Positions 1-64,000 of a DNA stretch of 64,000 nt are shown in pieces. This DNA comes from Pusillimonas caeni. GTDB lineage: Bacteria; Pseudomonadota; Gammaproteobacteria; Burkholderiales; Burkholderiaceae_B. The stretch is taken from positions 620,001 through 684,000 of the forward strand of contig NZ_PDUW01000001.1 in the NCBI RefSeq assembly GCF_003545815.1. Direction: 5' to 3'. The notes beneath the pieces were generated by a model. That model was given only the letters and a program-made list of their open reading frames with translations, had not been told where the DNA came from and did not search any database. A program made the position numbers and the translations under genes. Position 1 is the first letter of the stretch. Every line of letters begins with the position of its first letter.

Positions 1-206
1 CTGTAGGCGATGACCAGCCAGACTACCAGGCCCGGGTCGATGCCGAGGTCTTTGGCCATGGTGGGCAGGGCCACGTTGACCATGGTCATGTCCAGCGAAC
101 TGAACAGGATGCCGACAAGTATGGTCGCTACCGCCCAGTAACGCCGGGGCGCCTCGAGGCCGTCCGGATGGGAGGCCTCGCGCGGCTGCTGCTCGGTCGA
201 TTGCAC
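1..206 (-). CDS. MFS drug/multidrug transporter, N-terminal fragment
   Basis: The first 68 or so codons of a major facilitator superfamily transporter run off the left edge. After a short hydrophilic, Glu/Pro-rich N-terminus comes a hydrophobic helix with the segment SSLDMTMVNVALPTM, the D-x-T-x-V-N-x-A-L-P signature of helix 1 in DHA2 (14-TM) drug:H+ antiporters. The start is a GTG at 206-204, one base after the glmU stop codon, so the gene is probably translationally coupled to glmU and read from the same transcript. No ATG lies upstream of the conserved helix. The substrate cannot be told from this fragment. Confidence 0.75.
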   Translation of the reverse strand, partial: MQSTEQQPREASHPDGLEAPRRYWAVATILVGILFSSLDMTMVNVALPTMAKDLGIDPGLVVWLVIAY

Positions 207-207
207 G

Positions 208-1581
208 TCAGGCTTTCTTGACGGGGCGCGTCCAGCCCGGGATGGTTTTTTGCCCGCTGCGGGACAGCGTGAGCTGGCCCGCCGGCGCGTCCTTGGTGAG
301 GGTGGTGCCGGCGCCCAGCGTGGCGCCGCGGCCCACCGTCACGGGCGCCACCAACTGGGTATCGGAACCGATGAAGGCGTCGTCCTCGATGACGGTCTGG
401 AATTTGTTCACCCCGTCGTAGTTGCAGGTGATGGTGCCGGCGCCGATATTGACCCGCTCGCCCACCAGGGCATCGCCTATATAAGAAAGATGGTTGGCCT
501 TGGCCTGGCGGCCGAGCCGGCTTTTCTTGATTTCGACGAAATTGCCCACATGCGCCTCGTCGCCCACTTCGGCGCCGGGCCGCAGACGCGCGTAGGGACC
601 GATGCGGGCCTGCGCCCCGACGCTGGCCTGGTGCACATGGCTGAAGGCCTCGACCACCGTGCCCTCGCCGATGTCGGCCTGGCTGACGACACAGTGCGGC
701 CCGATGCGCACGCCGTCCGCCAGAGAGACCTCGCCCTCGAACACGCAGCCCACGTCGATGAAGACGTCGCGCCCGCAGCGCAGGCTGCCGCGCAGATCGA
801 AGCGGGACGGATCGGCCAGGGTGATGCCCTGTTCGAGCAGGCGGCGCGCCTGTTCGCCCTGCCAGATGCGCTCGAGCTGGGCCTGCTGGATCCGGCTATT
901 GACACCCAGGGTCTCCCATGAGGCGTCGGCGTGGGCGGCGCTGACAGGAACGCCGTCCGCGACGGAGAGCCCCACGACGTCGGTCAGGTAGTACTCGCCC
1001 TGGGCATTGTTGTTGTCGATGCGGCCCAGCCAGTCCTTCAGGCGATCGGTCGGCGCGGCCAGGATGCCGGTGTTGACTTCGTCGATGGCGCGTTCGGCTT
1101 CGGAAGCATCCTTGTGCTCGACGATGCGCACGACCTGGCCGCGATCGTCACGCACGATGCGGCCATAGCCCGTGGGATCGGCAAGCTTCTCGGTGAGTAC
1201 CGCCATGCCGTCGGCCCGGGCCTCGAGCAGGCGCGCCAAGGTGGCGGCCTGCACCAGCGGCACGTCGCCATAGAGCACCAGCGTGGTGTCGCGCCCCGCA
1301 TCGCCCTGCAGCAGCAAGGGCACGGCTTGCTGGACGGCATGGCCCGTGCCCTGCTGGGGGCTTTGCACGACGAAGCTCAGGTCGGCATGGCCGGCGAAGG
1401 CCTGCTCGACGCGCTCGGCTCCGTGCCCGACCACGACTACGATGCGATCGGGCTCGAGTTGGCGGGCGTTGTCCAGGACGTGCGCAAGCATGGGTTTTCC
1501 GGCGAGCGGATGAAGAACCTTGGGCAGGTCCGACTGCATGCGCTTGCCCAGGCCCGCGGCCAAAATCACGATGTTCAGCAT
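208..1581 (-). CDS. glmU: Bifunctional UDP-N-acetylglucosamine pyrophosphorylase / glucosamine-1-phosphate N-acetyltransferase
   Basis: GlmU makes UDP-GlcNAc for peptidoglycan and LPS: it acetylates glucosamine-1-phosphate and then uridylates it. The 457-aa length is normal for the family. The N-terminus carries the nucleotidyltransferase signature [18 protein letters not shown] (about residues 7-24). The C-terminal half is a left-handed beta-helix of hexapeptide repeats with [20 protein letters not shown] and CNYDGVNK, the acetyltransferase active-site region. It lies downstream of phaM and just upstream of an MFS gene on the same strand. murA, which uses UDP-GlcNAc, is far away in this window. 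Confidence 0.97.
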
Positions 1582-1621
1582 GGATTTCTATGAGACGAGT
1601 GTTGAAAACAATGAGTGGGCG

Positions 1622-1641
1622 GGGCGGCGGACGCGCCGCCC
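1622..1641. other. GC-rich hairpin between phaM and glmU
   Basis: An 8-bp perfect stem (GGGCGGCG / CGCCGCCC) with a 4-nt loop lies in the 79-bp gap between the phaM stop and the glmU start. No T-run follows on the minus strand, so it is not a classical intrinsic terminator. It could be a processing or stability element between the two genes. Confidence 0.35.
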
Positions 1642-1660
1642 GCGTACGGTAAGCGAGGAA

Positions 1661-2413
1661 TCAAGCCTTGCGGCTTTGGCGGACGGCCCGCTTGCGGGCC
1701 GAAGGGGCGGCCTTGGTCTTGGCCGCCGGGGCCGCGCCGGCCGCCGGCTTTGCCGAAGAGCCCGCGCGAGCCCGCTTGGCGGGGGCCTTGCGGGGCTTGT
1801 CGCCATTGGCGGCGTCCGACTGAGCCGGCTGGGCTGCCTGCATGCCGGCCACGGTGGCCGCCGCCAGCGTGTCGAATTGCTTTTGCAGCATGTTCCACCA
1901 GCCCTGGGCGGCGCCCGACAGCGCCGCCGGATCGGATTGAAGCGGGATGCGCTGGGCATCCGGGTCGGATGAGGAAGCCTGCGGCGTGTCGGCCCCTTCG
2001 CGCACCTGGGCCGGCGTCTTGATCTTGGCCTGGCCGGACGGCTTGATGCCCAGCGCCACTTCGAGCGGCGAAGGATTGTCGCCGGAATCGGCCGGCACGC
2101 CGGGCACGTTGGCGAAGGACTTGAGGGTGGCGATGGTGGCGCGCTGTACTTCGAGCGCCTGGATGGAGCTGGCCAGCATGGACATATTGATGCGCAGCCA
2201 GTTCTCGACCGCCCGCAGGTCGCTGATGCGGCGGTCCAGGTCTTCGGTGGCAAGCGCCGCGGAAATGGGCGGCTGGGTCAGTACGCCCGAGGTGGCCAGG
2301 CCTTGCCAGGCCTGACGCATCATTTCCATGCTGGCCAGCAAGGGGTTGTGCGACAAGTCGCCGGCCTGGCCGAATCCGGGCAGGGCAAAGGGGTTGCTGT
2401 TCTGGCTGTTCAT
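1661..2413 (-). CDS. phaM: PhaM-type polyhydroxyalkanoate granule-associated protein
   Basis: This 250-aa protein resembles PhaM, the PHB-granule protein of betaproteobacteria that activates PHA synthase and binds DNA. The N-terminal part (FALPGFGQAGDL, then helical segments around LDRRISDLRAVENWLRINM) matches the conserved family domain. The C-terminal third is Ala/Lys/Arg/Pro-rich and histone-H1-like, ending PSARKRAVRQSRKA, a DNA-binding tail known in PhaM. The start at 2413 is chosen because AGGAG lies about 6 nt upstream; an in-frame ATG 18 nt further up has no such site. No pha synthase gene is in the window. Assignment is by family resemblance only. Confidence 0.75.
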   Translation of the reverse strand: MNSQNSNPFALPGFGQAGDLSHNPLLASMEMMRQAWQGLATSGVLTQPPISAALATEDLDRRISDLRAVENWLRINMSMLASSIQALEVQRATIATLKSFANVPGVPADSGDNPSPLEVALGIKPSGQAKIKTPAQVREGADTPQASSSDPDAQRIPLQSDPAALSGAAQGWWNMLQKQFDTLAAATVAGMQAAQPAQSDAANGDKPRKAPAKRARAGSSAKPAAGAAPAAKTKAAPSARKRAVRQSRKA

Positions 2414-2539
2414 GAGGGCTCCTAGCTGCATGGAGTTGGAAGCGATGGCCGATCTGCGTATGCTGTAAGCTTAAACTGAACAGACGCCCATCGTCTAATC
2501 GATGCAGCCTTCGACGCGGACCGGCGCGTCCAGCGAACC

Positions 2540-2764
2540 ATGAAACGCCTATATCCCCTGACCGAACTGGAAGCCGCCATCAATTATTGGCGCAATCTTT
2601 CGCCCTCCCGGGGCGAGGAACTGGCCCTGTGCCCCCAGGCCGCGGCCCTGGCCGAGCCCTATGCGCTGATGATCTACGAGTCGCGCGGCGAAATCGAAGC
2701 CGAGGCGCTGTCGGACGAGGCGCGGCAGGCTCTGGCCGAGTGGGAAGCCGCGGCGCGGCGATGA
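2540..2764 (+). CDS. DUF3717 domain protein
   Basis: A 74-aa acidic protein that begins with YPLTELEAAINYWRNLSPS and has ELALCPQAAALAEPYALMI, the features of the short DUF3717 family common in Burkholderiales. The function is unknown. It is divergent from phaM with 126 bp between the starts, and is followed within 40 bp by the first 100-bp hairpin repeat. The codon use matches its neighbours. Confidence 0.8.
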   Translation: MKRLYPLTELEAAINYWRNLSPSRGEELALCPQAAALAEPYALMIYESRGEIEAEALSDEARQALAEWEAAARR

Positions 2765-2798
2765 TTTTTGAATTTGACTCTTGGGCGTCGTCTGTATT

Positions 2799-2898
2799 CT
2801 TAAACGCCGCCGAAGGCGATGCTGTTTGGGCCGGTCGGTCGGGCGGTCCGAGGCAACGCCCTCCAACGCCCGGCCCAAACAGCATCGCCTCCGACGGC
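2799..2898 (-). repeat. 100-bp hairpin repeat, copy A (core-conserved, variable stem)
   Basis: Read on the minus strand this is a 27-nt left arm (2898-2872), a 39-nt core, a 27-nt right arm and the 7-nt tail GTTTAAG. The arms pair over all 27 positions, 25 Watson-Crick and 2 G-U. The core holds GGGCGTTGGAGGGCG, TGCCTCGGACCGCC and CGACCGACC, which can fold further (GGGCG/CGCCC and GAGG/CCTC). Copies B, C and D have the same length, core and layout. It is head-to-head with copy B. The 122 bp between A and B (2899-3020) hold no gene. The whole pair lies between two convergent genes. Confidence 0.9.
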
Positions 2899-3020
2899 TT
2901 GCATCGGCGGCTGACCCAGGATGCAAACATCTTAAGCTGAGGCGTCTCGCATAAGGCAAGATCCAAATACTCCCCTGCCTCACAATAGAACACTAGCTTG
3001 TATGGCTTGCCCCGACATAA

Positions 3021-3120
3021 GCCGCTGGAGGCGGGACAGCTTGAAACGGGCGTTGGAGGGCGCTGCCTCGGACCGCCCGACCGACCGTTTCAAGCTGTCC
3101 CGCCTCCAGCGGCGTTTAAG
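3021..3120 (+). repeat. 100-bp hairpin repeat, copy B
   Basis: On the plus strand: left arm 3021-3047, core 3048-3086, right arm 3087-3113 and tail GTTTAAG. The arms are perfectly complementary over 27 nt and pairing extends two bases into the core. The core differs from copy A by one base (C for T). The outer third of the arm (GCCGCTGGAGGCG) resembles the other copies while the inner 14 nt are unrelated to them. It is preceded by CATAA and followed 35 bp later by the end of the convergent NUDIX gene. Confidence 0.9.
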
Positions 3121-3155
3121 GACTCAACTCAAATTAGCTACCTTCAAAAAACACC

Positions 3156-3983
3156 TCATTGAGACAGCAGCCGCCGTATCAGGCCTTCGATCACCACCAG
3201 CTCGGCCTCGACGGTGAAACGGCCTTCCTGTATCAGGGACCAGGCCTCGTCGATGGTGACCGCGCGGATCTCGTCGACCTCGCCGTCCTGATTGCTCATG
3301 GACACCGAGTCGTCCAGCACGCATTCGCTGACGAGCACATCTTCCACCTGGTAGCCCTCGGGCAGCCGCCGATGCATGCGCAGGATGATGCGCAGCGGAG
3401 AACGCTGTTTCAGATGTTCCGGCAGCAGCCCGGCCTCTTCCTGGCTTTCGCGCAGCAGCGAAGCGTCCAGGGTTTCCCCCGCGACGGCCAGGCCGCCGAC
3501 CAGCGTGTCCCACATGCCGGGGTCGGTCGATTTGGCGGCCGAGCGCAGCGCAATCCACAGGCGGCCGTCCGGCGTCCAGGCGTTGAGGTGCACCGCGCGG
3601 GTCAGCATGCCCAGCGGCCGGATGGCGGCCCGCTCGATGACGCCCAGGGTCTTGCCCTCGCCGACCACGTCCAGCAGTTCGTCGCGCCAGGCACGCAGGC
3701 AGCCCGCATCGCGCATCAGCAAGGCGGCCTGCGCCAGCACCTGATTGATCTGCAGCCGGCGGCCGGCCGCCGCGCCGTCGATGCACACCGCCTCGGGCTC
3801 GATCCGCACGCCTTCGAGCGCAGCCAGCGCGCGCGTTGCGCGCGGCGTGATCCAGCCCGCGACGCGGCCCGTCACGGTCAGCGGCCGCGAGCCGGAAGGC
3901 GGCAATTGCTGGATGCGGGGCACGAGCCGGCCGTAGCGTTTCTCGAGCGTTGGAAGCAGCGATCTGGCTGGATGAGGGTTCAT
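3156..3983 (-). CDS. NUDIX hydrolase with DUF4743-type N-terminal domain
   Basis: A 275-aa protein with a NUDIX box at residues 164-186 (G-x5-E-x7-RESQEEAGL), with all acidic metal ligands present and Ser at one hydrophobic position. The N-terminal 130 residues resemble the DUF4743 domain found in plant Nudt20/24-like and fungal thiamine-related NUDIX enzymes. The substrate is not predictable; oxidised thiamine diphosphate derivatives are one possibility for this subfamily. The ATG at 3983 is preferred over a TTG 26 codons upstream, although neither has a clear ribosome site. It is convergent with the repeat pair and divergent from the cytochrome oxidase operon. Confidence 0.85.
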   Translation of the reverse strand: MNPHPARSLLPTLEKRYGRLVPRIQQLPPSGSRPLTVTGRVAGWITPRATRALAALEGVRIEPEAVCIDGAAAGRRLQINQVLAQAALLMRDAGCLRAWRDELLDVVGEGKTLGVIERAAIRPLGMLTRAVHLNAWTPDGRLWIALRSAAKSTDPGMWDTLVGGLAVAGETLDASLLRESQEEAGLLPEHLKQRSPLRIILRMHRRLPEGYQVEDVLVSECVLDDSVSMSNQDGEVDEIRAVTIDEAWSLIQEGRFTVEAELVVIEGLIRRLLSQ

Positions 3984-4077
3984 GCGGCAATTGTAATGTA
4001 AGGCCCTTTGCGCTTTACCAACGTCCGTCCAGAAGCCTAATATGTAGGGGGCGGCAACCAAGAGTTCGTCAGTTCGC

Positions 4078-4083
4078 TATAAT
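4078..4083 (+). promoter_or_regulatory. Possible -10 element for the cytochrome oxidase operon
   Basis: A perfect TATAAT lies 158 nt upstream of coxB in the divergent region between the NUDIX gene and the cox operon. No convincing -35 hexamer is seen at 16-18 nt, so it may depend on an activator. The leader to coxB would be about 150 nt and contains no obvious terminator. Confidence 0.35.
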
Positions 4084-4240
4084 TCTGCGGTCTCTAAGCA
4101 ATTAAATCGAGCAGGCAGTCTTGAGGCCCAGCACCAGAAAAGCCTGCCATCCAATCATTGTGCCTTTTCCAAAGGGCGTCTCAATCACGCCTTGATTCGA
4201 CTCGTCATTCGGCGAAGGCACTCCGTATTTCGAGGTCAGC

Positions 4241-5401
4241 ATGAAGAAGTTGAGAGGGGTACTGGGAACAGGCGCAATGCTCATGGCAGGCGCAGCCAGT
4301 GCACAGGTCAAAGATATGCCCGGGGGCCCAAGGGTCAACCAGCTTAACCTCCCTCCGGGGGTAACGGAGATTTCCTACGACATCATGTGGCTGCACTGGA
4401 TGATGCTCATCATCTGTACGGTCATTTTCATCGGTGTCTTCGGCGTCATGTTCTATTCGATCGTGATGCACCGCAAGTCTCGTGGCGCCAAGGCGTCCAA
4501 GTTCCACGAGCACGTGGGCGTCGAGGTCGCCTGGACCGTCATCCCCTTCCTCATCGTCATTGCCATGGCCCTGCCCGCCACGCGCACCGTGGTCGCCATG
4601 AAGGACACCTCCAGCGCCGACGTCACCATCAAGGCCACCGGCTACCAATGGAAATGGGGCTACGAGTACCTCGACGGCCCGGCCAAGGACGTCAAGTTCC
4701 TCTCCACGCTGTCCACGCCGCGCACCCAGATCATGGGCGCCGAGCCGCGCAGCGACACCTACCTGATGGAAGTCGACAACGAGCTGGTCGTTCCCGTCGA
4801 CAAGAAGGTGCGCATCATCGTCACGTCGGCCGACGTCATCCACGCCTGGATGGTGCCCGACTTCGGCGTCAAGCAGGACGCCATTCCCGGCTTCCTGCGC
4901 GACACCTGGTTCCGCGCCCAGAAAACCGGCACCTACCGCGGCCAGTGCGCCGAGCTGTGCGGCAAAGACCACGCCTTCATGCCCATCGTCGTGCGCGTGG
5001 TCACCCAGGAAGAATTCGACGCCTGGGCGGCCGAGCAGAAGCAGGCCCTGGCCAGCGCAGCCGACGACCCCACCAAAGAGTGGACCAAAGAAGACCTGAT
5101 GGCGCGCGGCGAAGCCGTGTACACCGCCAACTGCGTCGCCTGCCACCAGGCCAACGGCAAGGGCATGCCGCCCACGTTCCCGCCCCTCGAAGGCGACGAA
5201 AAATACGTCCTGGCGCCCAAGCAAGGCCAGATCGACACTGTGCTGAACGGTCACCCCGGCACCGCCATGGCGGCCTTCCGCGACCGGCTCAACGACGTCG
5301 AAATCGCTGCCGTCATTACGTATACGCGCAATGCATGGGCCAATGCCGGCAAAGGCGCGGACCCGGTCGTGCAGCCCGCCGACGTCACCGCTCAACGCTA
5401 G
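4241..5401 (+). CDS. coxB: Cytochrome c oxidase subunit II with fused C-terminal cytochrome c domain
   Basis: Subunit II of an aa3-type oxidase takes electrons from cytochrome c through the binuclear CuA centre. The 386-aa protein has a signal peptide (MKKLRGVLG... ASA), two transmembrane helices, and a cupredoxin domain with the CuA ligands C236-AEL-C240, H244 and M247. A C-terminal cytochrome c domain follows with heme motif C298-VAC-H302 and a downstream GMPP segment, so this is the caa3-like fused form common in betaproteobacteria. The start has GAGGT about 7 nt upstream. coxA follows after 84 bp. Confidence 0.97.
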   Translation: MKKLRGVLGTGAMLMAGAASAQVKDMPGGPRVNQLNLPPGVTEISYDIMWLHWMMLIICTVIFIGVFGVMFYSIVMHRKSRGAKASKFHEHVGVEVAWTVIPFLIVIAMALPATRTVVAMKDTSSADVTIKATGYQWKWGYEYLDGPAKDVKFLSTLSTPRTQIMGAEPRSDTYLMEVDNELVVPVDKKVRIIVTSADVIHAWMVPDFGVKQDAIPGFLRDTWFRAQKTGTYRGQCAELCGKDHAFMPIVVRVVTQEEFDAWAAEQKQALASAADDPTKEWTKEDLMARGEAVYTANCVACHQANGKGMPPTFPPLEGDEKYVLAPKQGQIDTVLNGHPGTAMAAFRDRLNDVEIAAVITYTRNAWANAGKGADPVVQPADVTAQR

Positions 5402-5409
5402 GACACGTC

Positions 5410-5472
5410 ATGCGCACTGTAAATTCACACGTTTTCGTCGAGGCCGCCCGAAGCGGCGCCTCGATCCAGTAG
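5410..5472 (+). CDS. Possible 20-codon leader ORF between coxB and coxA
   Basis: An ATG at 5410 with AGGA upstream opens a 20-codon frame ([20 protein letters not shown]) whose stop lies 13 nt before the coxA start and directly abuts coxA's ribosome site. It overlaps the hairpin at 5438-5464. It may be chance or a coupling leader; no family is recognised. Confidence 0.2.
5438..5464 (+). other. Hairpin in the coxB-coxA gap
   Basis: TCGAGGC (5438-5444) pairs with GCCTCGA (5458-5464) around a GC-rich 13-nt apical region. No T-run follows. It sits just ahead of the strong coxA ribosome site (GGAAGGAG), so it could influence the ratio of subunits II and I by RNA processing or translation. Confidence 0.4.
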
Positions 5473-5485
5473 GAAGGAGTCCACC

Positions 5486-7084
5486 ATGAGCAGTGTTACT
5501 GCCGATCACGTACCCGCGAGCCACGGGCACGACGACCACCACGAAATGCCTCGTGGGTGGCGACGCTGGCTGTTCGCCACCAACCACAAAGACATCGGAA
5601 CGATGTATCTCATCTTCTCGTTCCTGATGCTGCTCGAAGGCGGGACGCTGGCCCTGCTGCTGCGCACCGAACTGTTCGAGCCGGGCCTGCAGTTCTTCCA
5701 GCCCGAACTGTTCAACCAGTTCACCACCATGCATGGCCTGATCATGATTTTCGGCGCCATCATGCCGGCATTCGTGGGCTTCGCCAACTGGATGATCCCC
5801 CTGCAGATCGGGGCTTCCGACATGGCCTTCGCGCGCATGAACAACTTCAGCTTCTGGCTGCTGCCCGTGGGCGCCATCCTGTTCACGGCTTCGTTCTTCG
5901 TGCCCGGCGGCGCAACCGCCTCGGGCTGGACGATGTACGCCCCGCTGTCGCTGCAGATGGGCCCCGGCATGGACTTCGCCATCTTCGCGGTGCACATCCT
6001 GGGCGCCTCATCGATTATGGGCGCGATCAACATCATCGTCACCATCCTGAACATGCGCGCTCCCGGCATGACGCTGATGAAGATGCCCCTGTTCTGCTGG
6101 ACCTGGCTCATCACCGCCTACCTGCTGATCGCCGTCATGCCCGTGCTGGCCGCGGCCGTCACCATGCTGCTGACCGACCGCCACTTCGGCACCGCCTTCT
6201 TCAACGCGGCCGCCGGCGGCGACCCGGTGCTGTACCAGCACGTGTTCTGGTTCTTCGGGCACCCCGAGGTCTACATCATGATTCTGCCGGCCTTCGGCAT
6301 CGTGTCGGCCATCGTTCCCGCCTTTGCCCGCAAGCCCCTGTTCGGCTATGCCTCCATGGTGTACGCCACGGCCGCCATCGCCATTCTTTCCTTCCTGGTG
6401 TGGGCGCACCACATGTTCGCCACCGGCATGCCCGTAACCGGCCAGCTGTACTTCATGTACGCCACCATGCTCATCTCGATCCCCACCGGGGTCAAGATCT
6501 TCAACTGGGTGGCCACCATGTGGCGCGGCTCGCTCACGTTCGAAACCCCCATGCTGTTCGCCATCGGCTTCATCTTCGTGTTCACGCTCGGCGGCTTCAC
6601 CGGCCTGATCGTGGCCGTGGCGCCCATCGACATCGCGGTGCACGATACCTACTACGTGGTGGCGCACTTCCACTACGTGCTGGTGGCCGGCTCGCTGTTC
6701 GCGCTGTTCGGCGGCGCCTACTACTGGCTGCCCAAGTGGACGGGCCGCATGTACGACGAGCGTCTGGGCAAATGGCACTTCTGGTCGACCATGATCTCGT
6801 TCAACGTCACGTTCTTCCCCATGCACTTCCTGGGCCTGGCCGGCATGCCGCGACGCTATGTGGACTACGCCGCGCAGTTCACCGACTTCCACCAGATCGC
6901 CACCATCGGCGCCTTCTGGTTCGGCCTGTCGCAGATCCTGTTCATGTACGTGGTGCTCAAGGCCTATGCGGGCCGCGGCGAACCCGCCGCCGCCAAGCCT
7001 TGGGAAGGCGCTGAAGGCCTCGAATGGACCGTGCCCTCGCCGGCGCCGTTCCATACCTTCGTGACGCCGCCCGTGGTCAAGTAA
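5486..7084 (+). CDS. coxA: Cytochrome c oxidase subunit I
   Basis: The catalytic subunit of aa3-type oxidase holds heme a and the heme a3-CuB oxygen-reduction site in the inner membrane. The 532-aa protein has about 12 transmembrane helices. Visible signatures are the low-spin heme region [10 protein letters not shown], the CuB/K-channel motif [11 protein letters not shown], the CuB His pair in VWAHHMF, and [13 protein letters not shown] with the heme a3 and a ligands. The HPEVY motif marks it as an A-type heme-copper oxidase. A strong GGAAGGAG precedes the ATG. It is followed by two small genes and coxC, with ctaG missing from the usual place. Confidence 0.98.
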
Positions 7085-7092
7085 AAAACATC

Positions 7093-7203
7093 ATGACGCC
7101 CGAACAACGCCGCCGCAACCGCATCGCAGGAATCATCCTGGCCATCATCGTCATCGCGATCTTTGCCTGGACCTTCGTGCGCGGTTCGGCGCTGATGAAC
7201 TAG
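7093..7203 (+). CDS. Small cytochrome oxidase assembly protein (single TM)
   Basis: A 36-aa protein: Arg-rich N-terminus (MTPEQRRRNR), one transmembrane helix rich in Ile/Ala, and a short tail. Betaproteobacterial cox operons carry a peptide of this size and type directly after coxA, annotated as a cytochrome oxidase small assembly protein and usually followed by ctaG. Here the DUF2970 gene starts 14 bp later instead. Identification rests on position and shape, not on a strong motif. Confidence 0.65.
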   Translation: MTPEQRRRNRIAGIILAIIVIAIFAWTFVRGSALMN

Positions 7204-7216
7204 CTGCGCAACACCC

Positions 7217-7441
7217 ATGACCGACGACATCCGCGAACTGTCGCAACGCAAGCTGAACTTCTTCCAGACGCTCAAGGCGGTGCTCTGGGGGTTCTTCGGC
7301 GTGCGCAAGGGCAAGGGCTACCAGGAAGACATTTCCAAGCTCAACCCCGTGCACCTTATAATCGCGGCAGTCATTGCCACCGTGCTTTTCGTAGTGGCCC
7401 TGGTCATGGTTGCCAAGTTCTTCATCAACCAGGCGGTTTAG
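7217..7441 (+). CDS. DUF2970 membrane protein of the cox operon
   Basis: A 74-aa protein with an N-terminal amphipathic part (FFQTLKAVLWGFFGVRKGKGY) and one C-terminal transmembrane helix, matching DUF2970, which in betaproteobacteria lies between coxA/ctaG and coxC. Its role is unknown; a part in oxidase assembly or as a small subunit is inferred from its constant position. Confidence 0.85.
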   Translation: MTDDIRELSQRKLNFFQTLKAVLWGFFGVRKGKGYQEDISKLNPVHLIIAAVIATVLFVVALVMVAKFFINQAV

Positions 7442-7482
7442 CGTCCACATCAGCAATATTGGATAATTCGTAGGAGATCACC

Positions 7483-8358
7483 ATGAGTGCAAGTCACTCG
7501 GCTCACGGCAACGAGGCGCCTTACTACTATGTGCCGGCCGATTCGCCGCATCCCGTCCGCGCCAGCTTTTCGCTGCTGCTGGCGCTGGTCGGCGCCGCCC
7601 TGTGGATCAACAGCTATGCCATCGGGCACTGGGTTTTTCTGCTTGGCATTCTGTCTTTGTTCGTCGTGCTGTTCGGCTGGTTCGGCGATGCCATCCGCGA
7701 ATCCGAAGGCGGCCTGAACAGCGTGCGCGTCGACCATGCCTACCGCTGGAGCATGGCCTGGTTCATTTTTTCCGAGGTCATGTTCTTCGCGGCCTTCTTC
7801 GGCTCGCTGTGGTACGTGCGCACCATCACCACGCCCTGGCTCTCCGACCTGGAGCACCAGGCGCTGCTATGGCCTTCGTTCACCGGCGCCTGGCCCAATC
7901 TCGGACCCGCAGGCGTGGTCGAGGCCTTTGAAACCGTCGGCCCCTTCTGGCTGCCCACGATCAACACGGCCCTGCTGCTTACCTCGGGCCTGACGCTTAC
8001 CATCGCCCACCACGCGCTGCGCGCCAGCCACCGCGGCAAGACGATCTTCTGGCTGGCCGCTACGGTCATCCTGGGCTTCCTCTTCGTGGGCTGCCAGGCA
8101 TACGAGTACTTCCACGCCTACCACGAGCTCAACCTGCGCTTCGATTCGGGCGCCTATGGCTCGCTGTTCTACATGCTGACCGGCTTCCACGGCTTCCACG
8201 TCATCCTGGGCGCCACCATGCTGACGGTCATCCTGTTCCGCCTGATCAAAGGCCACTTCACGGCCGACCATCACTTCGGCTTCGAAGGCGCCGCCTGGTA
8301 CTGGCACTTTGTCGACGTGGTCTGGCTCGGTTTATACTTGTTCGTTTACTGGTTTTAA
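7483..8358 (+). CDS. coxC: Cytochrome c oxidase subunit III
   Basis: A 291-aa membrane protein with seven predicted helices. The family features seen are the Trp/Phe-rich WSMAWFIFSEVMFFAAFF (helix III with the conserved Glu), the helix V region, and the C-terminal FEGAAWYWHFVDVVWLGLY. Subunit III stabilises the proton-uptake side of subunit I. GTAGGAG precedes the ATG. An intrinsic terminator about 50 nt downstream ends the coxBA...C transcript. Confidence 0.97.
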   Translation: MSASHSAHGNEAPYYYVPADSPHPVRASFSLLLALVGAALWINSYAIGHWVFLLGILSLFVVLFGWFGDAIRESEGGLNSVRVDHAYRWSMAWFIFSEVMFFAAFFGSLWYVRTITTPWLSDLEHQALLWPSFTGAWPNLGPAGVVEAFETVGPFWLPTINTALLLTSGLTLTIAHHALRASHRGKTIFWLAATVILGFLFVGCQAYEYFHAYHELNLRFDSGAYGSLFYMLTGFHGFHVILGATMLTVILFRLIKGHFTADHHFGFEGAAWYWHFVDVVWLGLYLFVYWF

Positions 8359-8407
8359 GCCTTGCCATGCGGGGGCGCGCCAAGCGCCCTTTCGCACAGA
8401 CGAAAAA

Positions 8408-8430
8408 GCCGGCCTGCGCCGGCTTTTTTT
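8408..8430 (+). terminator. Intrinsic terminator after coxC
   Basis: GCCGGC (8408-8413), loop CTGC, GCCGGC (8418-8423), then seven T. Five A residues before the stem make it partly bidirectional, so it may also serve the convergent twin-TM gene. Confidence 0.85.
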
Positions 8431-8523
8431 ACGCTTTGAACACGTCGCGCACCGGCCGCGCCGGGGTGGCGGCATTGAAGCGCGGTACGGCCGCGAGGCC
8501 GGCCCGGGCATACGCCGGCAGAG

Positions 8524-8730
8524 CTATCTGAACACCACGCCGGTGCTTTCTATCCAGCCCAGGTGGTGCGCCAGCAGCACGAACAGAAACAGCGCAATGG
8601 AAAGGCCCACCCGCCACGTCAATGCGTATGCGGTGCGGCTGGTTCCGCCCTTGTCGCGCATGAGGTACACCAGCGCTGATGCCAGGCTGCCCAATATCCC
8701 GAGGAAAGCCAGGATAACGATGATACGCAT
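8524..8730 (-). CDS. Twin-transmembrane protein (DUF2909)
   Basis: A 68-aa protein with two transmembrane helices separated by a basic loop (MRDKGGTSRTAYALTWRVG), matching the DUF2909 twin-TM proteins that sit between coxC and SURF1 in betaproteobacteria. It is on the opposite strand, head-to-head with the SURF1 gene with 35 bp between the starts. The function is unknown; an oxidase-linked role is inferred from context. Confidence 0.75.
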   Translation of the reverse strand: MRIIVILAFLGILGSLASALVYLMRDKGGTSRTAYALTWRVGLSIALFLFVLLAHHLGWIESTGVVFR

Positions 8731-8765
8731 GTAGGTTCTCCGATGAAACCAGAATTATTGCAGAC

Positions 8766-9563
8766 ATGGCCCGCCCTTACCTGAACGCCCGCCGCATTGC
8801 CGCCCTGGCGCTGCTGGCCCTGGTTGCCGCCGCATGCGTGGCATTGGGCAACTGGCAGCTGGACCGCGCCGCCGAGCGCGACGCCATCTCGCGCGCCATC
8901 GAAAGCGGGCGACAAAGCGCGCCGCTGGCCCTGGGACCCGACACGCCGCCCGGGCAGTTTCAGGACTGGCGCCAGGCCCAGGCCGGCGGAACATGGCTGC
9001 ACCGCTTCACAGTACTGCTGGACAACCGGAATTTCAATGGCCGGCCCGGTTTCTGGGTGGCGACCCCATTGCTGCTCGACGACACGGATGACACCGCCGT
9101 GCTGGTGCTGCGCGGCTGGGTCGCGCGCCCCGTCAATCCCGGCGAGCGCCTGCCCGACCTGGCGCCGCCCGCCGGCACGCAGGCGGTTTCGGGCCAGCTG
9201 CGGCAGCGCGTGCCGCGGCTTTTCGAGCTGTGGTCCTTCAGCGGCCGCGATCCCAACGCCCTGCCCCGGGCCTTTCCGGCGGCCGATGGCGCGCCCCCGC
9301 GCGTGCAGAATCTGGACCTCGCGGACTATGCCGCCGCAACTGGCTTAAAATTACTTCCCGTCGTGCTGGAACAGACCTCCGACGAAGCGGCCGGACAGGG
9401 CGCCGCCCTGGTTCGCGACTGGCCGCTGCCGCCTACCGATTCAGACACCAACCGCGGCTATGCGCTGCAATGGTTCAGTTTTGCCGCCATTGCCGTCATC
9501 GCCTGGATCGTGATCGCCTGGCGCGCACTGCGAAGGCGCGCCGCGAAATCCGGCGCCCGCTAG
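8766..9563 (+). CDS. SURF1-family cytochrome oxidase assembly protein
   Basis: A 265-aa protein with an N-terminal and a C-terminal transmembrane helix flanking a periplasmic domain, the SURF1 arrangement. Family features are LGNWQLDRAAERDA after helix 1, the FTVLLDNRNFNGRPGFWVATPLLL segment region and the C-terminal GYALQWFSFAAIAV helix. SURF1 delivers or stabilises heme a during subunit I assembly. No strong ribosome site precedes the ATG. It begins a second operon that continues through the SCO-like, ctaA, ctaB and SCO genes. Confidence 0.9.
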   Translation: MARPYLNARRIAALALLALVAAACVALGNWQLDRAAERDAISRAIESGRQSAPLALGPDTPPGQFQDWRQAQAGGTWLHRFTVLLDNRNFNGRPGFWVATPLLLDDTDDTAVLVLRGWVARPVNPGERLPDLAPPAGTQAVSGQLRQRVPRLFELWSFSGRDPNALPRAFPAADGAPPRVQNLDLADYAAATGLKLLPVVLEQTSDEAAGQGAALVRDWPLPPTDSDTNRGYALQWFSFAAIAVIAWIVIAWRALRRRAAKSGAR

Positions 9564-9601
9564 CCATTGACACCCAACCCCCTCCACAGCAAGGAATTCT
9601 C

Positions 9602-10243
9602 GTGGACAGCAACCCTCGCACCGCTTCCGCCGCACCGGCGAAACCGCGCTCCATCCAGCCCCTGGTCTGGATCGTCATCGTGTGCCTCGCGCCCATCGTG
9701 TTCGCTTTGCTGGCCTATTACGTGCCGGCGCTGGGGCTTCGTCCCGACGAAGCCAACAACTACGGCAAGCTCATCAGCCCGCAACGCCCGGTACCCAGCG
9801 CCGAAGCCCTGGGCCTCAGAACCGAAGACGGACAGCCCTTCGACCTGGCCAGCCTGAAAGGGCAATGGGTGCTGGCCACGGCGGACCAGGGCGCCTGCCC
9901 GGAATCCTGCGTCACCAAGCTGTTCATCCTGCGCAACTCGCACGCCAGCCAGGGCAAGAACGTCGAGCGCCTGTCGCGCGTCTGGTTCGTGACGGACGAC
10001 GCCCCCATTCCCGAACAGGTTCTGGAAGCCTACAAGGGCACCATCATCCTGCGCGTCGACCCCGAAAAGCTGGCCGGCTTCCTGACGCCCGGCGCTTCCG
10101 CACCGGCGCAGCAGGCGCTGGCCGCGCCGATGTGGATCATCGATCCGCTGGGCAACCTGATGCTGGAATTCCCCGAGAACGCCGACCCCGTCAGCGTGCG
10201 CAAGGACATCAGCAAGCTCGTTTACAACTCGCGCATCGGGTAG
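9602..10243 (+). CDS. Membrane-anchored SCO/thioredoxin-like protein of the cox locus
   Basis: A 213-aa protein with one N-terminal transmembrane helix (residues about 21-40) and a periplasmic thioredoxin-like domain. It has C99-PES-C103, matching the C-P-x-x-C copper/redox motif of SCO proteins, but at the place of the SCO copper-binding His (before IIDPLGNLML) there is no His. It may be a disulfide reductant rather than a copper carrier. The start is a GTG at 9602 with AAGGA 6 nt upstream. It lies between SURF1 and ctaA, as in related betaproteobacteria. Confidence 0.75.
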   Translation: MDSNPRTASAAPAKPRSIQPLVWIVIVCLAPIVFALLAYYVPALGLRPDEANNYGKLISPQRPVPSAEALGLRTEDGQPFDLASLKGQWVLATADQGACPESCVTKLFILRNSHASQGKNVERLSRVWFVTDDAPIPEQVLEAYKGTIILRVDPEKLAGFLTPGASAPAQQALAAPMWIIDPLGNLMLEFPENADPVSVRKDISKLVYNSRIG

Positions 10244-10247
10244 GGGC

Positions 10248-11261
10248 ATGGTCGACCGCATCAAAGCCCGCTATCGCAAGCTGGTCTACCTGACCTGGTT
10301 CCTGACGCTGGACCTCATCATGTTCGGCGCCTTCGTGCGGCTGACCGACTCGGGCCTGGGCTGTCCCGACTGGCCGGGCTGCTACGGCAAGATCACCCCC
10401 ATCGGGGCCTCGCAGCATATCCAGGAGGCCTATGCCGCCATGCCCTACGGCGCGGTCAGCTTTCCCAAGGCCTGGATCGAGATGATCCACCGCTATGTGG
10501 GCTCGCTGCTGGGCCTGATGATCATCGCCATCGTGTATCTGGCATGGCGCCACCGCAAGGTGCTGGGCAACACGCCCCGCCTGGCGGTCTTTACCCTGAT
10601 CGCCGTCTGCGTCCAAGGCGCTTTCGGCGCCTGGACGGTCACGCATCAGCTGATGCCCATCATCGTTACCACTCATCTGCTGGGCGGCATGGGCCTGCTG
10701 GCCCTGATGACTTGGCTGGCCGCGCGCGAGAAGCCCCACCCCGTCGTACAGGTACGAACCGCGGCCTACCTGCCCTGGATGGCAGCGGGATTGGCGCTGC
10801 TGTTCATCCAGATCGCCCTGGGCGGCTGGGTCAGCACCAACTATGCGGCGCTGGCGTGCATGGATTTCCCCACCTGCCACGGCGAATGGCTGCCCCCCAT
10901 GGACATGCGCAGCGGCTTTTCGCTGATTCGCGGCCTGGGCCAGCTGCCTTCGGGGGAAATGATCTCGCAGCAGGCGCTGACGGCCATACACTGGGTGCAC
11001 CGCAATTTCGCCTTCATCGTCTTTTTATATGTGGGCACACTGGCGTTCAAGCTGCGCCGAGACCCGGGCCTGGCCGGGCCGGCCACCCTGCTGCTGGCGC
11101 TGCTGCTGGCCCAGCTTCTTACCGGGCTCACCACCATCTTTTTTGAATGGCCCCTGCTGATCGCGGTGCTGCACAACGGCGGAGCCGCCGGCATGGTGCT
11201 GGTCAGCGTCACCCTCATCGTGCGCCTGTACCGCGCGGGCCGGGCTAAAATAGCGTCATGA
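10248..11261 (+). CDS. ctaA: Heme A synthase (COX15/CtaA family)
   Basis: CtaA oxidises the C8 methyl of heme O to a formyl group, giving heme A for aa3 oxidases. The 337-aa protein has eight predicted helices in two four-helix halves. Conserved features are [20 protein letters not shown], the [12 protein letters not shown] heme-ligand helix and the second-half [11 protein letters not shown]. The Cys pair in CPDWPGC corresponds to the extracytoplasmic Cys found in one CtaA type. It overlaps ctaB by 4 bp (ATGA). Confidence 0.93.
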
Positions 11262-12151
11262 CAAGTCTATCCGCCTCTGAACCGTCGCTGGTGCGCCAGT
11301 ATCTGGTGCTGACCAAACCGCGCGTCACCCAGCTTGCCGTATTCTGCGCCATCATCGGCATGTTCCTGGCCAGCCCGGGGCTGCCCGACCTGGGCCTGGT
11401 GGCGGCGGGCACCATCGGCATCTGGCTGCTGGCCGCCGCGGCGTTTGCCATCAATTGCCTGATCGAACAGGAAATCGACGCCAAGATGGCCCGCACCGCG
11501 CGGCGCGCGACCGCCCGCGGCACCATCACCAATATGCAGGTGCTGGTTTTTTCGGGTGTGCTGGGCGGCCTGGGCATGCTGGTCCTGTACCACCTGGTCA
11601 ACCCGCTGACCATGTGGCTCACCTTCGCCACCTTCGTGGGCTACGCCGTCATCTACACCATCATCCTCAAGCCCAGAACGCCGCAGAACATCGTCATCGG
11701 CGGGCTTTCGGGCGCCATGCCTCCGGCGCTGGGCTGGGCCTGCATCGCCAATGCCGTGCCGGCCGAAGCATGGGTGCTGGTGCTGATCATCTTCATCTGG
11801 ACCCCGCCCCACTTCTGGGCCCTGGCCCTGTACCGCGACAACGACTACGCCAAGTCGGGCCTTCCCATGCTGACCGTCACCCACGGCAACCAGTTCACGC
11901 GGCTGCACATACTGCTGTATAGCCTGGTGCTGTTCGCCTCCACCCTGCTGCCCTTCATGGTGCGCATGAGCGGCCCTTTGTACCTGGCCTGCGCCGTGGT
12001 GCTCAGCGGCATGTTCGTGCGCTATGCGTGGCACCTATACAAAGACTACAGCGACGCCCTGGCGCGCAAGCTGTTCCGTTTCTCCATTCTGTACCTGGCC
12101 CTGGTCTTCGGCGCCTTGCTGATCGACCACTGGGTCATGCTGGCGCTGTAG
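11258..12151 (+). CDS. ctaB: Protoheme IX farnesyltransferase (heme O synthase)
   Basis: CtaB (CyoE/COX10) transfers farnesyl to heme B to make heme O, the substrate of CtaA. The 297-aa UbiA-family membrane protein shows the prenyl-diphosphate motif [18 protein letters not shown] near residue 67 and [17 protein letters not shown] in the second conserved loop. The 4-bp start/stop overlap with ctaA implies coupled translation of the two enzymes of one pathway. Confidence 0.97.
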
Positions 12152-12200
12152 CGCCGACGCCCTGTTTTACCGCTTCACCCGTTTCGTCTACGGAGCCCGT

Positions 12201-12791
12201 ATGTCATCGTTTTTTTCGCTTCGCACCTTGTTCGCCGGCCTGGCCTGCGCCATGGCCCTGACGTTGGCGGCCTGCGGTGAAGCCGAGTTCCGCGGCAGCG
12301 ACATCTCGGGCACCAAGCTGGGCGCCGAGACGGCCATGGTGGACGACGGCGGACAAGCTCGCACGCTGGCCGATTATCGCGGCAAAGTGCTCGTGGTGTT
12401 CTTCGGATTCACGCAGTGCCCCGACGTGTGCCCCACTTCGATGTCCCAGCTTGCCCATGCCATGAAACTGCTCGGGGACGACGCCGGCAAAGTGCAGGTG
12501 CTGATGATCTCAGTCGACCCCGAGCGCGATACGCCCGAAGTGCTGAGCAGCTACGTCAAGGCCTTCGACCCCTCGTTCGTCGGCCTGACAGGCACGCCGG
12601 AGCAACTGGCCACGACGGCCAAGTCGTTCCGCGCCCATTACGCCAAGGTGCCGGGCGCAACGCCTGACGACTACACCATGGACCATGGTTCGTCGTTCTA
12701 CATTCTGGATCAGTCCGGCGAAGCCCGGGTGCTGCTGCGCGGCGACGCACCGGCCGAAGACGTGGTCCATGACGTGCGCGAATTGCTGTAA
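12201..12791 (+). CDS. SCO1/SenC copper chaperone, lipoprotein
   Basis: A 196-aa SCO protein that carries copper to, or reduces, the CuA site of coxB. It has a lipobox (LAAC, Cys25), the copper motif C73-PDV-C77 and the third ligand H162 in MDHGSSFYILD, so all ligands are present. It closes the heme A/assembly operon 49 bp after ctaB. Because ctaG is not seen nearby, this is the only complete copper chaperone in the window. Confidence 0.93.
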   Translation: MSSFFSLRTLFAGLACAMALTLAACGEAEFRGSDISGTKLGAETAMVDDGGQARTLADYRGKVLVVFFGFTQCPDVCPTSMSQLAHAMKLLGDDAGKVQVLMISVDPERDTPEVLSSYVKAFDPSFVGLTGTPEQLATTAKSFRAHYAKVPGATPDDYTMDHGSSFYILDQSGEARVLLRGDAPAEDVVHDVRELL

Positions 12792-12867
12792 TTCAGAATT
12801 GGACCTGGCGCTTTGCGGCACGGCGGGGCGGCTCGCGCAAAGCGGCCGTCCCTACGTTTTCGCAGGC

Positions 12868-12895
12868 AAAAAAAGGGACACCTTGTTGGTGTCCC
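12868..12895 (-). terminator. Intrinsic terminator downstream of rpoH
   Basis: GGGACACC (12875-12882), 5-nt loop, GGTGTCCC (12888-12895), with seven A residues before it on the plus strand, which become a U-run on the minus-strand transcript. It ends the rpoH mRNA about 160 nt after the stop. The 265 bp between the SCO gene and rpoH hold nothing else recognisable. Confidence 0.85.
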
Positions 12896-13056
12896 GTAAG
12901 CATCCGCTTCGAAAGGGAGGGGATTGAGGAGAAGCAGAAGCGGACGTTAGAACAAAATACAACCGGAGTTGTACTCAGCATTGCTCATAATGTTTAGTCC
13001 GCCGCTGTTGGCTTTAGTTCGACTCTTTTCCGGCCATTTTTGCATCAATATGTAAA

Positions 13057-13938
13057 TTATTCGCTGAGCGCCGCCCGCATCTTCTTGAATGCCGCCGCCT
13101 CTATCTGGCGGATGCGCTCGGCCGAGACGCCGAATTCGGCAGCCAGTTCGTGCAGCGTGGCGCCGCCTTCATCCTGCAGCCAACGCGCCTCGACGATGCG
13201 GCGCGAGCGGTCGTCCAGGCCTTCGAGCGCACTCATCAAGCCACTGCCCTGCAGGTCGTCGAGCGCACGGCGCTCGAGCACCCGGGAGGGTTCGTCGCCC
13301 TCGTCGGACAGATAGGTGATGGGCGCGAAGCCGTCGGCCTCGTCCTGCTGGGTCTCGAGCGCCATTTCCTGCCCCGAGAGGCGGACTTCCATCTCGCTGA
13401 CGTCTTCGGGGCGCACATTGAGTTCGCGCGCGATATCGTCCACCTGTGACGGATCGAGCGTGTGGCCGTCGGGCCGCATGCGGCGCAGGTTGAAGAACAG
13501 TTTGCGCTGGGCCTTGGTAGTGGCAATTTTGACCATGCGCCAGTTGCGCACGATGTATTCGTGGATTTCAGCCTTGATCCAGTGCACGGCGAACGACACC
13601 AGACGCACCCCGCGGTCGGGGTCGAAACGCTTGACGGCCTTCATGAGGCCGACGTTGCCTTCCTGGATGAGATCGGCGTGCGCAAGGCCGTAGCCCAGGT
13701 ACTGGCGTGAAATCGACACGACCAGTCGCAGGTGGGACAATACGAGCTGGCGGGCGGCGTCCAGGTCGGACTCGTCGCGCAGCCGGCGCGCAAGGTCGCT
13801 TTCCTGCTGCTGGGTGAGCATGGGCAGGCGGTTGACCGCTCCAATATAGGCTTCGATCGTGCCCAGCGCGCCCGGATTGGACACAGCCATGGCCAGCGCG
13901 TTGTTCGACAGAGCCAAAGATTGGGTTTGTGTTGTCAT
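13057..13938 (-). CDS. rpoH: RNA polymerase heat-shock sigma factor sigma-32
   Basis: A 293-aa sigma-70-family factor. Region 2 is seen as LRLVVSISRQYLGYG and DLIQEGNVGLMKAVKRFDP, followed by VHWIKAEIHEYIVRNWRMVK. The RpoH box QRKLFFNLRR, diagnostic for sigma-32, follows, and region 4 ends with LHELAAEFGVSAERIRQIE. It directs heat-shock transcription. It is monocistronic, with a CIRCE operator over its promoter and an intrinsic terminator downstream. Confidence 0.97.
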   Translation of the reverse strand: MTTQTQSLALSNNALAMAVSNPGALGTIEAYIGAVNRLPMLTQQQESDLARRLRDESDLDAARQLVLSHLRLVVSISRQYLGYGLAHADLIQEGNVGLMKAVKRFDPDRGVRLVSFAVHWIKAEIHEYIVRNWRMVKIATTKAQRKLFFNLRRMRPDGHTLDPSQVDDIARELNVRPEDVSEMEVRLSGQEMALETQQDEADGFAPITYLSDEGDEPSRVLERRALDDLQGSGLMSALEGLDDRSRRIVEARWLQDEGGATLHELAAEFGVSAERIRQIEAAAFKKMRAALSE

Positions 13939-13981
13939 CAGTTCGGACTATCCTTTGGGATGTTGGATCAACAACAGATAA

Positions 13982-13987
13982 ATTATA
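13982..13987 (-). promoter_or_regulatory. -10 element of an rpoH promoter next to CIRCE
   Basis: On the minus strand TATAAT abuts the CIRCE operator. The -35 region would fall inside CIRCE, so bound repressor would block RNA polymerase. No strong TTGACA is seen at 17 nt. Confidence 0.55.
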
Positions 13988-14014
13988 TTAGCACTCTCGA
14001 TGCGCGAGTGCTAA
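13988..14014. promoter_or_regulatory. CIRCE operator (HrcA binding site) upstream of rpoH
   Basis: TTAGCACTC, nine bases (TCGATGCGC), GAGTGCTAA: a perfect match to the CIRCE inverted repeat bound by HrcA. It is 50 bp upstream of the rpoH start and overlaps the promoter. This puts the heat-shock sigma factor under HrcA repression, an arrangement that, from memory, has been proposed by comparative genomics for betaproteobacteria. Confidence 0.95.
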
Positions 14015-14103
14015 CTCTAAGACCCCGGACAGGGCCAAAAGTTCGTTACATTCCTTGTTGACGAGCCCGCAATCCCCATGCCCGCATCTGCGCGCAATCA
14101 AAC

Positions 14104-14122
14104 CTACATGATAATCATTATT
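14104..14122. promoter_or_regulatory. Fur box upstream of the PepSY/ApbE operon
   Basis: The 19-mer matches the Fur consensus GATAATGATAATCATTATC at 14 positions, with the right-hand GATAATCATTATT matching 12 of 13. It overlaps the -35 of the promoter below, so iron-loaded Fur should repress the operon. Confidence 0.75.
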
Positions 14123-14136
14123 GTTTGATGTAGAAT
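14108..14136 (+). promoter_or_regulatory. Sigma-70 promoter for the PepSY/DUF2271/ApbE operon
   Basis: ATGATA as -35 (4 of 6), 17-bp spacer, TAGAAT as -10 (5 of 6), about 30 nt before the first ATG. It is overlapped by the Fur box. Confidence 0.5.
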
Positions 14137-14166
14137 GCCAGATCGTCACTCGCCGACTCCAGGGGC

Positions 14167-14796
14167 ATGAAAGCTTCTTCCTCACCGCAGCGCCGTTCGT
14201 ACTGGCTGAAGACCTTGCATCAATGGCATTGGATGAGCGCCGCGCTCAGCCTGGCCGGGCTGATCGTGTTCGCCGCCACGGGCATCACGCTGAACAACGC
14301 CGCGTGGATCGAAGCCAGTCCCAAGGTCGAGACCCTGACCGCCACGATGCCGGAAGAGGTTCTGGCGGTGCTTGCCGAACGCGCCGGCGGCCCGGACAAG
14401 GGCCCCTTGCCAGCGCGGGCCGAGCAATGGCTGGACCAGCAATTGAACATACATATCAGGGGCCGCGCGGCCGAGTATTCCCCCGATGAAATCTACGTGG
14501 GCCTGCCCGAGCCGGGCGCGGATGCCTGGCTGGTCGTCAGCCTGCCGGACGGCGAGGTCGAATACGAACGCAGCGCCCGGGGCTGGGTCGCCTACTTCAA
14601 CGACCTGCACAAAGGCCGCAATACCGGCGCCGCCTGGAGCTGGTTCATCGATGTGTTCGCCGCCGCCTGTCTGGTGTTCGCCGTCACGGGCCTGTTCCTG
14701 ATGACCATGCACGCGGCCAACCGCAAGGCCACCTGGCCCCTGACCGGGCTGGGCGTATTGATACCCCTCATCCTCATGCTGCTATGGGTGCACTAA
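14167..14796 (+). CDS. PepSY-associated transmembrane protein
   Basis: A 209-aa membrane protein with a TM helix near residues 23-45 that follows a His-containing stretch (LHQWHWM), a periplasmic domain, FNDLHKGRNTGAAWSWFIDVFA leading into a second TM helix, and a third C-terminal helix. The DLHKG-x-W-s-W-x-I-D pattern is typical of PepSY-TM proteins that bind heme and move electrons across the membrane. It is the first gene of a five-gene, Fur-boxed operon with ApbE and a flavoreductase, so it probably passes electrons from the reductase to the flavinylated DUF2271 protein. No siderophore receptor lies nearby. Confidence 0.85.
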   Translation: MKASSSPQRRSYWLKTLHQWHWMSAALSLAGLIVFAATGITLNNAAWIEASPKVETLTATMPEEVLAVLAERAGGPDKGPLPARAEQWLDQQLNIHIRGRAAEYSPDEIYVGLPEPGADAWLVVSLPDGEVEYERSARGWVAYFNDLHKGRNTGAAWSWFIDVFAAACLVFAVTGLFLMTMHAANRKATWPLTGLGVLIPLILMLLWVH

Positions 14797-14798
14797 CC

Positions 14799-15317
14799 AT
14801 GAAACTATCGCTGAAAACCACGCTGGCCTGCGCACTGGCAGGCGTTTATACCGCCCCTCTCCATGCCGCCGGCCTCGCCATCGAAGTCGAGATACCGCGC
14901 ATCCAGGTGGCGGAATACCATCGCCCCTATGTCGCGGTGTGGCTGCAAAGCGCCGACCGCCAGACCGTGCGCGACATCGCCGTCTGGTACGACTACAAAA
15001 TGCCCAAGGAAGAAGGCAAGAAGTGGCTGAAAGACCTGCGGCAATGGTGGCGCATGAGCGGCCGCAGCCAGGACCAACTGGCCGACGGCGTGACCGGCGC
15101 CACACAGGCGGCCGGCAAGCACACCATCCAGGTCGCCGCCACGCATCCGGCCTTGGCCGACCTGCCGGCGGGCGACTATGAAGTGATCGTAGAAGCCTCG
15201 CGCGAAAAGGGCGGCCGCGAAGTGCTGCGCCTGCCCCTGGCCTGGCCGCAGGCCGCCACAGTCGACGCCCAAGGCGAAAGCGAACTCGGCCGCATCCAGG
15301 CCACCGTTACACCCTGA
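14799..15317 (+). CDS. DUF2271 periplasmic protein with an ApbE flavinylation motif
   Basis: A 172-aa exported protein (signal peptide ending LHA) of the DUF2271 family. It contains D96-G-V-T-G-A-T102, matching the D-x-x-[S/T]-G-A-[S/T] motif where ApbE attaches FMN; Thr102 is the predicted site. DUF2271 next to PepSY, DUF4198 and ApbE has been described, from memory, in surveys of extracytosolic flavinylated proteins. It would be the periplasmic electron donor, possibly to ferric iron. The ATG at 14799 directly follows the PepSY stop. Confidence 0.85.
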   Translation: MKLSLKTTLACALAGVYTAPLHAAGLAIEVEIPRIQVAEYHRPYVAVWLQSADRQTVRDIAVWYDYKMPKEEGKKWLKDLRQWWRMSGRSQDQLADGVTGATQAAGKHTIQVAATHPALADLPAGDYEVIVEASREKGGREVLRLPLAWPQAATVDAQGESELGRIQATVTP

Positions 15318-15347
15318 CCCTTTTCCACTTTTCGGAGCAAGAACCCC

Positions 15348-16151
15348 ATGAAGCGCATCATCCCAGCCTTTTTCGCGGCCGCCCTCCTGGTACCCGCCAC
15401 ATCTTTCGCCCACGATCGCTGGCTCGAACCCTCGTCCACGGTGCTGTCCGGCGACGATACTTATATCACCGTCAGTGCAGGGGCAGGGAACGACAAGTTC
15501 TACTACAACCATAACCGCCTCGCGCTGAACAACCTCGCCATTACCGGACCCACCGGAAAGAGCGTCAAGGCGGAAAACGAATTCGAAGGCAAGCTGCGCA
15601 GCGTCTTCGACGTGAAGCTGACTGAAGACGGAACCTATCGCATCGCCCTGGCTTCGGACGGCGGCGTCTTCGCTCGCTGGAAAGAAGGCGATGCGAACAA
15701 GCGCTGGTTCGGCAAGGCCGAAGGCCTGGAAAAGAATGTGCCCAAGAACGCCCAGGACCTCGTGGTGCTCGAGCGCGTCGATCGCATCGAGACCTTCGCC
15801 ACTAAAGGCAATCCCACCGAGCTCGAACAGGTGAAGAAAGGCCTGGCGCTTTCCGGCGACACCCATCCCAACGATCTGTATGCGGGCGAAACCGCCCAGT
15901 TCGTGCTCACCCTGGATGGCGAACCGGCCAAGAACCTCGAGGTCGAAATCGTTCGGGACGGCAGCCGCTATCGCGATTCGGTGGAAGAGATCGCCGTCAA
16001 GACCGACGAACAGGGCCGCTTCGAAGTCAAGTGGCCCCAGGCCGGCCTGTACTGGCTGCACGCCGACCTGAAGGACTCCAAAACGTCGATCAAGGCTGCC
16101 AGCGAGCGCGCCGTTTCCTATGTGGCCACGCTCGAAGTCCTGCCGCAGTAA
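15348..16151 (+). CDS. DUF4198 periplasmic protein
   Basis: A 267-aa exported protein with a signal peptide ending in FAHDRWLEPS. The mature N-terminal His, followed by D-R-W, is typical of DUF4198, a family with Ig-like beta domains that recurs in metal-uptake loci. There is a C-terminal TDEQGRFEVKWPQAGLYWL segment. The role is unknown; metal binding or delivery in the flavin-dependent iron system is inferred from the operon. Confidence 0.85.
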   Translation: MKRIIPAFFAAALLVPATSFAHDRWLEPSSTVLSGDDTYITVSAGAGNDKFYYNHNRLALNNLAITGPTGKSVKAENEFEGKLRSVFDVKLTEDGTYRIALASDGGVFARWKEGDANKRWFGKAEGLEKNVPKNAQDLVVLERVDRIETFATKGNPTELEQVKKGLALSGDTHPNDLYAGETAQFVLTLDGEPAKNLEVEIVRDGSRYRDSVEEIAVKTDEQGRFEVKWPQAGLYWLHADLKDSKTSIKAASERAVSYVATLEVLPQ

Positions 16152-16155
16152 AGCC

Positions 16156-17121
16156 ATGAGCAGCACGGACGCCGCCTCGCAAGCCTATGCATCGCTGGGC
16201 GGCGCCAGCATGGGAACCACCTGGTCGGTGAAGTTCCTCGATCCGGGCCTGGACAGGCGCCGCCTGCAGGGCCGGGTGCAAGCCGCGCTGGACGAGATCG
16301 TGGCCCAGATGAGCACCTGGGATGCAGACAGCGCCATCAGCAGGCTGAACCGCGCCGAGCCGGGCTGGTATCAGGTTGCGCCGGCGTTCTTCGGCGTGCT
16401 GAAGCAGGCCCTGGAACTGGCGGCGGCCACCGAGGGCGCCTACGACCCCACTGTGGGCGCCCTGGTGGATCTCTGGGGCTTCGGCCCGCCGGGCCCCGTC
16501 GACTCGCCGCCCTCCCAGGCCGCCATCGATGCGGCCCTGGCACGAAGCGGCTGGCAACGCACCGAACTCAATGCCGAATACCGGGGCGTCTGGCAGCCCG
16601 GCGGCCTGCAATTCGACTTGTCCTCCATCGCCAAAGGCCATGGCGTGGACGAGATAGCGCGCGTGATGGCCGAGGCCGGTGTGCGGCATTGCCTGGCGGA
16701 ACTGGGCGGAGAGCTGAAGGCTTTCGGCCTCAGCCCGTCGGGCGCCCCCTGGGAAGTGGAAATCGAGTCGCCCGGACTGGGGCCCGACCGGCTGCCCGTC
16801 AGGCTGGGCGACGCCGCCATCGCCACCTCGGGACATTACCGCCGCTATTTCACGCATCAAAGCCGGCGCTATGCCCATACGCTGGATCCGCGCACCGGCG
16901 CGCCGCTTTCCGACGACCTGGTGTCGGTCACCGTCATCCATGCGCAATGCATGGCGGCCGACGGCCTGGCCACCGCCCTGCTTTCCCTGGGCCCCGAGGC
17001 AGGCCCTTCATACGCCCGGCGACAAGGCCTCGCGGCCATGTTCATGACACGGCACGACGCCGATTTCGCGGTCGAATGGACAGACGAGTTCGCCGACCTG
17101 GCCGGAGCCAATACCGCTTGA
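16156..17121 (+). CDS. apbE: FAD:protein FMN transferase
   Basis: ApbE transfers FMN from FAD to Thr in target proteins, with Mg2+. The 321-aa protein has GASMGTTWSVKF at the N-terminus, MSTWDADSAISRLNR, GAYDPTVGALVDLWGFG, the FDLSSIAKGHGVDEIA active-site region and HTLDPRTGAPLSDDLVSVTV. It lacks a signal peptide or lipobox, unlike many ApbE proteins, so export is not obvious. Its likely substrate is the DUF2271 protein two genes upstream. The ATG at 16156 follows the DUF4198 stop by 4 nt. Confidence 0.93.
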   Translation: MSSTDAASQAYASLGGASMGTTWSVKFLDPGLDRRRLQGRVQAALDEIVAQMSTWDADSAISRLNRAEPGWYQVAPAFFGVLKQALELAAATEGAYDPTVGALVDLWGFGPPGPVDSPPSQAAIDAALARSGWQRTELNAEYRGVWQPGGLQFDLSSIAKGHGVDEIARVMAEAGVRHCLAELGGELKAFGLSPSGAPWEVEIESPGLGPDRLPVRLGDAAIATSGHYRRYFTHQSRRYAHTLDPRTGAPLSDDLVSVTVIHAQCMAADGLATALLSLGPEAGPSYARRQGLAAMFMTRHDADFAVEWTDEFADLAGANTA

Positions 17122-17123
17122 TC

Positions 17124-18458
17124 ATGTCTCTTGAAGTCCTATCCGCCCTTGCAGCGGTCGCGGCCTGGCTGCTGCTGACCTGGTTCACCCTGATCAGGCC
17201 CGCCAGGCGGCGCGCCGCGGCGACCATCCCCGCCGGCACCGCCCATGACCGCGCACGCACCGCCGTGGTCTACGCCAGCCAGACCGGCACCGCCATCGAG
17301 CTGGCCCAGCGCACCGTCCAAGCCCTGGGCCGGCAGGCCGTCCTGCTGCCCATAGACCGTGTCATGCCGGACCAACTGGCCGGCTACGAACAGGTACTGT
17401 TCATCGTAAGCACCTACGGCGAGGGCGATGCGCCGGACATGGCCCAGGCTTTTCATGCGAGCATGCTGGCCCCCGAATCCGACGGCGTGGAGCTGAGCGG
17501 GCTTCGCGCCGGAATATTGGCGCTGGGCGACAGCAGCTACCACCACTTCTGCGGTTTCGGCATGGCGCTGGACGAATGGCTGCAGCGCCGGGACGCCACC
17601 TTGCTGTTCGACACGATACGGGTCGACCGGGGCGATCCGCGCGCGCTCGCCGCCTGGAGCGAACAGCTTTCCCGCCTGTTCCAGGTGCAACTGGACGCCG
17701 ACGTGCGCTTCGATGCCTGGACACTGGTCGAACGCAGCACCTCGAATCCCTCCGGCGCGGGACAGCCCTGCCATGAACTGCACTGGCGTCCCGCGGAAGG
17801 CGCGCCCCTCGAATGGCGGGCGGGCGACATTGCCAAGATACAGATCGGCGACAGCGGGGAACACCGCGAATACTCCATCGCATCGACCCCCGCCGAAGGC
17901 GTGCTGCGGCTGCTGGTGCGCGAACATCGGCGGCCCGATGGATCCCTGGGGCTGGGCAGCCGCTGGCTGGGTTCGGAACTGGCGCCGGGCGGCGCTGCCA
18001 GCCTGCACATACGGTCCAATCCGCTCTTTCGCGCGCCCGAGGACGACCGTCCGGCCATCTTCGTGGGCAACGGCACGGGCATCGCCGGGCTGAGGGCGCT
18101 GCTGCAGGAAAGGGTGGAGCGCGGCCATCATGACAATTGGCTGGTCTTCGGCGAGCGCACGCGCGCCGGCGATTTCCATTGGGGCGACGTGCTCGAAGCC
18201 TGGCTGCGGCAGGGCAGGCTGCGCCGCATGGACCTGGCCTTCTCGCGCGATCAGGCCGAAAAGCGCTATGTCCACCATCTGCTGCGCGAAGCGGCCGCCG
18301 ACCTACGCGAATGGGCGGGCCGCGGCGCGGTGCTGTACGTGTGCGGCAGCAAGGACGGCATGGCCCAGGATGTGGACCAGGCCCTGCGAGACATTCTGGG
18401 CCTTTATGGCTACGACGCGCTGGTGCAGCGACACGGCTATCGCCGCGACGTGTACTGA
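17124..18458 (+). CDS. Membrane-anchored flavodoxin/NADPH reductase (CysJ/P450-reductase type)
   Basis: A 444-aa protein: one N-terminal TM helix, a flavodoxin domain (YASQTGTAIELAQRT, STYGEGDAPDMA, LGDSSYHHFCGFG), an FAD-binding domain with REYSIAST-like REYSIAS, and a C-terminal NADP domain with GNGTGIAGLRAL, FGERTRAGDFHWGD and YVCGSKDGMAQDV. It should take electrons from NADPH through FAD and FMN and pass them to the PepSY protein. There is no sulfite reductase partner here, so a sulfite role is unlikely. Confidence 0.88.
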   Translation: MSLEVLSALAAVAAWLLLTWFTLIRPARRRAAATIPAGTAHDRARTAVVYASQTGTAIELAQRTVQALGRQAVLLPIDRVMPDQLAGYEQVLFIVSTYGEGDAPDMAQAFHASMLAPESDGVELSGLRAGILALGDSSYHHFCGFGMALDEWLQRRDATLLFDTIRVDRGDPRALAAWSEQLSRLFQVQLDADVRFDAWTLVERSTSNPSGAGQPCHELHWRPAEGAPLEWRAGDIAKIQIGDSGEHREYSIASTPAEGVLRLLVREHRRPDGSLGLGSRWLGSELAPGGAASLHIRSNPLFRAPEDDRPAIFVGNGTGIAGLRALLQERVERGHHDNWLVFGERTRAGDFHWGDVLEAWLRQGRLRRMDLAFSRDQAEKRYVHHLLREAAADLREWAGRGAVLYVCGSKDGMAQDVDQALRDILGLYGYDALVQRHGYRRDVY

Positions 18459-18461
18459 ACT

Positions 18462-18899
18462 TCAGCGCTTGATGATGTCGCGCAGCATGTCGACCAGCCG
18501 GTCGGCGTGATCGGGGTCTAGCTTTTCGAGCAGTCGATGCTGGTGCTGCATGGCCCGGTCGCACAGGCCGCTGATGAGCCGTGTGCCTTTGGGCGTGATC
18601 TTGACCAGGGTCTGGCGCCGGTCGACGCGGGAGGTCTTCAGGGTGACCAGGCCCTCGGACTCCAGCCGCGGCAGCACCTTGCTGAGGGTGGGCTGTTTTG
18701 TAACAGCCAGTTCAGCCAATTCGCCCACCGTCTCGCCCTCGCCCTCGATCAGGCTGCCCAGCACCCGCCACTCGGTCACGGTAAGGCCGGCCTTGCGCAC
18801 CTCTTTGTGGAATTCCTCGGAGATTCGGTGGCTGGCCAGCGCCAGCACGGACGCCAGGTAGCGATGTACGAATCGAGGCTGCGCGCCGTCATTTTGCAT
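18462..18899 (-). CDS. MarR-family transcriptional regulator, divergent from the catabolic operon
   Basis: A 145-aa winged-helix protein: VTEWRVLGSLIEGEGETVGELAE, then the recognition helix TKQPTLSKVLPRLESEGLV and the wing RVDRRQTLVKITPKG. It is divergent from iorA and so probably represses that operon until an aromatic acid or CoA ester binds. The ATG at 18899 has AAGGA 7 nt upstream and is preferred over a GTG seven codons further up. Its 3' end converges with the flavoreductase gene, 3 bp apart. Confidence 0.9.
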   Translation of the reverse strand: MQNDGAQPRFVHRYLASVLALASHRISEEFHKEVRKAGLTVTEWRVLGSLIEGEGETVGELAELAVTKQPTLSKVLPRLESEGLVTLKTSRVDRRQTLVKITPKGTRLISGLCDRAMQHQHRLLEKLDPDHADRLVDMLRDIIKR

Positions 18900-19050
18900 A
18901 GAATATTCCTTGTCGGCCACAGTGCCGCGGACGGGCTCCGCGAGCCGGTTTCCATCCCGCGAAAATCGTATTCCAATTGAAAAGAGGCGTCAATGTAATG
19001 GTTTGCCCTGATACACAAGCACCTGTTCTTTAAATTAAATTTCTATAATC

Positions 19051-19064
19051 CATGAATTTTCATG
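19051..19064. promoter_or_regulatory. Candidate MarR operator in the marR-iorA divergent region
   Basis: CATGAA-TT-TTCATG, a perfect 14-bp palindrome, lies 6 bp upstream of the -35 of the iorA promoter in an AT-rich stretch. The rest of 18900-19192 has no gene. Binding by the neighbouring MarR protein is inferred. Confidence 0.4.
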
Positions 19065-19070
19065 TTTTTA

Positions 19071-19099
19071 TTGACAGCGCTTTACGTCAAACCTAAATT
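19071..19099 (+). promoter_or_regulatory. Sigma-70 promoter of the iorA operon
   Basis: A perfect TTGACA, a 17-bp spacer, then TAAATT (4 of 6). The leader to the iorA ATG is about 87 nt, and GGAG sits just before the start codon. Confidence 0.65.
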
Positions 19100-19192
19100 A
19101 ACTGGAAAAGCCGGCGATTTCCGCGCGGCGACTCCGGTATTTATGCTTTACCGCTGCCGGTAGAACCCCCCCTCTCTCTTTGTGGAGACACC

Positions 19193-21571
19193 ATGGCAGA
19201 ACGTTCATTCAAGAAAGAAGTACAGCAGCTTCGCATCGCCCCCGGCGAAGAATTCCGCGGCGAAGGCATTCTGGCCGTCACCAAGGCCCTGCTGCAATCC
19301 GGCGTCAGCTACGTCGCGGGCTATCAGGGCGCGCCCATTTCGCACCTGATGGACGTGCTGGCCGACGCGCAAGACATCCTGGAAGAGCTGGGCGTGCACT
19401 TTGAGGCCAGCGCCTCCGAAGCCACGGCCGCCGCCACGCTCGCCGCGTCGGTGATGTATCCCGTGCGCGGCGCCGTTACGTGGAAATCCACCGTCGGCAC
19501 CAACGTCGCCTCCGACGCCCTGGCCAACCTGGCCTCGGGCGGCGTCAAGGGCGGCGCGCTGGTCATCGTCGGCGAAGACTACGGCGAAGGCTCGTCCATC
19601 ATGCAGGAGCGCACCCACGCCTTTGCCATGAAGTCGCAGATCTGGCTGCTCGACCCGCGTCCCAACCTCGAAAGCATGGTCGACGCGGTCGAAGACGGCT
19701 TCCAGCTTTCCGAGGCCAGCAACACGCCGGTGATCCTGCAACTGCGCATCCGCAGCTGCCACGTGCACGGCCGCTTCATCACCAAAGAAAACAAGCGCCC
19801 CCAGTACACCCTGGCGCAGGCGCTCGACAATCCCGAGCGCGACGTCAGCCGCATCGTGCTGCCTCCGGCCTCTTTCCTGCACGAACAAGAAAAAGTCAAG
19901 AACCGCTGGCCCGCGGCGGTCGAATTCATCAAGCAGAAAAAACTCAATGAATTCATCGACGGCGACCTGAAGGACATCGGCCTGATCCTGCAGGGCGGCC
20001 TGTACAACGGCGTCATCCGCGCCCTGCAGCTGCTGGGCCTGGCCGACCACTTCGGCAACAGCCGCATTCCGCTGTACATCATGAACGTCACCTATCCGGT
20101 GATCGACGACGAAGTCGCCGAGTTCTGTCGCGACAAGAAGGCCGTGCTGATGCTCGAAGAGGGCCAGCCCAACTACATCGAGCAGAACATCGCCACCATC
20201 CTGCGCCAGCGCGGCGTCGATGCCCTGCTGGAAGGCAAGGGCGTGCTGCCGGTGGCCGGCGAATACACCACCGCCGTCATGCGCGACGGCCTGCAGGCCT
20301 TCCTCGAGAAGCACCACCCCGAATCCCTGCCCGTCATCGAGGCGCCGGCTGAAGCGCCCCCATCCGGCCTGTCGGTCGTCGCCCCCTCGACCGAGGCCAC
20401 CGCTACCGCCACGGCGACCGCCACCATGCCCGAGGTCGAAGAAGACGGCGACCTGGCCATCGAAGAAGACCATCCCGGCGACGGCGGCGCGGCCAATGGC
20501 GATGCCCTGCGGGCCGCGCCCACCGTCATACCCCGGGTCCAGCCCATGCAGGTGGACCAGGTGGCGCGCAAGCCTTCGGTACAGCCCATCAACTTCCAGC
20601 GCCAGGTCAGCGAACTGGCCCAGGTGGTGCCGCCCCGGCCCGCCGGCTTCTGCACCGGCTGCCCCGAGCGCCCGGTGTTTTCGGCGCTTAGCCTGGCTCA
20701 GGAAAAACTGGGCGAACACCACATCGCCTGCGACATCGGCTGTCATCTGTTTTCCATTCTGCCGCCGTTCAACCTGGGCGCCACCACCATGGGCTACGGC
20801 CTGGGCGCCTCCAGCGCGGCGGCCTTCAACGTGCCCTCGTCCAAGCGCTCCATCTCCATCATGGGCGACGGCGGCTTCTGGCACAACGGCCTGGCCTCGG
20901 GCATCGGCAACGCCGTCTTCAACAAGTACGACGGCGTCATCATCATCATCGACAACTTCTATGCCGCCGCCACGGGCGGGCAGGACATTCTCTCGTCCCG
21001 CGCCTTCAACAAAAGCCGCGCCACCAACAACCCCATCGTCGACGCCGTCAAGGGCGTGGGGGTCAAATGGGTGCGCGTGCTCGACCGCACCTACAGCGTC
21101 TCGAAGGTGCAGGCCACCATCGAAGAAGCGCTGACCACGCCCGAAAAAGGGCCCAAGGTCATCATCGCCCAGTCCGAGTGCATGCTGAACAAGCAGCGGC
21201 GCCTCAAGCCGCAATTCCGCGCGGCGGTCAAAGAAGGCAAGCGGGTCGTCAAAGAGCGCTTCGGCGTCGACCCCGACGTGTGCACCGGCGACCATGCCTG
21301 TATCCGGCTCTCGGGCTGCCCGTCGCTCACCATCAAAGACAGCGGCGACCCCCTCAAAGAAGACCCCATCGCCCACGTCGACAACACCTGCGTCGGCTGC
21401 GGCAACTGCGGCGAAGTCGCCCATGCCGCCGTGCTGTGCCCCTCGTTCTACCGGGCCGACCTCATCCATAACCCGACTCAGTGGGATCTGTTCAAGGCCA
21501 AGGTGCGCCAGCGCGTCATCGGCCTGCTGCAATCGCGCCGCAGCCAGCGCCTGAATCAATATTCGTTCTAA
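19193..21571 (+). CDS. Indolepyruvate:ferredoxin oxidoreductase-like alpha subunit
   Basis: A 792-aa TPP-dependent 2-oxoacid oxidoreductase related to IorA. It has an N-terminal pyrimidine-binding domain (GYQGAPISHLMDVL, EASASEATAAATLAAS), a TPP-binding domain (GDGGFWHNGLASGIGN with a following IDN) and C-terminal Cys-rich clusters (CTGDHACIRLSGCPSL and CVGCGNCGEVAHAAVLCPSF) for 4Fe-4S centres. Between the halves (about residues 384-460) is a low-complexity linker with a Thr-Ala repeat and an acidic run. Known members oxidise aryl-pyruvates to aryl-acyl-CoA. In this operon an aryl-glyoxylate such as isatinate is a plausible substrate. Confidence 0.82.
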   Translation: MAERSFKKEVQQLRIAPGEEFRGEGILAVTKALLQSGVSYVAGYQGAPISHLMDVLADAQDILEELGVHFEASASEATAAATLAASVMYPVRGAVTWKSTVGTNVASDALANLASGGVKGGALVIVGEDYGEGSSIMQERTHAFAMKSQIWLLDPRPNLESMVDAVEDGFQLSEASNTPVILQLRIRSCHVHGRFITKENKRPQYTLAQALDNPERDVSRIVLPPASFLHEQEKVKNRWPAAVEFIKQKKLNEFIDGDLKDIGLILQGGLYNGVIRALQLLGLADHFGNSRIPLYIMNVTYPVIDDEVAEFCRDKKAVLMLEEGQPNYIEQNIATILRQRGVDALLEGKGVLPVAGEYTTAVMRDGLQAFLEKHHPESLPVIEAPAEAPPSGLSVVAPSTEATATATATATMPEVEEDGDLAIEEDHPGDGGAANGDALRAAPTVIPRVQPMQVDQVARKPSVQPINFQRQVSELAQVVPPRPAGFCTGCPERPVFSALSLAQEKLGEHHIACDIGCHLFSILPPFNLGATTMGYGLGASSAAAFNVPSSKRSISIMGDGGFWHNGLASGIGNAVFNKYDGVIIIIDNFYAAATGGQDILSSRAFNKSRATNNPIVDAVKGVGVKWVRVLDRTYSVSKVQATIEEALTTPEKGPKVIIAQSECMLNKQRRLKPQFRAAVKEGKRVVKERFGVDPDVCTGDHACIRLSGCPSLTIKDSGDPLKEDPIAHVDNTCVGCGNCGEVAHAAVLCPSFYRADLIHNPTQWDLFKAKVRQRVIGLLQSRRSQRLNQYSF

Positions 21572-21581
21572 GAGCCGAGCC

Positions 21582-23132
21582 ATGACAAGCACTACATTCC
21601 ACGTGGGTTCGCCCATCAAGATCGCCATCCTGGCCATGGGCGGCCAGGGCGGCGGCGTCCTGGCCGACTGGATCGTCGACATGGCCGAGCACGCCAGATG
21701 GTGGGCGCAGACCACCTCGGTGCCGGGCGTCGCCCAGCGCACGGGCGCCACCATCTACTACGTCGAAATGCTGCCCGAGTCCGAGGTCGAAGCGGCCGGC
21801 AGGCCGCCCGCGCTGGCCATGATGCCCACCCCGGGCGACGTCGACCTGGTGGTGGCGGCCGAACTCATGGAAGGCGGCCGGGCCATTCAGCGCGGCCTGG
21901 TCACCCCCGACCGCAGCACCCTCATTTCATCCTCGCACCGCAGCTACGCGGTGGGCGAAAAATCGGCGCGGGGCAACGGCATCGCCGACTCGAACAAAGT
22001 CATCGAAGCCGGCCAGGCGGCCTCCAAGCGCTTCATCTGCGTCGACCTGCAGGCCCTGGCCGACCAGGCCGGCAGCGTCATCAGCGCCAGCCTGTTCGGG
22101 GCCGTCGCCGGCAGCGGCACCCTGCCCTTCACGCGCGAAGACTTCGAAGAAACCATCCGCCGCGGCGGCGTGGGCGTCGAAGCCAGCCTGCGGGCCTTCG
22201 CCCTGGGCCTGGAGGCGGCCGCCAACGCCCCGGCGGTGCCGGCCCGCGTCGATACCGAAAGGCCGGCGCCCGAGGTGCCCGACACGGCCTCGCATCCGCG
22301 CATCCGCAAACTGCTCGACGATCTGCGCCAGAATTTCCCCGCCGTCGCCCAGTCCATGCTGGTGGCCGGCCTGCGCCGCACCATCGACTTCCAGGACCCG
22401 GCCTACGGCGCCAAATACCTGGACCGCGTCCGCGCGCTCTGCAAGCTCGACGAACAATACGGCGGCCAGGCCAAGGGCTGGGCGCTGACCACCGCGGCGG
22501 CCCGCTACGTGGCCGTGGCCATGGCCTACGACGACGTCATCCGCGTGGCCGACCTCAAGACCCGTGCCGCGCGCTTCGAACGCGTGCGCGGCGAAGTCGG
22601 CGCCAAGTCGGACCAGCTGCTGTACACCACCGAATACATGCATCCCCGGGTGGAAGAACTGTGCGGCACCATGCCCGCCCCGCTGGGGCGCTGGGTCGAG
22701 AACTCCAAGTTCGCCAGCGGCCTGCTGGGCCGCTTCTGCCGCAAGGGCCGCTTCCTGCAAAGCGGCACTCTGTCGGGCTTTCTCATGCTGTACACCCTGG
22801 CCGGCATGCGCCGCTTCCGGCGCAGCACCCTGCGCCACCGCATCGAGCTCAAGAGCCTCGAGGCCTGGCTGCGCCTGATCGAGGAAACCGTGCCGGTCGA
22901 TTACGACCTGGCCGTCGAGATCGTGAACTGCCGGCGCCTGGTTAAGGGCTATAGCGACACGCACGAGCGCGGCGAAAGCAAGTACCGCCGTCTCATCGCG
23001 GCGGCCACCGATCTGCGCGGACGCCCCGACGCCGCCCAGCGCCTGCGCGAACTGCGCGAGGCCGCGCTGGCCGACGACAAGGGCACCAAGCTGGACACCA
23101 TGCTGGCCGAAGACCTGAAGCTGGCGGCATAA
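21582..23132 (+). CDS. Indolepyruvate:ferredoxin oxidoreductase-like beta subunit
   Basis: A 516-aa protein. The N-terminal 200 residues match the gamma-type domain of 2-oxoacid:ferredoxin oxidoreductases (ILAMGGQGGGVLADWI, SVPGVAQRTGATIYYVEM). The C-terminal half is a helical extension seen in long IorB homologues (DUF6537-like; assigned from memory) with YGAKYLDRVRALCKLDEQYG. It begins 11 bp after the alpha subunit and should form the catalytic complex with it. The electron acceptor, a ferredoxin, is not encoded in the operon. Confidence 0.8.
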   Translation: MTSTTFHVGSPIKIAILAMGGQGGGVLADWIVDMAEHARWWAQTTSVPGVAQRTGATIYYVEMLPESEVEAAGRPPALAMMPTPGDVDLVVAAELMEGGRAIQRGLVTPDRSTLISSSHRSYAVGEKSARGNGIADSNKVIEAGQAASKRFICVDLQALADQAGSVISASLFGAVAGSGTLPFTREDFEETIRRGGVGVEASLRAFALGLEAAANAPAVPARVDTERPAPEVPDTASHPRIRKLLDDLRQNFPAVAQSMLVAGLRRTIDFQDPAYGAKYLDRVRALCKLDEQYGGQAKGWALTTAAARYVAVAMAYDDVIRVADLKTRAARFERVRGEVGAKSDQLLYTTEYMHPRVEELCGTMPAPLGRWVENSKFASGLLGRFCRKGRFLQSGTLSGFLMLYTLAGMRRFRRSTLRHRIELKSLEAWLRLIEETVPVDYDLAVEIVNCRRLVKGYSDTHERGESKYRRLIAAATDLRGRPDAAQRLRELREAALADDKGTKLDTMLAEDLKLAA

Positions 23133-23184
23133 CCCTGGCCCGTGCCCTCGACAGGCACGGGCCATTGTCCTCGACGAGGCTATC

Positions 23185-24513
23185 ATGAGCTATCGCAACA
23201 ACCCCGAAGCCATACAGGCATTGGTGCGCCCCACCGAAGTCCACAAAGACCTCTTCATCGACGACGAGATCTTCCAGCTCGAGATGGAGCATCTGTTCGC
23301 CAATGCCTGGGTCTATGTGGGCCACGCCAGCCAGGTGCCCAATGTCGGCGACTACTTCACCACCACGGTGGGCGACCAGCCGGTGGTGATGGTGCGGCAC
23401 AACGACAACACCGTGCGCGTGCTGCACAATCGCTGCCCGCACAAGGGGGTGATGGTCGTCAACGACCCTTGCGGCAATACCGGCAAGTTCTTCCGCTGTC
23501 CGTATCACGCCTGGTCGTTCAAGACCGACGGCGCCCTGCTGGCCCTGCCTCTCAAGCGCGGCTACGACCCCGACGTCTTCAAGCAGACAGAAGCCTCGCA
23601 AGGCATGGCCCAGGTCGAGAACGTGCGCAACCACCGCGACTTCATCTTCTGCCGCCTGAGCCCCGAGGGCCAGAGCTTCGAGGAATTCTTCGGCGAATCG
23701 CTCAGCACGCTCGACAACATGGTCGACCGTTCTCCCGAGGGCAAGCTGGAAGTCGCCGGCGGCGTGCTGCGCTATATGCACGACTGCAACTGGAAGATGC
23801 TGGTCGACAACCAGACCGACACCTGCCACCCCATGGTGGCCCACGAGTCTTCCGCCGGCACCGCCGTGCGGGTCTGGAACGAGGCCCCCGAGGGCACGCC
23901 CAAGCCGATGGCGGTCGAGCAGTTCGCGCCCTTCATTTCGTCGTATGAGTTCTTCGAAGGCATGGGCATCCGGGTCTGGGAAAACGGCCACGGCCATACC
24001 GGGGTCAGCGACTCCATCCACGCGGCCTATTCCGACATCCCCGGCTACCAGGAAAGCATGGTCAAGGCCTATGGCGAGGAGCGCGCCAAGCAGATCCTGG
24101 GCGACGTGCGCCACAATACCACCTACTTCCCCAACATCATGGTTAAGGGTCCCATCCAGACCCTGCGCATCTTCAAGCCGCTGGCGCCCAACAAGACCCT
24201 GGTCGAGTCCTGGACCTTCCGCCTGGTGGGCGCGCCCGACAAGCTGCTGGAGCGCACGCTGATGTACAACCGCCTCATCAACGCGCCCACTTCCATGGTG
24301 GGCCACGACGACCACGAGGTCTACGAGCGCGCCCAGCACGGCCTGCACTCGCGCGGCCGCGACTGGGTCAATGTGGCGCGCCTATACGACCCCACCGAAG
24401 AAGGCCGCAAGAACGAAGTCACCAACGGCACCAACGAATGGCAGATGCGCAACCAGTATCGCGCCTGGGCCCGTTACATGACCGCCGACATGCAACAGAA
24501 GGAGCCCGCATGA
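23185..24513 (+). CDS. Rieske aromatic-ring dioxygenase, alpha subunit
   Basis: A 442-aa ring-hydroxylating dioxygenase large subunit. The Rieske 2Fe-2S ligands are C84-P-H86 and C105-P-Y-H108. The catalytic iron site has H215 and H220 (H-x4-H in CHPMVAH), with the bridging D212 in NQTDTCH. It overlaps the beta subunit by 4 bp. In other auxin-degrading bacteria a Rieske pair of this kind starts indole-3-acetate attack (iad type, from memory), but family position cannot be settled by eye. No reductase or Rieske ferredoxin is encoded nearby. Confidence 0.93.
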   Translation: MSYRNNPEAIQALVRPTEVHKDLFIDDEIFQLEMEHLFANAWVYVGHASQVPNVGDYFTTTVGDQPVVMVRHNDNTVRVLHNRCPHKGVMVVNDPCGNTGKFFRCPYHAWSFKTDGALLALPLKRGYDPDVFKQTEASQGMAQVENVRNHRDFIFCRLSPEGQSFEEFFGESLSTLDNMVDRSPEGKLEVAGGVLRYMHDCNWKMLVDNQTDTCHPMVAHESSAGTAVRVWNEAPEGTPKPMAVEQFAPFISSYEFFEGMGIRVWENGHGHTGVSDSIHAAYSDIPGYQESMVKAYGEERAKQILGDVRHNTTYFPNIMVKGPIQTLRIFKPLAPNKTLVESWTFRLVGAPDKLLERTLMYNRLINAPTSMVGHDDHEVYERAQHGLHSRGRDWVNVARLYDPTEEGRKNEVTNGTNEWQMRNQYRAWARYMTADMQQKEPA

Positions 24514-25004
24514 GCGCCATCACCGACCAGCAACTCGTCGATTTCGTCTATGCCGAGGCGCGCATGCTGGACGAACAGCAATTCGAGGCCTGGCTCGAGC
24601 TGTTCACCGAAGACGGCTATTACTGGATGCCGCTGGCGCACGGACAGACCGATCCGCGCCTGCATGCCTCTTTGCTGTATGAGGACAAGCTGCTGCTGCG
24701 CGTGCGTGTCGAACGCCTGGCGGGCCAGCGCACCTTCTCCCAGCAGCCCAAGAGCCGCAGCCATCATCTGCTGGCCCGGCCCGAGATCGAAACCGGGCAC
24801 GAGTGGCACGCCCCCGATCGGGGGCAATACGTGGTGCGCACGGCTTTCCACTATGTCGAGGCACGCCAGGACCAGCAGACGCTCTTCGCGGGCTGGTCGG
24901 TCCATCAGCTGATCGCGGCCGAGGACGGGCTGCGCATCAAGCAAAAGCGCGTCGATCTGGTCAATTGCGACTCCGCCATGCGCAGCATTCAACTTCTCAT
25001 GTAA
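24510..25004 (+). CDS. Aromatic-ring dioxygenase, beta subunit
   Basis: A 164-aa small subunit of the SnoaL-like/ring-hydroxylating beta fold (VDFVYAEARMLDEQQFEAWLELF, YWMPLAHGQTDP, KQKRVDLVNCD near the end). It is structural, forming the alpha3beta3 hexamer. The ATGA overlap with the alpha gene indicates coupled translation. Confidence 0.93.
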   Translation: MSAITDQQLVDFVYAEARMLDEQQFEAWLELFTEDGYYWMPLAHGQTDPRLHASLLYEDKLLLRVRVERLAGQRTFSQQPKSRSHHLLARPEIETGHEWHAPDRGQYVVRTAFHYVEARQDQQTLFAGWSVHQLIAAEDGLRIKQKRVDLVNCDSAMRSIQLLM

Positions 25005-25022
25005 CAAAAAGGGGCCCGCATC

Positions 25023-26654
25023 TTGACCTCGACCGTATATCAGGCATTTTCGGCCACCACGCAACAGTGGCCGGACAATCCCTTTCTTCACATCGTGCCT
25101 GAAACGGCCGGCATCTACGGCATCGCCTCGGGCGAACTGCGCTACCGCTATGCCCTGGACGCCATCGATGCACTCAAGCTGGCCTACGAAAAAGCGGGCT
25201 ACGGCCACGGCCATCGCGTCGGCCTGCTGCTCGAGAACCGGCCGTCCTTCTTTCTGCACTGGTTCGCCCTGAATGCCCTGGGCGTCTCGGTGGTGCCCAT
25301 CAACGCCGACCTGCGCGCCGCCGAACTGCAGTACCTCATCGGCCACTCCGAAATCGTTCTGGCGGTAGCGCTGCCCAGCCATCACGAGGCCCTGCGTGCG
25401 GCGGCCGAGGCCGCCGGCCGGACCGTGGGCATCATCGCCGACGGCGACGCGCCGCCGCCGCCCGCCTTCGAACCGCCCCACGCCGGCCGCGAACCCGACA
25501 TCGACACTGAATGCGGCCTGCTGTATACGTCCGGCACCACCGGCCGTCCCAAGGGCTGCATCCTGCCCAACGAATACTATCTGCATTGCGGCAACTGGTA
25601 CGCCAATGTGGGCGGCCTGGCCGCCTTGCGCCCCGGCATGGAGCGCATGCTGACCCCACTTCCCCTGGTTCACATGAACGCCATGGCCTGCTCGACCATG
25701 GCCATGGTGGTCACGGGCGGCTGCCTCATACCGCTCGACCGCTTCCATCCGCGCAGCTGGTGGGACACCGTGCGCGAATCGAAGGCCACCGTGGTGCACT
25801 ATCTTGGCGTCATGCCCGCCATCCTGATGAAGGCCGAGCCCAGTCCTGAAGACACCCGCCATCAAGTGCGCTTCGGCTTCGGCGCAGGCATCGATCGCAG
25901 CCTGCATGCCGCGTTCGAAGAACGCTTCGGCTTTCCGCTGCTCGAAGCCTGGGCCATGACGGAAACCGGCTCGGGCGCCGTCGTCATCGCCAACCATGAA
26001 CCGCGCTTCATCGGCAGCAGCTGCTTCGGCAAGGAAGAAGACGACGTGCTGGTGCGCATCGTCGACGATGCCGGCCAGCCGGTGGGCCCCAACCAGGACG
26101 GCGAGCTGCTGGTGCGGCATGCGGGCGAGAATGCGCGTTTCGGCTTTTTTGCCGGCTACCTGAAAGACCCCGAGGCGACCGACGAAGCCTGGAAGGGCGG
26201 CTGGTTCCACACCGGCGACATCGTCCGGCGCAACGAGCAGGGCTATCTGCATTTCGTCGATCGCAAAAAGAACGTGATTCGCCGCAGTGGCGAGAACATT
26301 GCCGCGGTCGAGGTCGAAAGCGTGCTGCTGCAGCATCCGGCCATCAAGGCGGCCGCCGTGGCGGCCGTGCCCGACGCCCTGCGCGGCGACGAAGTGCTGG
26401 CCTGCCTGGTCTGCGAGCCCGCTCCCTCGCAGGCCGACATGGGCGAGCTGGCGCGCGACATCGTCGCCTGGAGCCTGTCCCAGCTGGCCTACTACAAGGC
26501 GCCGGGCTACGTGGCCTTCGTCGATGCGCTGCCGCTCACGGCCACCAACAAGATACAGCGCGGCGAGCTCAAGAACCTCGCGCCCACCCTGCCGGGCACG
26601 GCGCGCTGCATCGACACCCGGGACATGAAGAAACGACAGGAAACGCCGACATGA
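25023..26654 (+). CDS. Acyl/aryl-CoA ligase (AMP-binding)
   Basis: A 543-aa adenylate-forming enzyme with the P-loop-like motif YTSGTTGRPKG (168-178), the EAWAMTETGSG motif, WFHTGDIVRRNEQGYLHFVDRKK and a C-terminal NKIQRGELK catalytic Lys. It would activate the carboxylate formed by or fed to the pathway as a CoA thioester. The start is a TTG at 25023 with AAGGGG 8 nt upstream; no ATG fits. The 3' end overlaps the next gene by 4 bp. Confidence 0.9.
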   Translation: MTSTVYQAFSATTQQWPDNPFLHIVPETAGIYGIASGELRYRYALDAIDALKLAYEKAGYGHGHRVGLLLENRPSFFLHWFALNALGVSVVPINADLRAAELQYLIGHSEIVLAVALPSHHEALRAAAEAAGRTVGIIADGDAPPPPAFEPPHAGREPDIDTECGLLYTSGTTGRPKGCILPNEYYLHCGNWYANVGGLAALRPGMERMLTPLPLVHMNAMACSTMAMVVTGGCLIPLDRFHPRSWWDTVRESKATVVHYLGVMPAILMKAEPSPEDTRHQVRFGFGAGIDRSLHAAFEERFGFPLLEAWAMTETGSGAVVIANHEPRFIGSSCFGKEEDDVLVRIVDDAGQPVGPNQDGELLVRHAGENARFGFFAGYLKDPEATDEAWKGGWFHTGDIVRRNEQGYLHFVDRKKNVIRRSGENIAAVEVESVLLQHPAIKAAAVAAVPDALRGDEVLACLVCEPAPSQADMGELARDIVAWSLSQLAYYKAPGYVAFVDALPLTATNKIQRGELKNLAPTLPGTARCIDTRDMKKRQETPT

Positions 26655-27826
26655 GCCCCGGCCGAATGGGCTATGACGGCGTGGTGGCGGCGGCGCCCAT
26701 CACCGTTCCTTATGTGCGCTACTCCATAGACAGCGCCCACTGGTGGCTGGGCAAGGCGCTGGGCGCCCTTATTGCCCGGGCCGGGGTCGCCAAGCAGCGG
26801 GTCGACGGCCTGTGCGTCTCGAGCTTCACCCTGGCGCCCGACACCGCGGTGGGGCTGACCCAGCATCTGGGCATGACGCCGCGCTGGCTGGACCACATTC
26901 CCATGGGCGGCGCCAGCGGCGTGATCGGCCTGCGCCGGGCGGCGCGCGCGGTGCAAAGCGGGGACGCCGACATCGTGGCCTGCATCGCCGGCGACACCAA
27001 CCACGTCGACTCCTTCCGCCATACCGTCAGCCAGTTCTCGCGCTTCGCCCAGGATGCGGTCTACCCCTACGGCGCGGGCGGCCCCAATGCCAGCTTCGCC
27101 CTGCTGACCCGCCACTACATGCGCGAAACCGGCGCCACGCGCGAGGACTTCGGCAAGCTGTGCGTGGCGCAGCGCGCCAACGCCCAGCTCAACCCCAACG
27201 CGCTCATGAAGAAGCCGCTGACGCTCGAACAGTACCTGGACTCGCGCGTCATCGCCGACCCCATCCATCTGTTCGACTGCGTCATGCCCTGCGCCGGCGC
27301 CGACGGCTTTCTCGTCATGCGCGAAGAACGGGCCCGCGAGCTGAACCTGCCCTTTGCGCGCATACTGTCCACCATCGAAAGGCATAACGCCTGGGTCGAA
27401 GACCCCATACAGATGCGCGGCGGCTGGACCATGGACCGCGACGAATTCTATGCGCAGGCGGGCGTGGGGCCCGAAGACGTGGACCTGATGCAGGCCTACG
27501 ACGACTATCCCGTCATCAACATGATGCAGATCGAGGACCTGGGCTTTTGCGACAAGGGCGCCGGCCCCGAGTTCGTGCGCCGGCACAGCTTCACCGTCGA
27601 CGGCAGCTTTCCCTTCAACACCAACGGCGGCCAGCTTTCGGTCGGCCAGGCCGGCGCCTCCGGGGGCTACCTGGGCATGATCGAGACCCTGTTGCAGCTT
27701 ACCGGCGCCGCCGGCCCGCGCCAAGTGGCCGACGCACGCATCGGGCTGGTCAGCGGTTTCGGCATGATCAACTACGACCGCGGCCTGTGCACCGCCGCGG
27801 CCCTGCTGGCCAGGAGCGACGCATGA
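26651..27826 (+). CDS. Thiolase-fold protein lacking thiolase catalytic residues (Ltp2-like aldolase candidate)
   Basis: A 391-aa SCP-x/lipid-transfer-type thiolase homologue. The nucleophile Cys position (about residue 87) is Gly in PMGGASGVIGL, and the C-terminal G-H-P motif is GQAG, so it cannot be a normal thiolase. It has a Tyr-rich stretch QAYDDYPVINM. Ltp2-type members with this loss, paired with a DUF35 protein, catalyse retro-aldol cleavage of beta-hydroxyacyl-CoA in steroid side-chain breakdown. The following gene supplies a DUF35 domain, so a retro-aldolase complex is inferred. Confidence 0.8.
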   Translation: MSPGRMGYDGVVAAAPITVPYVRYSIDSAHWWLGKALGALIARAGVAKQRVDGLCVSSFTLAPDTAVGLTQHLGMTPRWLDHIPMGGASGVIGLRRAARAVQSGDADIVACIAGDTNHVDSFRHTVSQFSRFAQDAVYPYGAGGPNASFALLTRHYMRETGATREDFGKLCVAQRANAQLNPNALMKKPLTLEQYLDSRVIADPIHLFDCVMPCAGADGFLVMREERARELNLPFARILSTIERHNAWVEDPIQMRGGWTMDRDEFYAQAGVGPEDVDLMQAYDDYPVINMMQIEDLGFCDKGAGPEFVRRHSFTVDGSFPFNTNGGQLSVGQAGASGGYLGMIETLLQLTGAAGPRQVADARIGLVSGFGMINYDRGLCTAAALLARSDA

Positions 27827-29064
27827 CCGAGCCATTGAGCAAGCCGCGCAAGAAAGATCCCATCGCACGCACGCGGCGGCCCACCCATCCGCCCGCCAGC
27901 CGCAGCCGGCGCGCCCAGGGCTTGACCGCCGCGGCGGCCCTGGGCCGCTTCGACCTTCAGGTATGCCAGGCCTGCTCGGCGGTGCAGTACCCGTCGCGCG
28001 AAGTGTGCCACGCCTGCCTGTCGGACCAGCTGCGCTGGCAGCCGGTCGATCCGTCCGGCCGCCTGCTGGCCACCACCACCCTGCATCACAGCAACGATCT
28101 GTATTTCCGCGAGCGCCTGCCCTGGCGCGTCGGCACCGTCCAGCTCGATGTCGGCCCCAGCGTGGTGGCCCACGTACATGGCGACTGCCAGGAAGGCCAG
28201 GCCGTGCGTCTCAGCCTCAAGCTCGATCGCAGCGGCCAGGCCGTCATGATCGCACTCCCCCACAAGGCCACTCCCCACATGGAAGACGACAAGACACTGC
28301 GCGAGACTTCGTGCGACCCGAAATTCCGTCGCGCCCTCGTCACCGACGGCAAATCGGCCGTGGGCATGGCCGTCGTGCGGGCCCTGCTCGATGCCGGCGC
28401 CACCATGGTGTTCGTGGGCGACCCGGCCTCCTGGCGCAAATCGGCGCAGTTCGACGCGCTGTGCGCCGACCCCCGCGTCCAGGTGCAGGCGCTGGACGTC
28501 ACCGACACCGATTCGGTCGAACGCGTCTCGCGCTCCATCGGCGGCAAGGTCGAGATCCTGGTCAACACCGCCCTCTACGAACGCGATGGCGGCCTGCTGT
28601 ACAACCGCGATCTCGTCAAGGCGCAGGATTCGTTCAATATGAACTGCGTGGGCCTGATGCGCCTGGCCCAGCATTTCGGCCCCGGCATGGCCGGGCGCGC
28701 CTCCGACGGCGTCAACAGCGCGGTCGCCTGGGTCAACATCCTGTCCATCTATGCGCACATGAGCCTGCCTTCGCAAGGCATCTGGTCGGCCTCGCAGGCG
28801 GCGGCGCTCTCCATGAGCCAATGCCTGCGCAACGAGTTCCGCCCTTCCGGCATCAGGGTGGTGAATGTTTTCTCGGGGCCCATCGACTACGAATGGGAAC
28901 AGCTGACGCCGCCGCCGCGCGTGGCCCCCGCCGCGCTGGCGCGCGCCATCGTCGGCGCGCTGAAAGAAGGCGTCGAAGACGTCTACGTAGGCGACGTGGC
29001 GCAGGAGTTCCGCGCCCGCCTGGCCGACAACCCCAAGGCCCTCGAGCGGGAACTGGGCGCCTGA
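27823..29064 (+). CDS. DUF35/OB-fold zinc-ribbon protein fused to a degenerate SDR domain
   Basis: A 413-aa fusion. The N-terminal part has a rubredoxin-like zinc ribbon (C48-x2-C51, C62-x2-C65) followed by an OB-fold, as in DUF35 partners of Ltp2-type aldolases. From about residue 170 there is an SDR Rossmann fold, but the T-G-x3-G-x-G motif is TDGKSAVG (174-181) and the Y-x3-K catalytic pair is W321-SAS-Q325; only the Ser at 308 remains. The SDR part is thus probably inactive and structural. The 4-bp overlap with the thiolase-like gene supports a complex. Confidence 0.82.
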   Translation: MTEPLSKPRKKDPIARTRRPTHPPASRSRRAQGLTAAAALGRFDLQVCQACSAVQYPSREVCHACLSDQLRWQPVDPSGRLLATTTLHHSNDLYFRERLPWRVGTVQLDVGPSVVAHVHGDCQEGQAVRLSLKLDRSGQAVMIALPHKATPHMEDDKTLRETSCDPKFRRALVTDGKSAVGMAVVRALLDAGATMVFVGDPASWRKSAQFDALCADPRVQVQALDVTDTDSVERVSRSIGGKVEILVNTALYERDGGLLYNRDLVKAQDSFNMNCVGLMRLAQHFGPGMAGRASDGVNSAVAWVNILSIYAHMSLPSQGIWSASQAAALSMSQCLRNEFRPSGIRVVNVFSGPIDYEWEQLTPPPRVAPAALARAIVGALKEGVEDVYVGDVAQEFRARLADNPKALERELGA

Positions 29065-29128
29065 TGCCGCAAGGCCCCACGCAAACTGGAAGCACCGCAT
29101 GAGCACGCAACTATCCGAAGGAACCACC

Positions 29129-29944
29129 ATGACGACCTCCGTGCTGGGCCAGTTCATGACCGAGCTGTTGTCGGGCAGGATACGCATCGTCGACCTGACC
29201 GAAACCCTGACGCCCGAGTTTCCCACCATCGTCCTGCCGCCTGAGTTCGGCCAGGCCTGGCCTTTCCGCATCGAAGAGATCTCGCGCTACGACGAGCGCG
29301 GCCCCGCCTGGTATTGGAACAATTTCTCGTGTTCCGAACACACCGGCACCCACTTCGACGCGCCCGTGCATTGGGTCAGCGGCAAGGACCAGCCCAACAA
29401 CACGGTCGACACCATTCCCATCGAGGCCTTCATCGCCGAGGCCTGCGTCATCGATTGCTCGAAAGAGTCGCGCGAGAATCCCGACTTCCTGCTGACCATC
29501 GATTACGTCGAGCAATGGGAGGCCGTCCACGGCCGCATCCCGGCGCGGTCGTGGGTCTTCATGCGCACCGACTGGTCCAAGCGCAACAAGCCCGACGACT
29601 ACCTGAACATGGACGACGAGGGCGCCCATTCGCCCGGCCCGGACGGCAATGTCGTCCCCTGGCTGATCAAAGAGCGCGACGTGCATGGCTTCGGCACCGA
29701 ATCGGTGGGCACCGACGCCGGCCAGGCCCAGCATCTGGATCCGCCCTATCCCTGCCATTACTACATGCACGGCAACAACCGCTACGGGCTGCAATGCATG
29801 GCCAATCTGGACCAGTTGCCGCCCAAGGGCGCCGTGATCTTCTCGGCGCCTCTGAAGATACGCAGCGGTTCGGGCAGCCCCTTGCGCGTGCTGGCCCTGG
29901 TGCCCAGCGCCGCGCCCAGCCAGAATCCAGGAGAATCGCGTTGA
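29129..29944 (+). CDS. Cyclase-family metal hydrolase (isatin-hydrolase-like)
   Basis: A 271-aa member of the PF04199 cyclase/kynurenine-formamidase-like family. The metal-binding motif H-x-G-T-H-x-D-x-P-x-H is complete (H71, H75, D77, H81), and LDPPYPCHYYMHGNN follows in the C-terminal half. Characterised relatives include Mn-dependent isatin hydrolase and kynurenine formamidase, which open cyclic or formylated anilides. The start at 29129 has AAGGA 6 nt upstream; an in-frame ATG ten codons earlier is weaker. In this operon isatin to isatinate hydrolysis fits. Confidence 0.82.
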   Translation: MTTSVLGQFMTELLSGRIRIVDLTETLTPEFPTIVLPPEFGQAWPFRIEEISRYDERGPAWYWNNFSCSEHTGTHFDAPVHWVSGKDQPNNTVDTIPIEAFIAEACVIDCSKESRENPDFLLTIDYVEQWEAVHGRIPARSWVFMRTDWSKRNKPDDYLNMDDEGAHSPGPDGNVVPWLIKERDVHGFGTESVGTDAGQAQHLDPPYPCHYYMHGNNRYGLQCMANLDQLPPKGAVIFSAPLKIRSGSGSPLRVLALVPSAAPSQNPGESR

Positions 29945-30669
29945 CCACTTCCCATACCGCCATCGTCACCGGAGGCAGCGCCGGCATCGGCGCCGAGATC
30001 GTGCGCCAGATGCTCGATGCGGGCTACGAGGTCGTTTCCATGGCGCGCCGCGCGCCCGACTTCAGCCATGAGCGCCTGCACAGCATTCCGGTCGACCTGC
30101 TCGATCCGCAGGCCACGCAGCAAGCCGCCGCCGAAGCCGCGCAGCGCTTTCCCATCACGCATTTCGTGCACAACGCGGGCGTCATCTGGCCCAAGCTGCT
30201 GCCCGAAGTGCAGCTCGAAGACCTGCAGGGCCTGACCCAGATCCACGTGGGCTCGGCCATACAGATCGCCCAGGCCTGCCTGCCCCACATGCAGAAGGAG
30301 CAATTCGGCCGCATCGTGCTGATGTCGTCGCGCGGCGCGCTGGGCGTGCCCACCCGCACCGCCTACTCGGCCACCAAGGCGGGCATGATAGGCATGGCCC
30401 GCACCTGGTCGCTGGAACTGGCGGCCCAGGGCATTACCGTGAACGTCGTGGCCCCGGGCCCCATCCAGACCGACATGTTCTATGACGTCGTTCCGGCGGG
30501 CAGCGAAAGGGAAGCCAACATCGCCAAGGGCATACCGGTTCAACGCCTGGGCAGGGCCGACGATGTGGCCCGCGCCGTGATGTTCTTCTGCGATCCGGCC
30601 AACAGCTTCATCACCGGCCAGACGCTTTACGTCTGCGGGGGCGCCAGCGTCAGCTCGGTGACGATCTAG
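29941..30669 (+). CDS. Short-chain dehydrogenase/reductase
   Basis: A 242-aa classical SDR with TGGSAGIG, HNAGVI, the Ser in VLMSSRGALG and YSATK, all intact, in contrast to the degenerate SDR domain two genes upstream. The start is a TTG at 29941 with CAGGAG upstream, overlapping the cyclase stop by 4 bp. An oxidation of a hydroxylated intermediate (for instance dioxindole to isatin) is possible, but the substrate is unknown. Confidence 0.88.
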   Translation: MTTSHTAIVTGGSAGIGAEIVRQMLDAGYEVVSMARRAPDFSHERLHSIPVDLLDPQATQQAAAEAAQRFPITHFVHNAGVIWPKLLPEVQLEDLQGLTQIHVGSAIQIAQACLPHMQKEQFGRIVLMSSRGALGVPTRTAYSATKAGMIGMARTWSLELAAQGITVNVVAPGPIQTDMFYDVVPAGSEREANIAKGIPVQRLGRADDVARAVMFFCDPANSFITGQTLYVCGGASVSSVTI

Positions 30670-30677
30670 GCTCCTGC

Positions 30678-31955
30678 GTGTCAACCGGCCCTCGACCCGC
30701 GGCGGATGCGTCGGCACGGCAAACCTCCCAGCCCACCCGAGCCGAGATCGGCAACGTCCTGATTCTGGCGAGCAGCCAGAGCCTGTTCACGATCACGACC
30801 ATCACGGTCATGACCCTGGCCAGCGTCATCGGGCTGCAGCTCAGCGCCAACCCCGGCCTGGCCACCCTGCCCATCGCCCTGATGATGTTCGCCACGGTGC
30901 TGACGACGCTTCCCGCCTCGCTGCTGATGAAGCGCATAGGCCGGCGCGCCGGCTTCATCCTCGGAGCCGCGGCGGGCGGGGTGCTGGGCAGCATATTGAT
31001 GCTCGCGAGCGTCGCCCGTCCCTCTTTCGCCCTGTTCTGCGCCGGCATGTTCCTGATCGGCATCTACCAGAGCTTTGCGATGTACTACCGCTTCGCCGCC
31101 GCCGACGTGACGCGGACGGCGTTTCGCAGCCGCGCCATTTCATTCGTGATGACCGGCGGCGTGGTGGCCGCCGTCCTGGGTCCGCTCAACGCGCGCGCGT
31201 CGCTGGGGCTGCTTCCCTCGGTACCCTTCGGCGAACCGTTCCTGGTCACGCTGACGGTGTCCCTGCTTGCCGCCGCCCTGCTCCTTCGACTGAAGGTCCC
31301 CGCCGGCGGCGATGCGCCTCGGGAAGCCGACGCCGCGCGTCCTATGACGGTGATCGCCCGCCATGCAGGCTTTGTCCCCGCCGTGCTGGCCGGCACCGTG
31401 AGTTTTTCGCTGATGGTGTTGTACATGACGGTGACCCCGTTGGGCATGCAGGCGCAGGGCTTCGGCATGACGGACATCACGGTGGTCGTGCAGAGCCAGA
31501 TGCTGTCCATGTTCATTCCGGCCTTCTTCACCGGCGTGCTGATCAACCGCATCGGCCTGCTTCCCATCCTCTGGACGGGCGCCGTCTGCATGAGCGTGGC
31601 CATGGTCATCGGCGCGGTGAGTTCGACACTGCCTGTCTACGTGGCTTCGCGCATCGTGCTGGGCCTGGGCTGGAACTTCCTGTTCGTCGGCGGCGCGGTA
31701 TTGCTGTCCGCCACCCATACGCCGCCGGAGCGGGGCAAGGTGCAGGGCGTCAACGACCTGGCCATGTTCATCATGGCGACGGTCTGCTCCGTTGCCGCCG
31801 CCTCGCTGCTGCAGCGGCTGGGCTGGAGCGCCCTGCATCTGGCCTCGCTGCTGCCCATCGGCCTGGTGGGCGTTTCATTGCTGCGCCTGGGAAAAAAGCC
31901 GCCACGCCGCGCAGGCTCACGCCCGCTCGCTGCGCCCCCGAGGGGGCGCTCTTAG
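30678..31955 (+). CDS. MFS transporter
   Basis: A 425-aa, 12-helix major facilitator protein starting at a GTG 8 bp after the SDR stop. It closes the operon, so uptake or efflux of a pathway compound is likely. Motifs such as LLMKRIGRRAGFILGA (loop 2-3) are seen. The last 16 residues are read through a GC-rich palindromic repeat and look non-native, suggesting that a repeat inserted near the original 3' end. Confidence 0.8.
   Translation: MSTGPRPAADASARQTSQPTRAEIGNVLILASSQSLFTITTITVMTLASVIGLQLSANPGLATLPIALMMFATVLTTLPASLLMKRIGRRAGFILGAAAGGVLGSILMLASVARPSFALFCAGMFLIGIYQSFAMYYRFAAADVTRTAFRSRAISFVMTGGVVAAVLGPLNARASLGLLPSVPFGEPFLVTLTVSLLAAALLLRLKVPAGGDAPREADAARPMTVIARHAGFVPAVLAGTVSFSLMVLYMTVTPLGMQAQGFGMTDITVVVQSQMLSMFIPAFFTGVLINRIGLLPILWTGAVCMSVAMVIGAVSSTLPVYVASRIVLGLGWNFLFVGGAVLLSATHTPPERGKVQGVNDLAMFIMATVCSVAAASLLQRLGWSALHLASLLPIGLVGVSLLRLGKKPPRRAGSRPLAAPPRGRS
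31932..31949. repeat. GC palindrome at the end of the MFS gene
   Basis: GCGCCCCC-GA-GGGGGCGC, preceded by GCCCGCTCGCT. Similar GC palindromes recur in Alcaligenaceae genomes, from memory. It ends 4 bp before the MFS stop, between convergent operons. There is no T-run, so termination by it would be imprecise. Confidence 0.5.
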
Positions 31956-32009
31956 GCCCGCGACATCCGGCTGCAAGCGCGCCGTCATGCGGCGCGCAGC
32001 CGGGTGAGG

Positions 32010-35000
32010 TCATGGCTCTCCGAAGCCGCCGCCGCCGGGCGTCATAATCTCGAAGCAATCCCCGGCCTCCAGTTCGGCGCTGTCGGCATGCTTGATCGGC
32101 TCGACACGGCCGTCCGCGCGGATGACCCGGCTTTCCCCGCAGGCGCCCGGCTGGCCGCCACGCGCGCCGAAGGCGGGATGGATCCAGCCGTTGGCCAGCA
32201 GGGAAACCGTCATGGGTTCGAGGAAACGCAGCGTGCGCAAGCCGCCGTCTCCGCCATGCCAGCGTCCCGCCCCGCCCGATCCGCGCCGTATCTCATAGCG
32301 CTCCAGGCGCACCGGCACACGCAGCTCCAGCACTTCGGGGTCGGTCATGCGCGAATTCGTCATCTGGGTCTGGACGACCGAGGTGCCGTCGAATCCGCCC
32401 ACCAGGCGGCCTGCGTCGTCGAAGCGCCCTCCCGCGCCCGACCCGCCGGAAATGGTCTCGTAATACTGGTGCCGCGCGTTGCCGAAGGTGAGGTTGTTCA
32501 TGGTGGGCTGGCTGCCCGCATTCACGCCCAGCGCGCCGTACAGGGCGTTGGTCACGCAGGTGGAGGTCTCGACGTTGCCGGCCACCACGGCCGCCGGATA
32601 GCTGGGATTCAGCATGGAGTCTTCCGGCACGACCAGCGTCAGCGGCTTGAGTCCGCCGGCATTGATCGGGATGTCGTCGTCGATCATGGTGCGGAAGACG
32701 TACAGCACCGCTGCCGTGGTCACCGCGCGCGGCGCGTTGAAGTTGTTGGGCAGGCGCGGCGAGGTGCCGGTGAAATCCACGATGGCGCTGCGCGCGGCAT
32801 GGTCGACGGTGAGCTTCACCTGGATGCGCGCGCCATTGTCCAGCAACTGGGTGAACTCGCCGTCGGTAACGCGCGAAATGGCCCGGCGCACCGACTCTTC
32901 GGCATTGTCCTGCACATGCTGCATATAGGCATGGACCACGTCCAGGCCGTAGGCCTGCACCATGTTCAGCAGTTCTTCCCGGCCTTTTTCATTGGCCGCG
33001 ATCTGGGCGCGCAGGTCGGCCAGGTTCTGGTCGATGTTGCGCGCCGGATAGGGCCCGCCGGCCAGCAGTTCGCGCAGCTCGCGCTCGCGCATCCGGCCCG
33101 CCTCGACCAGGCGGAAGTTGGTGATCAGGACGCCTTCTTCGTCTATGGTGGTCGAATCGGCGGGCATCGACCCGGGCGTCAGTCCGCCTATGTCCGCATG
33201 ATGGCCGCGCGAGCCGACGTAAAACAGGATGTCGCGGCCCTGCGCGTCGAATACCGGCGTCACGACCGTAACGTCGGGCAGGTGGGTGCCTCCGGCATAG
33301 GGGTTGTTCAGCACGAAGACGTCGCCCGGCCGGATGCTGCCGCGATTGGCCTCGGTGACCGCCTGGATGCTGGCGCTCATCGATCCCAGGTGCACGGGTA
33401 TGTGCGGCGCGTTGGCCACGAGATCGCCCTTGGCGTCGAAAATGGCGCAGGAAAAGTCGAGGCGCTCTTTGATGTTGACCGAATAGGCCGTGTTCTGCAG
33501 GCGATATCCCATCTGTTCGGCGATCGACATGAACAGATTGTTGAAGATCTCGAGCATGACCGGATCGGCCTGCGTGCCGATGGCGTAGCGCTGCGGGCGC
33601 GGCGTGGCGCGCTCGAGCACGATGTCGCCGCGCCGCGTGATGCTTGCGCGCCAGCCGGGGTCGACCAGAGTCGTGGCATTGGCGTCCGTGATGATGGCGG
33701 GCCCGAGCAATTCGTCGCCCACGCGCAAATCGGCGCTGCGATACAGCGGACATTCGAGCAGCGCGTCGTCGGCGTGGATCTCGACAGTGTCGAAGGGCGC
33801 TGGAACGTCGCCGGCCCCGCGCGGCTCGCTCTTGAACGCTCCGGCGGTTTTGTCCGACTCGTCGCCGATGGCCTCCGCGACCGCCGATTCGATCACCAGG
33901 CGGCGGTCCGGCATCAGGAAGGAGAAGCGCATCGAATAGGCCCGCTCGAAGGCGGCGCGCATCGCTTCGGCGTCGTCCAGGATCACGGGCAGCGAGGTGT
34001 CGGTGCCCTCGTAGCGCAGATACAGGCGCTGCTCGATGCGGATGTGGTCGTCCGACACCTGCTGGGCGAGCAGGTCCTGGCGGGCCGACCGGCACAGCTC
34101 TTGCAGCACGGCGCGGGCCTGCGCCTCGCCTTCGGCGTCCCATACTTTCTCCACCGAACGCTCGCGTATGGCGGTGGCCGCCGCCAGGCCCATGCCGTAG
34201 GCCGACAGCACGCCGGCCAGGGGATGGACCAGCACCCGCGGCATGGCCAGGGCGTCGGCCACGCGGCAGGCGTGCTGGCCGCCGGCGCCGCCGAAGGTGG
34301 TCAATGTATAGCGGGTGACGTCGTAGCCGCGCTGAACCGAAATGCGCTTGATGGCGTTGGCCATGTTGGCCACGGCGATATCCAGGAAGCCCTGCGCAAG
34401 CTGCTCGGGCGTGATGGCCCGGCCCGTCCCGGCCGCCACCTGGTCGGCCAGTTCGGCAAAGCGCCGGCGCACAATGCCGGCGTCCAGGGGCTGGTCTGCA
34501 TTGGGGCCGAATACGGCGGGAAAGTGCTGCGGCTGGATGCGGCCCAGCATCACGTTAGCATCGGTGACGGTAAGCGGGCCGCCGCGCCGATAGCAGGCCG
34601 GCCCCGGATTGGCGCCCGCCGACTCGGGGCCGACGCGCAGCCGGGCTCCGTCGAAATGCAGGATGGAACCGCCGCCGGCGGCCACGGTATGGATGCTCAT
34701 CATGGGCGCGCGCAGACGCACGCCCGCCACGATGGAGTCGAAGGCGCGCTCGTACTCGCCGGCATAGTGCGACACGTCGGTCGAGGTGCCGCCCATGTCG
34801 AAGCCGATGACCCGGTCATAGCCTGCAATGGCCGATACGCCCGCCATGCCGACGATGCCGCCGGCCGGTCCGGACAGTATGGAATCCTTGCCCTGGAAGG
34901 CATGGGCGTCGGTCAGGCCGCCGCTGGACTGCATGAACTGAAGGCGGACGCCCGGCAGCTCGGCCGCCACCTGGTCGACGTAGCGGCGCAGCACCGGCGA

Positions 35001-35669
35001 CAGATAAGCGTCGACCACCGTGGTGTCGCCGCGCGCCACATAGCGGATCAGCGGAGACACTTCATGCGATACCGAAACCTGGGTGTAGCCCGCCTCGCGG
35101 GCCAGCTCGGCCAAGGCCCGCTCGTGGACATTGTTGCGATAGCCATGCATCAGCGCGATGGCGATGGCGGAAAAGCCGTGCCCCCGGGCCTCGCGCAGCG
35201 CCTTGCGCGCCGCTTCGACGTCCAGTTCGCGCACGATGCCGCCCTGGGCATCCAGGCGCTCGTCGATCTCGATGACGGCTTCATGCAGCAACTCGGGCAA
35301 CACGATATGCCGGTCGAACAGGCGGGGCCGGTTCTGGTAGCCGATGCGCAGCGCATCGCGGAACCCCTTCGTGACGGCCAGTACGACGCGCTCGCCCTTG
35401 CGCTCGAGCAGCGCGTTGGTGGCCACCGTGGTGCCCATCTTGACCACTTCGATGCGTTCGACCGGTATGGGCTCGTTCTTGGCCACCCCCAGCAACTGGC
35501 GTATGCCCTGCACCGCCGCGTCGGGATACTGTTCGGGATTTTCGGACAGCAGCTTGGCCGTGACCAGTTCGCCGTCGGGCCGGCGGGCCACCACGTCGGT
35601 GAAGGTGCCCCCTCTGTCTATCCAGAATTGCCAGCGCCCGGCGCCCGTCCGGCTGTGCGGGGCGCTCAT
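32010..35669 (-). CDS. Fused HyuA-HyuB hydantoinase/5-oxoprolinase-type ATP-dependent lactamase
   Basis: A 1219-aa protein in which the ATP-binding HyuA half ([13 protein letters not shown] at the start, [37 protein letters not shown]) is fused to HyuB ([33 protein letters not shown], and a Gly-rich C-terminus). The length fits full 5-oxoprolinases. Such enzymes open a cyclic amide at the cost of ATP. In anaerobic indoleacetate breakdown a related enzyme opens an oxindole lactam (from memory), so that is one candidate here; hydantoins or 5-oxoproline are alternatives. It overlaps the regulator gene by 4 bp. Confidence 0.9.
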
Positions 35670-36211
35670 AGCGACGACGCCGCACGGGCGGCTTGATCGT
35701 ACAGGCCGGACAGCATGCGCAGCCGCGCCGCCATGGCGGACATGGTTTCGGCGTCGGCCAGCTCGCCTTCGACCGCGGGCAGCAGGCAGCGGTTGCGCAC
35801 CTTGCGGAAGCGCTCGAGCAGTTCGGCGCCCGCCGGGGTGGTGGCGTAGAAGACTTCTTTGCCGACCTTCTCGCCGCGGGCCAGCTTCATGCTGACCAGT
35901 TTCTTGATGGAATAGTTGATCACGTGGCTGTCTTCGTAATTGAGGGTGAAGCAGATGTCGGCCAGCCGCTTGCTGCGGCCGCGATGATGGACGTGGTGCA
36001 GGACCAGCACGTCGGTGATGGCGAGATCCGGCTCGCCGGCGGCGCGCATGCAGCGCACCACCCAGCGCGCAAACGCGTTGTGGGCCACCATCAGTCCGAA
36101 CTCGAACTCGGACAGCGAGGGGTGCGGCCCCCGCGCCAGGTGTTCGGAAGACAGAATACGCGGTGGACACTCGTCCTGACGGCCTGCCGCGGGGCCGCGT
36201 CCATCAGTCAT
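35666..36211 (-). CDS. MarR-like winged-helix regulator (COG5631 type)
   Basis: A 181-aa protein with [48 protein letters not shown] and [20 protein letters not shown], the pattern of the COG5631 MarR-type regulators. It is encoded inside the operon, between the Fe-S gene (8-bp overlap) and the hydantoinase (4-bp overlap), so it may autoregulate the operon. Its own operator is probably the palindrome at 42986-43006. Confidence 0.82.
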
Positions 36212-36575
36212 CGGCGTTTTCCTCTTGATCGAATCTTTCCTTGACGGGGGCGATCTCGGAGATGAGGTCGCGCACCCGCGCCTTGTTGGGCAGCGGCGCA
36301 ACCTGGTGCCGGGCACCCGGCTGCATCCGCGCCACACAGGCGTAGACGACCTTGCCGTCCAGAATCATCATGCACTCTTTGCAGGCATTGGCGTTGATGC
36401 ACGAGTAGCGGACCGCCAGCGTGTCATCGAGGTGCTCGCGCACCCAGCGCAAGCCGTCCAGCAACGAGGCCGCCGCCGTTTCGGGCAGCTCGTACTCCTG
36501 GACGCGCGAGGGCCCCCGGCCCACGCCGCGCTGCACTTCCAGGACTATGGTTCGATCGTTCTTCTGCGTGTTCAT
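36204..36575 (-). CDS. Small 2Fe-2S protein resembling the N-terminal domain of SdhB/FrdB
   Basis: A 123-aa protein with C59-x5-C65-x2-C68-x11-C80, the plant-type ferredoxin cluster pattern of succinate dehydrogenase/fumarate reductase iron-sulfur subunits. The 4Fe-4S and 3Fe-4S C-terminal domain of SdhB is absent. It overlaps the SdhA-like flavoprotein gene by 4 bp and is probably its electron partner. No membrane anchor gene is present, so the pair is likely soluble. Confidence 0.82.
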   Translation of the reverse strand: MNTQKNDRTIVLEVQRGVGRGPSRVQEYELPETAAASLLDGLRWVREHLDDTLAVRYSCINANACKECMMILDGKVVYACVARMQPGARHQVAPLPNKARVRDLISEIAPVKERFDQEENADD

Positions 36576-38320
36576 GCTTGGCCCTCGTATTCGGTTCCGC
36601 CGGCGGCGGGAATCTCCACCGGCGTCTCCAGGCGCCGCACCGGCTCGGTGTCGAGCCGCCACTGCCCCTTGTCGAGCGCCAGCGTCTGGTTCAATGTCCA
36701 GGCGTCGTCCATGCCCGGGAAGTCATCGCGCTGGTGCGCGCCGCGGCTTTCACGCCGGGCCAGCGCGCTGCGCGTCACGGCCTCGGCCACCAGCAGCATG
36801 TTGTGCAGGTCGAGCGCGTCCAGGCGCACCGGATCCTGCGGCCCGCCGTCGCCCGGCAGGACCTCGCCCAGTTCCGCCTTCAGGACCTGCAGCTCGCCCA
36901 GCGCGTGCTGCAGGCCCTCTTCGTTGCGGAAGGGACCGACATAGTCCTGCATCAGGGCCTGCAGGCGCGCGATCAGGGCCGCGACGTTGGGCGATTCGCC
37001 ATCCTGCGGCGCCGGCTCGAGCCGCGCCAGTGTCGGGCCGGCCAGCTCGAGCGCGCGCCGCGCCTCGACGGCCTTCGCATCGGCGGCATGCGCGGAAGCG
37101 GACCTGCCGGCCTGCAGGCCGAAGGACACGGCCTCGGTAATGGCGTTGCCCGACAGCCGGTTGGCGCCGTTCGCGCCGCCCACGGCTTCGCCGGCCGCGT
37201 ACAGTCCCGGCACGTCGGTGGACATGTCGACCTCCACCCGGATACCGCCCATGTGATAGTGGGCGATGGGCGCCACCTCGATGGGCGACTTGGTGAGGTC
37301 GATGCCGTTGGCCGCAAGCTTGTCGATGATGGGACCGAAGGCCTTGCGCAGCGTTTCTTCGGGCACGTGCTGGAAGCTGAGGTAGGCGCCCCCCGCCGGC
37401 GAGCCGCGCCCCGCTTCGACCTCTTTGAGGATGGCGTAGGTGGCGGCATCGCGCGTGATCGTATAGCCCTCGTTGGAATGGCCGTACTTCTCGACGAATT
37501 CCTCTCCCAGCCCGTTCAGCAGCCGCCCGCCCAGCTTGTAGCGGAAAGGGTCCCACATGATGGGGTCGAAGCCCACCAGGCGAGGCGCCAGGTGCCCGAT
37601 GGGGAAGAACTGCACGAACTCCATGTCGATGAGGCGCGCGCCGGCGCGCAGGGCCAATGCGTAGCCGTCCCCGCCCATGTTCAGCGACGCGCTGTTGCGC
37701 CGGTACAGGCGGGTGAGCCCGCCGGTGGCGACGATGACCGCCCCCGCGCGGATGATCACGGGATGCCCGGTGGTGAGATTCAGGGCCACGGCCCCGCAGG
37801 CGCGTCCCTGCTCCACCAGCAGCTCGAGCACCAGCAGGTCGCCGTAGCGCTCTATGTTGTCATCGTGCGCAACCTGGGTGCGCAAGGTCTTGGCCACGGC
37901 CGGGCCGGTGTTCAGGTAGTCGACGTAGACGCACCGCGGGCGGTCGTGCCCCGGCGCCTGGACCTGGGTCAGGTGGCCGTCGCTGCGCGCCCAGCCCGTT
38001 CCCCAGCTGTCCATCAGCCGGATCGCGTCGATGCCGCTTTCGCACAGCAGCCGGGCGAGCGGCTCGCTGCACAGGCCGCGCCCGGCCTTGAGCGTGTCGG
38101 CATAGTGGTTGCGCCAGTCGTCGGGCGTCTGTTCGCCCAGCGCCACGGCCACGGTCATCTGCGCCATGATGGTGGCGCCGCCCCGGCCGACCAGGCTGCG
38201 GTCCGTCATGATGACCCGGCTGCCGGCCTGCGAGGCCGCCAGCGCGGCGCTCATGCCCGCGCCCCCGGCGCCGATCACCAATACGTCGGTTTCCCGGTTC
38301 ACAATATTTTCAGCAGTCAT
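36572..38320 (-). CDS. SdhA/FrdA-family FAD flavoprotein
   Basis: A 582-aa flavoprotein with the dinucleotide motif GAGGAG at residues 17-22, HYHMGGIRVEVD and VPGLYAAGEAVGGANGANRL in the substrate/FAD domain, and GAHQRDDFP near the C-terminus, as in fumarate reductase/succinate dehydrogenase. The His that carries covalent FAD in SdhA is missing (RSLVGRGGAT), so FAD is probably non-covalent. With the 2Fe-2S partner it may oxidise or reduce a pathway intermediate. The substrate is unknown. Confidence 0.85.
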   Translation of the reverse strand: MTAENIVNRETDVLVIGAGGAGMSAALAASQAGSRVIMTDRSLVGRGGATIMAQMTVAVALGEQTPDDWRNHYADTLKAGRGLCSEPLARLLCESGIDAIRLMDSWGTGWARSDGHLTQVQAPGHDRPRCVYVDYLNTGPAVAKTLRTQVAHDDNIERYGDLLVLELLVEQGRACGAVALNLTTGHPVIIRAGAVIVATGGLTRLYRRNSASLNMGGDGYALALRAGARLIDMEFVQFFPIGHLAPRLVGFDPIMWDPFRYKLGGRLLNGLGEEFVEKYGHSNEGYTITRDAATYAILKEVEAGRGSPAGGAYLSFQHVPEETLRKAFGPIIDKLAANGIDLTKSPIEVAPIAHYHMGGIRVEVDMSTDVPGLYAAGEAVGGANGANRLSGNAITEAVSFGLQAGRSASAHAADAKAVEARRALELAGPTLARLEPAPQDGESPNVAALIARLQALMQDYVGPFRNEEGLQHALGELQVLKAELGEVLPGDGGPQDPVRLDALDLHNMLLVAEAVTRSALARRESRGAHQRDDFPGMDDAWTLNQTLALDKGQWRLDTEPVRRLETPVEIPAAGGTEYEGQA

Positions 38321-39054
38321 GCCGCCCCCAAGTAAGCTTTCTGAACGGTGGGATCGGCCGCGAGTTCGGTCGCGCCGCCCTGCAAGATGACGTGCCCGTG
38401 CTGCAGCACGTAGGCACGATCGGCGAGCTCCAGCGCAATGCGCGCGTTCTGCTCGACCAGCAATATGGTCTGCCCCGCTGCCTTCCAGCGGAACAGCACC
38501 TCGTAGACCAGGTCGACGAACTTGGGCGACAGGCCCATGGACGGTTCGTCGATGCAGATGAGCTTGCCGCGCCGCAGCCAGGCCCGCCCGAGCGCCAGCA
38601 TCTGCTGCTCGCCGCCCGACAGGGTGCCGGCCGCCTGCTTGCGCCGCTCGGCCAGGCGGGGAAAGGAGGCGAATACTTCCTCGAGGTCGCGCTCGATTTC
38701 CTGCTTGTCGCGGCGGCGCGGATAGGCGCCCATCAGCAGGTTTTCGTAGACCGACATCTCGGGAAACACCCGGCGCCCTTCGGGCACGCTGGCCACGCCG
38801 CGCTCGATGACGTCCGGCGAGGACAGGCCATGGATGGCTTGGCCCTCGAGCAGAATGCGGCCGCGCGAGGGATGGACCAGGCCCAGTACCGACTTGAGGG
38901 TGGTCGATTTGCCCGAGGCATTGCCGCCCAGCACGGACACCACTTCGCCCGCCTGCACATGCAGGCTTACGCCGAACAGCGCCTGTACCGGCCCATAGTG
39001 GACGTCGATGTCGTCCACCAGAAGAAAAGGCTGATTCTTATCCAAGGTGTGCAT
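38317..39054 (-). CDS. livF: Branched-chain-type ABC transporter ATPase
   Basis: A 245-aa ATPase of the LivF group: Walker A GGNASGKST (with Asn in place of the usual Gly-Ala), signature LSGGEQQMLALGRA, Walker B KLICIDEPSMGLSP and the H-loop replaced by VEQN, typical of LivF. The true start is the ATG at 39054, which overlaps livG by 17 bp. The 3' end overlaps the flavoprotein gene by 4 bp. Confidence 0.9.
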   Translation of the reverse strand: MHTLDKNQPFLLVDDIDVHYGPVQALFGVSLHVQAGEVVSVLGGNASGKSTTLKSVLGLVHPSRGRILLEGQAIHGLSSPDVIERGVASVPEGRRVFPEMSVYENLLMGAYPRRRDKQEIERDLEEVFASFPRLAERRKQAAGTLSGGEQQMLALGRAWLRRGKLICIDEPSMGLSPKFVDLVYEVLFRWKAAGQTILLVEQNARIALELADRAYVLQHGHVILQGGATELAADPTVQKAYLGAA

Positions 39055-39889
39055 CCGATGAAACAGGGCGGGTGCGAACCCGGCCCAGGTAAGCTTCGAC
39101 GACTTCCGGATGGTCGAGCGCATGCTCGGGATCGCCTTGGGCCAGCACCTTGCCCTGGTTGAGCACGATGACCCGGTCGGCCACCGAGCGCACCAGCGAC
39201 AGCTTGTGCTCGACCACGAGTATGCCCAGCTCGGGACGCATGCGCCGCAGTTCGAGCAGCAGCCTGGTCAACTCGCCGGTTTCGGTGGGATTCATGCCCG
39301 CCGCCGGCTCGTCCAGCAGCAGGTAATCGGGCTGGCCGGCCAGCACGCGGGCGATCTCCAGACGCCGGCGGTTGGCGTACGACAGGCTGAAGGCCGGCTG
39401 GTGCCTGCGCGGCCACAGCCTGTCGCCGAACAGCTGCAGCGTCTCGCGCGCGATGGCCTCCTGGCCCTCGACCTTCTTGCGCCAGCCGGACAGTGGAACC
39501 AGCCCGGCCAGCAGCTCGTAAAGCGGATTGATCAGGAAGCGCCCATGCGGGCGGCGCAGCAGTCGCGCCTGGGTGCCCAGCATCACGCTGTCCCACACCG
39601 ACAAGGCGGGAAACACGCGCGACGTCTGGAAGCTGCGCCCGATGCCCAGCCGGGCGATGCGCTCCGGCGGCAGGCGGTCGATGCGCCGTCCGTCGACCTC
39701 GATGTGGCCGCCCGACAGGCGTTCTATGCCGCTGATCAGCTGGATGAGGGTGGACTTGCCCGCGCCGTTCGGTCCCACCAGGGCCAGGGTCTCGCCCGCC
39801 GCCAGGCTGAAGCTGACGTCGTCCACCGCCCTGACTCCGTCGAAATGGCGCGAAACGCCCCGCACCTGTATGCCTTGCAATGTCGCCAT
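39038..39889 (-). CDS. livG: Branched-chain-type ABC transporter ATPase
   Basis: A 283-aa LivG-type ATPase with Walker A GPNGAGKST, LSYANRRRLEIARVLAGQPDYLLLDEP carrying a variant signature and Walker B, and VVEHKLSLVRSVADRV. The start codon overlaps the permease stop (TGATG). It works with LivF as the heterodimeric motor for the fused permease. Confidence 0.9.
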   Translation of the reverse strand: MATLQGIQVRGVSRHFDGVRAVDDVSFSLAAGETLALVGPNGAGKSTLIQLISGIERLSGGHIEVDGRRIDRLPPERIARLGIGRSFQTSRVFPALSVWDSVMLGTQARLLRRPHGRFLINPLYELLAGLVPLSGWRKKVEGQEAIARETLQLFGDRLWPRRHQPAFSLSYANRRRLEIARVLAGQPDYLLLDEPAAGMNPTETGELTRLLLELRRMRPELGILVVEHKLSLVRSVADRVIVLNQGKVLAQGDPEHALDHPEVVEAYLGRVRTRPVSSDAHLG

Positions 39890-41769
39890 CACCGCGCTCC
39901 CAGCATGCCGTGCGGACGCATCCGCAACACCATCAGAAGAAATACGCCGTAGACGATCATGCGCCATTCGGCAAAAGGCCGGAACAGCTCGGGCACGATG
40001 GTCAGCAGGAAGCCGGCCGCCGCGGCGCCGGTCAGATTGCCCAGGCCGCCCAGCACCGCCATGGTCAGCAGAAGCAGCGAGGCGTGCACGTTGAAGCTGT
40101 CCGGGCTGATGACGCTTTGCACATAGGCGAACAGGCCGCCCGCCGCCCCCGCCAGGGCGCCGGACACGGCGAAGGCCATGAGCATGTAGCGCCGCACGGG
40201 CAGTCCGGCGGCATGCGCGGCCAGGCGGTCTTCGCGTATGCCGCGCCAGGCCCGGCCGATTTCGGAATCGAGCAGCCGCTGCACCAGGAATAGCCCCACC
40301 GCGGCCACCAGCGCCACCAGCCAGAACTTGTGGCCGATGGCGCTCAGGCGCAGGCCGCCCAGCAGATCGAACTGGGGCGCCGGTATATTGAGAAAGCCCA
40401 TGGGACCGCGCGTGACCGACAGCCAGGTCATGAAGACGAGAAAGCCGATCTGGCCGATGGCCAGCGTGCCCAGGGCGGCCGTATGGCCGCTGAGCTTGTA
40501 CAGCGGCAGGGACGCCACTGCCGCCACCACGGCCGTCAGCAGGATGGCGGCCGGCAGCGCCACTTCGGCCGGCAGGCCGTAAGTGTGCCCCAGCACCGCG
40601 ACCGTGTAGGCGCCCACGCCGTAGAAAGCGGCATGGCCGACCGACAGCACTCCGAGCGAGCCCGATATCAATGAAACGCTGGCCGAGAGCATGGCGAAGA
40701 TCATGCCGTACACCACGGCCTGCAGCACATAGCTGCTTTGCGTGATGAGGGGCAGCGCCGCCAGCGCCAGGCCCGCGGCGAGAAATCCCCAGGCGGGCAT
40801 TTCGATGATGCGGTGGGCCGCGCGCTGGCTGGACGCCGATGCCAGCAGGCTGGTACTGGGCATGCTGCCCGAGGCCGCGCCCGAGCCGCCCAGGGCGCTC
40901 AGGCGGCTGTCGCCCAGCAGCCCCTGCGGACGAAACAGCAGGAAGACCAGCAGCAGCGAGAAGGCCACGAGGTCGCGATAGCCCTCGCCCACGTAGGCGC
41001 TGGCCAGCGTCTCGACGATGCCCAGGGACAGGCCGCCCACCACGGCGCCGGGAATGCTGGTCAGTCCGCCCAGCAGCGCCGCGGCAAAGCCCTTGAGCGC
41101 GAAAGGCATGCCCATCTGCGGAAACACGCTCTTGAAATAGAGCGCCACCAGGATGCCGCTGAGCGCGCCCAGCGTGCCCGCCAGGGCGAACGCCAGCCGG
41201 CGCACGTTGTCGGTGCGCACGCCCAACTGCGCCGCGGCGTCGCGGTCCTGGGCGGTGGCGCGCACGCCCCGGCCCATCCACGAATGCGTCAGGAACCAGG
41301 TCAGCGCCAGGGCGGCCAGGCCGCCGAAGACGAAGATGAGGATGTCGGTGCTGGTGATGTAGGCCCCGCCGATGAAGAAGGTCACTTCTTCGAACGGCAG
41401 CGGAAAGGCCTGCCCCTCGGGCGACCAGATGATTTCGGCAAGCTGGTCGACGATGATGCTGATGGCCAGGGTGGACAGCACCGGCGCGATGTAGGGACCG
41501 TTTTCGAGCGGCCGCAGCGCGACGCCCTCGAGCAGCATGCCCAGCACGGTGACCAGCGCGATGGCGCCCACCGCGGCGATGGGCAGCGGCAGTCCCAGCC
41601 AGGTCACGCCGCTGAAGGCGAAGAACGCCCCGAGCATGAACAGGGCGCCCTGGGCGAAATTGATCAGGTTGGAAACGCCGAAGACCAGGCTGAAGCCCAG
41701 TGCGATCAGGGCATAGACCTGGCCGATGGCCAGGCCGTTCAGGACCTGGCTTAAGAATAGTTCAATCAT
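39889..41769 (-). CDS. Fused LivH-LivM permease
   Basis: A 626-aa membrane protein that joins the two permeases of branched-chain-type importers. The N-terminal half is LivH-like (LNGLAIGQVYALIALGFSLV, FAQGALFMLGAF) and the C-terminal half from about residue 325 is LivM-like (SLISGSLGVLSVGHAAFYGV, RGIREDRLAAHAAGL). Fusion of livH and livM occurs in several betaproteobacterial aromatic-acid importers. It overlaps the binding-protein gene by 4 bp. Confidence 0.9.
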   Translation of the reverse strand: MIELFLSQVLNGLAIGQVYALIALGFSLVFGVSNLINFAQGALFMLGAFFAFSGVTWLGLPLPIAAVGAIALVTVLGMLLEGVALRPLENGPYIAPVLSTLAISIIVDQLAEIIWSPEGQAFPLPFEEVTFFIGGAYITSTDILIFVFGGLAALALTWFLTHSWMGRGVRATAQDRDAAAQLGVRTDNVRRLAFALAGTLGALSGILVALYFKSVFPQMGMPFALKGFAAALLGGLTSIPGAVVGGLSLGIVETLASAYVGEGYRDLVAFSLLLVFLLFRPQGLLGDSRLSALGGSGAASGSMPSTSLLASASSQRAAHRIIEMPAWGFLAAGLALAALPLITQSSYVLQAVVYGMIFAMLSASVSLISGSLGVLSVGHAAFYGVGAYTVAVLGHTYGLPAEVALPAAILLTAVVAAVASLPLYKLSGHTAALGTLAIGQIGFLVFMTWLSVTRGPMGFLNIPAPQFDLLGGLRLSAIGHKFWLVALVAAVGLFLVQRLLDSEIGRAWRGIREDRLAAHAAGLPVRRYMLMAFAVSGALAGAAGGLFAYVQSVISPDSFNVHASLLLLTMAVLGGLGNLTGAAAAGFLLTIVPELFRPFAEWRMIVYGVFLLMVLRMRPHGMLGAR

Positions 41770-42881
41770 TGAAACAGTTCGAACTTGCCGTTCTTCACCG
41801 TGATGAAGATGGGGTCCTTTTTGACGTTGCCGTGATCGTATTTGGTGACGCCCGTCACGCCTTCATAGGCCGGGCCGTTGGCCAGTTCGTCGCGCACCGC
41901 CTCGCCGGTAAGCGGCTTGCCCGACTTGATGACGCGCCGAATGGCTTCGACGCCCACCGCCGTGGCGTCATACGCCAGCGCCGCGAACTGGTCCGGCAGC
42001 TTGCCGTACTTGGCCTGATAGGCTTCGGTAAAGGCTTTCTTGGAAGGGTCTCCCGCAAAGAAGATAGTGTGCAGCACCACGCCCTCGGCCGCCTTGCCCG
42101 ACAGCTCGATGAACTTGGGCGAAGTCAGCGGGATGCCGCCGCCGACCGGGATGTCGACGCCCGCCTGGCGCAGTTGCTGGATGAAGATGGACGCTTCCTG
42201 GTAAGGCAGGGCCAGGAAGACGCCCTCGGGCTTGAGCGCCTTGACCTTGCTGATGAACGGCCGGAAGTCGCGCGAACCGGGCTGCACGCTTTCCAGCAGC
42301 AGCACCTCGCCGCCCGCCTTCTTGATGGCTTCGGCGGTCGCCTTGCCGGTGTACACGCCCCAGTCGTCCTGCGAGTAGGGAATGACGACCTTGTTGGCCT
42401 TGAGCTTTTGCTGGATGGTGTCGGCGTTGTACTGGGCCAGCACGTCGTCGGTGTTGTTCTGGCGGAAGACGTAGTCGCTTTGCTTGGTGAAGTCGGGGTG
42501 CGAAGACGTGGGGCTGATCTGCGGGATCTTGGCTTCAGAGAAAATGGGCGAAGCGGCCATCGAGGACGTGGTCGACCAGGAACCGATGGCCAGCACCACG
42601 CCGGGGGTGCCGGCTATCTTGCGCGCCACCGTGGCGGCCTCTTGCGGCGAGTTGCGGTCGTCCTCGACGAGAAGTTTGACGGGCCGCCCTTCGATGCCGC
42701 CCTGCTGCTTCACTTCGTCCAGGTACAGTTCGACGGCATTTTTGAAGCTGGCGCCATATTCGGCGAAGTTGCCCGACAAATGAGAGAAGAAACCGATGGT
42801 TACGGGCTCGGCCGCGTGTACCGGCGCCGCCAGGAAGGCGGGCAGCAGGGCCGCGAGGAATGTGGATCGAATCAATCGCAT
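41766..42881 (-). CDS. Periplasmic substrate-binding protein of a Liv-type importer
   Basis: A 371-aa type-I solute-binding protein with a signal peptide cleaved after VHA, then VTIGFFSHLSGNFAEYG. It is the first gene of the minus-strand operon. In this context it should bind an aromatic or heterocyclic carboxylate rather than an amino acid. The whole operon is built of overlapping starts and stops, so it is expressed as one unit. Confidence 0.9.
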   Translation of the reverse strand: MRLIRSTFLAALLPAFLAAPVHAAEPVTIGFFSHLSGNFAEYGASFKNAVELYLDEVKQQGGIEGRPVKLLVEDDRNSPQEAATVARKIAGTPGVVLAIGSWSTTSSMAASPIFSEAKIPQISPTSSHPDFTKQSDYVFRQNNTDDVLAQYNADTIQQKLKANKVVIPYSQDDWGVYTGKATAEAIKKAGGEVLLLESVQPGSRDFRPFISKVKALKPEGVFLALPYQEASIFIQQLRQAGVDIPVGGGIPLTSPKFIELSGKAAEGVVLHTIFFAGDPSKKAFTEAYQAKYGKLPDQFAALAYDATAVGVEAIRRVIKSGKPLTGEAVRDELANGPAYEGVTGVTKYDHGNVKKDPIFITVKNGKFELFQ

Positions 42882-42985
42882 CGCTTGTCTACCTTGAAAA
42901 AGTGAAGAACGCCGACCGTTCGACCCCTTTGGGCCCGGCGAAAAGGCTCGCCGTGTCGTCGTCGCAGTACGACAAGATATTAATA

Positions 42986-43006
42986 GTTAGTTGATAATTT
43001 ACTAAC
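42986..43006. promoter_or_regulatory. Candidate operator of the minus-strand catabolic operon
   Basis: GTTAGT, nine bases (TGATAATTT), ACTAAC: a perfect inverted repeat about 105 bp upstream of the binding-protein gene. It lies where transcription from the -10 at 43014-43009 would start, a typical position for MarR repression. A second palindrome, TATTA-TAGG-TAATA, lies at 43008-43021. Confidence 0.5.
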
Positions 43007-43008
43007 GT

Positions 43009-43014
43009 ATTATA
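43009..43014 (-). promoter_or_regulatory. -10 element upstream of the binding-protein operon
   Basis: TATAAT on the minus strand, inside the palindrome TATTA-TAGG-TAATA and just upstream of the GTTAGT operator. No good -35 is seen at 16-18 nt. Confidence 0.5.
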
Positions 43015-43059
43015 GGTAATAAGCTAATGAAGACGTCTCTTCATGGCAGGAATTTCCGA

Positions 43060-43089
43060 ATAAAAACCGCTGCCCGAAAGGGGCAGCGG
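43060..43089 (-). terminator. Intrinsic terminator downstream of fghA
   Basis: A stem of CCGCTGCC paired with GGCAGCGG around a loop containing CGAAAGG. The minus-strand transcript continues into TTTTTATT. It ends fghA about 80 nt after the stop and insulates it from the binding-protein operon. Confidence 0.8.
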
Positions 43090-43171
43090 ATACGGTTGCC
43101 GGCCAGACAAAGACGGTGCTTGAGCCACGGCGAAGCGGCGCCGGGAAGCGTCCGCCTACACGAACGGGCGC

Positions 43172-44032
43172 CTACTTCAATTGCTTCGCATGGAAGTCCA
43201 TATGGTCTTGCATGAAAGTGGAAATGAAGTAATAGCCGTGGTCGTAGCCTTCGTGGCGGCGCAGCGTCAGCGGCTGCCCGGCCTTTTCGCATGCCGCCTC
43301 GAAAGCCTCGGGATAGAGCTGCTCGGCCAGGAAGCTGTCGGCCAGGCCCTGGTCGACCAGAATGCCGCCCGGGAAGGGGCAATTGGCTTCTTCCATCAGC
43401 AAAGACGCATCGTATTGCGCCCATTGCTCGCGATCTTCGCCCAAATACCCTGAAAAAGCCTTGTGACCCCAGGGGCATTGGGTGGGCGAAGCAATCGGCG
43501 CGAAGGCCGAGACCGAGCGGAACTTGCCGGGATGGCGCTGGGCCAGCACCAGCGCGCCATGGCCGCCCATCGAGTGGCCGAAAATGCCCGCCCTGCCCGC
43601 GTCGCCCGGCAACTGCGTGGTGGCGATGCCGTACAGTTCGCCGGTGACATAGCTTTCCATGCGGTAATGCGTGTTCCAGGGCGCCTGGGTGGCATCGAGG
43701 TAAAAACCCGCGCCGGTGCCGAAGTCCCAGCCTTCGTCTTCGCCCGGCACATTGGCCCCGCGGGGGCTGGTGTCGGGCGCCACCAGCATGATGCCGTGGC
43801 GCGCCGCCCACTGCTGGGCGCCGCCTTTGATCATGAAGGTTTCTTCGGTGCAGGTCAGGCCGGCCAGATAGAACAGCACCGGCACCTTGGCGGCCGGATC
43901 CGCCGCTGCGGCGGGCGGCAGGTACACCGAAAAGCGCATCGGCAGGCCGATGGCGCTGGAGTCATGCTTGTAAAAGCGCTGCACGCCGTCGAAACAGCGG
44001 TGTTCGCTGAGCAGTTCGAGCTCAATGGACAT
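43172..44032 (-). CDS. fghA: S-formylglutathione hydrolase
   Basis: A 286-aa esterase-D family enzyme: LAGLTCTEETFMIKGGAQ, APDTSPRG, the nucleophile elbow GHSMGG with S154, and GYDHGYYFISTFM with the catalytic His. It hydrolyses S-formylglutathione to formate and glutathione in formaldehyde detoxification. The ATG at 44032 has AGGAG upstream. The usual partner, glutathione-dependent formaldehyde dehydrogenase, is not in the window. Confidence 0.93.
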   Translation of the reverse strand: MSIELELLSEHRCFDGVQRFYKHDSSAIGLPMRFSVYLPPAAAADPAAKVPVLFYLAGLTCTEETFMIKGGAQQWAARHGIMLVAPDTSPRGANVPGEDEGWDFGTGAGFYLDATQAPWNTHYRMESYVTGELYGIATTQLPGDAGRAGIFGHSMGGHGALVLAQRHPGKFRSVSAFAPIASPTQCPWGHKAFSGYLGEDREQWAQYDASLLMEEANCPFPGGILVDQGLADSFLAEQLYPEAFEAACEKAGQPLTLRRHEGYDHGYYFISTFMQDHMDFHAKQLK

Positions 44033-44417
44033 CAATACTTCTCCTTAATTCCCCAAGGGCCTGTTAACACGAAAAAAGGCGGCCGCGCCGGCCGGCAAAG
44101 GCGAGGCAGGCCAGGCGCGAATCAAGCCGCATGGCCGACCTACGCGACGGGCACGCGGCAACGCACGCTTATGGGCCGCGGCAGCCCCGGACTGCATGGG
44201 ACACCGCAGCTTATGGGTGAAGCTTAACTGATTAGATCGTTATATAGAATGCGGTTCGGCGCCCTGGGCATTATAGGCGGCTATGTAGCAGACACTACAA
44301 AAGCTGCAATGCCTGCGGCCCAGGCGGTATCATGCGATAACGCCATTGTGCCAAAAGACTCCGATTCCATGACGCCTCCGCCAGCATTGGCTGGCCGACT
44401 TGATACCCAGACCCAGC
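44033..44417. other. Intergenic region between fghA and the RAYT-like gene
   Basis: 385 bp without a supported gene. It holds the fghA ribosome site, a GC-rich self-complementary run (GGCGGCCGCGCCGGCCGGC) near 44080-44100 and an AT-rich stretch (GATCGTTATATAGAAT) near 44235-44250 that could be a promoter for the RAYT-like gene. No direct or inverted repeat of the 100-bp family was found here. Confidence 0.4.
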
Positions 44418-45164
44418 ATGGCCCGACTTTCGCGCCTTTATGCGCCCGACACGCCGCAACTCGTCCAGGTCCGCTTCACGCGGCCGCTGGCGCCGCCCAA
44501 CGAGGCCACGCCCGCGGACAAGCTGGACCTGCTGGCCGGCTGGCTGCGCGACGCGGCGCGCGAAAACCATGTGCCCGTGCATGGCTGGATGCTGCTCAAC
44601 GACCGCCTGGCCCTGCTGGCCACGCCGCCCGACAAGACCGGCCTGGCGCGTACCGTTCAGGCCGTGGGGCGCCGGTTCGCCACCCGCATTCAAAAAGGGC
44701 GGGTATTCTCGGAACGCTATCGCAGCGCCCTGCTGCAGCCCGGCGCCTGGGTCCTGCCCGCGCTGATCTGGCTGGAGCGGCTGCCGGTGCAGCTCGGCTA
44801 TGTGGACGATGCTGGCAGATGGCCCTGGTCTTCGGCGGCGCAACATACGGGCCTGGCTTCCGCCGCCGCGCGCTGGACGACGGAACACGCCGACTACTGG
44901 CACCAGGGGAATACGCCTTTCGAGCGCCAGGCGCACTATCGTCGGCTGCTGGAACAGGGGCTACCCGCTACGCAAGCGCGGCGGGTGGAAGAGGCTTTGT
45001 TCGGCCAATGGGCCTTGGGCGATGAAGCTTTTCTCGCGCGCATCGGCCGGGACTCCACCCGCCGGCTTCTTCCCGCCAAGCGCGGACGCCCGCCCAGGCA
45101 GACCGTCGTTGAATCGGAGCCCCGATCCGACGAGCCGCGGGAAGAGGATGCGTCCTCTGCCTGA
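44418..45164 (+). CDS. REP-associated tyrosine transposase (RAYT)-like protein with degenerate active site
   Basis: A 248-aa protein with the architecture of RAYT/IS200-like Y1 transposases: VPVHGWMLLNDRLALLATP in place of the usual x-x-MPNHVHLL, TGLARTVQAVGRRFATRIQKG-RVFSERYRS, LGYVDDAGRWPWSSAAQH, and the RAYT C-terminal hallmark WALGDEAFLARI followed by KRGRPPR. The HUH metal-binding motif is gone (DRLAL) and the expected catalytic Tyr region (GRRFATRI) has no Tyr. It is therefore probably not a working nuclease; it may be a domesticated DNA-binding protein or a decaying gene. The reading frame is intact. Two 100-bp hairpin repeats follow within 65 bp. Confidence 0.75.
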   Translation: MARLSRLYAPDTPQLVQVRFTRPLAPPNEATPADKLDLLAGWLRDAARENHVPVHGWMLLNDRLALLATPPDKTGLARTVQAVGRRFATRIQKGRVFSERYRSALLQPGAWVLPALIWLERLPVQLGYVDDAGRWPWSSAAQHTGLASAAARWTTEHADYWHQGNTPFERQAHYRRLLEQGLPATQARRVEEALFGQWALGDEAFLARIGRDSTRRLLPAKRGRPPRQTVVESEPRSDEPREEDASSA

Positions 45165-45228
45165 ACTCTCTCCTCCGGCGCCTTGTTGAGCAGCCGCTGC
45201 CGGCTTGTTGCCATGCTCTTTTTGGGTC

Positions 45229-45328
45229 CTTTAACGCTGTCGGAGGCGGCCTGCCTGGGGCCGGGCGGTCGGGCGGTCCGAGGCAGCGCCCTCCAACGCC
45301 CGTCCCCAGGCAGGCCGCCTCCGACAGC
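45229..45328 (-). repeat. 100-bp hairpin repeat, copy C
   Basis: Read on the minus strand: left arm 45328-45302, 39-nt core, right arm, tail GTTAAAG. The arms pair at 26 of 27 positions, 25 consecutively. The arm starts GCTGTCGGAGGCG, close to copy A, then diverges (GCCTGCCTGGGG). It is head-to-head with copy D, with 81 bp of gene-free sequence between them (45329-45409), and begins 65 bp after the RAYT-like gene. Confidence 0.9.
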
Positions 45329-45409
45329 TTATATTTGGGCAGGCCACACGAGCCGGCGTTCTTCTGAAAAAAGGAGTCTTCACACATCCGTGGCAGGTCA
45401 CAATCGCAA

Positions 45410-45509
45410 GCCGTCGCGGGCGGTGCCGTTTATGCCGGGCGTTGGAGGGCGCTGCCTCGGACCGCCCGACCGCCCGGCATAAACGGCATCGCCCGCGACG
45501 GCGCTTTAG
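45410..45509 (+). repeat. 100-bp hairpin repeat, copy D
   Basis: On the plus strand: left arm 45410-45436, core 45437-45475, right arm 45476-45502, tail GCTTTAG. The arms pair at all 27 positions, one as G-U. It is preceded by CGCAA, as copy A is preceded by TGCAA on its own strand. It lies upstream of the gltB control region. Confidence 0.9.
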
Positions 45510-45717
45510 AACCCAGAACGAACATCAAACGCATCCGACGCATCAACATTCTTACGTCACTCGTCCATTTCCCCACGCCTTCATCAAGCAATTCAGCAAC
45601 ATTCTACTTGCCTCACACTTGCCTGTTTCAACAATTCCCCCTCCTTCCCAACGCCACAATTTGTGCGACGCAGCTAAAAAACAAAGAAAAATATTCTTTT
45701 ATTTCAGATAATTCTAT

Positions 45718-45780
45718 GCGTCCCTATTTAATTTACAAACGCAAATAAGCCATATTATTTAGGGACGCACCCTATTTAAA
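45718..45780. promoter_or_regulatory. Inverted and direct repeats upstream of the gltB promoter
   Basis: GCGTCCCTA (45718-45726) and TAGGGACGC (45760-45768) form a 9-bp inverted repeat with a 33-bp AT-rich spacer. CCCTATTTAA occurs at 45722-45731 and again at 45771-45780, ending 5 bp before the -35. The spacing suggests a multi-site activator or repressor of gltBD. 45510-45717 is AT-rich and holds nothing recognised. Confidence 0.5.
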
Positions 45781-45785
45781 AACAC

Positions 45786-45814
45786 TTGCCAGCCCTCGCC
45801 CGCGACGCTATTGT
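45786..45814 (+). promoter_or_regulatory. Sigma-70 promoter of gltBD
   Basis: TTGCCA (5 of 6), 17-bp spacer, TATTGT (4 of 6). Transcription would start near 45821, which rules out upstream in-frame starts for gltB and supports the ATG at 45868. Confidence 0.6.
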
Positions 45815-45867
45815 TTTTGTCTCGACGCAAGTTCGCCTTGCACGCACCCAGCTCAGCGGAGCCACTC

Positions 45868-50583
<4,716 letters not shown>

Positions 50584-50594
50584 GGAAAGACACT

Positions 50595-52058
50595 ATGGGC
50601 AAGACCACCGGCTTCATCGAATTCGAACGCGTCAGCGAGCCGCACGAGGCGCCGCTGCAGCGGGTCAAGCACTGGAAGGAGTTCGTCCAGTCCCTCAACG
50701 ACGAGCAGGCCAAGGTACAGGGCGCGCGCTGCATGGACTGCGGCATCCCGTTCTGTACCACGGGCTGTCCGGTCAACAACATCATCCCCGACTGGAACGA
50801 CCTGGTCTATCGGCAGGACTGGCGCACGGCGCTCGATACGCTGCATTCGACCAACAATTTCCCCGAGTTCACGGGGCGGATCTGTCCGGCCCCCTGCGAG
50901 GCGGCCTGCACGCTCAACATCAACAACGACCCGGTGGGCATCAAGTCGATCGAGCACGCCATCATCGACCATGGCTGGCTGAACGGCTGGGTCGCGCCGC
51001 AGCCGCCCAGCCGCAAGACGGGCAAGAAGGTGGCGGTGGTGGGCTCGGGCCCGTCGGGCCTGGCTTGCGCGCAGCAGCTGGCGCGCGCGGGCCATGCCGT
51101 GGCGGTGTTCGAGAAGAACGACCGCGTCGGCGGGCTGCTGCGCTACGGCATCCCCGATTTCAAGCTGGCCAAATCGCATATCGACCGCCGCCTGGCGCAG
51201 ATGGAGGCCGAAGGCGTGGAGTTCTACCCTTCGACCTATGTGGGCGACCCGGCCCATGCGGCGGACGGCCTGACGGTGCGCACGCCGGCCTCGCTGCACG
51301 AGGAATTCGACGCGGTGGTGCTGGCGGGCGGCTCGGAAACGCCGCGCGATCTTCCGGTGCCCGGGCGCGAGCTGCAGGGGGTGCACTTTGCCATGGACTT
51401 CCTGACGCAGCAGAACCGCGCGAACGCGGGCGCGCGCATTCCCGGCCAGATCTCGGCCAAGGATAAGCACGTGATCGTCATCGGCGGCGGGGACACGGGC
51501 TCGGACTGCGTGGGCACGAGCATCCGCCAGGGCGCGGCTTCGGTCACTCAGTTCGAGCTGATGCCGCAGCCGCCGGAGGCGGAGGACAAGGACCTCACCT
51601 GGCCGTACTGGCCGCTGAAGCTGCGCACGTCTTCTTCGCAGGAAGAGGGCTGCGAACGCGACTGGGCGGTCTCGACGGTGGCGCTGGAAGGCGCGGACGG
51701 GAAGGTCGAGAAGCTGGTGGCGGTCCGCGTCGAATGGAAGCGCGATCCGGCGACGGGGCAGATGAAGATGCGCGAGGTGAAGGATTCCCGCTTTGAAATG
51801 AAGGCGGACCTGGTGCTGCTGGCGATGGGGTTCGTGGCGCCCGTGAAGGAGGTGCTGGCGTCGTTCGAGGTGGAGACGGACGGCCGGGGCAATGCGCGGG
51901 CGGATACGGATCGCTATTCGACGTCGGTGGACAAGGTGTTCGCGGCGGGCGATATGCGGCGGGGGCAGTCGCTGGTGGTCTGGGCGATTCGCGAAGGCCG
52001 GCAGTGCGCACGGTCGGTGGATGAGTTCTTGATGGGGAGCAGCACGCTGCCTCGTTGA
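50595..52058 (+). CDS. gltD: Glutamate synthase (NADPH) small subunit
   Basis: A 487-aa flavoprotein that passes NADPH electrons to GltB. It has the N-terminal 4Fe-4S Cys set (C46[16 protein letters not shown] and [11 protein letters not shown]), an FAD dinucleotide fold ([19 protein letters not shown]) and an NADPH fold ([20 protein letters not shown]). The length is normal. It closes the gltBD operon and is followed by about 510 bp without a gene that contains a very large palindrome. Confidence 0.98.
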
Positions 52059-52111
52059 GGCAGCGGACAGAGGGGCGCTTGCTCTCTTCTATTGCTACTG
52101 AACTCGACCGC

Positions 52112-52127
52112 GCTTGAGTCCTCAAGC
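52112..52127 (+). other. Short hairpin downstream of gltD
   Basis: GCTTGA-GTCC-TCAAGC, about 55 nt after the gltD stop. No T-run follows, so at best it is a weak 3' end element of the gltBD mRNA. Confidence 0.35.
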
Positions 52128-52170
52128 CCGAACAGGGCAGCGCTAACAAGCCGCTTTGAGTGCTTAAGCC

Positions 52171-52396
52171 GGCGCGGGGCGGGACCCTGTTTTGGGCGCC
52201 GCTCGCTGCGGCCGGCTTTGCCGGCTGCCCTCTCCTACCCTATCATTTTTGGGGCGCCCGCAAAACTCGCACGGCGGACAGTCCCCCGGACTGTCCGCAC
52301 CCGTCGCGCTCGAACAGTTGCGGGCTTGCCTCCCCAAAAATGACAGGGTACTCGGCTTGCTCGGACGTCGCCCAAAACAGGGTCCCGCCCCACGCC
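52171..52396. repeat. 226-bp nested palindrome between gltD and mlaF
   Basis: Three arm pairs share one axis. The outer arms are 31 nt (52171-52201 with 52366-52396, 29 matches), the middle arms 19 nt (52236-52254 with 52332-52350, 18 matches), and the inner hairpin is a perfect 11-bp stem (52274-52284 with 52288-52298, loop CCC). Two of the three arm mismatches become G-U pairs on the minus strand. A further small stem, GCCGGC-TTT-GCCGGC, lies at about 52212-52226. The element lacks the core of the 100-bp repeats. The remaining 52059-52568 holds no supported gene. Confidence 0.85.
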
Positions 52397-52568
52397 TTGC
52401 GATTTCGATGGTTGCCGCGCCTCGCGGTTTCGAAGATTGCTGCGCATTGCATGCGGGACGAGGAAAAGCCGAACAAAAGCAACAAAATGTGCTCGCCCAC
52501 ACAAAGAAAAACGTCGCCCTCGAGCACTCACGATACAATGCCCAGTTGATCATCAGGCAAGCACTTCC

Positions 52569-53402
52569 ATGGAACTCGACGCGAGCCAGAGCAAAGACCC
52601 GCTTCTCGACTTTTCAGGCGTTGCCCTCGGCTATGCCGACTTCACCGTCCTGCAGGACATCGACCTGCGCGTCTACCGCGGCCAGGTCGTGGCCATGATG
52701 GGCGGGTCGGGGTCGGGCAAGACTACGCTGCTGCGCGGGGCCACCGGCCAAATCACCGCCCAGCGGGGCACCATTACAGCCTTCGGCCGGAATGTCGCCA
52801 CCGTGTCTTCCGACGAGCTGCGCAAGCTGCGTCAGCGCATGGGGGTGCTGTTTCAGCAGGGCGCCCTGTTCACCGATCTGGACGTGTTCGAGAACGTCGC
52901 CTTTCCGCTGCGCGAGCACACCCGTATTTCCGAGGCGCAGATCATCGAGTGCGTGCTCGACAAGCTCAATGCCGTGGGGCTGCGCGCGGCGGCGCACTTG
53001 AAGATATCCGAGATTTCCGGCGGCATGGCGCGCCGGGTGGCGCTGGCGCGGGCCATCGTGCTCGAGCCCGAGCTCATTCTTTACGATGAGCCTTTTGCCG
53101 GCCTGGATCCGATCTCGCTGGGCATTACGGCGCAGCTCATCCGCGGCCTGACCGACCGGCTGCACTGCGCATCGGTGCTGATTACGCACGACGTGGCCGA
53201 ATCGTTCGCCATCGCTGACCAGGTGTATATGGTGGGCCAGGGCCGGCTGCTGGCTTCGGGCAAGCCTTCCGAGCTGGCCGAATCGGCCGACCCCTACATC
53301 CGCCAGTTCCTCGACGGCCAACCCGACGGGCCGATTGCCTTCCATTACCCCGAAACCCCCGCCTTCAAGCAATGGCTGGACAAACAGCGAGGCCGCCCAT
53401 GA
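52569..53402 (+). CDS. mlaF: Phospholipid-transport ABC ATPase MlaF
   Basis: A 277-aa ATPase of the Mla system, which moves phospholipids between the inner and outer membranes to keep outer-membrane asymmetry. Walker A is GGSGSGKTT, the signature region is ISGGMARRVALARAIVLEPELILYDEP, and ITHDVAESFAIAD holds the H-loop. The true start is the ATG at 52569. It overlaps mlaE by 4 bp. Confidence 0.95.
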   Translation: MELDASQSKDPLLDFSGVALGYADFTVLQDIDLRVYRGQVVAMMGGSGSGKTTLLRGATGQITAQRGTITAFGRNVATVSSDELRKLRQRMGVLFQQGALFTDLDVFENVAFPLREHTRISEAQIIECVLDKLNAVGLRAAAHLKISEISGGMARRVALARAIVLEPELILYDEPFAGLDPISLGITAQLIRGLTDRLHCASVLITHDVAESFAIADQVYMVGQGRLLASGKPSELAESADPYIRQFLDGQPDGPIAFHYPETPAFKQWLDKQRGRP

Positions 53403-54184
53403 ATCCCGTCAAAGGCATCCGTGCTATAGGCGCCTGGGCGATCGGCTTCATTTTCGGCCTGGGGGCTTTCGCCCGCCTGCTGGGGCTGGTCCTGCTGCGC
53501 AGCGGCGCGGCGCTGCGGCGCCCGGGCCTGGTGTCCCAGCAGGTGCATTTCATCGGCAACTATTCGCTCATCATCATTGCGGTGTCGGGCCTGTTCGTCG
53601 GCTTCGTGCTGGGCCTGCAGGGCTATTACACGCTGAACCGCTACGGTTCCGAAGAAGCGCTGGGGTTGCTCGTGGCTTTGTCGCTGACGCGCGAACTGGG
53701 GCCGGTGGTGACCGCACTGCTGTTCGCCGGCCGGGCGGGCACGTCGCTCACGGCCGAGATCGGCCTGATGAAGGCGGGCGAGCAGCTTGCCGCCATGGAG
53801 GTCATGGCGGTCGATCCGGTGCGCCGGGTGCTGGTGCCGCGCTTCTGGGGCGGCGTCATCGCCATGCCCATTCTGGCCGCGGTGTTTTCGATGGTGGGCA
53901 TCATCGGCGGCTGGGTGGTGGGCGTGCTGCTCATCGGCATCGACGCGGGCGCCTTCTGGTCGCAGATGCAAAGCGGCGTGGACATCTTCAAGGACGTGGC
54001 CAACGGCGTCGTCAAAAGCCTGATCTTCGGCATTGCCGTCACCCTCATCGCCCTGTACGAGGGCTGGAACGCCCGGCCCACGCCCGAAGGGGTCGCCAAG
54101 GCCACCACCCGCACGGTGGTCAGCGGCGCCCTGGTCGTCCTGGGCCTCGACTTCCTGCTAACCGCCCTCATGTTCAGCAATTAA
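53399..54184 (+). CDS. mlaE: Phospholipid-transport permease MlaE
   Basis: A 261-aa MlaE-family permease with [34 protein letters not shown]-type conserved helices ([20 protein letters not shown]) and [13 protein letters not shown]. It is the inner-membrane core of the MlaFEDB complex. The ATG overlaps the mlaF stop. Confidence 0.95.
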   Translation: [261 protein letters not shown]

Positions 54185-54194
54185 TGGAACCATC

Positions 54195-54695
54195 ATGACG
54201 CGTGAAAAAACCGATTTCTGGGTCGGCCTGTTCGTACTGTTGGGCATCGTGGCCCTGGTGTTCCTGGCACTGCGCGCCGGCAACCTCAGCTCGTTCTCGT
54301 TCAGCCGCAGCTACCAGGTGCAGGCCTACTTCGACAACCTGGGCGGCCTCAAGGTGCGCGCTCCGGTGAAAAGCAGCGGGGTGGTCGTGGGCCGCGTCAG
54401 CGGCATACAGTTCGACAACCAGGTGTATCAGGCGGTGGTTACGCTGGACATCAACGAGAACTACGAGTTTCCCGACGACTCCTCGGCTTCCATCCTGACC
54501 TCCGGCCTGCTGGGCGAGCAGTACATCGGCCTGACGCCCGGCGGCGACGATAAAATGCTCGAGCAGGGCGCTCGCATCCAATATACGCAAAGCGCCGTCG
54601 TGCTGGAAGAATTGATCAGCAAGTTCCTGTACAGTTCAGCAGATAAAGAAGGCACGGCGAAAGAGGGCTCCGCGGCGCCCGCGCCGTCACATTAA
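54195..54695 (+). CDS. mlaD: MCE-domain lipid-transport protein MlaD
   Basis: A 166-aa protein with one N-terminal TM helix and a periplasmic MCE domain (VQAYFDNLGGLKVRAPVKSSG, GLLGEQYIGLTPGG). MlaD forms a hexameric ring on MlaE that receives or donates lipid to MlaC. The C-terminus is a short Ala/Glu-rich tail. Confidence 0.95.
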   Translation: MTREKTDFWVGLFVLLGIVALVFLALRAGNLSSFSFSRSYQVQAYFDNLGGLKVRAPVKSSGVVVGRVSGIQFDNQVYQAVVTLDINENYEFPDDSSASILTSGLLGEQYIGLTPGGDDKMLEQGARIQYTQSAVVLEELISKFLYSSADKEGTAKEGSAAPAPSH

Positions 54696-54731
54696 AATGG
54701 CACCCGATAGATAAAACGGCCAAGAACAATC

Positions 54732-55595
54732 ATGGACAACAATACGACCAGAACCGAAACGAGCGCGCGGCTGAGCCGCGTGGCTCCCATTGTGGCACTG
54801 ACGGCCTTTGTCGCGGGCTGCGCCCACGTGCCCAATCCCAGTCCTCAAGACCCCTGGGAGAGCTACAACCGCAGCATGTACCAGTTCAACGACGCCTTCG
54901 ACAAGGCGCTGTTCAAGCCCATCGCCACCGGCTACAAGCAATTGACGCCCGAACCGGCGCGCACCTGCATCCACAACATCTTCGCCAACATGGCCGACCT
55001 ATGGTCCTCGGTGAACAGCTTCCTGCAGGGCCGCGGGCACGACGGCGTCAACATGCTGGGACGCGTGCTGTTCAACTCCACCATGGGCCTGGGCGGCTGT
55101 ATCGACGTGGCGTCCATGAACGGCTCCAAGCGCATCGTCAACGACTTCGGCGTCACCCTGGGCGTGTGGGGCTTCGAGCCCGGCCCCTACGTGGTGCTGC
55201 CCTTCCTCGGCTCCAGCACGGTGCGCGACGGCGCCGGCATAGGCGCCATGTTCGCGGCCGGCGCCTCCAGCTATACGCCCGTCATGGCCATTGACAACAT
55301 ACCGCTGCGCAACACCATTCTGGCCGTGGCGGCCGTCGACCTGCGCGCCAGCCTGCTCGATGCCGACGATCTGGTCGACCGCATCGCCCTGGATCGCTAC
55401 AGCTTCATCCGCGACGCCTACCTGCAGCGGCGCAATGCCCTGGTCAAGGGCAATCAGGTGGATCCGGACAATCCCTACGGTACCCTGCCCGATTACTCCG
55501 ACGACGACGATCTGCCCGACTATTCCGACGACGACGAAGCGCCCGCCGATCAGGCGGCTCCGCCCGCGTCCGGCACGGCGCCGGCAACGCAATAA
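54732..55595 (+). CDS. mlaA: Outer-membrane lipoprotein MlaA (VacJ)
   Basis: A 287-aa lipoprotein (lipobox FVAGC) with the family features DPWESYNRSMYQFNDAFDKAL, NMLGRVLFNSTMGLGGCID and YVVLPFLGSSTVRDG. It removes misplaced phospholipids from the outer leaflet. The C-terminus carries a repeated acidic unit (LPDYSDDDDLPDYSDDDE) followed by an Ala/Pro tail, which is longer than in E. coli MlaA. It is encoded within the mla operon, as usual in betaproteobacteria. Confidence 0.95.
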   Translation: MDNNTTRTETSARLSRVAPIVALTAFVAGCAHVPNPSPQDPWESYNRSMYQFNDAFDKALFKPIATGYKQLTPEPARTCIHNIFANMADLWSSVNSFLQGRGHDGVNMLGRVLFNSTMGLGGCIDVASMNGSKRIVNDFGVTLGVWGFEPGPYVVLPFLGSSTVRDGAGIGAMFAAGASSYTPVMAIDNIPLRNTILAVAAVDLRASLLDADDLVDRIALDRYSFIRDAYLQRRNALVKGNQVDPDNPYGTLPDYSDDDDLPDYSDDDEAPADQAAPPASGTAPATQ

Positions 55596-55610
55596 CGAAG
55601 GACTCTGCAT

Positions 55611-56258
55611 ATGATTTTTTCCGCTTTACGCAATCGCAGCACCCCCTTGTACCAGTTCTGCCTCGTGCTCATGCTGTCGCTGGTCCTTGCAACGGCGGCC
55701 CAGGCTCAGAAACCGGTCGACCCCACCGCCGCGCCCAACGACTTCGTGCAAACGGTGGGCAACAACGCGCTGGAGGTGCTCCGGCAAGAGCCTGCCGCCC
55801 AGCAGGGCGACCTGAACCGCATCAACCAGCTGGTCGACAAATACGTGTTGCCCTACGTCAACCTGGAAAAGACCACCCGTCTGGCGGCGGGGCGCTACTG
55901 GCGCCAGGCCTCCGCGCAGCAACAAAAGAACCTGGTCGAGGCTTTCAAGGGCACGCTGATCCGCACCTATAGTGGCGCGCTGTCGAAGGTGGACGAAGTG
56001 TCGGCGCTGCAGATCCTGCCCTTCCGCGGCGACGCCAACGCCGACGACGTCGTGGTTCGGTCCAGCATCAGCCAGCGCAACGGCCCCGCGGTGGGCGTCG
56101 ATTACCGCCTCGAAAAAACTCCTCAAGGCTGGAAGATCTACGACCTGAACGTCGAAGGCATCTGGCTGATCCAGAACTACCGCAACCAGTTCGCCCAGCA
56201 GATCAACCAGAACGGCATCGACGGCCTCATCGACGCCCTGAACCGGCAGAACCGCTAG
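55611..56258 (+). CDS. mlaC: Periplasmic phospholipid shuttle MlaC
   Basis: A 215-aa exported protein (signal peptide ending AQAQ) of the MlaC/Ttg2D family: VDKYVLPYVNLEKTTRLAAGRYWRQAS and YDLNVEGIWLIQNYRNQF. It carries phospholipid between MlaA and MlaFEDB. No mlaB (STAS) gene follows; the next 145 bp hold only a terminator. Confidence 0.95.
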   Translation: MIFSALRNRSTPLYQFCLVLMLSLVLATAAQAQKPVDPTAAPNDFVQTVGNNALEVLRQEPAAQQGDLNRINQLVDKYVLPYVNLEKTTRLAAGRYWRQASAQQQKNLVEAFKGTLIRTYSGALSKVDEVSALQILPFRGDANADDVVVRSSISQRNGPAVGVDYRLEKTPQGWKIYDLNVEGIWLIQNYRNQFAQQINQNGIDGLIDALNRQNR

Positions 56259-56370
56259 GCCGCCCCGCGCTTCACAAGCCCGGGCGCCGCGGCCAGCGTC
56301 AGGCCCGGGCGGCTGAAACCGATGTCCGCCGCGCGGCAAGGCCGGTCCCCATACATCTATATAATAGAAG

Positions 56371-56400
56371 GCTTGGCTCAATCACGAGCCAGGCTTTTTT
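56371..56400 (+). terminator. Intrinsic terminator between mlaC and the ABC exporter operon
   Basis: GCTTGGCTC (56371-56379), 6-nt loop, GAGCCAGGC (56386-56394), then six T. A TATAAT at 56360-56365 would start transcription at about the foot of this stem, so the hairpin could also form the 5' end of the downstream mRNA. The ATG of the next gene follows 3 nt after the T-run without a clear ribosome site. Confidence 0.75.
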
Positions 56401-56403
56401 ATT

Positions 56404-57198
56404 ATGTCCGCGCTTACTTTAAAGAATATCTCGAAGATTTACGGCTCGCCTTCCGGCGGGCTCGCCCGGCTTATTCCGGGCTCCGATCGCAAACGGCGAA
56501 GCTTCCAGGCCCTGAACGACGTCAGCCTGGACGTCGGGCATGGCGAATTCTTCGGCCTGCTCGGCCCCAACGGCGCGGGCAAGACCACCATGATCTCGAT
56601 TCTCGCCGGCTTGGCGCAAGCCACGTCCGGAACCGCCAGCGTCTGCGGTTACGACGTGGTGTCCGAATACAAGCAGGCCCGGCGCTCGCTGGGGGTGGTG
56701 CCCCAGGAGCTGGTTTACGACCCGTTTTTCACGGTGCGCGAAACCCTGCGGCTGCAGTCGGGCTACTTCGGCCTGCGCAACAACGATGACTGGATCGACG
56801 AGATTCTGGCCAACCTGGGGCTGGCCGACAAGGCCGATGCCAATATGCGGGCCCTGTCCGGCGGCATGAAGCGCCGGGTCCTGGTGGCGCAGGCCCTGGT
56901 GCACCGCCCGCCCGTCATCATCCTGGACGAACCCACGGCCGGCGTCGACGTGGATTTGCGCCGCACGCTCTGGGAGTTCATTTCGCGGCTCAACAAAGAG
57001 GGGCACACCATTCTGCTCACCACCCACTACCTCGAAGAAGCCGAAGCGCTTTGCGGCCGCATCGCCATGCTGAAAAGCGGGCGCATCGTGGCGCTGGACA
57101 CGACGCAATCGCTACTGGCGCGGGTGGGCGGCAACGACCTCGAAGACGCGTTCGTGCGCATCATGCACAGCGACAACGCCCTGGAGATGCTGGCATGA
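56404..57198 (+). CDS. ABC-2 type exporter ATPase (YadG-like)
   Basis: A 264-aa ATPase with Walker A GPNGAGKTT, signature LSGGMKRRVLVAQAL, Walker B PVIILDEPTAGVDVDLRRTLW and the H-loop TTHYLEE. Together with the following permease it resembles E. coli YadGH. The substrate is unknown. The start lies directly after the terminator T-run, and it overlaps the permease gene by 4 bp. Confidence 0.88.
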   Translation: MSALTLKNISKIYGSPSGGLARLIPGSDRKRRSFQALNDVSLDVGHGEFFGLLGPNGAGKTTMISILAGLAQATSGTASVCGYDVVSEYKQARRSLGVVPQELVYDPFFTVRETLRLQSGYFGLRNNDDWIDEILANLGLADKADANMRALSGGMKRRVLVAQALVHRPPVIILDEPTAGVDVDLRRTLWEFISRLNKEGHTILLTTHYLEEAEALCGRIAMLKSGRIVALDTTQSLLARVGGNDLEDAFVRIMHSDNALEMLA

Positions 57199-57986
57199 GC
57201 ACACCCGTCATGCAGCCCCAGCCGGGACTCGGCTCGGGCTTTCCAACCCTGCTGCGCAAAGAGCTCATGCGCTTCTGGAAGGTCGGCTTCCAGACCATCG
57301 CGGCCCCCGTGCTGACGGCCCTGCTCTACCTGCTGGTGTTCGCCCACGTGCTCGAGGACCGGGTGCAGGTGTACGGCTCCATCCCGTACACCTCTTTCCT
57401 CATTCCGGGGCTGATGATGATGAGCATGCTGCAAAATGCCTTCGCCAACCCATCGTCCTCGCTGATACAAAGCCGCATCACGGGCAATCTGGTGTTCGTG
57501 CTGCTGCCGCCGCTGTCGCACCGCCAGATTTTCAGCGCCTATCTGCTGGCCGGCATCGCGCGCGGACTGTGCGTGGGCCTTAGCATATGGGTGGTGGCCC
57601 TGTTCTTCACGCCGCTGCCTCCCCAGAACCTGCTGTGGGTGCTGGCGTTCGCCATCCTGGCTTGCGGCATCATGGCTTCGCTGGGCATCATCGCCGGCCT
57701 GTGGTCCGAGAAATTCGATCAGATGGCCGCGTTCCAGAACTTCCTGATCCTGCCCGCCACCTTCCTGTCGGGCGTGTTCTACTCCATACACAGCCTGCCG
57801 CCGTTCTGGCAGAAGGTCTCGCACTGGAACCCCATCTTCTACACCATCGACGGCTTTCGCTACGGATTCTTCTCGGTCTCCGACGTCTCGCCCTGGCTCA
57901 GCCTGGCCGTCGTCGCTGGCGTTTTCGCCGTACTGTGCCTGTGCACGCTACGCCTACTGGCCTCCGGCTACAAACTGCGGAATTAG
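57195..57986 (+). CDS. ABC-2 type exporter permease (YadH-like)
   Basis: A 263-aa six-helix ABC-2 permease: LLRKELMRFWKVGFQTIAAPVL, SFLIPGLMMMSML and SGVFYSIHSLPPFWQKVSHWNP, as in NodJ/YadH proteins. It pairs with the ATPase upstream. Linkage to mla, bolA and murA is conserved in betaproteobacteria, which hints at a cell-envelope substrate. Confidence 0.88.
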   Translation: MSTPVMQPQPGLGSGFPTLLRKELMRFWKVGFQTIAAPVLTALLYLLVFAHVLEDRVQVYGSIPYTSFLIPGLMMMSMLQNAFANPSSSLIQSRITGNLVFVLLPPLSHRQIFSAYLLAGIARGLCVGLSIWVVALFFTPLPPQNLLWVLAFAILACGIMASLGIIAGLWSEKFDQMAAFQNFLILPATFLSGVFYSIHSLPPFWQKVSHWNPIFYTIDGFRYGFFSVSDVSPWLSLAVVAGVFAVLCLCTLRLLASGYKLRN

Positions 57987-57997
57987 GAATCGACATC

Positions 57998-58238
57998 ATG
58001 CTGCCTACTCCCGAACAAGTGCGTCAGTACATCGCCGACCACCTTCCCTGTGAACACATCGAAGTCGTCGGCGACGGCTCGCACTTCGAAGCCATCATCG
58101 TCAGCCCCGCCTTCGAGGGCAAGCGGCGCATCGCCCGCCACCAGTTGGTCTACGCGTCGCTGGGCGAGCGCATGAAGGAAGAAATCCACGCCCTCTCGAT
58201 GCGCACCCTGACGCCCGACGAATACAAAGCGAACCCGA

Positions 58239-58246
<8 letters not shown>
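57998..58246 (+). CDS. BolA/IbaG-family protein
   Basis: An 82-aa BolA-type protein with [40 protein letters not shown]. The short form next to murA matches IbaG (YrbA), which works with monothiol glutaredoxins in Fe-S handling. The ATG is at 57998 and its 3' end overlaps murA by 8 bp. Confidence 0.92.
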
Positions 58247-59497
<1,251 letters not shown>

Positions 59498-59501
<4 letters not shown>

Positions 59502-60169
59502 GCCCTGCAGCCCTGGACAAACCCCTGACCCTGGCCCTGTCCAAAGGCCGGATCTTCGACGAGACCCTGCCGCTGCTGGCGGCCGCCGGCATCCAGGTCA
59601 GCGAAAACCCCGAGTCCTCGCGCAAGCTGATCCTGCCCACCAGCGACCCGGGCCTGCAGCTCATCATCGTGCGCGCCTCCGACGTGCCCACCTATGTGCA
59701 GTACGGCGCGGCCGACTTCGGCATCGCCGGGAAAGACGTGCTGTTCGAGCATTCGGCCGGCAATGCCGGCGGGCTGTACCAGCCCATCGACCTCAACATC
59801 GCCAAGTGCCGCCTGTGCGTGGCGGTGCGCGAAGGCTTCGACTACCAGGCGGCCGTGGCCCAGGGTTCGCGGCTGCGCGTGGCCACCAAGTACGTGCGCG
59901 CCGCGCGCGAGCATTTCGCGCGCAAGGGCGTCTATGTCGACCTGATCAAGCTCTATGGCTCGATGGAGCTGGCCCCGCTGGTCGGCCTGGCCGACGCCAT
60001 CGTCGACCTGGTGTCCACCGGCAACACGCTCAAGGCCAATCACCTGGTCGCCGTCGAGGACATCGTCGACATTTCCTCGCGCCTGATCGTCAACCAGGCC
60101 TCGCTCAAGACACGCGCAAAAATGCTGCAGCCCCTGATCGACGCCTTCGCCCAGGCGTCCGCGGCATAG
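59498..60169 (+). CDS. hisG: ATP phosphoribosyltransferase, short form
   Basis: HisG catalyses the first step of histidine synthesis. At 223 aa this is the short form: it has [30 protein letters not shown] and [21 protein letters not shown] but lacks the C-terminal regulatory domain. Short HisG needs HisZ, which is not in the window. The ATG overlaps the murA stop. Confidence 0.97.
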
Positions 60170-60239
60170 AGAAGCCATGAATGCGTCGCGCATGCGATAT
60201 ACTTTTGATTTATAAAGAATTTCTTTTTTTGCTTCTTTC

Positions 60240-61541
60240 ATGCCGCTGATCAATCGCCTCCGCTCGCAAGATCCCGACTTCGCCCAGTCCCTGCGTACGC
60301 TGCTCGCCTTCGATGCCGAGCAGGACGACAGCATCGAGCACGTCGTCGCCGACGTGCTCAAAGACCTGCGGCATCGGGGCGACGAGGCGCTGCTCGAATA
60401 CACCCGCCGCTTCGACCGGGTGCAGGCGCCGTCCGTCCAGGCGCTGGAAATTCCGCGCCAAGCGCTGCAGGACGCCTTGCACGCCCTGCCGTCCGAGCAG
60501 CGGGCCGCCCTCGAAGAAGCGGCCCGCCGGGTACGCGCCTATCACGAGCGCCAGAAGGCGGAAAGCTGGTCCTACACCGAAAGCGACGGCACCACGCTGG
60601 GGCAAAAAATCACCCCTCTCGACCGCGTCGGCCTGTACGTGCCGGGCGGCAAGGCCGCCTACCCGTCATCGGTGCTCATGAACGCCATACCGGCCAAAGT
60701 GGCCGGCGTGCCCGAGGTCGTCATGGTCACCCCCACGCCGGACGGCGCGCGCAACCCCATCGTGCTGGCCGCCGCGGCCATCGCGGGCGTGGACCGCGCC
60801 TGGGCGATCGGCGGCGCGCAGGCTGTGGGCGCACTGGCCTACGGCACGCAAACCATTGCGCCGGTCGACAAGATCGTCGGCCCCGGCAACGCCTATGTGG
60901 CCGCCGCCAAGCGCCGGGTGTTCGGCGTCGTGGGCATCGACATGATCGCCGGCCCCAGCGAGATTCTGATCATCGCCGACGGCGCCACGCCCGCCGACTG
61001 GATCGCCATGGACCTGTTCTCGCAGGCCGAGCACGACGAACTGGCGCAGGCCATTCTGCTGTGCCCCGACGCGGCCTACCTCGACGAGGTGCAGGCGTCC
61101 ATCGAACGGCTGCTGCCCACCATGCCGCGGGCCGACATCATCCGGGCCAGCCTTTCGGGCCGCGGCGCGCTGATCCTGGTCGACGACCTGGACCAGGCCT
61201 GTGCCATCGCCAACGAAATCGCCCCCGAGCACCTCGAGATATCCACCGAGCAGCCCGAGCGCTGGGCCGACGAGATCCGCCACGCGGGCGCCATCTTCAT
61301 GGGCCGCTACAGCTCTGAATCGCTGGGCGATTACTGCGCCGGTCCCAACCACGTGCTGCCCACGTCGCGCACCGCGCGCTTTTCTTCCCCCTTGGGCGTG
61401 TACGACTTCCAGAAGCGCAGCAGTCTCATCAACGTATCGCACCAGGGCGCGCAGACACTGGGCCGCGTCGCCGCAACGCTGGCGCACGGCGAAGGCCTGC
61501 AGGCGCACGCGGGCAGCGCGCAATACCGGCTCGAATCCTGA
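60240..61541 (+). CDS. hisD: Histidinol dehydrogenase
   Basis: HisD oxidises histidinol to histidine in two NAD-dependent steps. The 433-aa zinc enzyme shows [32 protein letters not shown] and [11 protein letters not shown], then [13 protein letters not shown] with zinc ligands and [18 protein letters not shown]. No clear ribosome site precedes the ATG, which follows a T-rich stretch; the 70-bp gap after hisG is otherwise empty. Confidence 0.97.
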
Positions 61542-61587
61542 TATAAACATACAGACGCCGCGCATACCGCGCCGCCCCGAACCCGCC

Positions 61588-61616
61588 GCGCCGCCGGCCC
61601 TTTGGCCGGGCGGCGC
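61588..61616 (+). other. Stable hairpin in the hisD-hisB gap
   Basis: GCGCCGCC-GGCC, loop CTTT, GGCC-G-GGCGGCGC: a 12-bp stem with one bulged G in the 110-bp gap where hisC would be expected. No T-run follows. It could be a processing or mRNA-stability element. Confidence 0.45.
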
Positions 61617-61651
61617 CCGAACCGACCTTTACCCGACGATTTTCCTCGATC

Positions 61652-62239
61652 ATGCGTACTGCCGACATCACCCGAAACACCAACGAAACGCGCATCCGCG
61701 TTTCCATCAACCTGGACGGCACGGGCCGCCAGACCATCAACACCGGCGTGCCTTTTCTGGACCACATGCTGGACCAGATCGCCCGCCACGGGCTGATCGA
61801 CCTGGACGTGCACTGTGACGGCGACACGCATATCGACGACCACCACACCGTCGAGGACGTCGGCATCGCGCTGGGCCAGGCTTTCGCCGCCGCGGTGGGC
61901 AACAAGGCCGGCCTGCGCCGCTACGGCCACTCCTACGTGCCCCTGGATGAAGCGCTGTCGCGCGTCGTCATCGACTTCTCGGGCCGCCCGGGCCTGCATT
62001 ACGACGTTCCGTTCACGCGGGCCCTGATCGGGCGCTTCGACGTGGATCTGGCGCGCGAATTCTTCCAGGGCTTCGTCAACCACGCCCTGGTGACGCTGCA
62101 CATCGACAACATCAAGGGCGAGAACGCGCACCATCAGTGCGAGACGATCTTCAAGGCTTTCGGCCGCGCGCTGCGCATGGCCACCGAGGTCGACCCGCGC
62201 GCCAATGGCGCCGTCCCGTCCACCAAGGGCGTTCTTTAA
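61652..62239 (+). CDS. hisB: Imidazoleglycerol-phosphate dehydratase
   Basis: A 195-aa monofunctional HisB dehydratase with the metal-binding [17 protein letters not shown], the [16 protein letters not shown] signature and [12 protein letters not shown]. The phosphatase domain of enterobacterial HisB is absent, as usual outside enterics. hisC normally precedes it in related operons but is not here. Confidence 0.98.
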
Positions 62240-62263
62240 CCCGCTTCAGACCAAGCCCCTATC

Positions 62264-62917
62264 GTGAATACTATCGCCATCGTCGACTACGGCATGGGCA
62301 ACTTCCACTCGGTGGCGCGCGCCCTGCAGGCGGCCGCCCCGGACGCCGACATCCGCATCTGCCGCGAGGCCAGCCACATCGACAACGCCTCGCGGGTGGT
62401 GTTTCCCGGCCAGGGCGCCATGCCCGACTGCATGCGCACCCTCAATGAATCCGGCCTGCGCGAGGCCGTGCTGCGCGCCGCGCGCAGCAAGCCCTTGCTG
62501 GGCGTATGCGTGGGCGAACAGATGCTGTTCACCCACAGCGAAGAAGGCGACACGCCCTGCCTGGACGTCTTCCAGGGCCGCGTCAAGCGCTTTTCGGGGC
62601 CCGGCTACGCCTCGGCGTCCGCCGCCACCGACGAAACCGAACTGCTCAAAGTGCCGCACATGGGCTGGAACCGCGTCAAACACGTGCAGCACCATCCCCT
62701 TTGGGAAGGCATCGCCGACAACACCCACTTTTATTTCGTGCACAGCTACTACGTTCAGCCGAGCGACCCCGCACTGACGGCCGGGCTGGCCCATTACGGG
62801 GTAAGCTTTACCTGCGCGGTGGCTCGGGATAACATTTTCGCAGTGCAGTTCCATCCCGAAAAAAGCGCCGACGCCGGTTTGCGCCTGTATCGCAACTTCG
62901 TCGACTGGAATCCCTGA
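62264..62917 (+). CDS. hisH: Imidazole glycerol phosphate synthase, glutaminase subunit
   Basis: A 217-aa class-I amidotransferase that feeds ammonia to HisF. It has the [12 protein letters not shown] start, the nucleophile C82 in [12 protein letters not shown] and the His/Glu pair in [10 protein letters not shown]. The start codon is GTG at 62264, supported by alignment of the N-terminal beta strand. Confidence 0.97.
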
Positions 62918-62965
62918 ACCGCGCTCGCGCGCCTTTCCCTTCTATTTGCTTAACGAACTCCGATC

Positions 62966-63709
62966 ATGCTTTTGATTCCCGCTATCGATCTCAAAGACGG
63001 CCAGTGCGTGCGGCTGCGCCAGGGCGACTTGGGCGATGCCACCATCTTCTCCGAAGAGCCGGCCTCGATGGCCGCGCAATGGCTCGAGCAAGGCGCGCGG
63101 CGCCTGCACCTGGTCGACCTGAACGGCGCCGTGTCCGGCACGCCTAAGAATCAGACGGCCATCAAGGCCATACTCGACGAAGTCGACGGCGAAGTCCCGG
63201 TCCAGATCGGCGGCGGCATCCGCGACCTCAACACCATCGAGCGCTACCTCGACATCGGCCTGTCCTACGTCATCATCGGCACCGCCGCCATCAAAGACCC
63301 GGGCTTCCTGCGCGACGCCTGCAGCGCCTTCCCGGGCAACATCATCGTCGGCCTGGACGCGCGCGACGGCAAGGTGGCCACCGACGGCTGGAGCAAGCTC
63401 ACCCGCCACGACGTCATCGACATCGCCCGCAAGTTCGAGGACTACGGCTGCGAGGCCATCATCTACACCGACATCGGGCGCGACGGCATGCTCACCGGCG
63501 TCAACATCGAATCCACGGTCAAGCTGGCCCAGGCCGTCACCATCCCCATCATCGCCTCGGGCGGCGTCACCAACCTCACCGACATCGAGGCCCTTTGCGC
63601 GGTTGAAGACGAAGGCATCGAAGGCGCGATCCTCGGGCGCAGCATCTACGAAGGCACGCTCGACTTCGCCGCGGCCCAGGACCTGGCCGACGAACTGGGC
63701 GCATCATGA
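62966..63709 (+). CDS. hisA: ProFAR isomerase
   Basis: HisA is a 247-aa beta-alpha barrel that isomerises the aminoaldose ProFAR to PRFAR. It shows [19 protein letters not shown] with the catalytic Asp, [12 protein letters not shown] and [14 protein letters not shown] with the second Asp. It overlaps hisF by 4 bp. Confidence 0.98.
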
Positions 63710-64000
63710 GCGCAGCCGACATCCCGATGAACAACACGCTTACGCGGCGCATCATTCCCTGCCTGGACGTCACGGCGGGAAGGGTCGTCAAGGGCGTGAA
63801 CTTCGTCGATCTCGTCGATGCCGGCGACCCGGTCGAAATCGCGCGGCGCTATAACGAGCAGGGCGCCGACGAACTCACTTTTCTGGACATCACCGCCACC
63901 AGCGACAACCGCGACTTGATCCTGCCCATCATCGAGGCGGTGGCCTCCGAGGTGTTCATTCCGCTTACCGTGGGCGGGGGCGTGCGCCAGGTGGCCGACA
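63706..64000 (+). CDS. hisF: Imidazole glycerol phosphate synthase, cyclase subunit, N-terminal part
   Basis: The first 98 codons of HisF run off the right edge. [20 protein letters not shown] holds the catalytic Asp and [12 protein letters not shown] and [14 protein letters not shown] are conserved barrel segments. The ATG at 63706 overlaps the hisA stop; a second in-frame ATG seven codons later (MNNTLTRR) could also serve. Confidence 0.95.

Follow-up and report, generated by a model that had tools for sequence, protein, structure and literature searches.

Among the described palindromic repeats of bacteria, REPs, BIMEs and REPINs come closest in organisation to the hairpins considered here: in the passages drawn on, they are dispersed, intergenic and palindromic, lie after genes and form dimers of opposite orientation (PMC3733652, PMC2817692, PMC3116915). 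There, REPs are given as 20-40 bp in size (PMC3733652), and BIMEs are struck by insertion sequences (PMC1525189). The same partial account describes the TIRs of TIRYTs as moderately abundant inverted repeats, some of them self-complementary or dimeric, tied to RAYT-like genes whose transposases retain the HUH motif and the tyrosine (PMC3733652, from which, together with general knowledge, we take the meaning of the HUH motif). The BRE of Hot et al. (2011) was portrayed, in the part of that paper used here, as a multi-copy, mostly intergenic, GC-rich and partly tandem repeat of about 90 bp (75-91 bp at full length) in Bordetella, Comamonadaceae and Azoarcus, with its bprJ copy transcribed in B. 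pertussis (PMC3110155). ERIC and NEMIS/Correia, named in parts of PMC3110155 and PMC2267715, are likewise palindromic intergenic repeats able to form RNA hairpins. Finally, excerpts of two further papers treat template switching at imperfect palindromes as known (PMC8794818, PMC7202029), and one of these proposes that it creates and maintains RNA stems (PMC8794818).

The hairpins described here, four of which lie in the window (the whole 64,000-nucleotide stretch of Pusillimonas caeni DNA that was analysed), behave like BIME/REPIN pairs yet fall outside the REP definition. As in those systems, the units form inverted dimers, and IS-like ends are found in the core and after the tail. However, the hairpin spans about 93 nt, and in place of a short palindrome of 20-40 bp it combines a variable, covarying stem, whose 28-bp arms extend into the core, with a fixed core. 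A related long form further carries a structured domain of about 120 nt. By eye, the ends of the aligned unit show neither GTAG/GTGG nor CGTC. The core does contain GGAG, a string with 0 occurrences in the two papers searched for it. A cognate RAYT with HUH is likewise missing: each genome has one RAYT-like match, below the family cut-off and with its HUH lost, and, unlike the TIRYT transposases of the account above, this gene is not regularly linked to the repeats. ERIC and NEMIS/Correia are conserved in sequence along their whole length and are not known to combine a fixed core with stems that differ from copy to copy. The BRE, compared by description only, is the closest published candidate for the long form and a possible relative: both are multi-copy across Betaproteobacteria, although section 14 of the BRE paper mentions neither long variable arms nor divergent pairs (PMC3110155). 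Rfam 15 gave 0 matches in the window at the gathering cut-off, and no paper on the short hairpins was found in the open-licence PMC literature.

The four hairpins of the window

Copies A, B, C and D were located in the sequence, all four at the coordinates and on the strands first assigned to them (Table 1). Read on the sense strand, each begins with a 28-nt arm, followed by 35 nt of core and 2 further nt, then by the second 28-nt arm and a tail like GGCGTTTAAG. Over the 28 arm pairs of each copy, A has two G.T mismatches, D one G.T, C one A.G and B none; the earlier statement that three of the four arm mismatches are G-U is thus correct. The inner 14 nt of the arms were also said to differ in every copy while remaining complementary. 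Complementarity holds in 4/4 copies; the family comprises two stem subtypes, X and Y, and therefore part of the difference among A-D is one of subtype. In the AB spacer, the X motif beside A (minus strand) ends in GATGCAA ahead of the arm, and the Y motif beside B (plus strand) has GGCTTGCCCCGACATAA in that place. RNA folding of the sense strand yields z values of -9.9 to -11.7, with 0/200 dinucleotide shuffles as good; the antisense strand folds strongly too (z -8.3 to -10.1), because a near-palindrome must fold on both strands.

Table 1. Hairpin copies, spacers and neighbouring genes, in positions of the window.
Feature	Position	Strand	Details
Copy A, X type	2799..2898	-	5' arm 2871-2898; core 2836-2870; 3' arm 2806-2833; tail from 2805 downwards
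Copy B, Y type	3021..3120	+	5' arm 3021-3048; core 3049-3083; 3' arm 3086-3113; tail from 3114
Copy C, Y type	45229..45328	-	5' arm 45301-45328; core 45266-45300; 3' arm 45236-45263; tail from 45235 downwards
Copy D, X type (typed by eye)	45410..45509	+	5' arm 45410-45437; core 45438-45472; 3' arm 45475-45502; tail from 45503
Spacer of pair AB	2899..3020	.	Both upstream motifs (motif listing)
Spacer of pair CD	45329..45409	.	Y motif (minus strand, beside C) and X motif (plus strand, beside D) (motif listing)
Unit AB	2771..3157	.	Between DUF3717 gene and Nudix gene; absent at the P. noertemannii orthologous site (blastn)
DUF3717 gene, left neighbour of AB	2540..2764	+	Points toward the pair; Pfam PF12512, E 1.1e-25
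Nudix hydrolase gene, right neighbour of AB	3156..4061	-	Points toward the pair; Pfam PF00293, E 1.2e-10
RAYT-like gene adjoining pair CD, upstream of gltB	44400..45164	+	NCBIfam NF047646, E 1.6e-5, 24.8 bits (cut-off 80)

A dispersed family of divergent X/Y pairs

A 36-base core pattern with at most 3 mismatches finds 47 copies in the 4,436,390-base genome of P. caeni (G000), and its reversed control finds 0; Pusillimonas noertemannii, of the same genus, has 11 intact copies. The preliminary description had called for a search of this genome and its relatives, with a restriction to four copies, or arms that fail to pair, as the outcome that would tell against a family: dozens of copies were found, and their arms are complementary. 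A half-core pattern (at most 2 mismatches) marks 53 places in G000, the 47 among these. The others are two cores interrupted by IS-like DNA (C2:172, C22:214707), edges of long-loop copies at C19:81, C20:296315 and C23:96127, the first two of which may be one locus, and C11:229041. The reading of C23:96127 as a chance match was dropped, this place being the edge of a long copy. With C23:96127 and C11:229041 left out, 51 core or half-core matches remain: 13 are single, and the other 38 make up 19 pairs whose members are separated by less than 600 bp. All 19 close pairs picked up by the core pattern in G000 are divergent (-,+). An exception, locus L127, lies outside the reach of this count: there a long copy (+) and its short neighbour (-) are turned towards one another. 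The partners of a pair differ in upstream motif and outer stem, and these differences define the X and Y subtypes, assigned over the 47 copies by a motif rule in 35 cases and by eye in 12. In several copies the tail extends, as judged by eye, into degenerate tandem units of about 35 nt each.

By a simple ORF rule applied to 31 loci, both neighbouring genes were called at 23 (10 convergent, 10 co-directional, 3 divergent), one neighbour remaining uncalled at the other 8; locus AB counts as co-directional by this rule and becomes convergent once the DUF3717 gene is included. Among 268 genomes of the family Burkholderiaceae_B, the short form is found in G000, G001, G002 and one contig of G259. 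Pattern matches in G217 and G072 have no support from model R1, and a 41-bit match in G001 (L092) was inspected and not accepted as a member.

On contig 112 of G259 (L089:1-290), a core is flanked by a 131-bp inverted repeat, identical at 129 positions and running up to the contig start, which is either a true fold-back duplication or a library artefact; its upstream flank recurs in G001 (L088), there running into a normal tail. At L010 and L033, tail sequence lies on both sides of the hairpin, which is most simply explained by deletion between the two like arms of a pair. In G000, a common left flank at the end of contig 20 and the start of contig 19 (L221, L149) is followed by a hairpin pair in one and a collapsed single hairpin in the other, representing coexisting variants or a misassembly.

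Covarying stems and the strand asymmetry of their wobble pairs

The test of arm covariation over many copies, as first proposed, was made on an alignment of 57 of the 58 copies from the two species (L010 omitted; row L020 shifted at its outer end). A structure of 36 pairs has 98.5% of its cells paired (98.1% in the variable outer helix), with double changes at 27/36 pairs and in 408 cells. Shuffles give 79.0% paired, 18.1 pairs with double changes and 99.8 such cells, and 0/500 reach the observed values; structures slid along the alignment pair only 37-48% of cells. Further, arms score a mean of 26.0 with their own partners as against 10.2 when swapped between copies. L010 alone has many better-scoring partner arms, its two arms stemming from different copies. 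The consensus stem runs beyond the 28-nt arms into the core, with 6 further pairs, an asymmetric internal loop containing one pair, and innermost a 5-bp stem with an 11-nt loop.

The preliminary description had also proposed a fold of defined orientation, and this is upheld on the larger data. With L010 and L029_511 (a deletion that puts its arms out of register) left out, the remaining 45 copies of G000 have 32 G.T against 4 A.C wobbles (35 vs 7 if L029_511 is retained), and the 11 of P. noertemannii have 19 against 0. Pooled, 51 vs 4 corresponds to P 2e-11 if the copies were independent, which related copies are not; reduced to distinct classes of position and pair, the G000 wobbles number 14 vs 4. 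Most of the asymmetry comes from the outer stem (47 G.U, 2 A.C); over arm positions 1-19, the two species taken together, the bias is weak (9 vs 3). Other mismatches are rare: 12 of 1260 cells in G000 (11 A.G or G.A, 1 G.G) and 5 in P. noertemannii, with A.G at arm position 3 recurring. Since the two kinds of wobble are one mismatch viewed from either strand of double-stranded DNA, either the fold of one strand is constrained or mutation is strand-biased. We take the asymmetry as pointing to an oriented single-stranded fold, with which RNA and single-stranded DNA are alike compatible.

The inner stem behaves differently. In the outer ten pair columns, 85 cells hold alternative Watson-Crick pairs and 47 hold G.U, whereas the inner stem has 306 alternative Watson-Crick cells and 10 G.U (odds ratio 17 relative to the outer part). 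Arm lengths in the 58 copies are 28/28 in 47, 29/29 in five and 27/27 in four, the two outliers being the recombinant L010 (unequal) and the deletion copy L029_511 (not measurable); the length rule tries 28 first, and L082 reaches 28/28 only once an insertion of eight bases next to its core is discounted. These paired changes of length, together with the rarity of G.U intermediates beside the core, favour fold-back template switching as the source of the matched changes. Each half of the original suggestion has support: selection on a single-stranded hairpin in the oriented wobbles of the outer stem, and replication through such a hairpin in length changes and scarce intermediates that resemble template switching. 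Since template switching can keep arms paired, their complementarity is not in itself proof of selection. In two long copies of G000, a stem has taken the place of the conserved internal loop; it pairs perfectly over 23 bp in the copy that ends contig 20 and almost so in the copy at C23:96014, and these two may be of common origin.

Orthologous sites and homogenisation of the loop

At the site of AB in P. noertemannii (L075), 17 bp separate the aligned flanks as against 387 bp here (blastn; L075 1482 matches window 2770, and L075 1500 matches window 3158). Model R1 finds no hairpin in L075, no hairpin is present at the P. noertemannii site matching CD, and no target-site duplication was seen at AB. 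Other copies are common to both species, with flanks 82-93% identical on both sides. In five hairpins matched by position, 109/140 stem pairs are unchanged; 17 are double Watson-Crick replacements, 10 have switched between G.U and Watson-Crick through a change on one side, and the remaining 4 include a mismatch. The clearest of these is L063 vs L018_704, which have an unusual stem in common.

The loop follows the genome. All 11 cores of P. noertemannii have ACAAA, whereas the 47 of G000 have TCGGA (37), TCGGT (7) or singletons (3), and in 5/5 of the orthologous hairpins TCGGA in G000 faces ACAAA in its partner. As the loop differs in all five and the stems are their own, the core has been homogenised between copies of one genome, a simpler account than parallel change at each site. 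At L064/L144, hairpins in the same place have wholly different stems. At L068, a short hairpin of P. noertemannii corresponds to a long one in G000, and the inner stems of the two differ, so that a swap of cores in place is no more than a candidate reading of this site. A conversion tract of about 45 bp is short for RecA-dependent exchange.

The long form

At L071, the place of the X partner beside a short Y hairpin is held, at the usual spacing, by a hairpin whose loop is about 130 nt longer and whose arm ends, core edges and tail are like those of the short hairpins. This long form contains, inside its loop, a conserved structured domain of about 120 nt; places where it was observed include L071:2256-2520, L127:1661-1920 and L154-L213. 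The ends of contigs 19 and 20 had been considered as insertion sequences, a candidate that was dropped, these ends being a long-loop copy. Copies within the family Burkholderiaceae_B have conserved internal loop strands GCTGACGAAGGGA / GGACGAGGCAGA. By blastn, scored for at most a few matches per genome, the long form occurs in 25/268 genomes and 11/43 genera of that family. In an alignment of 34 long copies, 98.8% of cells are paired, and double-change cells number 116 as against 31.0 in shuffles (0/500 equal this). At E<=0.001, covariance model R2 (strict filters, 9 candidates scored per genome, no shuffled control) has matches in 55/399 genomes and 28/159 genera of the order, those outside its own family being mostly of 35-55 bits.

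In 39 long copies, the pairing score of the outer arms is 27.8 within a copy and 7.6 after swapping, where related copies give a maximum of 32.0; the wobbles of these arms are 21 G.U vs 5 A.C. Arms are absent at L185 (7.0) and weak (15-16) at L176, L161:1503 and L174:1039. Of 19 cases in which two neighbouring long copies lie within about 600 bp of each other, 15 are -,+, two +,-, one -,- and one +,+; the long pair L155 of G000 is +,-. Searches of the window and of a plasmid collection found no long form. Rfam 15 gave nothing above the gathering score at 33 long-form loci bar one tRNA elsewhere in L189, its sub-threshold matches to miRNA precursors falling on the hairpins. The presence of the long form in many genera, with no Rfam match at the loci tested, means that the order-wide element may be unannotated. 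In Pusillimonas, most copies are found without the 120-nt domain and with a loop of about ten bases, and the reading that best suits the short hairpins is that they derive from the long repeat by collapse of its loop.

The RAYT-like gene and insertion sequences

The RAYT-like gene beside CD has no Pfam match, and at E<=0.01 there is one match in each of three Pusillimonas genomes, none above the cut-off of the family model. The HUH histidines are replaced in all three orthologs (NDRLALL or NDRLVLL), and the Y1_Tnp Pfam model has 0 matches in the G000 genome. At the corresponding loci of P. noertemannii and G001 (L072, L074), model R1 finds no hairpin. With HUH lost and hairpin-free loci in the other two genomes, the gene is probably not the mobiliser, a role that was set aside also for want of regular linkage to the repeats; judged by its sequence, it looks domesticated, and its link to CD looks incidental.

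IS-like DNA, called by its ends and not assigned to any IS family, is present at fixed points of hairpins and at contig ends of G000. Two such ends, TGTCGTGGTC, lie at one core position after CTCGGAC (L011:1-430 and the end of L032), and a repeated end, TCTATGGTCAGCCCGC, directly follows the tail AAGAA at L014, L025, L029 and L033; L024 is a further locus with IS-like sequence at the hairpin.

Origin and maintenance of the hairpins

We propose, with a probability of roughly 0.6, that A-D belong to a dispersed, non-autonomous family of outward-facing intergenic X/Y pairs, derived from a larger, order-wide structured repeat, whose arms are kept matched chiefly by template switching and whose loop is homogenised. 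The usual unit would be an outward-facing pair of hairpins between genes, typically one X and one Y, and the putative parent would be the larger repeat that is seen in many genera of the order with the same kind of variable outer stem around its domain of about 120 nt. Long hairpins can form from these sequences, and as the wobbles appear almost only as G.U on one strand, the single-stranded form of that strand would matter. One arm would template the other by fold-back switching in replication, and this would produce paired length changes and, beside the core, double changes without intermediates. The core loop is homogenised between the copies of a genome, and the simplest mechanism would be gene conversion over short tracts, kept to the core by the differences between the arms; orthologous hairpins retain stems of their own yet carry the loop of their species. 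As a unit, the pair is probably mobile or once was, and in its intergenic place it may serve both as an RNA hairpin and as a target for insertion sequences, like BIMEs.

Several features could also reflect pure selection on a functional RNA, such as a UTR or small-RNA hairpin undergoing compensatory evolution via G.U, with a core kept for a species-specific trans-acting partner: the wobble bias is oriented and falls chiefly in the outer stem (47 G.U vs 2 A.C), the internal loops of the long form are conserved across many genera, and the hairpins lie after genes (10 convergent and 10 co-directional of 23 loci, as against 3 divergent). We nevertheless hold this to be unlikely, as arm lengths shift only together in the 56 intact copies, the inner stem is heavily changed with few G.U intermediates, and the loop differs in parallel across five orthologous hairpins. 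At the other extreme, the palindromes might be neutral, their stems kept by template switching alone, without function, and the wobble bias reflecting strand-biased mutation. The paired length changes and few intermediates suit this, as does the template switching at imperfect palindromes recorded in the excerpts cited (PMC8794818, PMC7202029), but an asymmetry of 51 vs 4 in two species exceeds the mutation bias that we would expect, and the core persists along with its internal loop, which makes a purely neutral origin quite improbable.

Mobility admits explanations of another kind. Were these REP/BIME elements moved by a RAYT transposase, opposite-orientation pairs in intergenic positions, IS-like insertions and a RAYT-like gene abutting CD would be natural; however, that gene is without HUH histidines and is matched once per genome, P. 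noertemannii and G001 have no hairpin at its loci, the GTAG head is absent and the hairpins are far longer than REPs, so that we give this origin very little credence. We also weighed an attC-like origin and a retroposon origin. More generally, the hairpins might be ends or relics of an element mobile through single-stranded DNA or RNA (an HUH transposon or a retroposon), each hairpin a recognised end and the tandem tail units insertion scars. The oriented single-strand constraint, the presence or absence of copies between species and, as judged by eye, both a 3' tail resembling GGCG(C/T)TTAAGAAC that recurs among several genera and the degenerate tandem tail units are consistent with this. 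Against it, no target duplication was seen, and no enzyme was found, the pair spacers having been examined for coding genes by ORF length only; the odds of such a relic appear slight indeed.

Returning to the preferred reading of template-switched arms and a homogenised loop, we tentatively extend it to concerted evolution at two levels, a generalisation that we rate as less likely than not: stems may be rewritten as units by fold-back copying, while the loop core may be overwritten by conversion over very short tracts, with the short hairpins descending from an unannotated order-wide structured RNA repeat, perhaps through the same core overwriting. How long RNA stems stay matched on both sides as they drift in sequence has been asked for a long time, and here tens of dispersed copies, some of them orthologous, allow compensation, paired length changes and loop homogenisation to be observed separately. 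If the core does homogenise over about 45 bp between dispersed sites, it would test the lower limit of bacterial gene conversion, and the family as a whole offers a natural test of how matching stems are maintained.
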